From IMG/VR virus record IMGVR_UViG_3300020152_000010, positions 1 through 42,853 of that record: DNA of 42,853 bases; one strand, 5' to 3'. The notes beneath the pieces were generated by a model. The model did no database searches. It saw nothing but the letters and a program-made list of their open reading frames with translations, and had not been told where the DNA came from. The stretch is from a virus. Position numbers and translations under genes: made by a program. This document shows, piece by piece, positions 1 through 42,853 of the stretch; position 1 is the stretch's first letter; each line of letters begins with the position of its first letter.

Positions 1-125
1 TCCCGACGTTCAATAAGCCTGCTGAAACTGTTGCCCGGGCAATCGGATTCCGCAAGGAAGGCATCTCAAAAAACGAGCTGCGGTATAACGGCAGACCGAC
101 CAGCATCCTGAATTTAGCTTTATTA
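1..125. repeat. Terminal direct repeat, left copy (circular map overlap)
   Basis: These 125 bases are identical to 42729-42853, the last 125 bases of the window. The repeat lies inside a coding sequence that reads continuously if the ends are joined. The simplest reading is an assembler overlap on a circular or circularly permuted molecule of about 42,728 bp, not a biological terminal repeat. Confidence 0.95.
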
Positions 126-161
126 CCCGAATATCTGAAGGATAAGCCCAATGGGAAGTAA
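1..161 (+). CDS. GNAT-like acetyltransferase, C-terminal end (gene wraps round the window)
   Basis: This is the 3' end of the gene that begins at 42389. The frame enters at base 3 and stops with TAA at 159-161. Joined across the overlap the protein is about 166 residues, normal for a GNAT fold. The visible part contains the N-acetyltransferase-like segment in which a short motif (NKPAETVARAIGFRKEG) resembles the C-terminal part of the acetyl-CoA fold, where an isolated residue change lets one protein be told from another by position in its family. The next gene starts 11 bases before this stop. Its substrate cannot be told from sequence. GNAT genes beside tail genes are common in podoviruses. 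Confidence 0.8.
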   Translation, partial: PTFNKPAETVARAIGFRKEGISKNELRYNGRPTSILNLALLPEYLKDKPNGK

Positions 162-819
162 AAAAGAATCTCCAGCGCAGAGCCAAGCGCAAGCACAAGC
201 CCAAACGGCTCCAACCAGCGAACGAACCTACATCAACGGTAAAGAAGTCTCTAGCCGTCTGTATAACGATTCCAATCGAACCTATACCGACAATATCTAT
301 CTTGATCCGCTGGAAGAACGCGCCCTCAATAGTGGGAAACAACAGTTTGCTGATCTGCTGGATCAGATCCGTCCCAATGTGGCGGTAAATGAGCAGGAGC
401 GGCAAAAGTTTCAGGATTCCCTATATCAACCCCAGGCTTCCAGGCTGAAGGATGAATACTTCAAAACTCTGGGAGACGCGCAGGGAGCTGCCAATGCTTC
501 CGGGGTAATGGACTCAGTAGGCTTTGAAAACTTCAGAGCCAACCAGCTTGATAAGAACCTGATGCAGGGGTTGTCGGATCTCCAGAATCAATCCTATCTA
601 CAGAGCTACGATCTTCCCAACCTGAAACTTCAGCCTCTCATCTCCGCCCTTTCTGTATTTGATACCTCTATCAACTCGCCCACACAAAGAGCCTTGTCAT
701 TGTTGGATCCTTCTTTCCAAGGTTCTCAGGCCGGGTCTAACAATGCGCTTCAGCGCTTCCAGGCGGTTCAGAACAGAATCGGCGGCGGCTCTCGCAGTTT
801 CGGCAGTTCGCTATTTTAA
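151..819 (+). CDS. Probable virion/ejection-associated protein, 222 aa
   Basis: I do not recognise a named family. The 222-residue protein begins with a Gln/Ala-rich low-complexity stretch (residues 5-20), is mostly helical and polar, and ends in a Gly/Ser-rich tail (GGGSRSFGSSLF). It has no membrane segment. It overlaps the end of the acetyltransferase gene by 11 bases and sits between the tail hub region and three long glycine-rich proteins. In P22-like and T7-like phages this place is held by internal proteins ejected with the DNA, so a structural or ejection role is an inference from position. Confidence 0.65.
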   Translation: MGSKKESPAQSQAQAQAQTAPTSERTYINGKEVSSRLYNDSNRTYTDNIYLDPLEERALNSGKQQFADLLDQIRPNVAVNEQERQKFQDSLYQPQASRLKDEYFKTLGDAQGAANASGVMDSVGFENFRANQLDKNLMQGLSDLQNQSYLQSYDLPNLKLQPLISALSVFDTSINSPTQRALSLLDPSFQGSQAGSNNALQRFQAVQNRIGGGSRSFGSSLF

Positions 820-832
820 GGAGTAAGAGTAT

Positions 833-1348
833 ATGCCTATACCGTTTTTAATCCCTTTAGGGATGCTTGCCGGTGCCGGAATTGGCGCGATGACCAATAA
901 AGATAACCGACTCAAAGGCGCTCTGCTTGGCGGTGCGGCTGGTGGTTTGGGTGGAATGGCCGGTTCTGCTATCGCCGGATTAGGTGGGCTCGGTGCTGCG
1001 GGGGGCTCTCTTGCTTCTGGCGCTGCTGGCAGTATCGCCGGTGGGGCAGCAGGAAGCTCTCTTGGGGCTGGTGCGTCTACATTGGGATCTGCCGCTATGG
1101 GTGGAATTGGAGGAGCTGCTGGTTCCGCTCCGTCTTTCGGCTCTGCCTTGATGGGATCAACGGCAGGCAGCGGGGGAATGAATACCCTGGCTAACGCTTT
1201 AATGGGTCCCGGAATGAAGATGATGATGCAAGGAATGCAGAACAGAAACCAGACACAGTATCAGCAAATGCCTTCAACGCTGATGGGCGGGCAGATTATG
1301 CCGCTCGGCAGGATTGGCCGTCCGATGATGGGGAGAGGGTTCGCATAA
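833..1348 (+). CDS. Gly/Ala-rich hydrophobic internal virion protein, 171 aa
   Basis: Residues about 8-115 are almost entirely Gly, Ala, Ser, Leu and Met with GxxxG-type spacing (glycine zipper), followed by a Met-rich and Gln-rich C-terminal part. Such composition is typical of small phage ejection proteins that insert into the host membrane. The start is ATG 833, preceded by AAGGAG at 819-824. The stop overlaps the ATG of the next gene (TAATG), so translation is probably coupled. The membrane-pore role is inferred from composition and neighbours, not from a recognised domain. Confidence 0.7.
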   Translation: MPIPFLIPLGMLAGAGIGAMTNKDNRLKGALLGGAAGGLGGMAGSAIAGLGGLGAAGGSLASGAAGSIAGGAAGSSLGAGASTLGSAAMGGIGGAAGSAPSFGSALMGSTAGSGGMNTLANALMGPGMKMMMQGMQNRNQTQYQQMPSTLMGGQIMPLGRIGRPMMGRGFA

Positions 1349-2730
1349 TGGCAAGTAATCCTTCCTTCGGGAATATCGGCGGCGCTTTAAGCAAGCTATT
1401 TGGCTCCGCAGCCGGTTACAACAATGCTCAATACGGAAATACCGGCTTTGGCATTCTGGATATGGCACGCCCTGCCATCGACTTTCTAACTGGATCTTAC
1501 GGCGCTCACCTTGCCAATCCTGAAGCAAGGGGAACCGCCCTGGCTGGATTGGGGAATGCCGTCTCTGGACTGTCCAGGCGGCATTATCAAGATATGATGA
1601 ACCGGCAGTACCAGAATGAGATGGAGTATCAGAGGAATCGGCAGGCATCGACTGACGTAAACAATGCTACTATCTTTAAAACCAGAACTGGGATCGATAT
1701 AGAAGGCCCATTTGATACAGACTTTGCGAACCAGTCGTCGGGAGATATTAGAAAAAACCGCGCTAATCCTTGGTATAACGCTCAGCTTCACGGGGAAAAC
1801 GCTGATCTAGATCCATATGCTGATTACGATATGGACATGCTCAAGTCTACCCTTGAGCACTTCGGTGGTGTCTCCAACTTTATGAACCGTGGGCTTGGCG
1901 TCAATGCAATGCAAGATGGCCAAAGGCTCTCTCTAACGACTCCTGGCAGCACTCTGGATAAAGCAAAGAGAAGCTTCGGCGCTCCAGGCGGGGCGTTGTC
2001 CGGCCCTCAGTTTGACTCTGGAGACGGGACCCCGGGCGCTCTCCCTGGAGTCCTCCCAGCAGGCATTAGCCTGTCCAGACCTTCCGTTATGCCAGATGCC
2101 AATACTTCCCCGTTCTTTATGCCGACTGATATCCCACCTCAAATCTCCCAACTCCTGCAAGCTGGGGCACAGGATGCACAGCAAGCCGGACAACAAGCCA
2201 TTACACAGCAGAATAACCTGGCGAATCAGTCCCTCAACCGGGATATTCATAATGCGACTGTACAGAATAAGGGTGGGTATGCTCGGTATGCTCCGGTTGG
2301 ACCAGCTCCGCAGCAACCTACGGCCATTAGCGCAGCGCTTGCAAGATATGCAGCAGGAAAGATGACTGATGCCGAACTGAATCAAGTGCTTGGGGCTGGG
2401 AGCGGAAGCGCCAGTCTATCTGAAGACCCTAATTTCCAAGGGTTAAAGGCGAACCTGGATGCCGCTACCTCTGAATATTCAGCGACGAAAAGCAATGACG
2501 CCAAACAGCGAGTTCAGGAAGCTTCTGTTGCTGTGCAAAACTACATTTACGAAAGACAGCATCCTGAAGTGAAAGCTCCTACATCTTTTAGAAGAACTGA
2601 CATCAAGGAATTAACTGGAATGCTTGGAGTAAACCCGTTGATTCAGGGGATAAAGCAGACCGGGCAAGACGCAGAACAAGCCATCCGGGACAAAGCCCCA
2701 AAACCCGGTAAATATGGAGTTGTCTATTAA
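1348..2730 (+). CDS. Probable internal virion (ejection) protein, 460 aa
   Basis: A 460-residue protein without a recognised domain. The N-terminal 75 residues are Gly/Ala-rich. The middle is polar, and residues about 240-300 are rich in Gln and Ala (dense QQ and QA pairs). The C-terminal part is helical and charged. The start and stop both overlap the neighbouring genes in the form TAATG, so it is translated in one block with the 171-aa protein before it and the 972-aa protein after it. I infer that the three form the ejected internal complex of a short-tailed phage. Confidence 0.65.
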   Translation: MASNPSFGNIGGALSKLFGSAAGYNNAQYGNTGFGILDMARPAIDFLTGSYGAHLANPEARGTALAGLGNAVSGLSRRHYQDMMNRQYQNEMEYQRNRQASTDVNNATIFKTRTGIDIEGPFDTDFANQSSGDIRKNRANPWYNAQLHGENADLDPYADYDMDMLKSTLEHFGGVSNFMNRGLGVNAMQDGQRLSLTTPGSTLDKAKRSFGAPGGALSGPQFDSGDGTPGALPGVLPAGISLSRPSVMPDANTSPFFMPTDIPPQISQLLQAGAQDAQQAGQQAITQQNNLANQSLNRDIHNATVQNKGGYARYAPVGPAPQQPTAISAALARYAAGKMTDAELNQVLGAGSGSASLSEDPNFQGLKANLDAATSEYSATKSNDAKQRVQEASVAVQNYIYERQHPEVKAPTSFRRTDIKELTGMLGVNPLIQGIKQTGQDAEQAIRDKAPKPGKYGVVY

Positions 2731-5648
2731 TGGCAACGCAAATCCAGGGCGGCATTAGCTTTGAGCAGGTTCAGACTCAACCGGCCTATCAGGTACTGGC
2801 CCCTGAACAACAGTTTGAAGTTGCAGACGATTTCTTCTTAAAGAACGTTGCCTCTCAGGAAACCTTTCAGACATTAGCCCCACCGCAGCAAGAGGAAGTC
2901 AGGCAGGATTTCTATTCAAAGTACAACCTGCAACCTCCCCGCCAACTCGGACAGCTTGGACAACCGGCGCAGCCTTTCAACCCTCTTGAAGGGTTTGGTA
3001 ACTCTTTGCAAGGGGCAATCCAGGAGCTGAATCGTCCCTTTCCTCTGATGTACAAGCCTCCTGCTGAGTTATTCCAACAGGCCGGGATCCTCCCCAACAC
3101 CCAGCAAGCAGCGCAGCAGTTTAACCTGGAGACGGATCTAGGGCTGGGAGGAATTGTGAAAGGGATGACGTTAGGGTATTTGGACCCTACGCAACAGATT
3201 AAATCTTATTACCCTGGAGTCTCCGCCCCAAATGAAGCGGCGGCAGTCGGCACAGGTGAATTCTTCGGGGCCGTTCTTCCTATAGAAGCCGGAATCGGAC
3301 TGGCGAACAAGGTCGTCAAAGGGACCGGCTTGCTGGCCAATACTGCAAAAGGTGCGCTTGGATTCGGAGCGTACGGGGCGACAAGAGCCAGAGAAGGCCA
3401 GGACCAGTTTCAGCCGGTAGACCGGATAATGTCGGGATTGGGGGATGCCGCATTAGGCGCAGCGTTCCCACTAGGCGGAGCCACAATAAGTAAATTTCTC
3501 GGACCTATCTTTAAAAATAGCTCCGCTCCGCTCTCCTACATCCCGCAGGAAGTAAGGGAAACTGCTATTAAGCAGGCTCAGCAGATGATTGACGATCCAG
3601 CTCGAGCCATCCTGCAACAACGTATCTCCCAAACTCAGGCTCCCGTTGCGGAGTTCATCGAGCAGCCCTTGCAGAATGCTGCCGGGGTTCTCAATCGCTA
3701 CAGACAGCAGGCATCAAAGCAAGGTTTCCTGACTGGTTCTATTCAGAAAACCGGAACGGGGCCAAGTGTCTCTACCGGGTTCCAAGGTTCTGCCGCCAGA
3801 CTCCAGCAACTCAGAAAGCCCGGGAAGGTTCCTGATCTCGCAGCGCAAACCCGGGAAGAAATGCTGGAAGCGCTTCAACATCCTGAAGTATCCGAAAAAG
3901 ATATAGAGATGCTGAAAAAGCGGGTTCAGAAGATTGAAGAGGGTAAAGCGACCCTAAAAGACCTGAGAGCCGCAAAGAAGCAACTCGAATCCATTGAGGC
4001 ACGCAAAAAGAATCCTGTCGTCGGAAAGGTACAGAAAAATGAAGGGCAAGTCCAACAAAGCGAAGGGCCCCAACCTGCCCAAGGGCAAAAAGAAACCCAA
4101 GGCGCAACAGAGTCAGCCAATGCTCAAGGGCAAACCCAAGGGCAAAAAGCAGTAAAAGAACCTTCTCCATTTAGCAATATCCCAGAGAAATACAGACAGT
4201 CTCCCCAAGTGGTGGGGTATGTATCAAAAGAGATCGCTAATAAAGTCGGGTTAAAAGAAGGTCCCATCGTATTTTCAAAGAATGTAGAAAGACACATTGC
4301 TGCACATTATAAAGATTTCGCAGATTTGGGCACCGAAACCCCTAAAGGGTACCTTTCGGCAATTATTGAGAGAGCGGACGCTGCCTATTCTCAGGGGAAA
4401 AACAAAATTGTTCTCATCGTAAAAGACGGGAAAGGTCATATTGCCCCAATAGAACTTATTAGAGAGGGCACATACTACAGATACAAGCCTGAAACAGCTT
4501 TCAGCCCTGGAAAATTCACAGTCAGATTAAATAGTATCAAGTCTAAAGGTGAACTGCTTTGGGAGAGAAGCCAGACTCTCGGGCTTACCGGGCAAAAGCC
4601 TTCCTTACACGCATCCACTGATTTAACCCCGGATGGTCAGCGCACGGCTAATGGTCAAAGCAGTTCTGAACTTCAGAATAGCATATCCGGATCTCAAATT
4701 CACCCCTCCCTCCAGGGGATGATTGAAAAAGCCGCAGAGGGGACCGGAAAGAGCGTTGACGAATTATTAAGCACCGCTCCCAAAGATTTATCGGAAATCG
4801 AGAAGGATATCCGCTCTAATATAATGGCGGTCAAGAATGCTGAAGTGGTAGACGTTGAAGCAGGTATCCTGAAACAGACTGAAGCACAAGGCGCGCTGAA
4901 GTATGAAGATGTTGCCGACCTGGTAGATGATAAAAAGGTTGGTGACAAGCTGAAAGCAACTGCTGAAGCTGGGGATTCTGTCAGGCTGGAATACTCCGCT
5001 GAAATTGTTGGACGCTCCGATAAAGCCGCTAAGGTTACAAAGTCCGGCAACGTCAAGATTGAGACAACGACCTTCACCCCTGTTTCCTTCGGGAAGACCA
5101 CCAAGATAATGAACCCTGAAGCCCTGCCGGTGAATCCCAAGACCGGTAAGCCCTACGGGAAAGACACCAAGGTCGTCCAGGAGATGATTCAGAAGGGCGA
5201 GATCCAGGTTAAAGATTTCCCCCTGGTTCGTGGGTATGATGAACAGGGGCATCTCGTAACCTACCACATTAATAAATCTCCTGAAGGCAGCCAGATCGTT
5301 AAGGTTGGCAAACAGATCCCCGAAGCCTTCAGAGGCGAATACGCCAACGTTTACAAGGGTGATAGAACATTCAAGGCTGCTGATGTACTTGAGAGGGGCG
5401 CTAGAAGTCCTGAGGGGGTTATTAAAACCAGTGAGGCTATAAGTGCCTTAAAAGAAGCTCAAACAAAAATAGAAACTATCCTTAATGATGAGGCGTTACC
5501 GCAGCCAGTTCGTGAAGTTTTAGGTAAAATGGCGAAAGGGAGAGCATTAAACCCGGCGGATACTCATAAACTTCAGAAATATATGAAGGACAAAAAGGTG
5601 AAAGAGGCATTTTGCGATATTTTAGGACTAGCTCATGGCGCAATGTAG
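2730..5648 (+). CDS. Large polyvalent-type virion protein with a Barnase/EndoU/RelE-like (PBECR) nuclease domain
   Basis: A 972-residue protein. Residues about 10-70 contain two copies of a short motif (AYQVLAPEQQFEVADDFF and TFQTLAPPQQEEVRQDFY). Residues about 165-260 are Gly/Ala-rich and hydrophobic. Residues 390-475 are charged helix, then a Gln/Gly low-complexity linker. Residues about 480-620 match the pattern of the phage PBECR domains (Barnase-EndoU-colicin E5/D-RelE fold): a hydrophobic strand, the helix ERHIAAHYKDF, a run of strands, and YYRYKPETAF near the end. Such domains are known from polyvalent proteins injected by phages and are predicted RNases or tRNA nucleases. The rest is unassigned. 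The gene overlaps the next by 14 bases in another frame. The domain call is by pattern only. Confidence 0.7.
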   Translation: MATQIQGGISFEQVQTQPAYQVLAPEQQFEVADDFFLKNVASQETFQTLAPPQQEEVRQDFYSKYNLQPPRQLGQLGQPAQPFNPLEGFGNSLQGAIQELNRPFPLMYKPPAELFQQAGILPNTQQAAQQFNLETDLGLGGIVKGMTLGYLDPTQQIKSYYPGVSAPNEAAAVGTGEFFGAVLPIEAGIGLANKVVKGTGLLANTAKGALGFGAYGATRAREGQDQFQPVDRIMSGLGDAALGAAFPLGGATISKFLGPIFKNSSAPLSYIPQEVRETAIKQAQQMIDDPARAILQQRISQTQAPVAEFIEQPLQNAAGVLNRYRQQASKQGFLTGSIQKTGTGPSVSTGFQGSAARLQQLRKPGKVPDLAAQTREEMLEALQHPEVSEKDIEMLKKRVQKIEEGKATLKDLRAAKKQLESIEARKKNPVVGKVQKNEGQVQQSEGPQPAQGQKETQGATESANAQGQTQGQKAVKEPSPFSNIPEKYRQSPQVVGYVSKEIANKVGLKEGPIVFSKNVERHIAAHYKDFADLGTETPKGYLSAIIERADAAYSQGKNKIVLIVKDGKGHIAPIELIREGTYYRYKPETAFSPGKFTVRLNSIKSKGELLWERSQTLGLTGQKPSLHASTDLTPDGQRTANGQSSSELQNSISGSQIHPSLQGMIEKAAEGTGKSVDELLSTAPKDLSEIEKDIRSNIMAVKNAEVVDVEAGILKQTEAQGALKYEDVADLVDDKKVGDKLKATAEAGDSVRLEYSAEIVGRSDKAAKVTKSGNVKIETTTFTPVSFGKTTKIMNPEALPVNPKTGKPYGKDTKVVQEMIQKGEIQVKDFPLVRGYDEQGHLVTYHINKSPEGSQIVKVGKQIPEAFRGEYANVYKGDRTFKAADVLERGARSPEGVIKTSEAISALKEAQTKIETILNDEALPQPVREVLGKMAKGRALNPADTHKLQKYMKDKKVKEAFCDILGLAHGAM

Positions 5649-7215
5649 CGAAGCGAATGCAGTAGGCGGCGCAGTCGCTCTATTTGAGTCGGCTGGAGTC
5701 CCGCCGGAGCCCGCAGCTCTGGATGTGTTGAACCCCGCAGAGAAAGCCGGTTACGCCGGAGAGATCGGTAAGTTTCACGAGAAAGGCTCCAAAGAGCTGG
5801 ATGGGTTTGAACAAGAGCTTAATACGCTTCGAGATAATGGCGTTAATTCCAGATTTACCGCCCATTACCGCAACCCTATTTCAATTTTTGGGGAAGGGCT
5901 GGTAAGGCCGATTATTAATGCGGCTACTGAAGTGAAAAAAGAAATATTGCAAAACAAACTCACCCGGTCCCAGGCCAGGGTATTATGGCGTGAGAAAGTG
6001 GTTCCGGTTGTTGACAAACAAGAACAGGCTTTCCGTGACGAACTGGGTTCTAAAGATTATTTGCAGCAACGTGCTGATAAGTATCTCGCAGATATGAGGG
6101 AAGGCACCGAATTATTCTCCATCGGGAATAGTGCCCCCCAGGTGCAAATAGCAAAAACAACCGCCGGGAATATCACTGGGGCTTCCCCGATCATAGCCGG
6201 GTTGGATCATCTTGAATTGCTGAACAAAGGCTTAACCCTGTACGGGCCAAAAAACTTTGCGCAGGGGATGGCAACACTGATTTTTAAACACGGCCCCAAA
6301 GCCTGGGGACGGATCAGTGAGTTTGAAAACGCCGGGCTATATAGCGGGAGCCCCTTTGAGATAACCGAGAAGCCATTAATAGAAATTGGCTCTACCCGGA
6401 TAATGACCCCAAAACCAGTAGCGTGGTTATCTGAACGCATCGACCCTATGTATTATTCCAGCAACTTCCTCCACAATGGAGCGGTGTACATTGGGCGAGC
6501 GGCGGGAGTGGGCGAACAGGAGGCTATCCGAAAGATCGCCTTCACTCCAGAACTGGGGAACACCCCGGAATATATGCGTAACTCCTGGATGAGCGCAGAT
6601 ACCACCTGGGCTCGGTACACGGTAGAGGCATCAAAATTCTGGTTGCAGACTCACGGGAATCTAAAGAAAGCGCTCGAATCCGGTGATGTGAAAAAAGCAG
6701 CCGGAGCCGCAGGTTCACTGTTCACGTTTTATCTGACCTTACAGACCGCTGGCGGCTCAAGAGCTATGATCCCCAAAGGGCTCGATAAAATCATCAACAA
6801 GTTATACAGCGACGATGAGCAAGATGTTTTTGAGGCTATTGACGCAGCACTTCCTTGGCTCAACCTGCCAAAGAAAACGACTGGGGTTGATCTGTCATCA
6901 AAGATTCAGTTTGGGGCACCTACTTTCGGATTGGCATACAGCGCCGTTGAACGTAAATTCGGCTCTGCTGGAAAAGGGGTCACGGATACAGGTAATTATG
7001 TAAAATCAGGCGATTGGGTAAACGCCAGTGTAGAAGTATTCCGCTTGCTTCATACTGTGGGGAGTATGAGCATCCGCTCCCCGTTGGTATCTGGGACATC
7101 AGAGAAAATCCTGGATTTTTCTATTGATTACAACCGCGGGGAATTAGAAGACCCCGCCCCCATCGCAGCTACCGAAAAGTTCTTAGGCAAAGAAGCCGTC
7201 AAAGCATTTAAATAA
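5635..7215 (+). CDS. Probable ejection/polyvalent-associated virion protein, 526 aa
   Basis: No named domain is certain. The 526-residue protein starts at ATG 5635, overlapping the end of the 972-aa protein by 14 bases. It is helical and has a hydrophobic Gly/Ala-rich segment near residues 345-370 that could sit in a membrane. The C-terminal half resembles, in composition and in its position after a toxin-bearing protein, the helical tails of very long phage polyvalent proteins. In related phages the two genes may be a single chain. Here a change of frame separates them. A role in DNA ejection is inferred from neighbourhood. Confidence 0.65.
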   Translation: MAQCSEANAVGGAVALFESAGVPPEPAALDVLNPAEKAGYAGEIGKFHEKGSKELDGFEQELNTLRDNGVNSRFTAHYRNPISIFGEGLVRPIINAATEVKKEILQNKLTRSQARVLWREKVVPVVDKQEQAFRDELGSKDYLQQRADKYLADMREGTELFSIGNSAPQVQIAKTTAGNITGASPIIAGLDHLELLNKGLTLYGPKNFAQGMATLIFKHGPKAWGRISEFENAGLYSGSPFEITEKPLIEIGSTRIMTPKPVAWLSERIDPMYYSSNFLHNGAVYIGRAAGVGEQEAIRKIAFTPELGNTPEYMRNSWMSADTTWARYTVEASKFWLQTHGNLKKALESGDVKKAAGAAGSLFTFYLTLQTAGGSRAMIPKGLDKIINKLYSDDEQDVFEAIDAALPWLNLPKKTTGVDLSSKIQFGAPTFGLAYSAVERKFGSAGKGVTDTGNYVKSGDWVNASVEVFRLLHTVGSMSIRSPLVSGTSEKILDFSIDYNRGELEDPAPIAATEKFLGKEAVKAFK

Positions 7216-7234
7216 CAATAACGGAGTAAACCCA

Positions 7235-7297
7235 ATGCACAAACCCTTAGCTGGGCTGCTTTGTGCTGCAAAGGAGGCACGAAATGGCATCAGATGA
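7235..7297 (+). CDS. Possible 20-aa leader peptide before the tail fibre gene
   Basis: ATG 7235 is preceded by ACGGAG at 7221-7226 and opens a 20-residue frame (MHKPLAGLLCAAKEARNGIR) that stops inside the start of the tail fibre gene, overlapping it by 14 bases. It could couple tail fibre translation to upstream ribosomes. There is no similarity to lean on, and chance is a fair alternative. Confidence 0.25.
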   Translation: MHKPLAGLLCAAKEARNGIR

Positions 7298-8297
7298 TGT
7301 AGCACGTCTTTACGATTTTCAAGCCAACACCACAATCCGAAGCGGGCAAGTTGATGATGAGTTGGATCAGCTCATCACTGCGATGAATGGTAAGTTTGGT
7401 CGCGGAGTGGCGAATATAGTAACCGGGAATAATACATTCTCAGGAAACAACACATTTCAAGGGAGTGATACCTTTTCCGGGCTCCCAACATTCAGTAACG
7501 CCAGCGGGATCAAAACTGATACCATCACTGAAAGAACCTCAGCTAACGGTGTTTCTATCGATGGTGTGAAATTGAAGGATTCTGGGATCATCTTCGCTGA
7601 TGCCGGAGAACTGACGATTGCTACCGGGGCTATCACGATTACTGGAACCTATCATACAGTCGATACAGAGTCCGATGCTGCTTCAGATGACCTGGATACT
7701 ATTAACGGAGGCACAGACGGAAAGGTAATTATTCTCCAGTCTGAGGCAGATGCCAGGAACATCGTAGTCAAGCATAACACCGGGAATATCTTCCTCGCCA
7801 TCGCCTCCGACTTCACCCTGGATACCAAGGAGCAGAGCATTACCCTCGTGTACTCCGGGGCTCTATCAAAATGGGTTGAGGTAGCTCGGAGTAAAGATGT
7901 AACGCTCCCATCAGCAGCTACACAAGCAGAACAAGAGACAGGGAGTTCTACCTCTGTTTATGTGACCCCTGGTAGGCAACAATACCACCCTTCAGCAGCT
8001 AAAGCTTGGGTTAATTTTAATGGGACCGGGACCGCTGCTGTCAACCGGGGCTACAACATAGCCAGCATAACAGACCAAGGGACAGGTGATTATACATTCA
8101 CTTTCACCACGGCATTTAGCGATGCCAACTATGCTTGGTCTACAGGCAATACCCAATCTTCAGGGAATGCTGCAATAAACGTTTGCCGTAATATCAACAG
8201 AACAAAAAGCACAACACAGTTCCATATTGCAGCAGCGCAAGCATCAACACGTACAGATGTCGACGATATAGGAGGGATCTTCCTTGGCGACCAATAA
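7284..8297 (+). CDS. Tail fibre / tail spike protein, 337 aa
   Basis: The N-terminus (SDDVARLYDFQANTTIRSGQ, then a DELDQLITAMN motif) is the classic virion-anchoring start of podovirus tail fibres. It is followed by short Asn/Thr/Phe/Ser repeats (TFSGNNTFQGSDTFSGLPTF), a beta-rich middle and a C-terminal domain (residues about 235-337) of a type often seen as a fibre tip. A GTG 21 bases upstream is open, but AAAGGAGG at 7270-7277 lies 6 bases before ATG 7284, which decides the start. The stop overlaps the next gene by 14 bases. The host receptor is unknown. Confidence 0.85.
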   Translation: MASDDVARLYDFQANTTIRSGQVDDELDQLITAMNGKFGRGVANIVTGNNTFSGNNTFQGSDTFSGLPTFSNASGIKTDTITERTSANGVSIDGVKLKDSGIIFADAGELTIATGAITITGTYHTVDTESDAASDDLDTINGGTDGKVIILQSEADARNIVVKHNTGNIFLAIASDFTLDTKEQSITLVYSGALSKWVEVARSKDVTLPSAATQAEQETGSSTSVYVTPGRQQYHPSAAKAWVNFNGTGTAAVNRGYNIASITDQGTGDYTFTFTTAFSDANYAWSTGNTQSSGNAAINVCRNINRTKSTTQFHIAAAQASTRTDVDDIGGIFLGDQ

Positions 8298-8583
8298 CGA
8301 TATCTTTCCTCCCGTACGGATTGTTTATCAAGGCAACGATGGGATTGCAAAGTTTATTAGCCCATTATTGAACAATGCCGTGCATCTGGAAACAGGTGAA
8401 TACCTGCCTTTATTTGGTACTGAAGACCCTCCTGAAGGGTACAGGCGTATAACTGTGGATGAAATTGCTGTTTATACATTGGTTCAATCAGGCTATCCGG
8501 CGGATACACCGTATGACATCATCCCGGTTGAGACGATAGATAGAACCTATAGAGACGCCCTGGAGTACGACGATGGCAATTAA
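8284..8583 (+). CDS. Unrecognised 99-aa protein of the tail fibre region (TTG start)
   Basis: Starts at TTG 8284 with AGGAGGG at 8270-8276, seven bases upstream, inside the end of the tail fibre gene. The 99-residue acidic protein has beta-type patterning (IRIVYQG, VHLETGEYLPL) and no membrane segment. Position directly after a fibre gene suits a fibre-assembly chaperone or a fibre-tip partner, but no family is recognised. The stop overlaps the next start. Confidence 0.7.
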   Translation: MATNNDIFPPVRIVYQGNDGIAKFISPLLNNAVHLETGEYLPLFGTEDPPEGYRRITVDEIAVYTLVQSGYPADTPYDIIPVETIDRTYRDALEYDDGN

Positions 8584-8818
8584 AATCAATCCTGACAAAG
8601 CAAAGCAGATCGAACAGAAGAACCTGCCCCAAAAACTCGATGAAGTCTTTATGTCCCTCGATCCAGAAATCAGAGGTCAATTCTACGCCCTAAAAGCAGG
8701 GGTCAAGATAGCTTTGGAGCAAGGTGACACCCTTGGAGCCCTGGCGGTTATCAATGTAACCAGTGTCCCAGAGGAATTAAAACCAGTTAAAGACCAGATG
8801 TTAGCTCTCTTCCAATAA
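8573..8818 (+). CDS. Unrecognised 81-aa helical protein
   Basis: The 81 residues are mostly helical and charged at the N-terminus (KINPDKAKQIEQKNLPQKLD). The gene overlaps the previous one by 11 bases and is translated in the same block. Small proteins of this look often follow tail fibre genes in phages, sometimes as chaperones, but function cannot be assigned. Confidence 0.65.
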   Translation: MAIKINPDKAKQIEQKNLPQKLDEVFMSLDPEIRGQFYALKAGVKIALEQGDTLGALAVINVTSVPEELKPVKDQMLALFQ

Positions 8819-8829
8819 GGATTTAGACA

Positions 8830-9030
8830 ATGCCAGACAACCTCACCGAGGCTCTTTTGGGGCCTCTATCAGGCTTGGCTTTAAGCCTGTTTTTCTGTTT
8901 CCAGTTTCTCACCCGGTTTGAAAAGACCACAGAGCAGTTGGTGAGTGCGTTTAAGGCGGAACTGGAAGAGTGTAACAAGCGCTATGAGTACCTACTCAAA
9001 GAATTAATGAAGCTCAAGGAGTCTAAATAA
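8830..9030 (+). CDS. Small single-span membrane protein, holin or spanin candidate, 66 aa
   Basis: Residues about 8-27 form one hydrophobic span (LLGPLSGLALSLFFCFQFL), followed by a charged helix with heptad-like spacing to the C-terminus. The size and shape fit a small holin or an inner-membrane spanin-like protein. An M15 endolysin lies 3.4 kb downstream in the same operon, which supports a lysis role, but tail genes lie between. The ATG follows AAGGATTT at 8817-8824. The stop overlaps the next start (TAATG). Confidence 0.55.
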   Translation: MPDNLTEALLGPLSGLALSLFFCFQFLTRFEKTTEQLVSAFKAELEECNKRYEYLLKELMKLKESK

Positions 9031-9395
9031 TGGCAAGCACTTTCACAGAAAGATATGAACTCCCTTCATTCAGCAAAGAAGCAGGCCCCATTCGGGTTAT
9101 CACTGGGAACCTTGATGCAGATGATGAAGCAGCAGCATATACCCCTGCTTTAGATAAACGGGTTTACCTAAAAGCTTTATCGGTCTCTGAAGCAACGGCA
9201 GGGACTCTAACTATTAAATCAGGCTCAACCACGCTTGTAGCTTTCGAGTTATCAGCCAACCAAGGGATTATTTCAGCCGTAGAGAAAGGCTCTTTCCTCT
9301 GTGCGACGAACGAAGGGGAGGCGTTAAACCTTGTCTCTACTGCTGCCGTGGGCTCTGTCCTTCTCCACGTTGTAGAATCGGATCAACTCCTCTAA
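9030..9395 (+). CDS. Unrecognised beta-rich virion-like protein, 121 aa
   Basis: Alternating hydrophobic and polar residues (GTLTIKSGSTTLVAFEL) and the absence of Cys-rich or membrane parts suggest a beta sandwich, as in small decoration or tail accessory proteins. It is coupled on both sides by TAATG overlaps, upstream to the 66-aa membrane protein and downstream to a 48-aa protein. Function unknown. Confidence 0.65.
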   Translation: MASTFTERYELPSFSKEAGPIRVITGNLDADDEAAAYTPALDKRVYLKALSVSEATAGTLTIKSGSTTLVAFELSANQGIISAVEKGSFLCATNEGEALNLVSTAAVGSVLLHVVESDQLL

Positions 9396-9541
9396 TGGGC
9401 TTCTTCCGTTCCGGAGTCTTTGGCGGCATCTCCCGATTCTTCAAGGGGATCGCTCAATCTCTCACTTTTTCATTCCGAATCACCGCAGCAGGAGACAGGC
9501 GTGTTACTGCTGACGGCAATCCAAGGGTAGCACCAGACTAA
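9395..9541 (+). CDS. 48-aa basic protein coupled on both sides
   Basis: ATG 9395 shares its A with the previous stop (TAATG) and its own TAA at 9539-9541 shares its last A with the next ATG. The 48 residues start with an amphipathic, aromatic helix (MGFFRSGVFGGISRFFKGIA) and end polar and basic. The exact fit between two coding genes, with no gap on either side, is the main evidence that it is real. The amphipathic helix could bind membrane. No family is recognised. Confidence 0.65.
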   Translation: MGFFRSGVFGGISRFFKGIAQSLTFSFRITAAGDRRVTADGNPRVAPD

Positions 9542-10821
9542 TGGCAGATGTGAAGATTAACGATCTCGATGCAGCAGCATCAGTCACCGACTCAATGCAG
9601 TTCGAAACTGATACCTCAGGCACTACAGCAGAGAAGGTTACAGCCTCACAGCTAAAGACCTACGCGACTGCTGACCTGGGAACCATTGCTACTCAAGACG
9701 CTGATGATGTCTCTATCACAGGTGGAGCCATCTCCGGGATTACCGACCTTGCAGTCGCCGATGGAGGCACAGGAGCCAGCACAGCATCCGCTGCTAGGTC
9801 GAATCTATCAGCCGCAGCCAGTGGAGCCAACAGTGATATTACTTCACTCTCTGGGCTTGAGACTGATCTATCTGTAGCACAGGGAGGAACCGGGGCTTCA
9901 ACGGCGGAAGATGCACGTACAAACCTGGGCCTGGGGGCTCTGGCGGTAGAAGACACCGTGTCGACCGCGCTGATAGGCAACGATGCGGTAACTTACGCAA
10001 AGATTCAGGATGTCTCCGCCACAGATAAGCTTCTGGGACGTTCTACAGCCGGAGCAGGTGTGGTAGAGGAGATTCCTTGTACTTCCTTTGCTCGTTCAAT
10101 TCTCGATGATGCTAACGCTGGAGCAGTACGAACAACTATCTCCGCTGCGGCATCTGGAGCCAACTCCGATATTACCAGCCTCTCCGGGCTTGAAACAGAC
10201 CTTTCAGTAGCTCAAGGAGGTACAGGGGCCTCTACCGCTGAGGATGCACGTGCGAACCTTGGCTTGACTATCGGTACAGACGTTCAAGCCTGGGATACAA
10301 ACCTGGATGACTTTGCAGGGAAGACTGCACCTACCGGGGATGTGGTTGGGACTTCTGATACCCAGACTCTTACCAATAAAACAATAGCAGCCGGGTCTAA
10401 TACGATCAGCGGGCTCTCTGAATCCAATATGACAGCGGGAGCCGATATTCTGCTGGATACCATAACCGTCACCATTGACGGCGGAGGGGAAGCTATTACG
10501 GCCACTTCCTCGAATGAAGAGCGAGGAATCTACCGTGTCCCGTTTAACTGCACGATTAAGAGCGCTACGCTGCTTGCTGATGCTTCCGGATCTATCGTTA
10601 TCGATATCTGGAAAGACAGCTACGCAAACTATCCTCCGACTGATGGGGATTCTATCACCGCTTCAGCACCTCCTACGCTCTCCAGTGCTGCGAAGTCAGA
10701 GGATACCTCTCTAACGGGCTGGACGACGAACCTATCTGTCGGTGATGTCCTGTTTTTCAATGTGGACTCTGCTTCAACCGTAAAGAAGGTTGTCTTGCTT
10801 CTCAAGGTGGAGAAAACGTAA
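9541..10821 (+). CDS. Repeat-containing tail fibre protein, 426 aa
   Basis: Low-complexity Ala/Ser/Thr/Gly/Asp-rich fibre shaft with tandem motifs of the type GGTGAST and ALxNL seen in phage fibres (collar/shaft repeats). A 39-residue block starting AAASGANSDITSLSGL occurs twice (bases 9811-9927 and 10144-10260) and differs by a single residue. Residues about 255-300 contain TSDTQTLTNKTI, another common fibre motif. The C-terminal 125 residues form a separate beta-rich domain, probably the tip. The start and stop overlap neighbouring genes in TAATG form. Confidence 0.8.
   Translation: MADVKINDLDAAASVTDSMQFETDTSGTTAEKVTASQLKTYATADLGTIATQDADDVSITGGAISGITDLAVADGGTGASTASAARSNLSAAASGANSDITSLSGLETDLSVAQGGTGASTAEDARTNLGLGALAVEDTVSTALIGNDAVTYAKIQDVSATDKLLGRSTAGAGVVEEIPCTSFARSILDDANAGAVRTTISAAASGANSDITSLSGLETDLSVAQGGTGASTAEDARANLGLTIGTDVQAWDTNLDDFAGKTAPTGDVVGTSDTQTLTNKTIAAGSNTISGLSESNMTAGADILLDTITVTIDGGGEAITATSSNEERGIYRVPFNCTIKSATLLADASGSIVIDIWKDSYANYPPTDGDSITASAPPTLSSAAKSEDTSLTGWTTNLSVGDVLFFNVDSASTVKKVVLLLKVEKT
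9811..9927 (+). repeat. Fibre shaft repeat, copy 1 (39 codons)
   Basis: Encodes the same 39-residue block as 10144-10260 with one residue changed (Thr in place of Ala in the DAR-x-NL motif). By my codon-by-codon comparison 23 of the 39 codons differ silently. Confidence 0.85.
10144..10260 (+). repeat. Fibre shaft repeat, copy 2 (39 codons)
   Basis: Second copy of the block at 9811-9927. The protein is almost unchanged while most third positions differ, so this is an old duplication kept by selection on the protein, or one recoded to avoid recombination between copies. Confidence 0.85.
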
Positions 10822-11096
10822 TGCAGCTTGAATTTGTACTGAACCCCGGAGGGGTTACTTGTTCGCACGTCCACGTTTACCGGGACGGAGTGCAGATAGC
10901 TGTTATGACCCAGGACGATTTCAACCCGGCTGTAATTGTCGGAATGAGTCCAGATGCACAGAAGCAATGGGCAGCGGCTGGGAGTGCCATCGAGACCCAG
11001 ATTAAGGGCCGGGTGTTTTTCGCCATTCTCGACCAAGGGCTTCAAACGGTTGAGCAGGTGGTTGGGTATTTAGAAGGATTGGAGTTTGTGGGATGA
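10821..11096 (+). CDS. Unrecognised 91-aa tail-region protein
   Basis: The N-terminal part looks beta-stranded (MQLEFVLNPGGVTCSHVHVYRDG) and the C-terminal part helical. The start overlaps the previous stop (TAATG) and the stop overlaps the next ATG (ATGA). Being fixed between a fibre gene and a receptor-binding candidate, it may be a fibre accessory protein. No family is recognised. Confidence 0.65.
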   Translation: MQLEFVLNPGGVTCSHVHVYRDGVQIAVMTQDDFNPAVIVGMSPDAQKQWAAAGSAIETQIKGRVFFAILDQGLQTVEQVVGYLEGLEFVG

Positions 11097-12187
11097 CGAT
11101 TACTGCGCTTAATGGGCATATATTTTTTCCCAATTATGGGAATGTTTTGACGAGCCAATTGATTTTTCAAGATATTTTAATTGACGCTGCAAACGAAAAA
11201 GCCGCTGCTGCGCTTGGAGTCCCCAAAACAGGGAATATAACAAAAGTTGGGTGGAGGTCAAACACAGTAACAACAGGGGCCACTATTGATGTGCGGCTAG
11301 AGTCTCTTGATGCTGCAACAGGGACCCCCAGCGGGACGCTGTTTGGGACCAATACGAATGGATCTCAAGTTGTGGCCTCTACTGATGATAACACTTGGTT
11401 TGAAACAACACTGACCTCTGCCGCCTCGGTGACGCTTGGTGAAACCCTTGGGGTTGTATTTGCTCAGCCTGGAACAAGCTTTGGGAGTATGCGTGTCGCA
11501 ACTGGGGCAGGGGCGCGATGGCAATTCCCGTATCCACTTCAATATACCTCTAGTTGGTCTAAAGAGATTGGGTACCCAATAATTGCGTTTGGATACGACG
11601 ATGGAACTTGGGCAATCCCATACGGATGTGTTGCTTGGAGCAACCTAGAAAATTCCTCGTCCTTCTCATCAGGCAGTACCCCTGATACAAAGGGGATACG
11701 CTTTCAGTTTCCTTTTGGGGTGCGTGTTGTTGGGGCGTGGTTGCATGGGTCGTTAAGCAGTGCAGATTGCGCAGTAAAATTGGTAGAAACTACTTATAAT
11801 CAAGCTGGGGGGACTGGAATCCTTGCCTCCGCAAGCCTTGATAAAGACAATACGAACTCTACCTTTTCGTGGTTGCAATTAATCCAATTCTCCCCAGTTG
11901 AATTATCCGCTGACACAAATTACAGGTTGGTACTGGAGCCAGGAGCAGGGGGAGGTTCATTGACAGTTTTTTATGTGTCTAGAACCGAAATCCTTGCAGC
12001 TTGCCCAGGCGGATCTAACTTCCACTTAACCACCGCAAAAGACCCAACAGGTGATGGGTCTTGGACGAACTACAACAACTCCAGCGACGGCTTTAGGGTT
12101 CCCTTTATGGGTCTCATCATAGACGGCATAGATATCCCTGCTGGCGGCGGTGGCGGTAGTGCTGGACAAAGAATATACGCTTACTAG
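11093..12187 (+). CDS. Candidate receptor-binding / tail tip protein with duplicated beta domain, 364 aa
   Basis: Residues about 48-130 and 205-300 have the same pattern: a strand with V-G and an aromatic, a strand of the V-x-L type, a Gly-rich turn, a W that precedes a hydrophobic strand, then V-x-L-ss and a Y/V strand. This looks like a duplicated beta-sandwich such as a carbohydrate-binding module. The C-terminus is a Gly linker and QRIYAY. The DNA here looks more AT-rich, with many GGG and TTG/AAT codons, than the flanking genes, as expected of a recently exchanged host-range module. Overlaps the previous gene by ATGA. Confidence 0.6.
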   Translation: MTITALNGHIFFPNYGNVLTSQLIFQDILIDAANEKAAAALGVPKTGNITKVGWRSNTVTTGATIDVRLESLDAATGTPSGTLFGTNTNGSQVVASTDDNTWFETTLTSAASVTLGETLGVVFAQPGTSFGSMRVATGAGARWQFPYPLQYTSSWSKEIGYPIIAFGYDDGTWAIPYGCVAWSNLENSSSFSSGSTPDTKGIRFQFPFGVRVVGAWLHGSLSSADCAVKLVETTYNQAGGTGILASASLDKDNTNSTFSWLQLIQFSPVELSADTNYRLVLEPGAGGGSLTVFYVSRTEILAACPGGSNFHLTTAKDPTGDGSWTNYNNSSDGFRVPFMGLIIDGIDIPAGGGGGSAGQRIYAY

Positions 12188-12195
12188 GAGACAAA

Positions 12196-12456
12196 ATGCT
12201 TAAACACATCGAACGCCGTTTATACGGTGATGCGGTAGCGGCTGCTATTGCTATTTTAAAAACTGCTGACAAACTCCTGAAAGAGTATGACGGAGACTTC
12301 TCTGAAGGCCTTGGATCATTCTGCGCTATGCTCTGGCCTGACCTTCCTCCAGCTCTCAAGGGAGAAGACAGCAAGGTAAAAGAAGCTGAGTTCCGGCATA
12401 TTTCAGAGACGGCCCTATTGCTTGTTTATAGACTGAAACAGTGGTTAGAGAAATGA
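12196..12456 (+). CDS. Unrecognised 86-aa helical protein before the endolysin
   Basis: ATG 12196 follows AGGAGA at 12187-12192. The protein is helical with an Ala-rich stretch (DAVAAAIAILKTADKLL) too short and mixed to be a sure membrane span. The stop overlaps the start of the M15 peptidase (ATGA), so the two are translated together. It may be a lysis helper, but this rests only on position. Confidence 0.65.
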   Translation: MLKHIERRLYGDAVAAAIAILKTADKLLKEYDGDFSEGLGSFCAMLWPDLPPALKGEDSKVKEAEFRHISETALLLVYRLKQWLEK

Positions 12457-12833
12457 AACTAACCAAGAATTTCAACCTGGAAGAATTCTTCTGTTCTCCT
12501 GGGAGCCGGCAGTATTTTGATTCCCTGACGCCGGCTGCTCAAGATCGAATTATTCGCAATATCCGAAAGCTGGCTGAATCCCTGCAAGTCTACCGGGATT
12601 GGGCAGGTGTTCCATTCACCGTTACCTCTGGCCTGCGTTCTCCAGACAGGAACGCAGCGGTGGGAGGCGCTGGCAGCTCAACCCATATGGATGGGAAAGG
12701 CTGCGACTTCGTGGTGGGCAAGGAACACAGAGCCAAGCTACACCGGAAGATGAGCGCTGAATGGAATGGAGGCTATAGCTTTTATACGGATGGACATTTT
12801 CACGCTGATGTAGGAGCAAAGAGGAGATGGTAG
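12453..12833 (+). CDS. Peptidase M15-type endolysin (DD-/LD-peptidase), 126 aa
   Basis: Small zinc peptidase of the M15 family (VanX/D-Ala-D-Ala carboxypeptidase fold). The metal motif is seen: H78 in SSTHMDGKGCDF with D85, and H117 in HFHADV, matching the SxHxxGxAxD and HxH pattern. The helper residues FTVTSGLRS sit before it, as expected. It would cut the peptide stems of peptidoglycan at the end of infection. The longer frame begins at GTG 12441, but ATG 12453 overlaps the previous stop by ATGA and is the better start. No signal peptide is seen, so a holin is needed. Confidence 0.85.
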   Translation: MKLTKNFNLEEFFCSPGSRQYFDSLTPAAQDRIIRNIRKLAESLQVYRDWAGVPFTVTSGLRSPDRNAAVGGAGSSTHMDGKGCDFVVGKEHRAKLHRKMSAEWNGGYSFYTDGHFHADVGAKRRW

Positions 12834-13249
12834 TGGACAAGAGTGAGGTTAAGAAGTGGGTTGATAAGAACATCGTTCACTATAGAAGGCTTTTTGGAAT
12901 CCCCCATTGGAGAATCAGCGTAATCTACGACCGCTTAGAGGGAAGATGTGCGGCGGAATGCCATAAAGATGTTGAATACGAACAAGCCAGCATCACCATT
13001 GATTGCGACAACATTGAAGATGTGGAGATGTTGGAGAGAATTTTCAAGCACGAGCTTTGTCATATCGTGCATTCCCCATTCGACTTGTTCTATTGCTCTG
13101 TTATGGCCTGGGTCCCAGAGGGAGCCCCACAGGATGCGATGTTAAATCTTTGGAAAAAGGCTCAAGAGCTGACAGTTATTAACCTGGAACGGATGCACCA
13201 CGGGCACACAGACTATCTGAGGACAAAGAAAAATGTCAAAAAAAGATAA
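12833..13249 (+). CDS. HExxH zinc metallopeptidase-like protein, 138 aa
   Basis: Residues H73-E-L-C-H77 form an HExxH motif within FKHELCHIVH, with another His at 80, so a metal-binding zincin-like centre is likely. The family is not identified. The start is uncertain: GTG 12833 has GAGGAG six bases upstream, while ATG 12827 lies in frame two codons earlier with TAGGAG ten bases away. It overlaps the M15 endolysin gene and the next hydrolase gene by 16 bases, so three predicted hydrolases are translated in one block. It may act on peptidoglycan or on a host protein. Confidence 0.65.
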   Translation: MDKSEVKKWVDKNIVHYRRLFGIPHWRISVIYDRLEGRCAAECHKDVEYEQASITIDCDNIEDVEMLERIFKHELCHIVHSPFDLFYCSVMAWVPEGAPQDAMLNLWKKAQELTVINLERMHHGHTDYLRTKKNVKKR

Positions 13250-13805
13250 AGAAGCATACATCCGGGATTACGTCCTCCCTCGTGTCCACCCTATGGATAT
13301 CGTGGCGGTTGATTCCTTTAAATGGTGGCAGGTTTTAAGCTGGATCTCCCGATGGATCCGAGTGAATACCTCCAGCAAGTTCAGCCACGTCTTTCTCGTG
13401 GGAGAACTCCAGGACTGGCAGCCCTCCTGCTACACCACAGATTTTAAATTCAGACAGGGGCTTCTAAAAAAAGAACTCCTGAAAGCTGAACGGTTCATCA
13501 TTAAACGGATGCCCGGACTGGTTCCTGGCCAGATAACCACCGGCCTTGCAGCTTGCAAAGGCGAGATAGGAAAGTCTTATCCTTACCTGGATCCCATCTC
13601 AATGTGGGTGCAAAACAAACTGGATCCCGGAGCCTACAAACTGAAGGTAGATGACAAAGACAAGATCTGCTCTCAGATGGTGGCCTGGACCTACTGGGAG
13701 AAAATGGGAATCCCGCTCCATCCTGGTCTCGGCAAGCACTGGACTTACTTTACTCCTGCTGATTGTATTTCAGACGATAGATTAGAAACGATTGCAACCT
13801 GGTAG
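13233..13805 (+). CDS. Permuted papain-like (NlpC/P60 or YiiX-type) hydrolase, 190 aa
   Basis: The catalytic order is permuted: His52 (SSKFSHVFLVG, the strand carrying the active-site His) comes first and Cys146 (KICSQMVAWTYW) comes later, as in permuted papain-like amidases of the NlpC/P60 and YaeF/YiiX type. Such enzymes cut peptidoglycan peptides or lipid-linked amides. It is the last gene of the late operon, with the M15 and HExxH genes before it and a terminator after it. A role in lysis or in cell-wall opening at entry is inferred. Confidence 0.65.
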   Translation: MSKKDKEAYIRDYVLPRVHPMDIVAVDSFKWWQVLSWISRWIRVNTSSKFSHVFLVGELQDWQPSCYTTDFKFRQGLLKKELLKAERFIIKRMPGLVPGQITTGLAACKGEIGKSYPYLDPISMWVQNKLDPGAYKLKVDDKDKICSQMVAWTYWEKMGIPLHPGLGKHWTYFTPADCISDDRLETIATW

Positions 13806-13832
13806 TTTGTCCCCTCACTCCCATATGAACCT

Positions 13833-13863
13833 AAGCCCTCGGATCTCCTCCGGGGGCTTTTTT
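13833..13863 (+). terminator. Rho-independent terminator of the late operon
   Basis: Perfect 11-bp stem (13833-13843 with 13849-13859, one G-T pair, loop TCTCC) followed by TTTTTT at 13858-13863. It stands 28 bases after the stop of the last late gene. Confidence 0.9.
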
Positions 13864-13889
13864 ATTGCCCATAACCAGAGGATCCCGCT

Positions 13890-14078
13890 ATGTATGAACT
13901 AGACAATGGCGCCATCTATATCGAGAAAGAGGATCAATGCTCTCGATGCCTTCACGGGTTTGATTCAGATAACTTCTGCCCTCTTCTGGAAGCTCTGGGG
14001 GTTGGCCTTGTCTATCTGGATGGGGATGTGGAGGTTAGGAATTGTGGATTCTATAAGGAGAGATTGAGAGTGGTATGA
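13890..14078 (+). CDS. Small Cys-rich protein, 62 aa
   Basis: CxxC at residues 17-20, then single Cys near 30 and 52 (CSRCLHGFDSDNFCPLL, RNCGFY), a pattern that may bind zinc. Phages carry many proteins of this size with a CxxC-C layout and no known function. The start is ATG 13890, with AGAGGATC at 13876-13883 as the probable ribosome site. It lies between the late terminator and the integrase terminator region, so it may have its own promoter. Confidence 0.55.
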   Translation: MYELDNGAIYIEKEDQCSRCLHGFDSDNFCPLLEALGVGLVYLDGDVEVRNCGFYKERLRVV

Positions 14079-14103
14079 TGAACTTGTATAGCCAATCACG
14101 CCC

Positions 14104-14162
14104 CCAGGGCCTGGACTGCGACCGGGTACCAATCAAAGCCTCATCCTAACGGGTGGGGCTTT
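14104..14162. other. Palindrome and hairpin between the convergent genes; attP candidate region
   Basis: CCAGGGCCTGG (14104-14114) is a perfect palindrome, and 14135-14162 forms a 12-bp stem (two G-T pairs, loop TAAC). The hairpin lies between the small + gene and the 3' end of the - integrase and could end transcription from both sides, although neither side has a long T run. attP of a large serine integrase usually lies next to the integrase gene, so 14079-14189 is one of two places to look, the other being 15950-16048. Confidence 0.4.
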
Positions 14163-14189
14163 ATTCAAGAAAAAAGCCAAAAACTTGAA

Positions 14190-15734
14190 TTAGGCGCATA
14201 GAGCCTTGTGAATCGCTTGTATTGTAACGGAATGTTGCTGTAAAAACGTTCGAAGCTCATCCCACCGTGTGCCCCAGTTTTTATTTTTCGCTAATTTATA
14301 TAAATAAGCGAAGGGCTCTTTCAGCTCTACGCGGACGTTTCCGTCCTTGATAAAAAAGTTCGATACAAGGGTATTCAGCATAATCACACGATCTTCTTCC
14401 TCTGCGTCGAACCAAGCTGAATAAAACTGTTCCGGGAGTTCGAACAGGTCAGAAGCCAGTCGGTCATAGGATCGGTCGGCTTGATTCAAATTGTCCCGCC
14501 GGTTCTGGAGTCCGTCGATTTCTTGCTTGTAGTCCTGGGAGATTTCACGGAAAAGAGTATCATCCAGCTCGCCGGAGATTTTCATTTCAACCGTTTTCCG
14601 GAGATTCTGCCGGGCTTTGGCGATCATGCGGTCAATCCGCTCCGCTTCTTCCTTGTACGTCTGGGATGCGAGTTCATCACAAACCCCCATTCTGGAAATA
14701 CCCTCCGCTTTCAATTCATTAGGAATCTGAAGGGACTTTAAAGTCTCGTGCAACGCGGCATCGATCTTGGATTCATTGATATACCCTTGGGCGCATCTGT
14801 GCCGGACGTGTGCCCCGGTACTGCAACGGTAATAAGTGTAGCGTCCATTCTTCTTTAATTCCCCGGAGAGGAGTCCCCCGCATTCCTCGCAATGGAGGAT
14901 GCCCCGGTAAAGGAATTGTCTGCGCTGATAGGATAGCGGCTTAGCATCCTTTTTGAATGCCTTTTGCACGGACACCCAAAGGTAAGGCTCGATGATGGGC
15001 TCGTGGATGCCTGGGAAAATCTGATCCTTATACTCAACGTCTCCGACATAGACACGGCGCTTCAGGAGTCTTTCCAGATTGGATACAGGAATCTTTGGCT
15101 GATAGGATCGGAACACGTATCCGCGCTTCTTTAATTGTTCTGAACATTCCTTGAGCGATACGGCACCGCTTCCGTACAATTCGAATGCAGCCCGCACAAA
15201 GCGGGACTCCTCCGGGTCTATCTGAAGTTTTCCCTTCACCATCTCATATCCATATGGAGCGGAACAAAACCAACCGCCCTCTTTCGCCTTCTGAGCCATC
15301 CCCTTCCGAGTCTCCTCGGCCAGCTTATCGATGTAATGCTTTGCAAAGAGGACCATCTGGTAGAAAAAATACATTTCTGTACTGTTAGAGCCCTTGTGCA
15401 GCGTTTGTCCTTCCTTCACCAGATGGATAGATACCCCGTGCTCTTGGATCAATCGATCGATCAGTACCACGTCGTGAAAGTTTCGGGTGAGTCGGTCTGT
15501 TTTCTCTACTAGTAGAATCTTCGGACCCTTCTTTTTCTCCAGGATCCGCACCATCTCCCCAAAGGCTTCACGCCCTTGCTTTTTTGCGCTCTCAGAAGTT
15601 ACGAACTCTTGAACAATCTTTAATTTTTGCTTCCTGGCGTATTCCTGCATCAAGCTTGCCTGGGCTGGAAGTGAATACCCCTCTTCTTCCTGCTCCTTGC
15701 TCGATACCCTAGCGTATAAAATACACTCTTCCAT
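14190..15734 (-). CDS. int: Large serine recombinase (phage integrase), 514 aa
   Basis: The N-terminal resolvase domain starts YARVSSKEQ with catalytic Ser11 and contains the conserved DRLTRN segment. The recombinase domain (PYGY near residue 172) follows, then a zinc ribbon (CEECGG and RCSTG at residues about 283-312, with a further Cys) and a long C-terminal coiled coil. The 514-residue length is normal for large serine integrases such as phiC31 or TP901-1. It catalyses attP x attB recombination without host factors. Its ATG overlaps the stop of the small gene before it (TAATG), so the two are coupled. This shows the phage is temperate. Confidence 0.92.
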   Translation of the reverse strand: MEECILYARVSSKEQEEEGYSLPAQASLMQEYARKQKLKIVQEFVTSESAKKQGREAFGEMVRILEKKKGPKILLVEKTDRLTRNFHDVVLIDRLIQEHGVSIHLVKEGQTLHKGSNSTEMYFFYQMVLFAKHYIDKLAEETRKGMAQKAKEGGWFCSAPYGYEMVKGKLQIDPEESRFVRAAFELYGSGAVSLKECSEQLKKRGYVFRSYQPKIPVSNLERLLKRRVYVGDVEYKDQIFPGIHEPIIEPYLWVSVQKAFKKDAKPLSYQRRQFLYRGILHCEECGGLLSGELKKNGRYTYYRCSTGAHVRHRCAQGYINESKIDAALHETLKSLQIPNELKAEGISRMGVCDELASQTYKEEAERIDRMIAKARQNLRKTVEMKISGELDDTLFREISQDYKQEIDGLQNRRDNLNQADRSYDRLASDLFELPEQFYSAWFDAEEEDRVIMLNTLVSNFFIKDGNVRVELKEPFAYLYKLAKNKNWGTRWDELRTFLQQHSVTIQAIHKALCA

Positions 15735-15949
15735 TATTCTTCTTCGATCTGAATCTCTATCTCGTCATCTTTGTAAGCCAGCCACTGGCCTCTTTTCCCT
15801 TCTCCAGCCTTCAGAAGCTTGTATCCTCTGAAATCTTCAGGGGGGGATCCCTTCATTTCAGCCAGAACAATCTTGAGACGCCCATAGCTTATATCCAAAA
15901 GCTGGGCCAGTCGCTTCATTGTCATTAGCTTTACTACGCGCCTCATCAT
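15734..15949 (-). CDS. Small HTH-like DNA-binding protein, recombination directionality factor candidate, 71 aa
   Basis: A basic N-terminus with a likely helix-turn-helix (KRLAQLLDISYGRLKIVLAEM) and an acidic tail. It is the first gene of a two-gene - operon with the integrase, coupled by TAATG. Large serine integrases need a separate directionality factor to excise. The coupled small gene is the natural candidate, or it could be a repressor of the integrase. The ATG is uncertain: no clear ribosome site precedes 15949, and internal Met codons (residues 9 and 11) are alternatives. Confidence 0.6.
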   Translation of the reverse strand: MMRRVVKLMTMKRLAQLLDISYGRLKIVLAEMKGSPPEDFRGYKLLKAGEGKRGQWLAYKDDEIEIQIEEE

Positions 15950-15966
15950 TCAAAAGTACCATAAAA

Positions 15967-16015
15967 CAAGAGTTATGTAACTTCCATCTTGCGTAAACAT
16001 AACTCAAGAGTTATG
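15967..16015. promoter_or_regulatory. Operator candidate: perfect 8-bp palindrome with a second half site
   Basis: CATAACTC-AA-GAGTTATG at 15998-16015 is a perfect inverted repeat. Its right arm with three more bases, CAAGAGTTATG, recurs exactly at 15967-15977, 38 bases away. The site lies between the divergent - integrase operon and the + gene at 16049, where a regulator would control both. The likely binder is the 71-aa DNA-binding protein or the phage repressor, but this is inference. Confidence 0.6.
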
Positions 16016-16048
16016 ATTCTTAACATAAACCAAATGGGAGGCGAGCTA

Positions 16049-16417
16049 ATGATAGAAGAGTTAGACATCCTTTTTTCGCCGCTATTCCCAGAGAAAAAGC
16101 GTAAGAAAGGAAGTAGTGCAATGAATAAAATCCTGTGGATGATTATCTTGGTCGGGACTGGAGCGGTTGGTTTACTGTTGGCCCCAATCTTTCTCCCCAG
16201 CCTAGGAGATGAACCGATTAAAGCCAAGTCCGGGCAGGAGCGTGTTGCTCTGGAGCGGATTGGGAAATACTGCTTCGGGACGGCTGGAGTCGGCAATGAC
16301 ACGGCAACCTGTGATCTCTGGTTTGCCCGGTATCGTGAGGTGATGAACGGGGAAGTTGTGGCAACAAACAACATCGAAGACCCTTGGTCGGTCTACAAGA
16401 AAGGAGGCTCTAACTAA
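16049..16417 (+). CDS. Small membrane-anchored protein, 122 aa
   Basis: One hydrophobic span follows a short basic region (residues about 25-48, ILWMIILVGTGAVGLLLAP), then an extramembrane domain with two Cys (KYCFGTAG, ATCDLWF) that could form a disulfide outside the membrane. ATG 16049 has GGGAGGCG at 16036-16043. A shorter start at ATG 16121, just before the span, has AAGGAAG upstream and is a real alternative. Function is not recognised. Confidence 0.6.
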   Translation: MIEELDILFSPLFPEKKRKKGSSAMNKILWMIILVGTGAVGLLLAPIFLPSLGDEPIKAKSGQERVALERIGKYCFGTAGVGNDTATCDLWFARYREVMNGEVVATNNIEDPWSVYKKGGSN

Positions 16418-16581
16418 TGTTACCTTGCGGATGTGTAATGATCTCGGACCCTATGCAAGTAAGTGAGCACCGGTTTGATTGTGAGGTTTACAAGAAGTAT
16501 CTCGACTTTGAAATTCAACTGATCCGACAAAACGTTAGAGAAAATTTTTGGAACAGACTTCAAAGAGATTTACTCTCCTGA
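16417..16581 (+). CDS. 54-aa protein coupled to the membrane protein
   Basis: The ATG is coupled to the previous stop as TAATG, with AAAGGAGG at 16400-16407. A CxC near the N-terminus (LPCGCVM) and a single Cys at residue 22 may bind metal. The rest is a charged helix. It is followed by a terminator, so it ends a short two-gene unit. No family is recognised. Confidence 0.65.
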   Translation: MLPCGCVMISDPMQVSEHRFDCEVYKKYLDFEIQLIRQNVRENFWNRLQRDLLS

Positions 16582-16588
16582 ACACACC

Positions 16589-16612
16589 GACCAGCTTATG
16601 GCTGGTCTTTTT
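16589..16612 (+). terminator. Rho-independent terminator
   Basis: GACCAGC (16589-16595) pairs with GCTGGTC (16601-16607) around the loop TTATG, followed by TTTTT. It ends the two-gene unit at 16049-16581. Confidence 0.85.
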
Positions 16613-16613
16613 C

Positions 16614-16632
16614 TTTGTAAAACCGAAGATTT
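16614..16632 (+). repeat. 19-bp direct repeat, copy 1
   Basis: TTTGTAAAACCGAAGATTT occurs exactly at 16614-16632 and 17696-17714. The core CGAAGATTT appears again at 17834-17842. The copies bracket the DUF551-like gene, the nuclease and the membrane peptide. They may be regulator sites or the edges of an inserted cassette. Confidence 0.85.
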
Positions 16633-16675
16633 GCCAGGTTATGGCTAAAAAGCGCAGATATATAATGGAGGTATT

Positions 16676-16915
16676 ATGGAAGAATTTATTTGGCAACCAA
16701 TGGACACCGCGCCCAAGAATGGCGATAGAGTTCTGCTTTTCTGTCAGCTTGAACCTGATATAGAAAACCTGGCCCAAAAACCCATAGAGCGGTTTGTAGT
16801 TGGCTATTACCAGGATGGAACGTGGAAGCAGGCTGTTAATGGCAATGAATACAGGCAATATTATCTAACTTCAGACCTTAAACCTATGCTATGGACGGAT
16901 ATCCCCCCGTTATGA
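16676..16915 (+). CDS. DUF551-like protein, 79 aa
   Basis: The N-terminus W-QPMDTAPKNGDRVLLF fits the DUF551 pattern (W-P-I-TAPKDGT-vLL) found in many phage and prophage proteins of unknown function. It has two relatives in this genome, at 27068 and in the C-terminal part of the protein at 30890. The ATG has GGAGG six bases upstream, and a TATAAT at 16661-16666 may be a -10 element, though no good -35 is visible. The stop overlaps the next ATG (ATGA). Confidence 0.75.
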   Translation: MEEFIWQPMDTAPKNGDRVLLFCQLEPDIENLAQKPIERFVVGYYQDGTWKQAVNGNEYRQYYLTSDLKPMLWTDIPPL

Positions 16916-17361
16916 GAATCGTCCTTTTGATCCTTTTGCTCCTGATGGGAACAGCCCAGGCTGAGAAAGTCTGCAAGGTGTATGACGCTGACACCCTGAC
17001 GCTCTGTAATGGGGTGAAAGTCAGACTTGCCAATGTTGATGCCCCTGAGCTTCACCAACCTTACGGGAAGGGAGCCAGGGACTTTACGAGGCGCTATCTG
17101 ATAGGCAGGGATGTTTCCCTGACCTGCAAAGGGAAGAGTTTTAAAAGGCGGGTTTGTTCGGTGCAGGTGTTGACAAATAGTCAACGACTGGACTTTGGAA
17201 AAGAGCTGGTTGGTTGGGGGTGGGCCTTCTCTGAGCCAAGATACGACAAGGCAGGGAATTATCTACCTGCTGAAGCATTCGCCAGGAATCAGCGGCGAGG
17301 AGTCTGGATGCAGCACGATGGCGGGCAGCGTCCTTGGGTTTATAGAAAAAAGAAATTCTAA
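16912..17361 (+). CDS. Exported staphylococcal-nuclease-like (thermonuclease family) DNase, 149 aa
   Basis: The signal peptide MRIVLLILLLLMGTAQA has a likely cut after AQA. The mature domain has the SNase motifs: YDADTL (D25, D27), VRLANVDAPE (R38, D43, E46) and a later basic pair (KRRVC, R79/R80) in place of the usual second Arg region. SNase-type enzymes use Ca2+ to cut DNA or RNA outside the cytoplasm. ATG 16912 overlaps the previous stop by ATGA. A longer in-frame start at 16891 would add residues before the signal peptide. It would act in the periplasm or outside the cell, perhaps against incoming DNA or for nucleotide scavenging. Confidence 0.8.
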   Translation: MRIVLLILLLLMGTAQAEKVCKVYDADTLTLCNGVKVRLANVDAPELHQPYGKGARDFTRRYLIGRDVSLTCKGKSFKRRVCSVQVLTNSQRLDFGKELVGWGWAFSEPRYDKAGNYLPAEAFARNQRRGVWMQHDGGQRPWVYRKKKF

Positions 17362-17482
17362 GATATACTGTTCATGTCCCGGTGAAGGGCACACCTTCTT
17401 TATAACGGGTTGGGGTCTGGAGGTAAGGGAGACAGTTTCTTACACAAAACCCCCAATCCTGGGAGGAAAGGAGGTGATGCTG

Positions 17483-17542
17483 ATGGATCAAGCAATAATC
17501 CTGGTCTTGGCCTTGATTATCCTGATCAAAGTCAGTAGGTAA
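17483..17542 (+). CDS. Tiny membrane peptide, 19 aa, with a near-perfect ribosome site
   Basis: MDQAIILVLALIILIKVSR is one hydrophobic helix with a basic end. AAAGGAGGTGAT at 17468-17479 matches the 16S anti-Shine-Dalgarno over about 11 bases and lies before ATG 17483. An in-frame ATG at 17477 is too close to it. The small size, membrane helix and strong ribosome site recall type I toxins and holin-like peptides, but no antisense RNA or known family is identified. The 121 bases upstream (17362-17482) hold a short GAAGG/CCTTC hairpin and no gene. Confidence 0.5.
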   Translation: MDQAIILVLALIILIKVSR

Positions 17543-17863
17543 CCGGGGAACCCGAGTCGTCAATCACGCCCGATTGGCGGCTCACTTTCTATAATCTACC
17601 ACGGGGGGAGAAAATACACCACACTCCAGGGTGATTTATTACTACAAGTTTAACATTTTAAAATAGCCGACCTGGGTAATTGTATTTGTATCAATTTTGT
17701 AAAACCGAAGATTTACCCCTTTCCATACGCTACTTTCTTCGTACCATGAGTTAAACCGAAAATACGGTTGTTTAAGTGAGTTGGGAATTACTACTATTGA
17801 TACTCGAATTTATTTTCGATAACATTTGTATTACGAAGATTTAAAACACGTAGGAGATTTAGG
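17543..17863. other. Gene-free AT-rich regulatory region with palindromes
   Basis: No gene is seen over 321 bases. Small palindromes with a 6-base spacer occur: AACCG-AAAATA-CGGTT (about 17754-17769) and TCGAA-TTTATT-TTCGA (about 17804-17819). The 19-bp repeat copy is at 17696-17714 and its core CGAAGATTT recurs at 17834-17842. CCGGGGAACCCG hairpins lie just after the tiny peptide. A regulatory site or a replication-related region is possible. The ribosome site at 17852-17856 begins the next gene. Confidence 0.45.
17696..17714 (+). repeat. 19-bp direct repeat, copy 2
   Basis: Exact copy of 16614-16632, 1,082 bases downstream, in the gene-free region before the 45-aa gene. Confidence 0.85.
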
Positions 17864-18001
17864 ATGGAGCGCACGGAAGCGTTGGCCGCTGCATTGGGGA
17901 TGGTGGAAAATGCAGAGGGATGGGAGCTTGATATAATTATTTATGTGGCGGAAAGGCTTTTGGAGGAGAGAGCTTCCAGAATTATCCCAGCAACTTTGTA
18001 G
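17864..18001 (+). CDS. 45-aa helical protein
   Basis: ATG 17864 follows TAGGAG at 17851-17856 with seven bases between, and the gene ends in TAG at 17999-18001. The peptide is mostly helical and acidic (ALGMVENAEGWELDIIIYVAERLL). It runs against the - strand membrane protein gene and overlaps its 3' end by 20 bases, so transcripts from the two sides meet. No family is recognised. Confidence 0.5.
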   Translation: MERTEALAAALGMVENAEGWELDIIIYVAERLLEERASRIIPATL

Positions 18002-18470
18002 TAATAACCAGCAGTATAGAGCCAATAGCTGGAATAGCAGTATTAATAATCCTTTCGAGGTGATCAGCTGTGAAGTTAAACCCGGTACTATTCGTAGGAC
18101 TCTGGACAGTGCTTTGGGTGCTGTCACAGATAGCAGTTCTTGTATTTAATGGGGATGGGTTTAAGTCTCCACTGGATGTAGCAGTAATATCAACATCCTC
18201 TGCTACTGTAACATTACTTGTCGATCGATGGTGTTGGTTTGCATTTCGGTCTAAAGCATTAGCCAAAGATTCTAAAATTGCGGATGAATAAAAAAGAAAC
18301 AGGTTGTGGATTAAGAAGAATATACCAATAGCAACAAAGAAGACCACCCAAAACTCTTTGATCCAATCAACTACGATGTTTAAGGTTTGCAAAATAATTG
18401 AAACAGAGAAAAAGACTCCCATAAATGGGAACATCATTTTTTTAAGACCAAATGCGCTTTCTTTCTTCAC
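17982..18470 (-). CDS. Membrane protein of the lysogeny operon, 162 aa
   Basis: Two hydrophobic spans lie in the N-terminal third (MGVFFSVSIILQTLNIVV and EFWVVFFVAIGIFFLIHNLF), then a polar Ser/Thr/Asn-rich region (about 75 residues) and a last span at the C-terminus (IPAIGSILLVITTKLL). GTG 18470 has AGGAG seven bases upstream, which favours it over an upstream GTG at 18512. It is the third gene of the - operon that starts with the repressor. In a lysogen it would be made continuously, fitting an exclusion or immunity role by inference. Confidence 0.7.
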   Translation of the reverse strand: MKKESAFGLKKMMFPFMGVFFSVSIILQTLNIVVDWIKEFWVVFFVAIGIFFLIHNLFLFYSSAILESLANALDRNANQHHRSTSNVTVAEDVDITATSSGDLNPSPLNTRTAICDSTQSTVQSPTNSTGFNFTADHLERIINTAIPAIGSILLVITTKLLG

Positions 18471-18502
18471 TCTCTCACTCCTCTCTACTTCTTTAACGGG
18501 GG

Positions 18503-19099
18503 TCAGTAGCACATCGTATTGATATATGTTCTACCAGGTGAAAGCCTTGAACTGCACTGAGTTGGCGCTGGGATTGTATATTGAGGTTGAGGAGAATATG
18601 AGTTCCTTCTTAGGTTGAACTCAACATATTCCTTCCCTAGCCACAGTAGACCGTTTCCAAAAAATTTAAGCAAAGCCAGCTCGGATGCAGTAGGAGCTGC
18701 AATAAGAGGACCTTTGTTTTGTTTTAGGTGATGCAAGTTTTGAGATTCAGTCTGGCCCTGTATTTCAGGTTCTAGAGGTTTATAAAGCTGAGTATTATTG
18801 CTTAACTCTGCGCTCTTCGCCTTAATTGCGGGGATCATTGACTTGGCAATCCCTGGATATATATTCAAATCAAGCAGTTGCTCTTGTGTATATCCAGCCT
18901 CTTGGACTTTTATTTTTAGCAAAGTCTCTGCAAATTTAAAAAGTTCCATATTGGTACTGAACCCAGGAACTTCCGCATCAATTGTTTTAAAAAATATGGC
19001 ATCAATTGCTTTTATTTTCTCTTGAAGTTCTGGGGAATATTGAGCCCAAGCTGTTCCAATGTTGAGCAGCAAAAGAAAAATTATTATCTTCGCTCTCAT
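18503..19099 (-). CDS. Exported protein of the lysogeny operon, 198 aa
   Basis: The N-terminus MRAKIIIFLLLLNIGTAWA is a clear Sec signal peptide with a likely cut before QYSPE. The mature part is helical with a polar middle, and the C-terminus carries Cys residues (TQCSSRL, MCY). The ATG overlaps the stop of the repressor gene (TGATG), so both are made from one transcript. An exported protein made by the prophage is a candidate for lysogenic conversion or superinfection exclusion. No family is recognised. Confidence 0.75.
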   Translation of the reverse strand: MRAKIIIFLLLLNIGTAWAQYSPELQEKIKAIDAIFFKTIDAEVPGFSTNMELFKFAETLLKIKVQEAGYTQEQLLDLNIYPGIAKSMIPAIKAKSAELSNNTQLYKPLEPEIQGQTESQNLHHLKQNKGPLIAAPTASELALLKFFGNGLLWLGKEYVEFNLRRNSYSPQPQYTIPAPTQCSSRLSPGRTYINTMCY

Positions 19100-19443
19100 C
19101 AGATCCCCTTTTTCCTCTTCTTGGCGGCTTCTAATACTATCTTCAACTCTTCCTCATTAAGTGACTGGATCAACTCAATCTTTTTATCGATAGGGAGATA
19201 CTTGGCATCTTCCACAACATCAGGGGCTTTGTCCTGCATATCCCAAGCCTTTAGAGTGGCATAATCAAGGCCTAGAGGGTCATAATTAGAAAATACATCT
19301 AGAAACTTTTTTGGGGGTGGTTTTTTCCCGTTGATTACCTTGCTAAGCTCGGCAGGATCAATCCTTAAGTCAAAGGCAACATCCTGTCTTTTTAGGCCTT
19401 TGGCCTCTATAGCTTTTCCAAGTTGCTCACCAAAATAGCTCAT
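19099..19443 (-). CDS. XRE-family repressor (CI-like), 114 aa
   Basis: HTH of the XRE/Cro-CI type lies in the N-terminal half (GEQLGKAIEAKGLKRQDV then DPAELSKVINGKK), followed by a helical region without the RecA-cleaved peptidase domain of lambda CI. The open frame begins at 19473, but ATG 19443 (MSYFGEQ) starts the folded part and places the palindrome at 19445-19463 directly before it. There is no ribosome site, and a -10 like TATAAG at 19454-19459 would give a nearly leaderless mRNA, as for lambda cI. The start is therefore an inference. It faces the early gene at 19551. Confidence 0.85.
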   Translation of the reverse strand: MSYFGEQLGKAIEAKGLKRQDVAFDLRIDPAELSKVINGKKPPPKKFLDVFSNYDPLGLDYATLKAWDMQDKAPDVVEDAKYLPIDKKIELIQSLNEEELKIVLEAAKKRKKGI

Positions 19444-19444
19444 A

Positions 19445-19463
19445 CTTGTCATTCTTATACAAT
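19445..19463. promoter_or_regulatory. Operator-like palindrome next to the repressor start (O3-like)
   Basis: Three mismatches from the 7-5-7 pattern CTTGTAT-N5-ATACAAG (here CTTGTCA-N5-ATACAAT). It overlaps the suggested -10 (TATAAG, read on -) of the repressor promoter, so binding would shut off the repressor's own gene at high level. Confidence 0.6.
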
Positions 19464-19488
19464 TTCTAGCCATTGAAAATGAAACCCC

Positions 19489-19517
19489 TTGACTTGTATC
19501 TCGAATACAAGTATTCT
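19489..19517 (+). promoter_or_regulatory. Rightward early promoter (PR-like)
   Basis: -35 TTGACT at 19489-19494 and -10 TATTCT at 19512-19517 with a 17-base spacer. Two perfect operator palindromes cover the spacer and the -10/start region. It drives the early operon from the HTH gene at 19551. Confidence 0.75.
19493..19511. promoter_or_regulatory. Perfect operator palindrome (O2-like)
   Basis: CTTGTAT-CTCGA-ATACAAG, exact 7-bp arms. It fills the spacer of the rightward promoter. Confidence 0.85.
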
Positions 19518-19534
19518 TGTATTGTTAATACAAG
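19516..19534. promoter_or_regulatory. Perfect operator palindrome (O1-like)
   Basis: CTTGTAT-TGTTA-ATACAAG, exact 7-bp arms, over the -10 and expected start of the rightward promoter. The centres of this and the previous site are 23 bases apart, near two helical turns. Confidence 0.85.
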
Positions 19535-19550
19535 AAACAGGAATTCAAGT

Positions 19551-19736
19551 ATGAAGCATCCAAAATACCTGACCATTGAAGAAGCTGCCCAGGAACTTGG
19601 CTGCCATAAGAACACCGTCAGGAACTCCATTGATAGAGGAGAGCTTCCTGGCACCATTCGGAAAGGGAGAAACGTTTTAATTCCGGCTTCCGACATAGAA
19701 AACCTCAAACAAAAACCAACAAGGAGGGCAGTATAA
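19551..19736 (+). CDS. Small HTH protein (excisionase / Cro-like), 61 aa
   Basis: A winged HTH of the MerR/excisionase type (LTIEEAAQELGCHKNTVRNS, then GELPGTIRKGRNVLIPASDIE, the usual DNA-contact wing pattern). The frame opens at 19473, but ATG 19551 with AGGA eight bases upstream is the sensible start, because the longer form would put operators inside the gene. As the first gene after the rightward promoter it could be a Cro analogue or control the lytic choice. Excisionase-type HTHs are also used as transcription factors. Confidence 0.8.
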   Translation: MKHPKYLTIEEAAQELGCHKNTVRNSIDRGELPGTIRKGRNVLIPASDIENLKQKPTRRAV

Positions 19737-19739
19737 ACA

Positions 19740-19898
19740 ATGCTCAACACAGCGCTCCAAAGCAAAGCAAAACAGGTCATCGACATCCTCTTTCCTGAGT
19801 GGTCAGAGGAAGCCAAGCAGAACTATCTGAACGCATACGAAGTTGTGCTTCGTATTCGCGCAAAGAAGGCACAGAAGGAAGGCCTCCATGCAAACTAA
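19740..19898 (+). CDS. 52-aa helical protein
   Basis: ATG 19740 is preceded by AAGGAGG at 19720-19726, rather far away (13 bases). The peptide is helical and charged (KQVIDILFPEWSEEAKQNY, then LRIRAKKAQKEG). Its stop lies inside the next gene. Early operon, second gene. No family is recognised. Confidence 0.6.
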   Translation: MLNTALQSKAKQVIDILFPEWSEEAKQNYLNAYEVVLRIRAKKAQKEGLHAN

Positions 19899-20085
19899 AC
19901 AGACAGAGGCTAAGGTTATCAGCTTAGCGGCTTACCTGCAAGCCAAACCCCTTGTGGCAGTAAAGGAAGAACATGAACCCGTAAGTTTCTTCAAACAACA
20001 TAACCAGCGAATCAGGAAATGGACAGCGATCTTATTGATGGGCATCGCTTACTTTCTCGGAATTAACGAGTTGTTCAGTAGATAA
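19888..20085 (+). CDS. Small membrane protein with a C-terminal span, 65 aa
   Basis: ATG 19888 follows AAGGAAGG at 19877-19884 and overlaps the end of the 52-aa gene by 11 bases, while the open frame extends back to 19843. The C-terminal half holds one hydrophobic span (WTAILLMGIAYFLGINELF). The N-terminal part is polar. Small tail-anchored proteins of this type occur in many phage early operons with unknown role. Confidence 0.65.
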   Translation: MQTKQTEAKVISLAAYLQAKPLVAVKEEHEPVSFFKQHNQRIRKWTAILLMGIAYFLGINELFSR

Positions 20086-20096
20086 GGAGCCCACAA

Positions 20097-20201
20097 ATGG
20101 AATGTACAGACTGCGGGAAAGAACTAAAAGCTGTGGATGCGGATTACGACTCAGAAAGAGGATGGTGGCCGCTCTACGAAGAATGCACCTGTGAGATGTA
20201 A
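20097..20201 (+). CDS. 34-aa zinc-ribbon-like microprotein
   Basis: ATG 20097 follows AAGGAG at 20084-20089. Two CxxC-type pairs (CTDCG near the start and CTC at the end) in 34 residues suggest metal binding. The context is the early operon. Confidence 0.6.
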   Translation: MECTDCGKELKAVDADYDSERGWWPLYEECTCEM

Positions 20202-20227
20202 AAAAGCCCCCTGCGCTAACAGGAGGC
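20200..20227 (-). terminator. Terminator-like hairpin pointing to the - strand
   Basis: GCCcCCTG (20206-20213) pairs with CAGGaGGC (20220-20227) with one mismatch, loop CGCTAA. Read on -, it is followed by a run of T from 20205 to 20200. No - strand gene is upstream of it, so it may limit antisense transcripts or attenuate the early transcript. Confidence 0.5.
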
Positions 20228-20259
20228 GGTAATAGAAAACCTAAAAGGATCTTACCAAA

Positions 20260-20541
20260 ATGCTAAACCAGATACAACACAATGACCACATCCAACCGCT
20301 GTTAATCCCCCTGCCTACTCCAGAGCATCAATGCCCTGAGTGTCTTGGCCAAGGCTGGCTGTACTGCTATGACGAACAGACTGAAACCTGCTGGAAGTGT
20401 AAAGGCGAAGGAGACATCTCTGTCGTTGAAGCGAAGAATGCAGCGTTCCAGACAGTCTACCGGCACATCCTTCTAGGGGAAGGCAACGACAAGCAAGAGA
20501 TTCTGAAGGCCTTGCGCTTTCTGGCTGGGAGGATTGCTTGA
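20260..20541 (+). CDS. Zinc-binding protein with two CxxCxGxG motifs (DnaJ-like), 93 aa
   Basis: Residues 25-32 (CPECLGQG) and 44-51 (CWKCKGEG) form one DnaJ cysteine-rich zinc unit, the rest being helical. Such small proteins in phages are thought to bind zinc and perhaps nucleic acid. ATG 20260 follows AAAAGGAT at 20244-20251. The stop overlaps the next ATG (TGATG). Confidence 0.7.
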   Translation: MLNQIQHNDHIQPLLIPLPTPEHQCPECLGQGWLYCYDEQTETCWKCKGEGDISVVEAKNAAFQTVYRHILLGEGNDKQEILKALRFLAGRIA

Positions 20542-20735
20542 TGGACACAACTAAATTCAGCAGCGCCAAGTATTTCTCCTGCTCCGAAAAGGTCCGGATA
20601 CTTTGTGCCGGACTGGAGCCAGGGGAGAAAGCAGCGGCTAGAAGATACCTGGACGAGATGGATCGGATTTTTACGAACAAGGATTTACTGGTTGTCGATT
20701 TATTAGCAGATTTTGAACTCAGGGAGCAAGCGTAA
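20541..20735 (+). CDS. 64-aa helical protein
   Basis: ATG 20541 overlaps the previous stop (TGATG); the open frame could begin one codon earlier at TTG. The protein is helical and charged (LEPGEKAAARRYLDEMDRIF). No family is recognised. Confidence 0.6.
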   Translation: MDTTKFSSAKYFSCSEKVRILCAGLEPGEKAAARRYLDEMDRIFTNKDLLVVDLLADFELREQA

Positions 20736-21047
20736 ATGACTCATAAATGCCCATCCCCTAACTGTTGCCATAACCACAAGGCTTCATTCGGAAAATACAA
20801 AGGCCAGTTCTATGAGGAGCTCCCTACCAGCTATCTTGAATGGTTGTTTACAGAGGTCTGCATTAAAGGGAACTTTGCTTACCTCTCCAGAGAACATAGC
20901 CGGGAGTTAAGAAGGGTCTTGAAAACCAGAGGCAGTGAGCTTCCGGAGATAGAAATAGAAAAATCTGCTGCAAGAGTGGCGGAGTATTGGGCAAAGAAAG
21001 CCGAAAAGCAAGCAGCATTAATGAGAATTTCAAGGAGAACGGTTTAA
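20736..21047 (+). CDS. DUF3820-type protein, 103 aa
   Basis: The core SFGKYKGQFYEELPTSYLEW is the DUF3820 signature (GKYKG...LP-SYL-WL) common in phage and bacterial proteins of unknown function. The N-terminus has several Cys and His (CPSPNCCHNH) that may bind zinc. It is the last gene before the ERF annealing protein, with which it overlaps by TAATG, so a role in DNA metabolism is plausible. Confidence 0.75.
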   Translation: MTHKCPSPNCCHNHKASFGKYKGQFYEELPTSYLEWLFTEVCIKGNFAYLSREHSRELRRVLKTRGSELPEIEIEKSAARVAEYWAKKAEKQAALMRISRRTV

Positions 21048-21694
21048 TGTCTATCTACAAAAAGATTTTGGAAGTCCAGAAAGCCGTTAAGACCATCAAG
21101 AAGAACGGCCACAACAAATTCCACAAATACGATTACGCCACGGAAGCTGATGTTCTGGAAGTAAAACAGATTATGAACGACGCCGGGCTGATTGCTTACC
21201 CTTCTGTAGTCGGTCATGAAGTCATCCAGCGCGGTGAGAACCTTCAGATCATTGAAACAGTGGAATACACCATTGTCGATGTAGACACAGGGGAGTCGGT
21301 AACGGCCAGGACTCTGGGGGCTGGAGAAGACAAAGGAGACAAGGGAGCCTACAAAGCTCACACGGGAGCCTCTAAATACTTCCTGCTTAAGTTCTTTGGA
21401 GTTCCGACCGGTGACGACCCTGAGAATGACGAGCAGGAGAAACCCAGGGCGAAAGCTCCGGCCAACACCGTCACCCTGAACCCTCAAGAGAAGCAGGTTA
21501 AAAAAGACGGTCAATCCATCAAGCAAATGATGGACAGCATCAAGGCTCTGAAAGAGCAAAACAATATAGACAACGAGACTTTCTATAAAGTTACCGGCTT
21601 ACGGGGCATTAGCGGGACTTCAAACCAGCTCCACGATGCAATGGTTAAGCTCGGCCAATACGTTATCAGTCAGCCAATGGGAGCAGCAGTCTAA
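21047..21694 (+). CDS. erf: ERF-family single-strand annealing protein, 215 aa
   Basis: The ERF superfamily is recognised by the N-terminal helices (KKNGHNKFHKYDYATEADVL) and the DKGAYKAHTGASKYFLLKFF...TGDDPE segment. ERF proteins bind ssDNA and promote annealing (P22 Erf), acting in recombination and genome circularisation. The ATG 21047 overlaps the previous stop (TAATG) and has AAGGAGAA at 21031-21038. The open frame extends back 20 codons without support. The C-terminal tail is helical. RusA and the primase-helicase follow, giving a recombination-replication block. Confidence 0.88.
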   Translation: MSIYKKILEVQKAVKTIKKNGHNKFHKYDYATEADVLEVKQIMNDAGLIAYPSVVGHEVIQRGENLQIIETVEYTIVDVDTGESVTARTLGAGEDKGDKGAYKAHTGASKYFLLKFFGVPTGDDPENDEQEKPRAKAPANTVTLNPQEKQVKKDGQSIKQMMDSIKALKEQNNIDNETFYKVTGLRGISGTSNQLHDAMVKLGQYVISQPMGAAV

Positions 21695-21876
21695 TGGAAA
21701 AGACCAAAGTAGGGCTCTGGTACAAAGAGTTCGAGCATAACGGGGAGTTTAAATTCAACTACCAGGGCAAAGTCAAGATTGAGCAGCCCGGAGAATACTT
21801 CCTGAACCTGTACCACAACGAGAAGACTGCTGAGACTCAACCGGACTTTCAACTTTACCTCAAACCTAAACTCTAA
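21694..21876 (+). CDS. 60-aa beta-type protein, unrecognised
   Basis: The short protein alternates hydrophobic and polar residues (YKEFEHNGEFKFNYQGKVKI). It overlaps the ERF stop by TAATG and precedes the tRNA by 33 bases. It may be a small nucleic-acid-binding beta barrel, but this is only a guess from its look and place. Confidence 0.6.
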   Translation: MEKTKVGLWYKEFEHNGEFKFNYQGKVKIEQPGEYFLNLYHNEKTAETQPDFQLYLKPKL

Positions 21877-21909
21877 ATCTCTGTTTCTGGGCGGTATCGC
21901 CCTTTCTCT

Positions 21910-21980
21910 GGCCCATTAGCTCAATGGGAGAGCGCTTTCCTTATAAGAGAGTGACCCAGGTTCGAATCCTGGATGGGCCA
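21910..21980 (+). tRNA. tRNA-Ile with anticodon UAU (reads AUA)
   Basis: All four stems pair by hand: acceptor GGCCCAT/ATGGGCC (7 of 7), D arm GCTC/GAGC with TA before it, anticodon stem CTTTC/GAGAG (one G-T) with loop CTTATAA, and T arm CCAGG/CCTGG with TTCGAAT. Reading the loop, U33 is followed by UAU. A73 is followed by AAA, so CCA is not encoded. It lies between early genes and may help decode AUA codons. No intron is seen. Confidence 0.9.
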
Positions 21981-22036
21981 AAAATTTTTACTCACTCATT
22001 ATTGTTTTTTAAATTTCAAAGAAGAGTCGAATCACA

Positions 22037-22393
22037 GTGAAAATCGAGTTCACGTTTCCAGGGGAACCCATCCCCGCAAGCAGGCCAAGGCTTAGCAGGT
22101 GGGGGGCCTTTACACCAAAGAGATACGCAGAATACAAACGGGCGTTTGCTAAAGCGCTCCGTGGCTTGGCAATGTTAACGGGGGATCTGAAATTGACGAT
22201 GTGTTTCTACCGGTCAAACAAACGTAAGGTCGATATCGACAACCTGATGAAGGCCACGATGGACGCCTTACAGGATGCAGGGGTTATTGAGAATGACGCT
22301 CAGATAGTCGATGTCATCGCATCCAAGAGAGTGGACAGGGAACGCCCCAGAGTTGACTTTACCCTGGAGGCGATAACCGAACAAAGCGCTTAA
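22037..22393 (+). CDS. rusA: RusA-family Holliday junction resolvase, 118 aa
   Basis: The motif KVDIDNLMKATMDALQ with Asp66 and Asp68, then NDAQI with Asp87, matches the three metal-binding Asp of RusA. The N-terminus FPGEPIPASRPRLS also fits. RusA dimers cut four-way junctions and would process recombination intermediates before packaging. The start is GTG 22037, with a weak AAGAAGAG before it. It follows ERF and the tRNA in the early operon. Confidence 0.88.
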   Translation: MKIEFTFPGEPIPASRPRLSRWGAFTPKRYAEYKRAFAKALRGLAMLTGDLKLTMCFYRSNKRKVDIDNLMKATMDALQDAGVIENDAQIVDVIASKRVDRERPRVDFTLEAITEQSA

Positions 22394-22681
22394 GTATAAC
22401 GGGAAAAGCCCCGTAAAAAATTGTGAAATCCTACACACAGAGGTACTGACGATGAATTATAATAAAGACAGTCAATCTTCTAGAGAGACAAAGGTTTCCA
22501 CAACTGAGTTACCAGCCAGTCGGCGCAGGCCGCTGCATTGCTTCCCTCCACGGAGAAAGAAGGGTCTTTATGCTGTCGTTTTTCAAATTCATCATCATCC
22601 AGTCTTACTGTCACGGGGTGATCAGTGAACGCTTTACCGAGAAATTGTTCCAGTGGTTTGACCTTAAAGGAGCATAGAGAG
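22394..22681. other. 288-base stretch without a sure gene
   Basis: Two open frames compete here: a 58-aa + frame (22452-22628) with AGAGG eight bases before its ATG, and an 84-aa - frame (22480-22734) whose downstream half looks more protein-like. The start of the next + gene, with AAAGGAG at 22667-22673, closes the stretch. Confidence 0.5.
22452..22628 (+). CDS. Possible 58-aa basic protein
   Basis: ATG 22452 has AGAGG eight bases upstream, in line with the operon, but the Arg/His-rich sequence is not like its neighbours. The opposite frame may be the real one. Low confidence. Confidence 0.3.
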   Translation: MNYNKDSQSSRETKVSTTELPASRRRPLHCFPPRRKKGLYAVVFQIHHHPVLLSRGDQ

Positions 22682-23353
22682 ATGAGATGGTTTAAACACT
22701 TCACAGGGATGCTTGACGACGCTTTTGTAATCAAGCTAATAGACGAATTCGGGATTGAGGGCTATGGGATATGGTGCGGGATTCTTGAGCTGTACGCTCG
22801 CTATTGTGAAGACAAATGTGGTGAATTTATCCACCTCCCTTTCTCGATTCTCAACACCAGGCTTAGGGTAAAAGCGAAGAAAATCGAAAACATCCTGAGT
22901 TTCTGTTCAACTCATAACAAACTCGAATGGAACGGCAAACCATATTCCCTCGAGGTTAAAATCCCTAAAATGCTTGAACTGAGGGATGAATGGACTTCGA
23001 GGAAGAACAAAAACTCGGGAGCCGCTCGGGAGACACTCGGTCTTAAGAAGAAAGAAGAAAAGAATAACCTCCCTAACGGGAGGGCACCGGAGTCGGCGCC
23101 AACCCATCCAATTTGGGGAGACGGGGTGCAACTACTCGTTGCAGCCGGGATGAAAGAGCAGGCAGCCAAGTCATATTTGGGGAGAGCCATCAAACAGTAT
23201 GGGGAAGGAGCCGTCAATGACGCAATCTCAGCCACCCTACTCAAAGATCCTGCTGACCCGAAAAGTTATTTGGCTGGTTGCCTGAAAAAAGCCAAGGAAG
23301 AGGATGGGGTTGATACCCGTTCCCTTGACTGGCTGAAGCAGTACGCATTTTAG
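22682..23353 (+). CDS. Replication initiator/helicase-loader-like protein (DUF4373-type N-terminus), 223 aa
   Basis: The N-terminus MRWFKHFTGMLDDAFVIKLI...EGYGIWCGILELYARYC matches the DUF4373 pattern of phage replication proteins. The middle is charged linker, and the C-terminal region (YLGRAIKQYGEGAVNDAIS) is helical. ATG 22682 follows AAAGGAG at 22667-22673; an upstream GTG at 22625 adds an unsupported extension. It is followed at eight bases by the primase-helicase, so origin binding or helicase loading is likely. Confidence 0.7.
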   Translation: MRWFKHFTGMLDDAFVIKLIDEFGIEGYGIWCGILELYARYCEDKCGEFIHLPFSILNTRLRVKAKKIENILSFCSTHNKLEWNGKPYSLEVKIPKMLELRDEWTSRKNKNSGAARETLGLKKKEEKNNLPNGRAPESAPTHPIWGDGVQLLVAAGMKEQAAKSYLGRAIKQYGEGAVNDAISATLLKDPADPKSYLAGCLKKAKEEDGVDTRSLDWLKQYAF

Positions 23354-23361
23354 AGGCCGAA

Positions 23362-25053
23362 ATGGAGACGTTTGCAGACTATGGCATCGATATCCCAAAT
23401 CGTGGCGGAGCAAACAGGGACACTATTTGCCCCCAATGTTCCAGCGACCGGAAAAAGAAACGGGAGAAGTGCCTGTCCGTCAACATCGACAAAGGCGTCT
23501 GGAAGTGCCATCACTGCGGCTGGAAGGGAGGGCTGAAAGTGGCAACGCTGAAGCCAGCCCCTAGACCGGTCAGCTACACGCCCCCTGATGCCGGTTTGCC
23601 GGAAGAGGTGCTGAACTTTTTCGCCAGCCGGGGCATCACTCGGGGAGTATTGGAGCGGAACAAGATTGGCTTTGGCTCCAAATATATGCCTCAGGTGGAG
23701 AAAAAAGTCGGCGCCGTCCACTTCCCGTATTTCAAAAACGGGCAGGTGGTAAACGTCAAATACCGGGACCGGGATAAGAACTTTGTTCAGGAGGCAGGAG
23801 CCGAAAAGATTGTCTACGGCTATGACGACATCGACCCAGATCTAACCATCGTGGTGGAAGGCGAGATGGACAAGTTGGCACTGGAGGTTGCTGGGTTCAC
23901 GAACACCATCTCGGTTCCTGATGGTGCTCCAGCTCCCAACACCGAGAGCTATTCCAGCAAGTTCGACTTTCTCACAAATTGCGAGGATGTGCTTCGTTCG
24001 GTGAAACGGTTCATCCTGGCAGTGGATAATGACGCTCCCGGGCAACGTCTGGAAGCTGAACTGTCCAAGCGGTTAGGTCGATACAAGTGCGCTCGTGTCT
24101 TTTGGCCGGAAGGCTGCAAGGATGCCAACGATACCCTGATAAAACACGGCATCGAGAAGCTGGCGGACTGCATCTATACTGCGGAAGACTACCCGATCGA
24201 GGGCTTTGTCTCCGTATCAGATGACGCCCTAGGTAACTTTTATGACAAAGGCATCTCCCCAGGAGCGTATCCGGGTTGGAAGCGGTTTGCCGAACACTAC
24301 ACGGTGAAGCCTGGAGAGATGACCATCGTTACCGGCGCTCCCAATTCCGGGAAAAGTGAGTTCCTGGATGCAATGCTGGTCAACCTGGCGACGCTTCACG
24401 ATCAGCGGTTTGTCGTCTACTCTCCCGAAAACTCCCCGGCAGAAGTCCACATTACCAAGTTGGTGGAGAAGCGAGTCGGCAAGACCGCTCAGCAACACTA
24501 TCTCACCAGGATGAGCAAGCCGGAATATCTGGATGCGGCTCGGTGGGTGCGAGACCACTTCAACTTCATCAACCCGGAAGAGAGCGGAATGAAGCTGAAA
24601 GAAATCCTGGATATGACGGCGGCGCTATTGTTCCGTAATGGCATCGACGGTCTGGTAATTGATCCGTGGAATGAACTTGACCACGACTGCCCGAAGGATA
24701 CCAGCGAAACCCTATATATCAGCAAGTGCTTAAGCCAGATCCGTAACTTTGCCCGGGAAAATCAGATCCACATCTGGATCGTGGCGCATCCGACGAAGTT
24801 AACAAAAATCAAAGACAAGGCAACCGGCGAGATGGTCTATCCCCCAGCAACCCCTTACGACATCTCCGGGTCTGCCCACTGGTTTAACAAGGCGGATAAT
24901 TGCCTGTCAGTATTCCGGCCAACGGGTGACAACGAACCAGTTACCGTGTTCGTGCAGAAAATCCGATTCAAGACCAATGGGAAGCGCGGAGCCTCACATT
25001 TTACCTACGATTTCAGAAACGGGAGATATGTTGAATGCAGCACTACGGCATAA
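23362..25053 (+). CDS. T7 gp4-type primase-helicase, 563 aa
   Basis: Three parts can be seen. Residues C23, C26, C49 and C52 form the zinc-binding primase start (CPQC...CHHC). The Toprim domain has VVEGEMDKLA (residues 164-173) and AVDNDAPG (220-227). The DnaB/RecA-type helicase has Walker A GAPNSGKS (325-332) and Walker B GLVIDPWNELD. This is a bifunctional primase and replicative helicase. The phage has no DNA polymerase in the window, so it would use the host's. It overlaps the next gene by 19 bases. Confidence 0.92.
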   Translation: METFADYGIDIPNRGGANRDTICPQCSSDRKKKREKCLSVNIDKGVWKCHHCGWKGGLKVATLKPAPRPVSYTPPDAGLPEEVLNFFASRGITRGVLERNKIGFGSKYMPQVEKKVGAVHFPYFKNGQVVNVKYRDRDKNFVQEAGAEKIVYGYDDIDPDLTIVVEGEMDKLALEVAGFTNTISVPDGAPAPNTESYSSKFDFLTNCEDVLRSVKRFILAVDNDAPGQRLEAELSKRLGRYKCARVFWPEGCKDANDTLIKHGIEKLADCIYTAEDYPIEGFVSVSDDALGNFYDKGISPGAYPGWKRFAEHYTVKPGEMTIVTGAPNSGKSEFLDAMLVNLATLHDQRFVVYSPENSPAEVHITKLVEKRVGKTAQQHYLTRMSKPEYLDAARWVRDHFNFINPEESGMKLKEILDMTAALLFRNGIDGLVIDPWNELDHDCPKDTSETLYISKCLSQIRNFARENQIHIWIVAHPTKLTKIKDKATGEMVYPPATPYDISGSAHWFNKADNCLSVFRPTGDNEPVTVFVQKIRFKTNGKRGASHFTYDFRNGRYVECSTTA

Positions 25054-25301
25054 GCGAAAAACTAGAAGAGCTTTATAGCCCAGAACACGACGATAGAGCT
25101 TTCAAACGTGGTTATCATCAAGCGGTTTGTTATATGAGAGACGCTTTATGGGCGCATATAGACACAAACTTGCGGCAATCTATTTGTGATTATGAGGACC
25201 ACGTAAGGGTCTGGAGAGAAGACGGAGCAGTAAATAAAACTAAAAACACTCCTCCAGGGCATTGGGACTCTAACGGCCTTGCCGTCAAAGGGGGAGCCTA
25301 G
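25035..25301 (+). CDS. 88-aa protein overlapping the primase-helicase
   Basis: ATG 25035 lies inside the end of the primase-helicase gene (19-base overlap) with GGGAGA about ten bases upstream. The first half is helical with His, Cys and Trp (HQAVCYMRDALWAH). No family is recognised. The next gene begins at the following base. Confidence 0.6.
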   Translation: MQHYGISEKLEELYSPEHDDRAFKRGYHQAVCYMRDALWAHIDTNLRQSICDYEDHVRVWREDGAVNKTKNTPPGHWDSNGLAVKGGA

Positions 25302-25553
25302 GTGCCAGAGACGGAATCCATTAGAGAGTTCATCCTGAACGCCGTGACGGGACATTACAAAACAGCCCAGCAGCTCACAACCGAAATTAACGATTCCGAG
25401 CTATTCAACGGCCCCAGGTATCACTTTCAAATCCAAAACTGGTGTTATCGGCTGACCAAGGAAGGCCGCCTTAAGTACAAAGTCCTGACCCACGATGCCA
25501 GGACCGGCAAACCAATCCGCTACTACACGAGGAAACTAGATGAAAACCTATAA
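25302..25553 (+). CDS. Winged-helix-like protein (GTG start), 83 aa
   Basis: GTG 25302 follows directly on the previous stop, with GGGGGAG at 25290-25296. The layout AQQLTTEINDSELF, then a recognition-helix-like stretch (HFQIQNWCYRLTKEGRLKYK) and a beta wing (YYTRKLD), fits a winged HTH. It may be a small transcription factor. Its stop overlaps the next gene by 14 bases. Confidence 0.55.
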   Translation: MPETESIREFILNAVTGHYKTAQQLTTEINDSELFNGPRYHFQIQNWCYRLTKEGRLKYKVLTHDARTGKPIRYYTRKLDENL

Positions 25554-25794
25554 CCGTATCTGCTCTAAATGCGATAAGGCCTTTCTTTCTCAGCATCCAG
25601 GAAAGCAGTTATGTGAAATCTGTTATGCAGAATATAAACCCACCGGCCCTTTCCGGGCAGAAAAGGTAAAAATCAAAAGCTATTACGTTATTTGCAGGTG
25701 CGGACAGAAGTTTTTAGCCAACACCAACAGTAAAACCCACTGTCCAGATTGTTATAAGGAAACAAAGAAAGTATGGAGGAAGGAACAACCGTGA
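25540..25794 (+). CDS. Double zinc-ribbon protein, 84 aa
   Basis: Two ribbons in tandem: ICSKCDKAF...LCEICYAEY and CRCGQKF...HCPDCYKE. Each has two CxxC-type pairs. Such proteins bind DNA, RNA or protein. The ATG is inside the end of the previous gene and the stop overlaps the next GTG. Confidence 0.7.
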   Translation: MKTYNRICSKCDKAFLSQHPGKQLCEICYAEYKPTGPFRAEKVKIKSYYVICRCGQKFLANTNSKTHCPDCYKETKKVWRKEQP

Positions 25795-26072
25795 AATACC
25801 GTAAGAAACCGGTAATTATTGAAGCCTTTCAATGGAGAAACCGATTTAACCACATCATCACAGAGTTCGATCCTTACGAGGAGAACGAGGAATTTACCTG
25901 CGGACATTGCAACGAGCCTGCAGCCGCTCATGGTTTGATAAAAACCTTGGATGGCGGGCATATTGTTTGCCCTGGGGATTACATAATCACCGGCAGCAAA
26001 GGGAAAAGATATCCCTGTAAACCCGATATCTTCTCTCTCACCTATGAACCTATAGAGGAGGAAGGGAAGTGA
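25791..26072 (+). CDS. Phage family protein with PGDYIITG motif, 93 aa
   Basis: Signature YRKKPVIIEAFQW and later CPGDYIITGSKGKRYPCKPDIF is a widespread phage protein of unknown function. An ATG lies six codons upstream at 25773, but GTG 25791 has AAGGA six bases before it and overlaps the previous stop by GTGA. A pair of Cys (CGHC) in the middle may bind metal. Confidence 0.75.
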   Translation: MKYRKKPVIIEAFQWRNRFNHIITEFDPYEENEEFTCGHCNEPAAAHGLIKTLDGGHIVCPGDYIITGSKGKRYPCKPDIFSLTYEPIEEEGK

Positions 26073-26809
26073 TTACGAAGGTAAAGGAAAAGCCGATCAT
26101 CTTTAAGCCGGAAATGGTCAGAGCCATTCTCGATGGAAGGAAAACTCAGACGAGGCGGGTGGTTGATGACAAATTTCTTAAATGGAACTACGACCGGAGA
26201 GAGATTTGTAACCACACTTGGCCTGCTAAGTTGGTAGGGGCTTCGTGTTTTGACTGTCACCAGGAATTGTTATCTAAATGCCGCTTCGGAAAACCAGGGG
26301 ATCTTATCTGGGTTAAAGAGACTCACTACCGCCGGGGGAAATGGGTTAAAAACGGCTTTACGAAAACCGGAAAACAGAAATGGCGCTTTGCTGCTATAGG
26401 GAAAGAGGTTCGCTATTTTGATAACCCTCCCGAAAAAATTCTCCCCAACTCTAAAAGGGAAACAATTGGATGGTTTAAGCGTTCATCCCTGTTTATGCCC
26501 CGATGGGCTTCCAGACTCACCCTAGAAATAACAGATATCAGGGTTGAAAGGTTACAGGATATCTCGGAAGAGGATGCCCTTGCTGAGGGGATTGATAATT
26601 TAATTTGCCCTCAATGCTATGGAAGCGACCGCATTTCACACGGAGCAACAATAAAAACCCGATGCGGCTCCCAATATTGCGGTCTGGATTATTTATCAGC
26701 CATAGAAGGCTTTAGGGAGCTCTGGGAATCCATAAACGGAATTGGTTCCTGGGATCTCAATCCCTGGCTATTTGTTATTTCTTTCAAACCAGTAGAGGAG
26801 ACAAGATAA
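26069..26809 (+). CDS. ASCH-like phage protein, 246 aa
   Basis: The features of the ASCH/phage protein group are present: KPIIFKPEMVRAILDGRKTQTRR at the start, GDLIWVKE, MPRWASRLTLEIT and DISEEDALAEGI. ASCH domains are thought to bind RNA or modified bases. Four Cys (CPQCYG and CGSQYCG) in the last third may hold zinc. The GTG 26069 overlaps the previous stop by GTGA. It ends in EETR, coded by the ribosome site of the next gene. Confidence 0.75.
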   Translation: MITKVKEKPIIFKPEMVRAILDGRKTQTRRVVDDKFLKWNYDRREICNHTWPAKLVGASCFDCHQELLSKCRFGKPGDLIWVKETHYRRGKWVKNGFTKTGKQKWRFAAIGKEVRYFDNPPEKILPNSKRETIGWFKRSSLFMPRWASRLTLEITDIRVERLQDISEEDALAEGIDNLICPQCYGSDRISHGATIKTRCGSQYCGLDYLSAIEGFRELWESINGIGSWDLNPWLFVISFKPVEETR

Positions 26810-26812
26810 ATG
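26795..26812 (+). repeat. Gene-junction repeat A, copy 1
   Basis: GAGGAGACAAGATAAATG, 18 bases: the end of one gene, its ribosome site and the next ATG. Identical to 27053-27070. Confidence 0.85.
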
Positions 26813-27067
26813 TCTACTTGGAGAGAGAATGCAGCACCCGTCATTTCCAAAGTGATTCAGGCCAACCCCGAGGCGGATGAGAAAACCCTGAGAAAGTTAA
26901 TCAGTGCCGCCTATCCCTTCGGGCAGAGAGCGTATCACCCTTACAAAATATGGTTAAGCGAAGTTAAAAAGCAGCTTGCAGCCCGTTTCCACAAATCTAC
27001 CTTTAACGGAAAGAAGCTGGAGATGAGGCGTGCAGGGCAGTTAAGTTTGATTGAGGAGACAAGATAA
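26810..27067 (+). CDS. Phage family protein, 85 aa
   Basis: The segment ISAAYPFGQRAYHPYKIWLSEVK is typical of a small phage family without known function. It is flanked on both sides by the same junction repeat, so it looks like an exchangeable unit. It also ends in EETR. Confidence 0.7.
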   Translation: MSTWRENAAPVISKVIQANPEADEKTLRKLISAAYPFGQRAYHPYKIWLSEVKKQLAARFHKSTFNGKKLEMRRAGQLSLIEETR

Positions 27068-27070
27068 ATG
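27053..27070 (+). repeat. Gene-junction repeat A, copy 2
   Basis: Exact copy of 26795-26812, 258 bases downstream, ending in the ATG of the DUF551-like gene. Confidence 0.85.
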
Positions 27071-27277
27071 GAATGGAAACCGATTGATTCTGCTCCTAAG
27101 GATGGAACGAAAGTTGATCTCTGGATACTTCACGAATTCAGCGGATCGTCCTTTCGGGTCCCTGACTGCTATTGGATAAATAACAGATGGGTGCAAACTG
27201 GCATCCCTTTAAACCGAGGGGAAAGGCCAACTCACTGGAGTCTCCCCCTCCCTCCCCCACCCAAGGAGGAATCCTAA
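27068..27277 (+). CDS. DUF551-like protein, 69 aa
   Basis: Begins MEWKPIDSAPKDGTKVDLW, the DUF551 signature, and ends in a Pro-rich tail (LPLPPPPKEES). It is a relative of the proteins at 16676 and 30890. Function unknown. The start belongs to junction repeat A, the end to junction repeat B. Confidence 0.75.
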   Translation: MEWKPIDSAPKDGTKVDLWILHEFSGSSFRVPDCYWINNRWVQTGIPLNRGERPTHWSLPLPPPPKEES

Positions 27278-27283
27278 ATGAGT
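27266..27283 (+). repeat. Gene-junction repeat B, copy 1
   Basis: GAGGAATCCTAAATGAGT, 18 bases covering the ribosome site, stop and next start. Identical to 27527-27544. Confidence 0.85.
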
Positions 27284-27538
27284 GAGAAGTGCCCAACCTG
27301 TGGACAGCTCGTTACTCCCCCTAAAAGCTTGGCTGAGTTGATTAAATGGCATAGATCCAAGAAAGGGATGACTCAGCAGGAGCTGGCGGATTTGATAGGA
27401 ATTGCCCGTTCTCAGATCGCAAATATTGAAGCAGGGACTTCAGAGAACCCCTCTATCAAGACTCTATCCCGCTTTATCAAGGTGCTGGGAATCAAAAAAT
27501 CAGACTTTATGAATTTATTGTTTGACGAGGAATCCTAA
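27278..27538 (+). CDS. XRE-family HTH protein with an N-terminal CxxC, 86 aa
   Basis: CPTCGQ (residues 5-10) is a metal-binding knuckle, then a canonical XRE HTH (KSLAELIKWHRSKKGMTQQE, DLIGIARSQIANIEAG). It is a likely early transcription regulator. Both ends lie in copies of junction repeat B. Confidence 0.75.
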   Translation: MSEKCPTCGQLVTPPKSLAELIKWHRSKKGMTQQELADLIGIARSQIANIEAGTSENPSIKTLSRFIKVLGIKKSDFMNLLFDEES

Positions 27539-27544
27539 ATGAGT
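27527..27544 (+). repeat. Gene-junction repeat B, copy 2
   Basis: Exact copy of 27266-27283, 261 bases downstream. Confidence 0.85.
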
Positions 27545-27772
27545 TGGAGATATGCAGCGGTGAAGGAAGATGGAGTCTGGGGGATTAAAGAGGTCTACTC
27601 AGACCCCCGTGACGGTGCTGAGCTGGGATACACAATCAATTTTATGACGCCCAGAGGCGAAACCCTAGAAGAACTCACCCAAGATCTAGAGTGGATGCTC
27701 ACAGACGTTAAGAAAGGCCCCCGCTACGAAGAAATAGACGGGAAATTAATTGAGATAAAGGAGGAACAATGA
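27539..27772 (+). CDS. 77-aa acidic protein
   Basis: The N-terminal region (WRYAAVKEDGVWGIKEVY) resembles small beta proteins of phage early operons. No family is sure. Start in junction repeat B, and the stop overlaps the next gene by ATGA. Confidence 0.6.
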   Translation: MSWRYAAVKEDGVWGIKEVYSDPRDGAELGYTINFMTPRGETLEELTQDLEWMLTDVKKGPRYEEIDGKLIEIKEEQ

Positions 27773-28155
27773 AATTGAAAACAGAAGGATTGACATTACG
27801 AGAAGCTCGGGCAGCTTTAGCTTATGGTTATGAAGTTGCCGAAGGCGCTTATCACTGGCGCTGGAGTGAAAAAGGCTTAGAGTTCAAGGATGTTGACGAT
27901 GAGGATAATTGGTCCATAGGGGCTAAAGGCCCCAACCTTGATGGGAATATTTACCGTATCATCCAACCAGAACCTAAGCGGTTGAGTTTTGATGAGGCGG
28001 TAGAGCTTCTCAAAACCGGCAAGCCAATAAATATTCATACTCCCACTTCATTTGCACGAGCAACAAGGACCTATGACCATATCGAAGGGACAGACTCTTT
28101 GTTATGGCTCGACCTGGCTGTGCGTAGAGGCTGGACGATTGAGGTGGTTGAGTGA
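27769..28155 (+). CDS. 128-aa unrecognised protein
   Basis: Helical start (LTLREARAALAYGYEVAEGA), then Trp/Asp-rich polar middle and an LDLAVRRGWTIEVVE end. Start GAGGAACAATG is coupled to the previous gene by ATGA. Function unknown. Confidence 0.6.
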   Translation: MKLKTEGLTLREARAALAYGYEVAEGAYHWRWSEKGLEFKDVDDEDNWSIGAKGPNLDGNIYRIIQPEPKRLSFDEAVELLKTGKPINIHTPTSFARATRTYDHIEGTDSLLWLDLAVRRGWTIEVVE

Positions 28156-28421
28156 TGGCTAAACCAGACTACGAAAGCATAGAAAAGAGACTGAATGAAC
28201 CGGTTCCCGGCCCGAGGAATTTTTTAGAAAAGATGACTGATATTTATTTTGACAATAAGCAAGACATCAGATCCCTACTAGATAGATGTCGTCAGCTTGA
28301 AGATATTTTGCGGTGGCTCATAAATCTTGAGTGCGGAATAGGGGAGAGCGGATGCACTCCAGAAGATGGGGAGTATGACGAAGCCTTAAAGCAAGCCCGC
28401 CAAGCTCTGGGGGAGGAGTGA
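28155..28421 (+). CDS. 88-aa helical protein
   Basis: ATG 28155 overlaps the previous stop (TGATG); a GTG one codon earlier is possible. Helical with two Cys (LECGIGESGC). No family is recognised. Confidence 0.6.
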   Translation: MAKPDYESIEKRLNEPVPGPRNFLEKMTDIYFDNKQDIRSLLDRCRQLEDILRWLINLECGIGESGCTPEDGEYDEALKQARQALGEE

Positions 28422-28543
28422 TGATTCTATCTATTTGCAAAGGTTGTAAAGGTCTATATAACGCAGACAATTTTTCTGACCACTACTGTGACGATTGCGA
28501 TGAATACTTTAATGACGATGAGCTTTTTGAGGAGGATCAATGA
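28421..28543 (+). CDS. 40-aa zinc-ribbon microprotein
   Basis: CKGCKG and CDDCDE form a four-Cys ribbon in 40 residues, with a very acidic end (FNDDELFEEDQ). ATG 28421 is coupled to the previous stop (TGATG) and the stop to the next ATG. Confidence 0.65.
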   Translation: MILSICKGCKGLYNADNFSDHYCDDCDEYFNDDELFEEDQ

Positions 28544-28965
28544 CAGAAAGATTTAAAGACTACCCCAAATTTTCCGCCCTGGATGAGGCAGAGGGGCGGA
28601 AGACAAAAGGTAAATGGTACACCGTTGATCAATGTTGGCTCCCTCGTGATACCAATACCTACCTGATTGCAGGCCATCATGATCCTCACCGTGGTAAATG
28701 TTTGCTTGATGCTGATCACGATGCAGATGGATGGGATGGGCAGATTCAAGCTGATTATGAATTTTGTGAAAAGGCTGCCAACACCACCCGCCCTCTCCTC
28801 GATGCTCTGGCGGTGGCGTTGCAGGCTTTGGAATTCTACTCAGAAAAGAATAATTGGAATGGAACCTACCATCTAGCGGGACAGAAGGCAATAAACCTTG
28901 ATAGTGGAGAGAATGCCCGCGCCGCCCTAACCCGCATTAAAGAGCTAGGGGGAGGATCGAAATGA
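28540..28965 (+). CDS. 141-aa protein with helical repeat part
   Basis: The first half has Cys and His (WLPRDTNTYLIAGHHDPHRG), the second a helix rich in Ala/Leu (LLDALAVALQALEFY) followed by RAALTRI. ATGA coupling on both sides. No family is recognised. Confidence 0.6.
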   Translation: MTERFKDYPKFSALDEAEGRKTKGKWYTVDQCWLPRDTNTYLIAGHHDPHRGKCLLDADHDADGWDGQIQADYEFCEKAANTTRPLLDALAVALQALEFYSEKNNWNGTYHLAGQKAINLDSGENARAALTRIKELGGGSK

Positions 28966-29195
28966 AACCACAATACAAACCACGAACCCTTGAGCAAAAG
29001 CTTGGCTATCTCACTGAAGAATGCGGGGAGGTTTTAGCCGCTGTCGGCAAAACTCAACGTTGGGGGCTTGAGTCTGTAAATCCGGAGCTTCCACCCGAAG
29101 AACAGGAAACAAATCGGGAATGGATTCTCAGGGAATTAACCGACCTGGAAAGAGCTATCGGCTTTGTCAGGGAAGAGCTAGGGGGTGGGAGATGA
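28962..29195 (+). CDS. MazG-like nucleotide pyrophosphohydrolase, 77 aa
   Basis: The acidic helix TEECGEVLAAVGKTQRWG (EExxE) and the second acidic helix LRELTDLERAIGFVREE match the MazG/all-alpha NTP pyrophosphatase layout with Mg2+-binding Glu and Asp. It may cleave dNTPs or alarmones in the infected cell. The ATG is coupled to the previous stop by ATGA. Confidence 0.8.
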   Translation: MKPQYKPRTLEQKLGYLTEECGEVLAAVGKTQRWGLESVNPELPPEEQETNREWILRELTDLERAIGFVREELGGGR

Positions 29196-29392
29196 GATAC
29201 ATCGCTGAGGTCGATTTTAATATCCGGGCAAGTGTAACTATTGAACTTGATGCTGCAGGAGAAGAAGAGGCTGAAAACCTTGCTGAGGTTGAGGCAAAGA
29301 AATACACCATTTCACGACTGATAGAAATGGGAGCTTTAGACTCGATTGAATCAGTTCAATTTTCTCTTGAGAAGGAGACAGGCGATGAGTGA
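29192..29392 (+). CDS. 66-aa acidic beta-alpha protein
   Basis: ATG 29192 overlaps the MazG-like stop (ATGA); the longer frame from 29120 has no support. The pattern YIAEVDFNIRASVTIELDA then helix (EEEAENLAEVEAKKY) looks like a small fold of unknown function. Confidence 0.6.
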   Translation: MRYIAEVDFNIRASVTIELDAAGEEEAENLAEVEAKKYTISRLIEMGALDSIESVQFSLEKETGDE

Positions 29393-29492
29393 ATTCTTCT
29401 TCCATACAGAGGTTTACACACCCGCCAATATGACGGTGGTTGTTGTGAGTTTTCTGCTGATTATTTGGCTTTTACCGAAACTGAGGAGATAG
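29385..29492 (+). CDS. 35-aa single-span membrane peptide
   Basis: One hydrophobic span (MTVVVVSFLLIIWLLP) between a polar start and a basic end (KLRR). AAGGAGAC at 29371-29378 lies before ATG 29385, overlapping the end of the previous gene. Role unknown. Confidence 0.6.
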   Translation: MSEFFFHTEVYTPANMTVVVVSFLLIIWLLPKLRR

Positions 29493-29495
29493 GGG

Positions 29496-29762
29496 ATGTC
29501 CGAAAAACGTATTTACAGCGTCCTTGTACCTTGGACAAGGAAGGGAGAGGCTGAATTCCACGTTGAGGCTGAATCAATGGAGGAAGCCATAGCGAAAGTT
29601 AGGCGAAAAAAACCAGATGATTGTTTCGATAATCACTTTGACAATCCCCCTTATTCAGCGCTCCATTGGCGTTTAGCCAAGTCCGGAGGGTACTCAAACT
29701 CTATCGAATTCGACCCATTACTAAAGGTTCAACCAGCAGACGCATTCAGGGAGGAGGATTAA
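29496..29762 (+). CDS. 88-aa protein
   Basis: Short beta start (IYSVLVPWTRKGEAEFHVEA) then helix with the MEEAIAKVRRKKPDDCF pattern seen in small phage proteins. GAGGAGATAGG lies before ATG 29496. No family is recognised. Confidence 0.6.
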   Translation: MSEKRIYSVLVPWTRKGEAEFHVEAESMEEAIAKVRRKKPDDCFDNHFDNPPYSALHWRLAKSGGYSNSIEFDPLLKVQPADAFREED

Positions 29763-29763
29763 A

Positions 29764-30135
29764 TTGGAACAGCGAATTTTCCAAAAGACCAAGCTGGAAT
29801 TGGTTGATAAAGTAAGGCGGCTAGAAGCCGAAGCCGCTGTGCTTCGTGAAGCTTTGAATGATATCGCTGGATTTGCTTCCGAAAGAGCTGGCGTGGCCTA
29901 TTATGGTGCCTTTGCGAAAATTCCTAAGTCAATGGCTATGGAACAATTCGCAAGGGTTCAAGATAAAGCAGAAAAAGCCCTCACCAACCTCCCCGACTCC
30001 GCCAAAAAGGTTATGGCTGTGATTGAGGCTGCGAAGGAGTTCGCAAAAACAGGGTACGCACCAGTCCCAGATGGAGAACTCACAAATCAAGGTAAATTAA
30101 TTCAAGCCGTACAAACCCTGGAGGGTGAAAGCTGA
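29764..30135 (+). CDS. Coiled-coil protein (TTG start), 123 aa, paralogue of 30135
   Basis: TTG 29764 has GGAGGAGGA about 7 bases upstream. Residues about 17-33 (VRRLEAEAAVLREALNDIAG) share the module EAEAA-x-LREAL-x-DI with the next protein, and 17 bases there are identical. Both also share EKAL later. Probably duplicated modules of unknown function. Confidence 0.6.
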   Translation: MEQRIFQKTKLELVDKVRRLEAEAAVLREALNDIAGFASERAGVAYYGAFAKIPKSMAMEQFARVQDKAEKALTNLPDSAKKVMAVIEAAKEFAKTGYAPVPDGELTNQGKLIQAVQTLEGES

Positions 30136-30665
30136 TGAGTGAGTTAAAAAGGTTTCCAATTCAAGTAAAAGTCGGTAGAGCCCATGGAAAAGCATACATT
30201 CCCTGGGAAATAGCCGAAGAAGCCTATGCTGTTTACAGTGGCAAATATGGAACATCACAAAGTCTAGAAAGACTTGCCGAGCGTGGCGGCTTCTCTGATG
30301 GGGAACTAGATATATTTATCCCTGGCTGGCGTGAGAGGGTAGAGCCTTTAAACGCTGCTAAATCCCGCATCCAACAACTAGAAGCCGAAGCCGCGACACT
30401 CAGGGAGGCTTTGGAGGATATCGTAGAGCAATGTAAGTCTGACTTTATCCCTTGTTCAAGATGTGGAAATGGTGAAGACCTAGAAGGTTGCTATATCCAA
30501 GACACCGCTGAAAAAGCCCTCTCCACCACCGCCGGAGCTGATGCGCTTGAAGTGCTGAGGAAGGCAAATGAATGGTTTTACTCGTGGGGGGATGAGTGCG
30601 ATTCAGAGTCAACGGCAGACCAATGGCTTCACAAAGCCGTTAAAACCTGGAAAGAGAGCAAGTAA
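30135..30665 (+). CDS. 176-aa protein with the shared coiled-coil module
   Basis: The N-terminal part is an unrelated domain (AHGKAYIPWEIAEEAYAVYS). Then IQQLEAEAATLREALEDIVE repeats the module of the previous protein, with a CSRCGNGED knuckle after it. C-terminal part helical. Mosaic make-up suggests domain shuffling. ATG is coupled to the previous stop. Confidence 0.6.
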   Translation: MSELKRFPIQVKVGRAHGKAYIPWEIAEEAYAVYSGKYGTSQSLERLAERGGFSDGELDIFIPGWRERVEPLNAAKSRIQQLEAEAATLREALEDIVEQCKSDFIPCSRCGNGEDLEGCYIQDTAEKALSTTAGADALEVLRKANEWFYSWGDECDSESTADQWLHKAVKTWKESK

Positions 30666-30893
30666 ATGGACCTTAAAGAGGAAGCTAAAAAACTAGCGTG
30701 GTTCAGGGAATCTTGGGAGGCGATACACCAAGCCCTCACCGAAGCCTACCGTACGGGCCACAAAAGTGGCTACAACCAAGGGCTGGAAGATGCTGCCCAG
30801 AAAGCTGAATCTCTACCAAATTCGGCTGACACTCACAATATTGTCTATTTTATCGCTGAAGAAATCAGAAAACTAAAAGGAGAAGATCAATGA
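30666..30893 (+). CDS. 75-aa phage family protein
   Basis: Helical, with YRTGHKSGYNQGLEDAAQKAE, a motif seen in many small phage proteins of unknown function. Stop overlaps the next ATG (ATGA). Confidence 0.65.
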   Translation: MDLKEEAKKLAWFRESWEAIHQALTEAYRTGHKSGYNQGLEDAAQKAESLPNSADTHNIVYFIAEEIRKLKGEDQ

Positions 30894-31243
30894 CACCGGA
30901 ATTCAGAGAACTCCACAAAGCTTTCTGTGCGTTACTGTTAGAGGTGGATAAGAGAATTGTTGAAGACCTCACTGATAGAGCGTTGAACGCAATTGAGGCA
31001 GAAAGACAAGCAGCCATACAAGATTTATGGAGGCCGATAGAGGAAGCTCCGAAGGATGGGACGATTATTTATGCTTACTCTAAGTCAACCAATAGACACT
31101 ATGCGCCTTGTCGATATGCTGTGGCATCTAGGTTCTGGGGCTATGAGTGGTGGAACGAAAGAACGGGCGTGTGGGGGCCTTGCGCGTCAGACCCCTCTCA
31201 CTTTATGGTTCCCCAACCCCCTAAGGAGGAACAAACAAGATGA
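30890..31243 (+). CDS. DUF551-like protein with an N-terminal helical domain, 117 aa
   Basis: Residues 1-45 are helical. From about 46 DLWRPIEEAPKDGTIIYAY is a DUF551-like domain, the third in this genome, ending PQPPKEEQTR where the last codons form the next ribosome site. Fusion of a helical part to a DUF551 unit. Confidence 0.7.
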   Translation: MTPEFRELHKAFCALLLEVDKRIVEDLTDRALNAIEAERQAAIQDLWRPIEEAPKDGTIIYAYSKSTNRHYAPCRYAVASRFWGYEWWNERTGVWGPCASDPSHFMVPQPPKEEQTR

Positions 31244-31374
31244 GATGTGATTTTTGTTTGTCTGAAAAAAGCGAGTGGTGGGCAAAGTTTCCACCCATAT
31301 ACAAAGGAGATGACACTCTAACTATCTGTAAAAACTGCTATATCAAACCCAAAGAGGAGGTAAACCGTGAGTGA
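31240..31374 (+). CDS. 44-aa zinc-ribbon microprotein
   Basis: RCDFC near the start and ICKNC later give a four-Cys ribbon. ATG 31240 overlaps the previous stop by ATGA, with GGAGGA upstream, and its end overlaps the next GTG. Confidence 0.65.
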   Translation: MRCDFCLSEKSEWWAKFPPIYKGDDTLTICKNCYIKPKEEVNRE

Positions 31375-31609
31375 TACTTCTGACAGAATCGCAAAGCAAA
31401 TACTTCTAAAAAGGTTAGAAGCCATTGAGGAGAGGCTTGATAGATTAGAAGCCAGTAATCGAAGCCTGAATCAACGAACGCTTTCACAAATGCAGGTAGG
31501 CCCATCAAAGCCCAATTACCCTTACTATGAGGCGGTTACTGACGAGGCCTTTAAAGCTGCTCTTGAAAAGAAATTCGGGAAACCTGAAGGAGACAAAAAG
31601 AATGATTGA
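31367..31609 (+). CDS. 80-aa coiled-coil protein (GTG start)
   Basis: A basic/acidic heptad region (LLKRLEAIEERLDRLEASN) suggests a coiled coil. GTG 31367 lies in the previous gene, with AGAGGAGG at 31352-31359. No family is recognised. Confidence 0.6.
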   Translation: MSDTSDRIAKQILLKRLEAIEERLDRLEASNRSLNQRTLSQMQVGPSKPNYPYYEAVTDEAFKAALEKKFGKPEGDKKND

Positions 31610-31718
31610 ATCTTTCCTTAATTGGTTTATAGGGCCACATTGGGAGGGAATATTTTATAACTTCTGCATCTTGACCTATCTCGGATTTATAGCAGCTTGC
31701 ATCTGGAGGGATGGATAA
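31602..31718 (+). CDS. 38-aa small membrane protein
   Basis: ATG 31602 with GAAGGAGA upstream, inside the end of the coiled-coil gene. One hydrophobic stretch (FYNFCILTYLGFIAACIW) in 38 residues. The open frame extends back to 31527 without support. Confidence 0.6.
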   Translation: MIESFLNWFIGPHWEGIFYNFCILTYLGFIAACIWRDG

Positions 31719-32129
31719 ATGACCAACGATCAACTTAATGAAATAGCAGCTACTAGGATTATGGGGTGGGAAATAATCATTGACCCCTGGATTTGCACCA
31801 CTGACAAAACCTTTGAAGAATATAGTGACCATTGGCATATGTATAAATTTAAATTCCCTGGGAAGCGAGGGTATCTCAAAAAGAAAAACTGGAACCCCAC
31901 CACAGATCACAACCACTCCCATCTATTACTTAAGAGAATAGGGGAGCTAAACCTAAAAGATGAATACCTTGATGCCTTGGCCGAGATAACTGATTTAGAT
32001 AGATTCCCTATATTTGCAAATCCAGAATGGCCCAGATTATCTACCGATGACACTCTTTGGGGCCTCCTCACCGCCACCCCTAAACAAATCACAGAAGCAG
32101 CCATTAAAGCTATGGAGGGAGAAGGGTGA
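31719..32129 (+). CDS. Phage ABA-sandwich-type protein, 136 aa
   Basis: The start NEIAATRIMGWEI and the phrase KNWNPTTDHNHSHLLLKRI match the Phage_ABA_S pattern (IA-x-KVMGW, then W-PSTD). Function unknown. Stop overlaps the next GTG. Confidence 0.65.
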   Translation: MTNDQLNEIAATRIMGWEIIIDPWICTTDKTFEEYSDHWHMYKFKFPGKRGYLKKKNWNPTTDHNHSHLLLKRIGELNLKDEYLDALAEITDLDRFPIFANPEWPRLSTDDTLWGLLTATPKQITEAAIKAMEGEG

Positions 32130-32353
32130 TACTGTTTTTCTGGATTTTTTCAAGATTGATGGATGCAATCATCCTATGTTTAATGTGGCCCATCTTTCTA
32201 TCTGTATTTCCACAACTGACTCAGTATGTGCCGAACGAATTAACCTATCTTCAAGCTTTAATCGTTTTATGCTTTTTGGATATCCTCCCAACCCCTAAAT
32301 ATTGGCTACTTCGAGAGGCTGTAAAGGGCGGCATTAAGGACAGCAGACAATAA
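32126..32353 (+). CDS. Small membrane protein, 75 aa (GTG start)
   Basis: Two hydrophobic spans (FFWIFSRLMDAIILCLMWPIF and LTYLQALIVLCFLDILP). GTG 32126 overlaps the previous stop by GTGA. It is the only two-span protein in this operon. Function unknown. Confidence 0.65.
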   Translation: MILFFWIFSRLMDAIILCLMWPIFLSVFPQLTQYVPNELTYLQALIVLCFLDILPTPKYWLLREAVKGGIKDSRQ

Positions 32354-32365
32354 GGAGAAAAAGAG

Positions 32366-32488
32366 TTGATCCCAAGACTATTCAGAAAACTAATTTGCTG
32401 GCTATTTGATGCCCACGATTATCAGCGAATGTTCCATCCTAATCTGCAAGCGCATATACAAATGTGCCGACATTGCGGTGAGTGGTAG
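32366..32488 (+). CDS. 40-aa protein with CRHCGEW end (TTG start)
   Basis: TTG 32366 has AAGGAG eight bases upstream. The peptide ends MCRHCGEW, a CxxC knuckle, after an amphipathic start (RLFRKLICWLFD). No family is recognised, and a ribosome-site-supported TTG is the main reason to accept it. Confidence 0.55.
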   Translation: MIPRLFRKLICWLFDAHDYQRMFHPNLQAHIQMCRHCGEW

Positions 32489-32506
32489 AGTTTAAGGAGG
32501 AGTTGA

Positions 32507-32689
32507 GTGAATCTAACTGAACGAGAAGAACAAATTCTGCAATTAGTCTGTGAAGGACACAGCAACCGGAATATTGCAATAAGACTGGATATTACAATAA
32601 ACACCGTGAAGCATCATTTAAAGAACATCTACGGGAAAATGGGCACAAATAGCAGGGTATTGGCAGCATTAAACTACCCCAAGGGGTGA
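32507..32689 (+). CDS. LuxR/GerE-type HTH protein, 60 aa
   Basis: The whole protein is a GerE/LuxR DNA-binding domain: LTEREEQILQLVCEGHSNRNI, then INTVKHHLKNIYGKM, with the usual recognition-helix residues. No receiver or sensor domain. GTG 32507 has AAGGAGGAG at 32493-32501. It is nearly the last early gene, 557 bases before the terminase genes, so it is a candidate activator of late transcription. Confidence 0.8.
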   Translation: MNLTEREEQILQLVCEGHSNRNIAIRLDITINTVKHHLKNIYGKMGTNSRVLAALNYPKG

Positions 32690-32847
32690 TATAATCCCGA
32701 ACAAGCAAGCGCTACAATAAGATAGAGGTCTTAACACAACTGAACCGGGACGACCGGAAAGCCCCAAAGCTTGATATAGGTGATGAGCCCCACGTCTGGC
32801 AGAGGGAAGGGGAAAAAGCGAGAGCTGAATTACCAGGGGGAGTCATA

Positions 32848-33186
32848 TTGCCTTTTTTTTATGACCGTCCGGAGTGGCCAACCCATCACGCTCAACCTCT
32901 ATCATCCAAAGGTGAGAGAGAACTTGAACCTACAGACGATGAGGCGAGCGATTCAGTAATTAAAACAGGGGTCACCGTTACCTGGTGCTTGCACCCTGAA
33001 TGCAGAAGAAGATTCTACTGGATACGATACAAATATCCAGGCGGCTGGGGACCAATCCACAAAGTCAGGGATCCAAAGCTAATAACAGTAATAAGTAGAA
33101 GGTTGAAACAAGCTAGAGAGAGTGACTGGGTGTGGGGGTGTAAAGATATCTTCCCGTATACCAAGTATAAAGTACCAGTCCATTAG
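32848..33186 (+). CDS. 112-aa protein before the terminase (TTG start)
   Basis: TTG 32848 has GGGGGAG five bases upstream. Cys and His in CLHPECRRRFYW may bind metal. The 158 bases before it (32690-32847) hold a TATAAT at 32690-32695 and no convincing gene. The terminator at 33198-33218 ends this unit. No family is recognised. Confidence 0.55.
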   Translation: MPFFYDRPEWPTHHAQPLSSKGERELEPTDDEASDSVIKTGVTVTWCLHPECRRRFYWIRYKYPGGWGPIHKVRDPKLITVISRRLKQARESDWVWGCKDIFPYTKYKVPVH

Positions 33187-33197
33187 AACAGACAGAC

Positions 33198-33218
33198 AGC
33201 CCCGTAATGGGGCTTTTT
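33198..33218 (+). terminator. Rho-independent terminator of the early operon
   Basis: AGCCCC (33198-33203) pairs with GGGGCT (33209-33214), loop GTAAT, followed by TTTTT (33214-33218). It separates the early from the late genes. Confidence 0.85.
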
Positions 33219-33245
33219 ATTAGGAGAGCAACCAAAGATTAATGT

Positions 33246-33806
33246 ATGGTCCAGAAGAAGCCCATCAACTGGGTGGCAATCAAAAAGCGATATTTACAGG
33301 GTGAGCCTCCAGTCAAAATCGCAGAAGACTACGAGACAGACGCAAAAGCTATACGCAACAAGGCTTACAGAGAAAGATGGATAAGTCAAAAAGAGACAAT
33401 CCAAGACAATATAGTATCTGAAGTCGAAGACGATCTGAAGGCCCTCTGTTCCGCCACCATCAAGGTTCACCGCAAGTTTATGGAGCGGATGCTGACAAAG
33501 GGGCAGGACGGTCAGGATATGATCAAGGCCCTGGAGCATCCCTTCCTTACAGATGGCGAAAAGGTAAACAGTCTCTTTCAGACCGCAATGAACAATTCGG
33601 TGAAGGTTTACCTTGCTGCAATAAAGGCACAGGATGACGACCCAGAAGAAGCTAATCCAGCCGGTAACGTACACCACACCAACTACCAGAGAAGTTTCTC
33701 TAACTCCTCTTCAATACGAAATTATGCTAGCAAGCCAATCCCCGGCCTACAGATGGCTAGTGGGGATTCTGGGCAGGCGGAGCGGGAAGACGACAACGGC
33801 AATTGA
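33246..33806 (+). CDS. Terminase small subunit, 186 aa
   Basis: The N-terminal part has an HTH (KKRYLQGEPPVKIAEDYE, KAIRNKAYRERW) expected to bind the packaging site, followed by helices for assembly. The C-terminal tail (residues 130-186) is polar and low in complexity. It is read through the start of the large-subunit gene in another frame, a 173-base overlap. The nearest strong ribosome site is 18 bases upstream. Confidence 0.75.
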   Translation: MVQKKPINWVAIKKRYLQGEPPVKIAEDYETDAKAIRNKAYRERWISQKETIQDNIVSEVEDDLKALCSATIKVHRKFMERMLTKGQDGQDMIKALEHPFLTDGEKVNSLFQTAMNNSVKVYLAAIKAQDDDPEEANPAGNVHHTNYQRSFSNSSSIRNYASKPIPGLQMASGDSGQAEREDDNGN

Positions 33807-35031
33807 ATTTCTATATGATGGGCTGTGGGATAATCCGAAACCGAAAGAATGGCCGCTGGTTTACGCTGCGCCGTACCGGGCACAGGCGAAGGATATAGCC
33901 TGGAACCGCTTTAAACAGCATCTCCATCCAGATGAAGCGGTTTTTAAAGAGTCGGATCTGGTTATTTACCATAAACCAACAGGCTGCAGCATATACTTGA
34001 TTGGCTGCGATAAGAACCCGGATAGGATCCGAGGCTGGGGGGTCTGGCGGGTTGTTGTCGATGAGATCAAGGACATCCCCAAATACTTTATGACGGACGT
34101 TCTCCGCCCCGCCCTCTCAGACACTGAGGGGAAAGGGCTGATCATAGGGACTCCTCCGAAGGTCAAGGGAATCTCCTACGAATACCACCAGCGAGGTCTG
34201 GACTATGAGAAATGGCCGGACTGGATAAGCTGGAACGTCTCTAGTGCTGAAGCTGGCATTATTTCCCTGGAGGAGATTGAGAAGGCAAGGTATGAACTTG
34301 ACCCTGAATCTTTTGAGCGTGAATACGGAGCAGCATTCCAGTTTTTACAGGGCTTGGTAGTGAAACATTTCAGCTCTGAAAACATTCAAGCCGTTGAATA
34401 TCAATCCAGCGCCAGGCTTCATATCAGTTGTGACTTCAACGTAGATCCTTGTATGTGGGTGTTGGCTCAGCGATTCCCGCCGAAGTACCACTTTATCGAT
34501 GAGATAGTGAGGGAGAATACAACGATCAATGAAATGTGCGATGACTTTGCAAGGCGCTATCCCCCTGAACGAGTTAAAAACGGAATCACCATCAATGGTG
34601 ATGCGTCCGGTAACAACCGAAACGTTAACACTGAACGAAAGAATGAAACAAGCTATACAATCCTTCGAAACAGATTGTCTGAGCTTGGGTTTCGTGATGT
34701 CCGGATTGCAGTACGACCTAAAAACCCTGGAGTACAGGATAGAGTTGAGGCCTTTAACGCCAAGATAATGAATGCCAACGGAGAGACATTCATCTATATC
34801 AACCCACGCTGCAAGCATTTGATAGCCAACCTGGAAAACCTACATTGGGTGGAAGGGACCAGCGATATCTGGGAGCCGACTGTAAAAGAGATTGAGAAAG
34901 ACCGGCAGCTTAAATACACAAAGCACATCTACGATGCAGCCAGCTATATCGTTGAGTATTACGACCCCATTCGCCATATCTCCGTAGAAGAGAACGATAC
35001 ACAGCCGCCAGAGGTGATATTCGATGTTTAA
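33634..35031 (+). CDS. terL: Terminase large subunit, 465 aa
   Basis: Walker A GRRSGKTT (residues 47-54), Walker B VVVDE (140-144), then a C-terminal RNase H-like nuclease with CDFNVDP, INGDASGN and KHIYDAASYIVEYY (Asp residues). It packages DNA into proheads and cuts the concatemer. The start is taken at ATG 33634 because REVSLTPLQYEI before the Walker A box is typical of the family. It overlaps the small subunit by 173 bases. The C-terminus overlaps a small zinc-ribbon gene by 8 bases. Confidence 0.92.
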   Translation: MTTQKKLIQPVTYTTPTTREVSLTPLQYEIMLASQSPAYRWLVGILGRRSGKTTTAIEFLYDGLWDNPKPKEWPLVYAAPYRAQAKDIAWNRFKQHLHPDEAVFKESDLVIYHKPTGCSIYLIGCDKNPDRIRGWGVWRVVVDEIKDIPKYFMTDVLRPALSDTEGKGLIIGTPPKVKGISYEYHQRGLDYEKWPDWISWNVSSAEAGIISLEEIEKARYELDPESFEREYGAAFQFLQGLVVKHFSSENIQAVEYQSSARLHISCDFNVDPCMWVLAQRFPPKYHFIDEIVRENTTINEMCDDFARRYPPERVKNGITINGDASGNNRNVNTERKNETSYTILRNRLSELGFRDVRIAVRPKNPGVQDRVEAFNAKIMNANGETFIYINPRCKHLIANLENLHWVEGTSDIWEPTVKEIEKDRQLKYTKHIYDAASYIVEYYDPIRHISVEENDTQPPEVIFDV

Positions 35032-35197
35032 CCTTGCCTGCCAAAAATGCAAGCAGCCTGTCCCCGCAATTAATCATCCCCCTAGCACGCTGTACACAGC
35101 AAAGTGCGAAGCCTGCGGGGGCACGATGACAGTCACCGAAGAGCAGATGACTAGTGTTTACGGCCAGTCTATATATGGTGAAAGTACCTATCAATGA
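35024..35197 (+). CDS. 57-aa zinc-ribbon protein between terminase and portal
   Basis: Two CxxC pairs, CQKC and CEAC, at residues 6-9 and 28-31 in a compact ribbon. ATG 35024 lies inside the end of terL and the stop overlaps the portal ATG (ATGA), which supports the gene. It could be a virion or packaging helper. Function unknown. Confidence 0.65.
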   Translation: MFNLACQKCKQPVPAINHPPSTLYTAKCEACGGTMTVTEEQMTSVYGQSIYGESTYQ

Positions 35198-37080
35198 CCT
35201 TAGAAATAATTAACGAAGAGCCTCTTCAACCGCTCACCACAGATGAGGAAGCGATAGTCTGCAATAAGCTGAAGGAACTCTGGACGCTTGGAGAGAATGC
35301 GCTCTCTAAACCCAGGAAGCGGAAAGAGCGTATCGTCAAAGCTTACGAATGCCAGCACGATCAGATTATCCTGAAACGAAACGGGTCCAAAGCATACATC
35401 CCCTGGATTTACACAGCTCACGAATCCGCACACGCTCGGCTTTCTAATTCCCTGCTGCCCAATGACGAGGATATCTTTGCCCTAGTAGGGGAGACCGAAG
35501 ACGATCAGCCCGGCGCGGATATGATGCAGGAATACCTGAAAATTGTCCTCAAGGAAATGGGATGGTCTTCTATCCTGGATGATGGCATTAAAGAGCTTCT
35601 GTTCTCTGAGGTTGTGATTAAAGTCTACTGGCTGAAAAAGCAGAAACCCTATACAGATCTGGACCCTGTAACCGGCCAGCCTGTTATGGCGATGGATACG
35701 GTTTACAACAACGTCTACGCTGAAATCATCAACTCGGAAGACTTCATCATCTACCCGGTGTGTGGGGATATTGCCCGGGCATCCTGCGCTCACCGTGTCT
35801 GGAGACACAAGGACGAGCTGATGGCTGTTCAAGAGCAGGGCGTTTACCGGAATGTGGATTTAATCAGCGACAGGGAAGAGGAGCATAATGAAGCCGAAGA
35901 TGGGAAGTCTGACCATCAAGGACTGGAAGTAAAAGAGTTCTGGATTCACCGGATCAAGGTTGGCGATCGCGTCTATCGGAATATGATAGCCACGATGGTA
36001 GAGGGCAAGCACCTCATCCGCTTTGAGCCGAACCCCTATGATTACGGGCTGGTGCCTTTCATTTACTGTCCGCTGGTTAAAAACTACAGCGCCAAAGGCG
36101 GATTGCAGAACACCGGGCACGCATTGACGGATAGAGCCTTCGAGATTCAGAAAATGGCGAACTTCCTGGTAAACCAGATGTTCGATGAATCCAAACTGAA
36201 ACTCTACGGGATGTATAAATACACTGACGATTCAGCCTTTAACCCGGGGAATTTCATCTCCCGGCCTGGGGGCTTAATCAAAGTCGGGGACATCAACAAC
36301 CTGCAACCCCTGAACCCGAACATCAACCAGATCAGCTTCGGGATTCAAGAGCTGCAATATCTTGAAAATCAATTCGAAACCGCTACGGGCGTCCCCAAGT
36401 TCCTCAAGGGGATTATGGATGACCAGCCTGGGAAAGACACCGCCACTGCCAAACGGCTTGCTGCGGAAGGCGCTGATACCAGATTCAGAGCCATTGCCAG
36501 GCGGGTAGACGAGAACATCTTGAAGCCATTCATCGAGATGTTATATGTGCTGACCCGGCAATATGCGATGCAGGACCCCGCGGTAATGTTGGATATCGCC
36601 AGACGTACGCAGCAGACCAGAGTCAAGCAGCAGGTCCCTGTGATGGACCCAATGACCGGCCAGCCTCAGTTAGACCCGATGACTGGGCAACCGGTAATGG
36701 AAGAGCAGACCGTAGAACTGACAGACGATCAGATTCTTAAGCAATGCCCGGTTATCCCCCCACTCGGAAAGATAGACGTGAATGTGGTCGGCTTTGAGAA
36801 CGTGCTGAACAAGGCCGACAAGGCTGGACAGTTTGAACGCTTTGTTGCAGGGGTATCCGGGATGGCTCAATACGCTCCTGAATTACTGAAACGTATCAAA
36901 GAAGATGATGCTCTGGATTATTACGCTCGAAACCTGTCTATTGATGGGGATCTACTGCGGAATGACGAAGAGATGCTTCAACTACAGCAGCAGGAGATGG
37001 CGCGACAAGCACAGATTATAGAGATGGCCGCAAGGCAGAACGTTGATCCAAATCAGTTGGGAGGGATGAATGCAGCATAG
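35194..37080 (+). CDS. Portal protein, 628 aa
   Basis: The large protein after terL with IVCNKLKELWTLGENAL, the crown-like helices EKARYELD-type, and RLAAEGADTRFRAIARRVDE in its helical stem region fits the short-tailed phage portal/head-tail connector. It ends in a Gln-rich tail. It forms a ring at one capsid vertex through which DNA passes. A repeated DPMTGQP phrase is present near residue 480. The start overlaps the small ribbon gene, the stop the next gene. Confidence 0.85.
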   Translation: MTLEIINEEPLQPLTTDEEAIVCNKLKELWTLGENALSKPRKRKERIVKAYECQHDQIILKRNGSKAYIPWIYTAHESAHARLSNSLLPNDEDIFALVGETEDDQPGADMMQEYLKIVLKEMGWSSILDDGIKELLFSEVVIKVYWLKKQKPYTDLDPVTGQPVMAMDTVYNNVYAEIINSEDFIIYPVCGDIARASCAHRVWRHKDELMAVQEQGVYRNVDLISDREEEHNEAEDGKSDHQGLEVKEFWIHRIKVGDRVYRNMIATMVEGKHLIRFEPNPYDYGLVPFIYCPLVKNYSAKGGLQNTGHALTDRAFEIQKMANFLVNQMFDESKLKLYGMYKYTDDSAFNPGNFISRPGGLIKVGDINNLQPLNPNINQISFGIQELQYLENQFETATGVPKFLKGIMDDQPGKDTATAKRLAAEGADTRFRAIARRVDENILKPFIEMLYVLTRQYAMQDPAVMLDIARRTQQTRVKQQVPVMDPMTGQPQLDPMTGQPVMEEQTVELTDDQILKQCPVIPPLGKIDVNVVGFENVLNKADKAGQFERFVAGVSGMAQYAPELLKRIKEDDALDYYARNLSIDGDLLRNDEEMLQLQQQEMARQAQIIEMAARQNVDPNQLGGMNAA

Positions 37081-37402
37081 TGACTTGGAGAGGTTAAAAG
37101 AAATACTCCCGGAGGCAAAGAAAAAAGCCAGATTGGCCCGGGAAGTTATGGGGACAGAGGGATATAAGGAATTCAAAGACTGGACAGAGCGTTACAGCGC
37201 TTTGCCATCAGTCAAGTTTACAGACCTGAATAGTGTTGTTGCTTTCTGCGCGAATGCCATATTCGCAGCCGGAGTCAGACACGCTGGAAACCACTTCGAA
37301 GACGTACAGAAGGATGAAAAGGCCATACAACAGCAGATTGAGCGTATGGAGAGAGAGTATTTAACCGAGAAAGAAGACCTGCTCCTTGATGATGAAGAGT
37401 AA
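37070..37402 (+). CDS. 110-aa coiled-coil virion-region protein
   Basis: Helical with charged heptads (AIQQQIERMEREYLTEKEDL). It overlaps the portal end by 11 bases and lies before the scaffold, so a head-assembly role is plausible. The 80 bases after it, up to 37482, hold two TATCGCG repeats and a CGATA/TATCG hairpin but no gene. No family is recognised. Confidence 0.6.
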   Translation: MQHSDLERLKEILPEAKKKARLAREVMGTEGYKEFKDWTERYSALPSVKFTDLNSVVAFCANAIFAAGVRHAGNHFEDVQKDEKAIQQQIERMEREYLTEKEDLLLDDEE

Positions 37403-37482
37403 GGCTATCGGCGGGACCTTGACCCGATAACAAGGGGTATCGCGACCCTATCGCGCTGTTAGAAATAAGGAGATTGAAGTTC

Positions 37483-38316
37483 ATGGATGAACTCGAAGTC
37501 TCGCAAGGAAGCGAGCAGTCTCCGTCAATCCTGGATGGTATCAACTCCCATCTCAGCGGCGACGGGGCACAACCTGAAACACCAGTCGAAACAACCGAAG
37601 CAGTAGAGGCAGAAACGCCAGAAACTGTAGAGGAAGAACCAGCCAGGGCGGATGAACGCATCACCCAACTCGTGCAGGAACGCGAGCAGGAGCGGCGGCA
37701 ACGTGAACAGTTAGAACTGATGATTGCTGCCAATCCGCAAATGCGAGCGGAATACGAGCGTCTTGTTTACGGCCAGCAAGTGGAGCAGCCTCCTCAACTC
37801 CCGGATTGGGATCCCTATGACCCGGAAGTGATAGAGGCCCACAAAAAGGCAATGAAAGAAGAGCTGATGCAGGAGTTCGCTCCATTCATCCAGTTCGTTC
37901 AGGCCCAACAGCAAAGCCAGCTCGAAGCCCGCAAACAGGAAGTGGTTGGACATATCGATAATTTAGTGTTTCAGGAATACCCCGAAGCCAAGGAAAATCC
38001 GCTTGCCTTTAAGGTAGTCAATCAAAACCTTATTGATGAGCTGGCGAAACTTCCTCCTGAGATTCAGCAAGCAAGGCAGTATTTCCCGCAACTCAACCCG
38101 CAACAACAAGCAATCGTTAAAAACGCGATGGAACAGGCGGCACGAAATGCGGTAGCGCAAGCCAAGCTAGACCTCCAGGGATTCCAGCAGGCTCCTGCTC
38201 CAGCCCCTCCTCCCAAAGTGTTTAGTGAAGGCGGGACCAACCTGGTACAGCAGAAAGCCAATGAGCCAACCGACGTGAACTCGATGATCTTGGCTCACCT
38301 GAATAAACCCACGTAA
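37483..38316 (+). CDS. Scaffolding-like protein, 277 aa
   Basis: Acidic, Glu/Gln-rich with long coiled-coil stretches (QEREQERRQREQLELMI) and a Pro/Ala-rich C-terminal part that ends in a small helix. This is the usual make-up of phage scaffolds, placed between portal and capsid. The frame opens at TTG 37474, but ATG 37483 is ten bases after AAGGAG and is the better start. It would guide capsid assembly and leave before maturation. Confidence 0.75.
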   Translation: MDELEVSQGSEQSPSILDGINSHLSGDGAQPETPVETTEAVEAETPETVEEEPARADERITQLVQEREQERRQREQLELMIAANPQMRAEYERLVYGQQVEQPPQLPDWDPYDPEVIEAHKKAMKEELMQEFAPFIQFVQAQQQSQLEARKQEVVGHIDNLVFQEYPEAKENPLAFKVVNQNLIDELAKLPPEIQQARQYFPQLNPQQQAIVKNAMEQAARNAVAQAKLDLQGFQQAPAPAPPPKVFSEGGTNLVQQKANEPTDVNSMILAHLNKPT

Positions 38317-38378
38317 CAGCATTAAACAGACTGCCAAGGATGGCGGGCTGTCAATCATAGGCCAAGGAGGGCCATTAT

Positions 38379-39485
38379 ATGACTTTGATCGCGTATAATA
38401 CGCAGCGCCACGAGGATCTGCGGGACGTTGTCTCGAAGATCGTCCAAGAGCAGAAGGACACCATCCTGGATCTGTTCCTGGTCCAGAATCAGGCCGCTAC
38501 CGACATCACCCACAAGTGGGTCAATAAGAAACTCAAGGGCTACAAAGGCATTCTCAACGAAGCGCTGGACGATTCCGAAACCGGCATTGATATCGTGGAT
38601 GCCTCCGCTGTCCGAATCATCACCGATAAGACCTACATCAAAATCGATGATGAAATTATGGGTCCCATCTCCGGGGTCTCCACCAACACCTTGACCGTAG
38701 CTCGGGGAGCCTTCAGTTCAACCGCCGCAACCCACATTGCAGGGGCTGAAGTATTCTTCTTCGAAGTGGAAGAGGAAGGTGCTGACAACACCCGGGATGA
38801 ATCGCAGACCGGTTCCAAGGTTGAGAACGTTTGCCAGATCTTCCGGGGTGAACTCAAGCTTTCCGGGACCTCACAAGCGGTTAAATCCGTCGGCAATGAC
38901 AATGCCTGGTCCAACCAGGTGCAGGAGCTGCTGAAAGAGAAACTGCAACGGCTCCGGGTCGCTTCCATCCACGGTAAGAAATACGCCGATGCCGATGAAT
39001 CCCTTCGGGCAATGGGTGGGCTTTCTTACTTTGTCTCCAATGTTGACGATGAAGGCGGGAACGCGCTTTCTACCGATATGCTGGATAACAAGATCCTTGA
39101 GCTGCTTGATAATGGGGCCGATGCCAATAATCTTCTGTTGCTGGCTCCCGGTCGTCAAATCAAGCGGATGAACGATCTGAAGATTGCCCGGATTGTTGGC
39201 GGTGGTATGGCTGACACCAGCAACACCATCCGCAACAACGTCGATATGTATGAGTTCTCTGATGCAGTAGTGAAGGTCGTTCGCGTCCCTGAGCTTGCAA
39301 AGAACGAACTCTACATTGTCGATAAGGGCAAGATCAAGATTGTCCCTCTTCAGAACCGTTCATTCCGGGTGGAAGACATCGGGAAAGTCGGCGACTCTGT
39401 TCAGAAGCTGCTCGTCGGTGAATACACGATGGAAGTAATGAACGGCGCTGAAGCACATATCCGCGTTAAGAACCTTGCAGTTTAG
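38379..39485 (+). CDS. Major capsid protein (DUF5309/SU10-type), 368 aa
   Basis: The sequence carries the DUF5309-type middle (CQIFRGELKLSGTSQAVKSVG, then LKEKLQRLRV) and the HK97-fold pattern of a major capsid protein, with the length near the family norm. ATG 38379 follows AAGGAGG at 38362-38368. It forms the prohead and mature shell, with the scaffold before it and a decoration candidate after it. Confidence 0.85.
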   Translation: MTLIAYNTQRHEDLRDVVSKIVQEQKDTILDLFLVQNQAATDITHKWVNKKLKGYKGILNEALDDSETGIDIVDASAVRIITDKTYIKIDDEIMGPISGVSTNTLTVARGAFSSTAATHIAGAEVFFFEVEEEGADNTRDESQTGSKVENVCQIFRGELKLSGTSQAVKSVGNDNAWSNQVQELLKEKLQRLRVASIHGKKYADADESLRAMGGLSYFVSNVDDEGGNALSTDMLDNKILELLDNGADANNLLLLAPGRQIKRMNDLKIARIVGGGMADTSNTIRNNVDMYEFSDAVVKVVRVPELAKNELYIVDKGKIKIVPLQNRSFRVEDIGKVGDSVQKLLVGEYTMEVMNGAEAHIRVKNLAV

Positions 39486-39497
39486 GAGGGAATAACA

Positions 39498-39962
39498 ATG
39501 GCATCTTTAGAAACACTGTTGCAGCCCTCCAAGGTGTTCGTGTTCAGCGGCACCCTCACCGCCGATGGTTTGCTCTCTTTTAGCAACCCCAACGGGGACG
39601 GGGTGGACACCCCCTACCTCGATCTGTCCGGGATTGACTGGGAGCGAATCGTGGTGGATATGGACGTCTCTGCGGCGTCCGGGACTTCCCCCACCCTGGA
39701 TCTGGAAGCCAAAACCGTCAACATCGCCAGCGGCACAACCCCAACTACTTCGCTTTGCGACGTGAAAGACGGCAGCGGCACTGCCTTCGCGATGACCCAG
39801 GCAACGGCAGCTACCCGGGAAATTAAAGCCCTCGGGCGGAAAAACTCGGATGCTGATGGCGCTGGCGTGGCCAACGTTGGGAAGTACATCGCCTTCTTTG
39901 CTGAGACTGGAGGGACATCCCCCAGCTTCACCACGAAGGTTGTGGTCTACGTAGGTAAATAA
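39498..39962 (+). CDS. Head decoration-type protein, 154 aa
   Basis: Beta-rich, Ser/Thr/Gly/Asp-rich (VFVFSGTLTADGLLSF) with no membrane or Cys-rich part, directly after the capsid gene and preceded by AGGAGG. Phages often place a decoration or head-stabilising protein here. This call rests on position and composition. Confidence 0.65.
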   Translation: MASLETLLQPSKVFVFSGTLTADGLLSFSNPNGDGVDTPYLDLSGIDWERIVVDMDVSAASGTSPTLDLEAKTVNIASGTTPTTSLCDVKDGSGTAFAMTQATAATREIKALGRKNSDADGAGVANVGKYIAFFAETGGTSPSFTTKVVVYVGK

Positions 39963-39964
39963 CG

Positions 39965-40153
39965 ATGTTGAGAGCAACCAACCCAGCCACGCGCCGTTAT
40001 TGGAACGGTAGCGAGTATATCGTTATCCCTTGTGGAGCGAAATACAAGCCTAAGAGCGAGGCAGAACGGGAAGCGTTGCTGAAATGTCAGGGAATCGTGG
40101 AGGAGCTGGAAACGGCTCCTCCACCTCCCCCTAGAAGGAATCGGAAAAGATGA
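39965..40153 (+). CDS. 62-aa Pro-rich tail protein
   Basis: The end is Pro-rich and basic (TAPPPPPRRNRKR). ATG 39965 is three bases after the previous stop and the stop overlaps the next ATG. A virion component by position. No family is recognised. Confidence 0.6.
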   Translation: MLRATNPATRRYWNGSEYIVIPCGAKYKPKSEAEREALLKCQGIVEELETAPPPPPRRNRKR

Positions 40154-40842
40154 CCTTGAACTTCCTGGGCCTCGTGAATGAGGTAATGGACGAGATCGAC
40201 GAAGGCCAGCTTACTTCGTCTACATTCACAACTGAAACCTCTAATGAGTTCCGCCGGGTTAAAAACTACATCAACAACGCATATCGTGAAATCTTCTTTG
40301 AGCGTCCAGACTGGTCCTGGTCGCGTCTCTTTACCACCCTCACCACTTCAGCCGGCACAAACTCTTACAACCTGCACGCAACCGCAGATACAGAATCTGT
40401 CTTCCTGGTACAGATTAACGGGGAAGCGCCGATGGAGGTCCTACCCTACCAGGAAGCGTTCAGGCGGCACAGTGAATTTTCCACCACCGTTACAGGCCAG
40501 CCCTATGTGGCATACGTCTTTAACAGCCAACTTTATCTCTTTCCTACGCCTGGCGGGGCTTATACCGTCAACTATGCTTGCAAAAAGATTTTCTCCGCTC
40601 TCTCAGATTATGACGATGAACCGTATCTTCCTGAAGGGAAAAGGCACGTTCTGGTTTATCACGCCATCTGGCGGGCTCGGCTTCATGATAACGAGCCGGA
40701 TGCTGACAAGTTCTATAACCTGTACTTGAAAGCGCTCCAAAACCTCCGGAACGCTGAAGCCCAGAACCACAGAGGACACTCGATGATCCCAGAAGATGAA
40801 ACCGTTTACGCAGAACACGACCAGATAATACTGCTCGAATGA
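40150..40842 (+). CDS. Head-tail adaptor / tail completion protein, 230 aa
   Basis: Starts with a helical region (VNEVMDEIDEGQLTSS), then VKNYINNAYREIFFERPDWSW, the pattern of short-tailed phage adaptors (gp4/gp11-like), and a beta-rich middle. It would form the ring between portal and tail hub. The start is coupled to the gene before and the stop to the next gene (ATGA). Confidence 0.75.
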   Translation: MTLNFLGLVNEVMDEIDEGQLTSSTFTTETSNEFRRVKNYINNAYREIFFERPDWSWSRLFTTLTTSAGTNSYNLHATADTESVFLVQINGEAPMEVLPYQEAFRRHSEFSTTVTGQPYVAYVFNSQLYLFPTPGGAYTVNYACKKIFSALSDYDDEPYLPEGKRHVLVYHAIWRARLHDNEPDADKFYNLYLKALQNLRNAEAQNHRGHSMIPEDETVYAEHDQIILLE

Positions 40843-42392
40843 CAACCAGAATATTAGAGTTCAACGAGTTCAGCACCGGCAAAAGCCAACGCAGCTCGAT
40901 ATTTGCTAACCTCAATAACCCTCTGGATCCCTTCTACGGGTTTAAGTCCGCGCACGACGCCAACAACGTAATAATGGGAGAGAACGGGTTAGAGAAGTTT
41001 CCGGGGAATACGGAATATCTGAACAGCGCAGTTACTGATACTCCTATCATTACCGGGCTTTACGAGTACAAGAAAACCGGGAGTAGCGCAGCCACTTACT
41101 TCATTGTTTGTGCAGGAACAAAGATTTATACCGCTTCAGGTGGCAACCTGACCGAGATTTACAGCGGAATCACCGAAGGCGCCACATTTAACTTTGTCAC
41201 CTTCAACAATGTCTGCATAATGCTGAACGGGACTGATGACCCGTTGTACTTTGATGGGACTACCTGCGATGAGATATCGTTTACGGATCCGTCTACAATT
41301 CTCGGAACGGCCAAACCCAAGTATGCGGAAGTATTCAGGAATCGCATCTTTTATAGTGGGGATGCTGCAAGCCCATCGAAGATATGGACCCCGCGCCCCG
41401 GTACTTACGATAACTTTGATAACACTACTGGCCTTGTTGATGCTTTTAATATCAGTATAGGGGACGGTTCCAGGATTACCCGGCTGAAAACCTTCAGCAA
41501 AGACCTGATGATTGTTTATAAACAGGGGTCTATTCTCAGAATATCTGGGGCCAATCCTTTCGGGGCTTCGGTGGATCCATTCAGGATCGAAGAAGTCTCA
41601 AAAGATATCGGATGCATCGCAGGCCGCACAGTTGTTCAGGCAGGGAAAGACCATTACTTCCTCTCTTATTCCGGGTATAAACGGCTATCGGCGGTGGATA
41701 CATACGGGGATATCAGTGATGCCGATCCGTCGTATCAAATCACTGATGACGTTAACCTGATCAATTACAGCGATAGCGTAGTGAGTGAAGCGCACGCCAC
41801 CTATATCCCTCAGGAGAGACAAATATACCTTCACGTCCCCACCGGCTCAGGGACCACCAACACGCAAACCTTTGTCTTTGATGTGAAGACAGGCTCAGCG
41901 CAGCCTCGGGGAGGGATAACGGCTCAATATGGCGCTATCGTAAACCGAACCTATTACACCGGAGATTATTCCGGGATGATTCACGAGCAATTGGATGGAG
42001 ACGACTACGCAGGAGAGGCGATAGAGTCCTTCTGGGAATCCAAATGGCTGGCCATTGGGGGAATTAAGAACAAAAAGAAATTCAAACACCTGATGATTTA
42101 CTTTGAAACATCAGGAAGCGCCACCATCACCGTTCAATGGACCATTATGAAGATGGACGGCTCAGAGGAAAGCTTCACCAAGTCATCGGAGGCCGTTACA
42201 TCTGACCTGTGGGATGTAGCGGAATGGGATGAAGCCGTGTTTGATGCCGGACAATCCACCATCTTCAAAAAGAATAACCTGGGAAGAGGGTTGGCGATCA
42301 AGTTGAGAATCACCAACAACAACGCTAACGAGCGGTGGAAGGTGAGGAAAATCGAGCTGGGGTATATGAACCTCGGCAGGGTGGCAGCGTGA
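40839..42392 (+). CDS. Beta-propeller tail hub (P22 gp10-like), 517 aa
   Basis: Repeated blade-like segments with the type IITGLYEY, TFNFVTFNNVCIMLNG, GDGSRITRLKTFSKDLMIVYKQGS and RRLS fit the P22 gp10-like packaged-DNA stabilisation/hub family (about 470-520 residues). It plugs the portal and carries fibres. ATG 40839 overlaps the adaptor stop. The stop overlaps the next GTG. Confidence 0.85.
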   Translation: MTTRILEFNEFSTGKSQRSSIFANLNNPLDPFYGFKSAHDANNVIMGENGLEKFPGNTEYLNSAVTDTPIITGLYEYKKTGSSAATYFIVCAGTKIYTASGGNLTEIYSGITEGATFNFVTFNNVCIMLNGTDDPLYFDGTTCDEISFTDPSTILGTAKPKYAEVFRNRIFYSGDAASPSKIWTPRPGTYDNFDNTTGLVDAFNISIGDGSRITRLKTFSKDLMIVYKQGSILRISGANPFGASVDPFRIEEVSKDIGCIAGRTVVQAGKDHYFLSYSGYKRLSAVDTYGDISDADPSYQITDDVNLINYSDSVVSEAHATYIPQERQIYLHVPTGSGTTNTQTFVFDVKTGSAQPRGGITAQYGAIVNRTYYTGDYSGMIHEQLDGDDYAGEAIESFWESKWLAIGGIKNKKKFKHLMIYFETSGSATITVQWTIMKMDGSEESFTKSSEAVTSDLWDVAEWDEAVFDAGQSTIFKKNNLGRGLAIKLRITNNNANERWKVRKIELGYMNLGRVAA

Positions 42393-42853
42393 GACTAGAG
42401 TTCATTCCATACAATCCCAATGATTCAGAGCATTCCACCTTTCTCTATAAGTTGATGAAAGAATGCGCCCCTACTCTCCGGGATGACCGGGCCAGGGATC
42501 CTATCCTGATTGTTCAGGAGTTCAGCCGGCGTGCAAATGTTTTCCTCATTGAATACAACGGGCAGTTAAGCGGATACCTTGGGGCGCTCATCGACGTATA
42601 CGACAATGCCTATATCGAAGCAGCAGCAACCGGAAAGGCGAGACGATTCTTCCCCGCCCGGGAATCTCTCCGGATGTTCTGCCGGTATCTCTTTGCTGAT
42701 TTGAAAGTGAATAAAATCTTTGCTCAGATCCCGACGTTCAATAAGCCTGCTGAAACTGTTGCCCGGGCAATCGGATTCCGCAAGGAAGGCATCTCAAAAA
42801 ACGAGCTGCGGTATAACGGCAGACCGACCAGCATCCTGAATTTAGCTTTATTA
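42389..42853 (+). CDS. GNAT-like acetyltransferase, N-terminal and central part (GTG start; ends at window edge)
   Basis: GTG 42389 overlaps the hub stop by GTGA. The N-terminal helix (NDSEHSTFLYKLMKECAPTL), the strand VFLIEYNGQLSGYLGALID and the later motif KIFAQIPTFNKPAETVARAIGF follow the GNAT layout (strand 4, helix 3 and A/B motif). The frame runs off the window and is completed at bases 126-161, total about 166 residues. A tail-linked acetyltransferase could modify a virion or host surface part. Substrate unknown. Confidence 0.8.
   Translation, partial: MRLEFIPYNPNDSEHSTFLYKLMKECAPTLRDDRARDPILIVQEFSRRANVFLIEYNGQLSGYLGALIDVYDNAYIEAAATGKARRFFPARESLRMFCRYLFADLKVNKIFAQIPTFNKPAETVARAIGFRKEGISKNELRYNGRPTSILNLALL
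42729..42853. repeat. Terminal direct repeat, right copy
   Basis: Identical to 1-125; see left copy. Confidence 0.95.

What the first reader, a model, noticed from the sequence alone, without database searches (positions are those of the whole stretch)
17982..19443. Repressor operon carrying an exported and a membrane protein: candidate lysogen-encoded envelope system
Three - strand genes form one unit: an XRE repressor, then a 198-aa protein with a clear Sec signal peptide whose ATG overlaps the repressor stop (TGATG), then a three-span membrane protein with a GTG and AGGAG. Genes cotranscribed with a repressor are made in the lysogen. An exported plus a membrane protein with no recognised family may be a superinfection-exclusion or lysogenic-conversion pair.
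Basis: partly seen in the sequence, partly recalled or inferred. Interest (0 to 1): 0.72.

Follow-up and report, generated by a model that had tools for sequence, protein, structure and literature searches.

The report
Phage repressor operon with envelope genes
In an uncultured phage, the gene that keeps the virus dormant is followed on the same strand by two orphan genes, one for an exported protein and one for a small membrane protein, which may protect the host cell from other phages; the layout is familiar from phage lambda, but the two proteins match nothing known.

Summary
The window is a complete, circular temperate phage genome (identical 125-bp record ends). A minus-strand unit of repressor (19099-19443), exported 198-aa protein (18503-19099) and three-span 162-aa membrane protein (17982-18470) lies at the lysogeny switch, near a serine integrase; all three frames have coding signal. 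New here: two perfect 19-bp palindromes (CTTGTAT-N5-ATACAAG) 23 bp apart overlap the rightward promoter-like site, and a weaker third lies over a TATAAG box before the repressor. This resembles lambda OR followed by cI-rexA-rexB order, and supports, but does not show, lysogenic expression. The accessory proteins have no relative in four family libraries, phages, plasmids, IMG/VR or about 1,036 sampled genomes, and no fold match. They show no similarity to RexA/RexB or P22 SieA, although SieA has the same size and span number. Best guess (0.4): superinfection exclusion at DNA entry, in periplasm and inner membrane. A Rex-type pair, lysogenic conversion and unrelated cargo remain open. Conservation beside other repressors could not be tested, because no homologue was found. 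New variant of a known kind; modest interest.

The parts
19099..19443 (-). Probable lysogeny repressor, 114 aa, N-terminal helix-turn-helix, no peptidase domain matched; start codon uncertain (19443, 19452 or 19473), no good Shine-Dalgarno
18503..19099 (-). Exported protein, 198 aa, Sec signal peptide predicted to be cleaved after residue 19 (AWA|Q), predicted helical domain 21-103, low-confidence linker, helix 138-166, C-terminal tail with two Cys
   Evidence: no family (4-7)
17982..18470 (-). Membrane protein, 162 aa, two N-terminal spans (hairpin), acidic Ser/Thr-rich linker, C-terminal span; GTG start with GAGGAG
   Evidence: no family (4-7)
19493..19511 (+). Predicted operator O1, perfect CTTGTAT-N5-ATACAAG, within the TTGACT-17-TATTCT rightward promoter-like site (19489-19517)
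19516..19534 (+). Predicted operator O2, perfect CTTGTAT-N5-ATACAAG, 23 bp from O1
19445..19463 (+). Possible weak operator O3 (3 mismatches), covering TATAAG (19459-19454, minus strand) just upstream of the repressor ATG
   Evidence: inferred
19551..19736 (+). HTH_17 (excisionase/Cox-like) gene, first gene of the divergent rightward operon
   Evidence: family searches run on 19473-19655
14190..15734 (-). Large serine recombinase (integrase) of the lysogeny module

Best explanation
The three genes form a lysogeny operon of a temperate phage. The repressor binds two strong operators, which shuts the rightward early promoter, and perhaps a weak third one at its own promoter (inferred from sequence). 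While it holds the prophage silent, the same transcript makes an exported periplasmic protein and an inner-membrane protein (inferred). The most likely role is superinfection exclusion at DNA entry: the pair, or one of them, interferes in the periplasm and inner membrane with the entry apparatus of an incoming phage, as P22 SieA and TP-J34 Ltp are reported to do with unrelated proteins. Shown: gene order, coding signal, signal peptide, spans, operator-like palindromes. Inferred: cotranscription, lysogenic expression, exclusion. That the two proteins act together is a guess from adjacency.
For: Gene overlap and spacing and no minus-strand promoter-like site between the genes; two exact palindromes 23 bp apart over the divergent promoter-like site, where lambda OR operators are annotated 23 and 24 bp apart beside cI-rexA-rexB; coding signal; signal peptide above background; three spans; GC3 of the pair 0.34-0.36 against 0.48-0.65 for the core genes checked, as expected of acquired cargo; complete genome with terminase, portal/head-tail adaptor and integrase; published precedent that genes cotranscribed with a repressor can be exclusion systems (PMC6426606; PMC12894663) and that envelope-located prophage proteins block DNA injection (PMC10883804; PMC3952083).
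Against: No homologue of either protein anywhere searched, so no conserved pairing and no conserved residues; no family or fold match. The positive-inside rule puts the linker of the membrane protein in the cytoplasm and leaves only a seven-residue periplasmic loop between spans 1 and 2, so contact between the two proteins is not evident. A weak hairpin inside the membrane gene could lower its expression. Host unknown.
Confidence: 0.4

Rival explanations
1. Rex-type abortive exclusion: a sensor and a membrane channel encoded behind the repressor; the membrane protein depolarises the cell when an incoming phage is sensed.
For: Same gene order as lambda cI-rexA-rexB and CarolAnn 45-44-43, with a small multi-span membrane protein last.
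Against: RexA-type sensors are cytoplasmic and bind DNA, while this partner is exported; three spans rather than four; no Pfam match to Rex families and no meaningful BLAST similarity to lambda RexA or RexB.
Confidence: 0.15
2. Lysogenic conversion: the exported and membrane proteins change the host envelope (receptor masking, stress tolerance, signalling) for host fitness, with exclusion secondary or absent.
For: Exported product, low-GC3 cargo-like composition, and a second exported cargo gene nearby, the SNase-family nuclease.
Against: No homology to any conversion gene; nothing specific favours it.
Confidence: 0.2
3. Two independent cargo genes that merely share the repressor transcript and do not act together.
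For: Predicted topology gives little periplasmic surface on the membrane protein; no conserved pairing could be shown.
Against: Tight spacing and similar codon composition of the two genes.
Confidence: 0.15
4. The genes serve the lytic cycle (for example as holin or other lysis factor) and are read from another promoter late in infection.
For: No holin was identified among the proteins scanned; class I holins also have three spans (own knowledge).
Against: Opposite strand to the lytic genes and to the endolysin at 12441-12833, directly behind the repressor; no promoter-like site of its own.
Confidence: 0.07

Closest known systems
Lambda cI-rexA-rexB immunity operon (and CarolAnn 45-44-43, P. 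putida P1 RexAB)
   Same: Repressor first, then two genes on the same strand, the last a small multi-span membrane protein; repeated operators 23-24 bp apart at a divergent promoter
   Different: The first accessory protein is exported, not a cytoplasmic DNA-binding sensor; the membrane protein has three spans, not four; no sequence similarity
P22 SieA
   Same: 162 or 164 aa with three predicted spans, made by the prophage of a short-tailed phage (PMC10883804)
   Different: No sequence similarity, motif FxRYPxEAxxFNK absent, own promoter rather than repressor operon, span positions differ, no exported partner
TP-J34 Ltp superinfection-exclusion lipoprotein
   Same: Exported protein encoded in the lysogeny module on the repressor strand, expressed in the prophage state, blocks DNA injection (PMC3952083)
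   Different: Lipoprotein of a Gram-positive phage; here no lipobox and no match in the phage collection
K139 Glo
   Same: Described as a soluble periplasmic exclusion protein of a prophage (PMC3952083)
   Different: No match in the phage-collection search; the Glo sequence was not fetched for a direct comparison

Membership tests
Lambda-type RexAB system | RexA-like cytoplasmic DNA-binding sensor | tested here: not met
   Partner has a Sec signal peptide; no Pfam Rex match; blastp to lambda RexA E=0.07 over a short gapped stretch, unconvincing
Lambda-type RexAB system | RexB-like four-span inner-membrane protein | tested here: not met
   Three spans; no similarity to RexB
Lambda-type RexAB system | Genes directly behind the repressor on one transcript | tested here: inconclusive
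   Gene order and overlaps met; transcript not testable here
P22 SieA family | Sequence similarity and motif FxRYPxEAxxFNK | tested here: not met
   (E=7.6); motif absent from the sequence
P22 SieA family | About 162 aa with three spans | tested here: met
   PMC10883804
P22 SieA family | Blocks DNA injection by acting against ejection proteins | not testable with these tools
   needs infection assays
Ltp-type exclusion lipoproteins | Lipobox with lipidated Cys | tested here: not met
   Cleavage site AWA|Q, no Cys at +1
Sec-exported proteins | Basic n-region, hydrophobic core, A-x-A site | tested here: met
Phage repressor of the HTH/XRE class | N-terminal helix-turn-helix and palindromic operators at the divergent promoter | tested here: met
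   (weak HTH scores)

The most novel reading that the evidence does not exclude
A two-part exclusion system in which a periplasmic protein senses or intercepts an incoming phage's entry complex and an inner-membrane partner responds, both encoded behind the repressor: a Rex-like logic moved outside the cytoplasm, built from proteins with no known relatives.
Probability: 0.12. Interest if true: 0.7.

Novelty: new variant of a known kind. Interest (0 to 1): 0.33.

Why it matters
Genes cotranscribed with a phage repressor are a proven source of anti-phage systems. This pair has the envelope placement of entry-blocking systems but no known relatives, so a simple expression test could reveal a new exclusion protein. 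Until then it is a well-formed candidate in a familiar genomic niche. The operators also give a testable genetic switch for a phage with almost no close relatives in the collections searched.

Tried and rejected
Homologue searches of the exported and membrane proteins in phages, plasmids, IMG/VR, GTDB contigs (exported protein only) and sampled genomes of four phylum-level groups: nothing. One E=4.5e-4 hit at 19 bits spans the artificial junction of the joined query and has a stop inside; separate tblastn gives the membrane protein E=0.29 there, so it was dropped. The IMG/VR and GTDB-contig scans use exact short peptide patterns and reach close relatives only. Repressor relatives: none convincing. 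Operator-pair scan of IMG/VR: two hits without a recognisable repressor beside them, judged chance. Sixty-eight viral contigs with related helicases carry neither gene, though many are fragments. Terminase-based searches found one 5-kb fragment only. Foldseek of low-confidence models: no match at E<=0.001. Integrase and helicase relatives did not settle the host. A first signal-peptide rule missed the exported protein because it demanded a nine-residue core; it was loosened to eight after seeing this, and the background rate was then measured.

Full report
What the window is. The window is a whole IMG/VR virus record of 42,853 bases whose two ends are identical over 125 bases, so it is most simply a complete circular genome of about 42.7 kb. 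PHROG matches show a terminase, a portal/head-tail adaptor, a major head protein, tail and virion structural proteins, tail fibres and an endolysin. With an Erf-like annealing protein, a primase-helicase and a large serine integrase this is a temperate tailed phage; the large portal and adaptor families suggest a short tail (my reading, not tested further). Close relatives are nearly absent from the collections: one 5-kb fragment by terminase (75%) and helicase relatives at about 46% at best over the full length. The host could not be settled.

Check of the observation. The three minus-strand genes are as described. The repressor's TGA and the exported gene's ATG overlap as TGATG; the membrane gene's GTG at 18470 has GAGGAG seven bases upstream. 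Codon statistics trained on the phage's core genes give z of 5.3, 4.6 and 4.7 for the three frames against shuffles, with the other frames of the same strand lower and full of stops. Only two ORFs of at least 60 aa in the window pass a Sec signal-peptide rule, this one and the SNase-family nuclease at 16912-17361; the rate in random sequence of the same composition is 0.15% (the rule was loosened once after a stricter version missed this protein). The membrane protein has spans at 16-34, 42-60 and 144-162; an AlphaFold model without alignment (mean pLDDT 69) gives one long N-terminal helical stretch, a low-confidence linker and a C-terminal helix. The exported protein's model (mean pLDDT 57) is confident only for a helical domain at residues 21-103.

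The switch. Between the repressor and the divergent HTH_17 (excisionase-like) gene lie two perfect 19-bp palindromes, CTTGTAT-N5-ATACAAG, at 19493-19511 and 19516-19534, 23 bp apart, and a third with three mismatches at 19445-19463. There is no further site in the window. The pattern was taken from the sequence itself, and sites with up to three mismatches are expected about 1.2 times per window by chance, so the third site is uncertain. O1 lies inside a TTGACT-17-TATTCT rightward promoter-like site, which is itself no more frequent than chance. The third site covers a minus-strand TATAAG at 19459-19454 close to the repressor ATG at 19443, which lacks a good ribosome site; that would give the repressor a leaderless message (inference). 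In lambda, the operators beside cI-rexA-rexB are annotated at 23 and 24 bp spacing. So the operon sits where a lysogen-expressed transcript is expected. Lysogenic expression itself is an inference.

What the two accessory proteins are. Neither matches Pfam, PHROGs, NCBIfam or PADLOC; the few listed hits for the membrane protein are weak and below cut-off. tblastn of each against 50,697 phage records and 72,556 plasmids found nothing. Pattern-based scans of IMG/VR (both proteins) and of GTDB contigs (exported protein only) found none; these reach close relatives only. A joined query against 399, 241, 248 and 148 sampled genomes of four phylum-level groups gave one spurious hit. The exported protein has no PDB sequence match and neither model has a significant fold match. 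The GC content at third codon positions is 0.34 and 0.36 against 0.48-0.65 for the core genes measured, as for acquired cargo.

Mechanism. Published work shows that genes cotranscribed with a repressor can be exclusion systems: CarolAnn 43/44 with repressor 45 (PMC6426606) and P. putida RexAB behind a CI-like repressor (PMC12894663). Envelope proteins made by prophages block DNA entry: P22 SieA, an inner-membrane protein of 162 or 164 aa with three predicted spans (PMC10883804), and the lipoprotein Ltp in the lysogeny module of TP-J34; Glo of a Vibrio prophage is described as a soluble periplasmic exclusion protein (PMC3952083). By analogy the best guess is exclusion at DNA entry (0.4). Direct tests of membership failed: no meaningful similarity to RexB, RexA or SieA, no SieA motif, no lipobox. 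So it may work like these but is not shown to be a member of any of them. By the positive-inside rule the membrane protein's linker is cytoplasmic and its periplasmic loop short, which weakens the case for direct contact between the two. Rex-type abortive infection, lysogenic conversion, independent cargo and a lytic role remain as rivals.

Verdict. A specialist would find a repressor-linked pair of orphan genes common in kind; the exported partner is the unusual feature. Interest 0.33.

Noticed in passing
window 16912-17361 (+): SNase-family nuclease with a Sec signal peptide (Pfam SNase E=4.5e-12), a second exported cargo protein close to the lysogeny module; a periplasmic nuclease could also act on incoming phage DNA.
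   Followed up: partly
window 16614-16632 and 17696-17714 (+): Exact 19-bp repeat TTTGTAAAACCGAAGATTT (expected by chance 0.01), the first directly behind a terminator-like hairpin, with a related CGAAGATTTA at about 17834; possibly a phage-specific promoter or regulatory element for the plus-strand cargo genes.
   Followed up: partly
window 17864-18001 (+): 45-codon ORF with AGGAG upstream, convergent onto and overlapping the end of the membrane gene.
   Followed up: partly
window 21909-21981 (+): tRNA-Ile with anticodon TAT, to my knowledge uncommon in bacteria, inside the early region.
   Followed up: no
window 1-125 and 42729-42853: Identical 125-bp record ends; most simply assembly overlap of a circular genome.
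   Followed up: partly
window 17554-17583 (+): Strong stem-loop (-19.3 kcal/mol with flanks, z -5.2) at the end of the plus-strand cargo block, probable terminator.
   Followed up: partly
window 29821-29866 and 30378-30423: 46-bp direct repeat at 78% identity in neighbouring early genes, a sign of local duplication.
   Followed up: no
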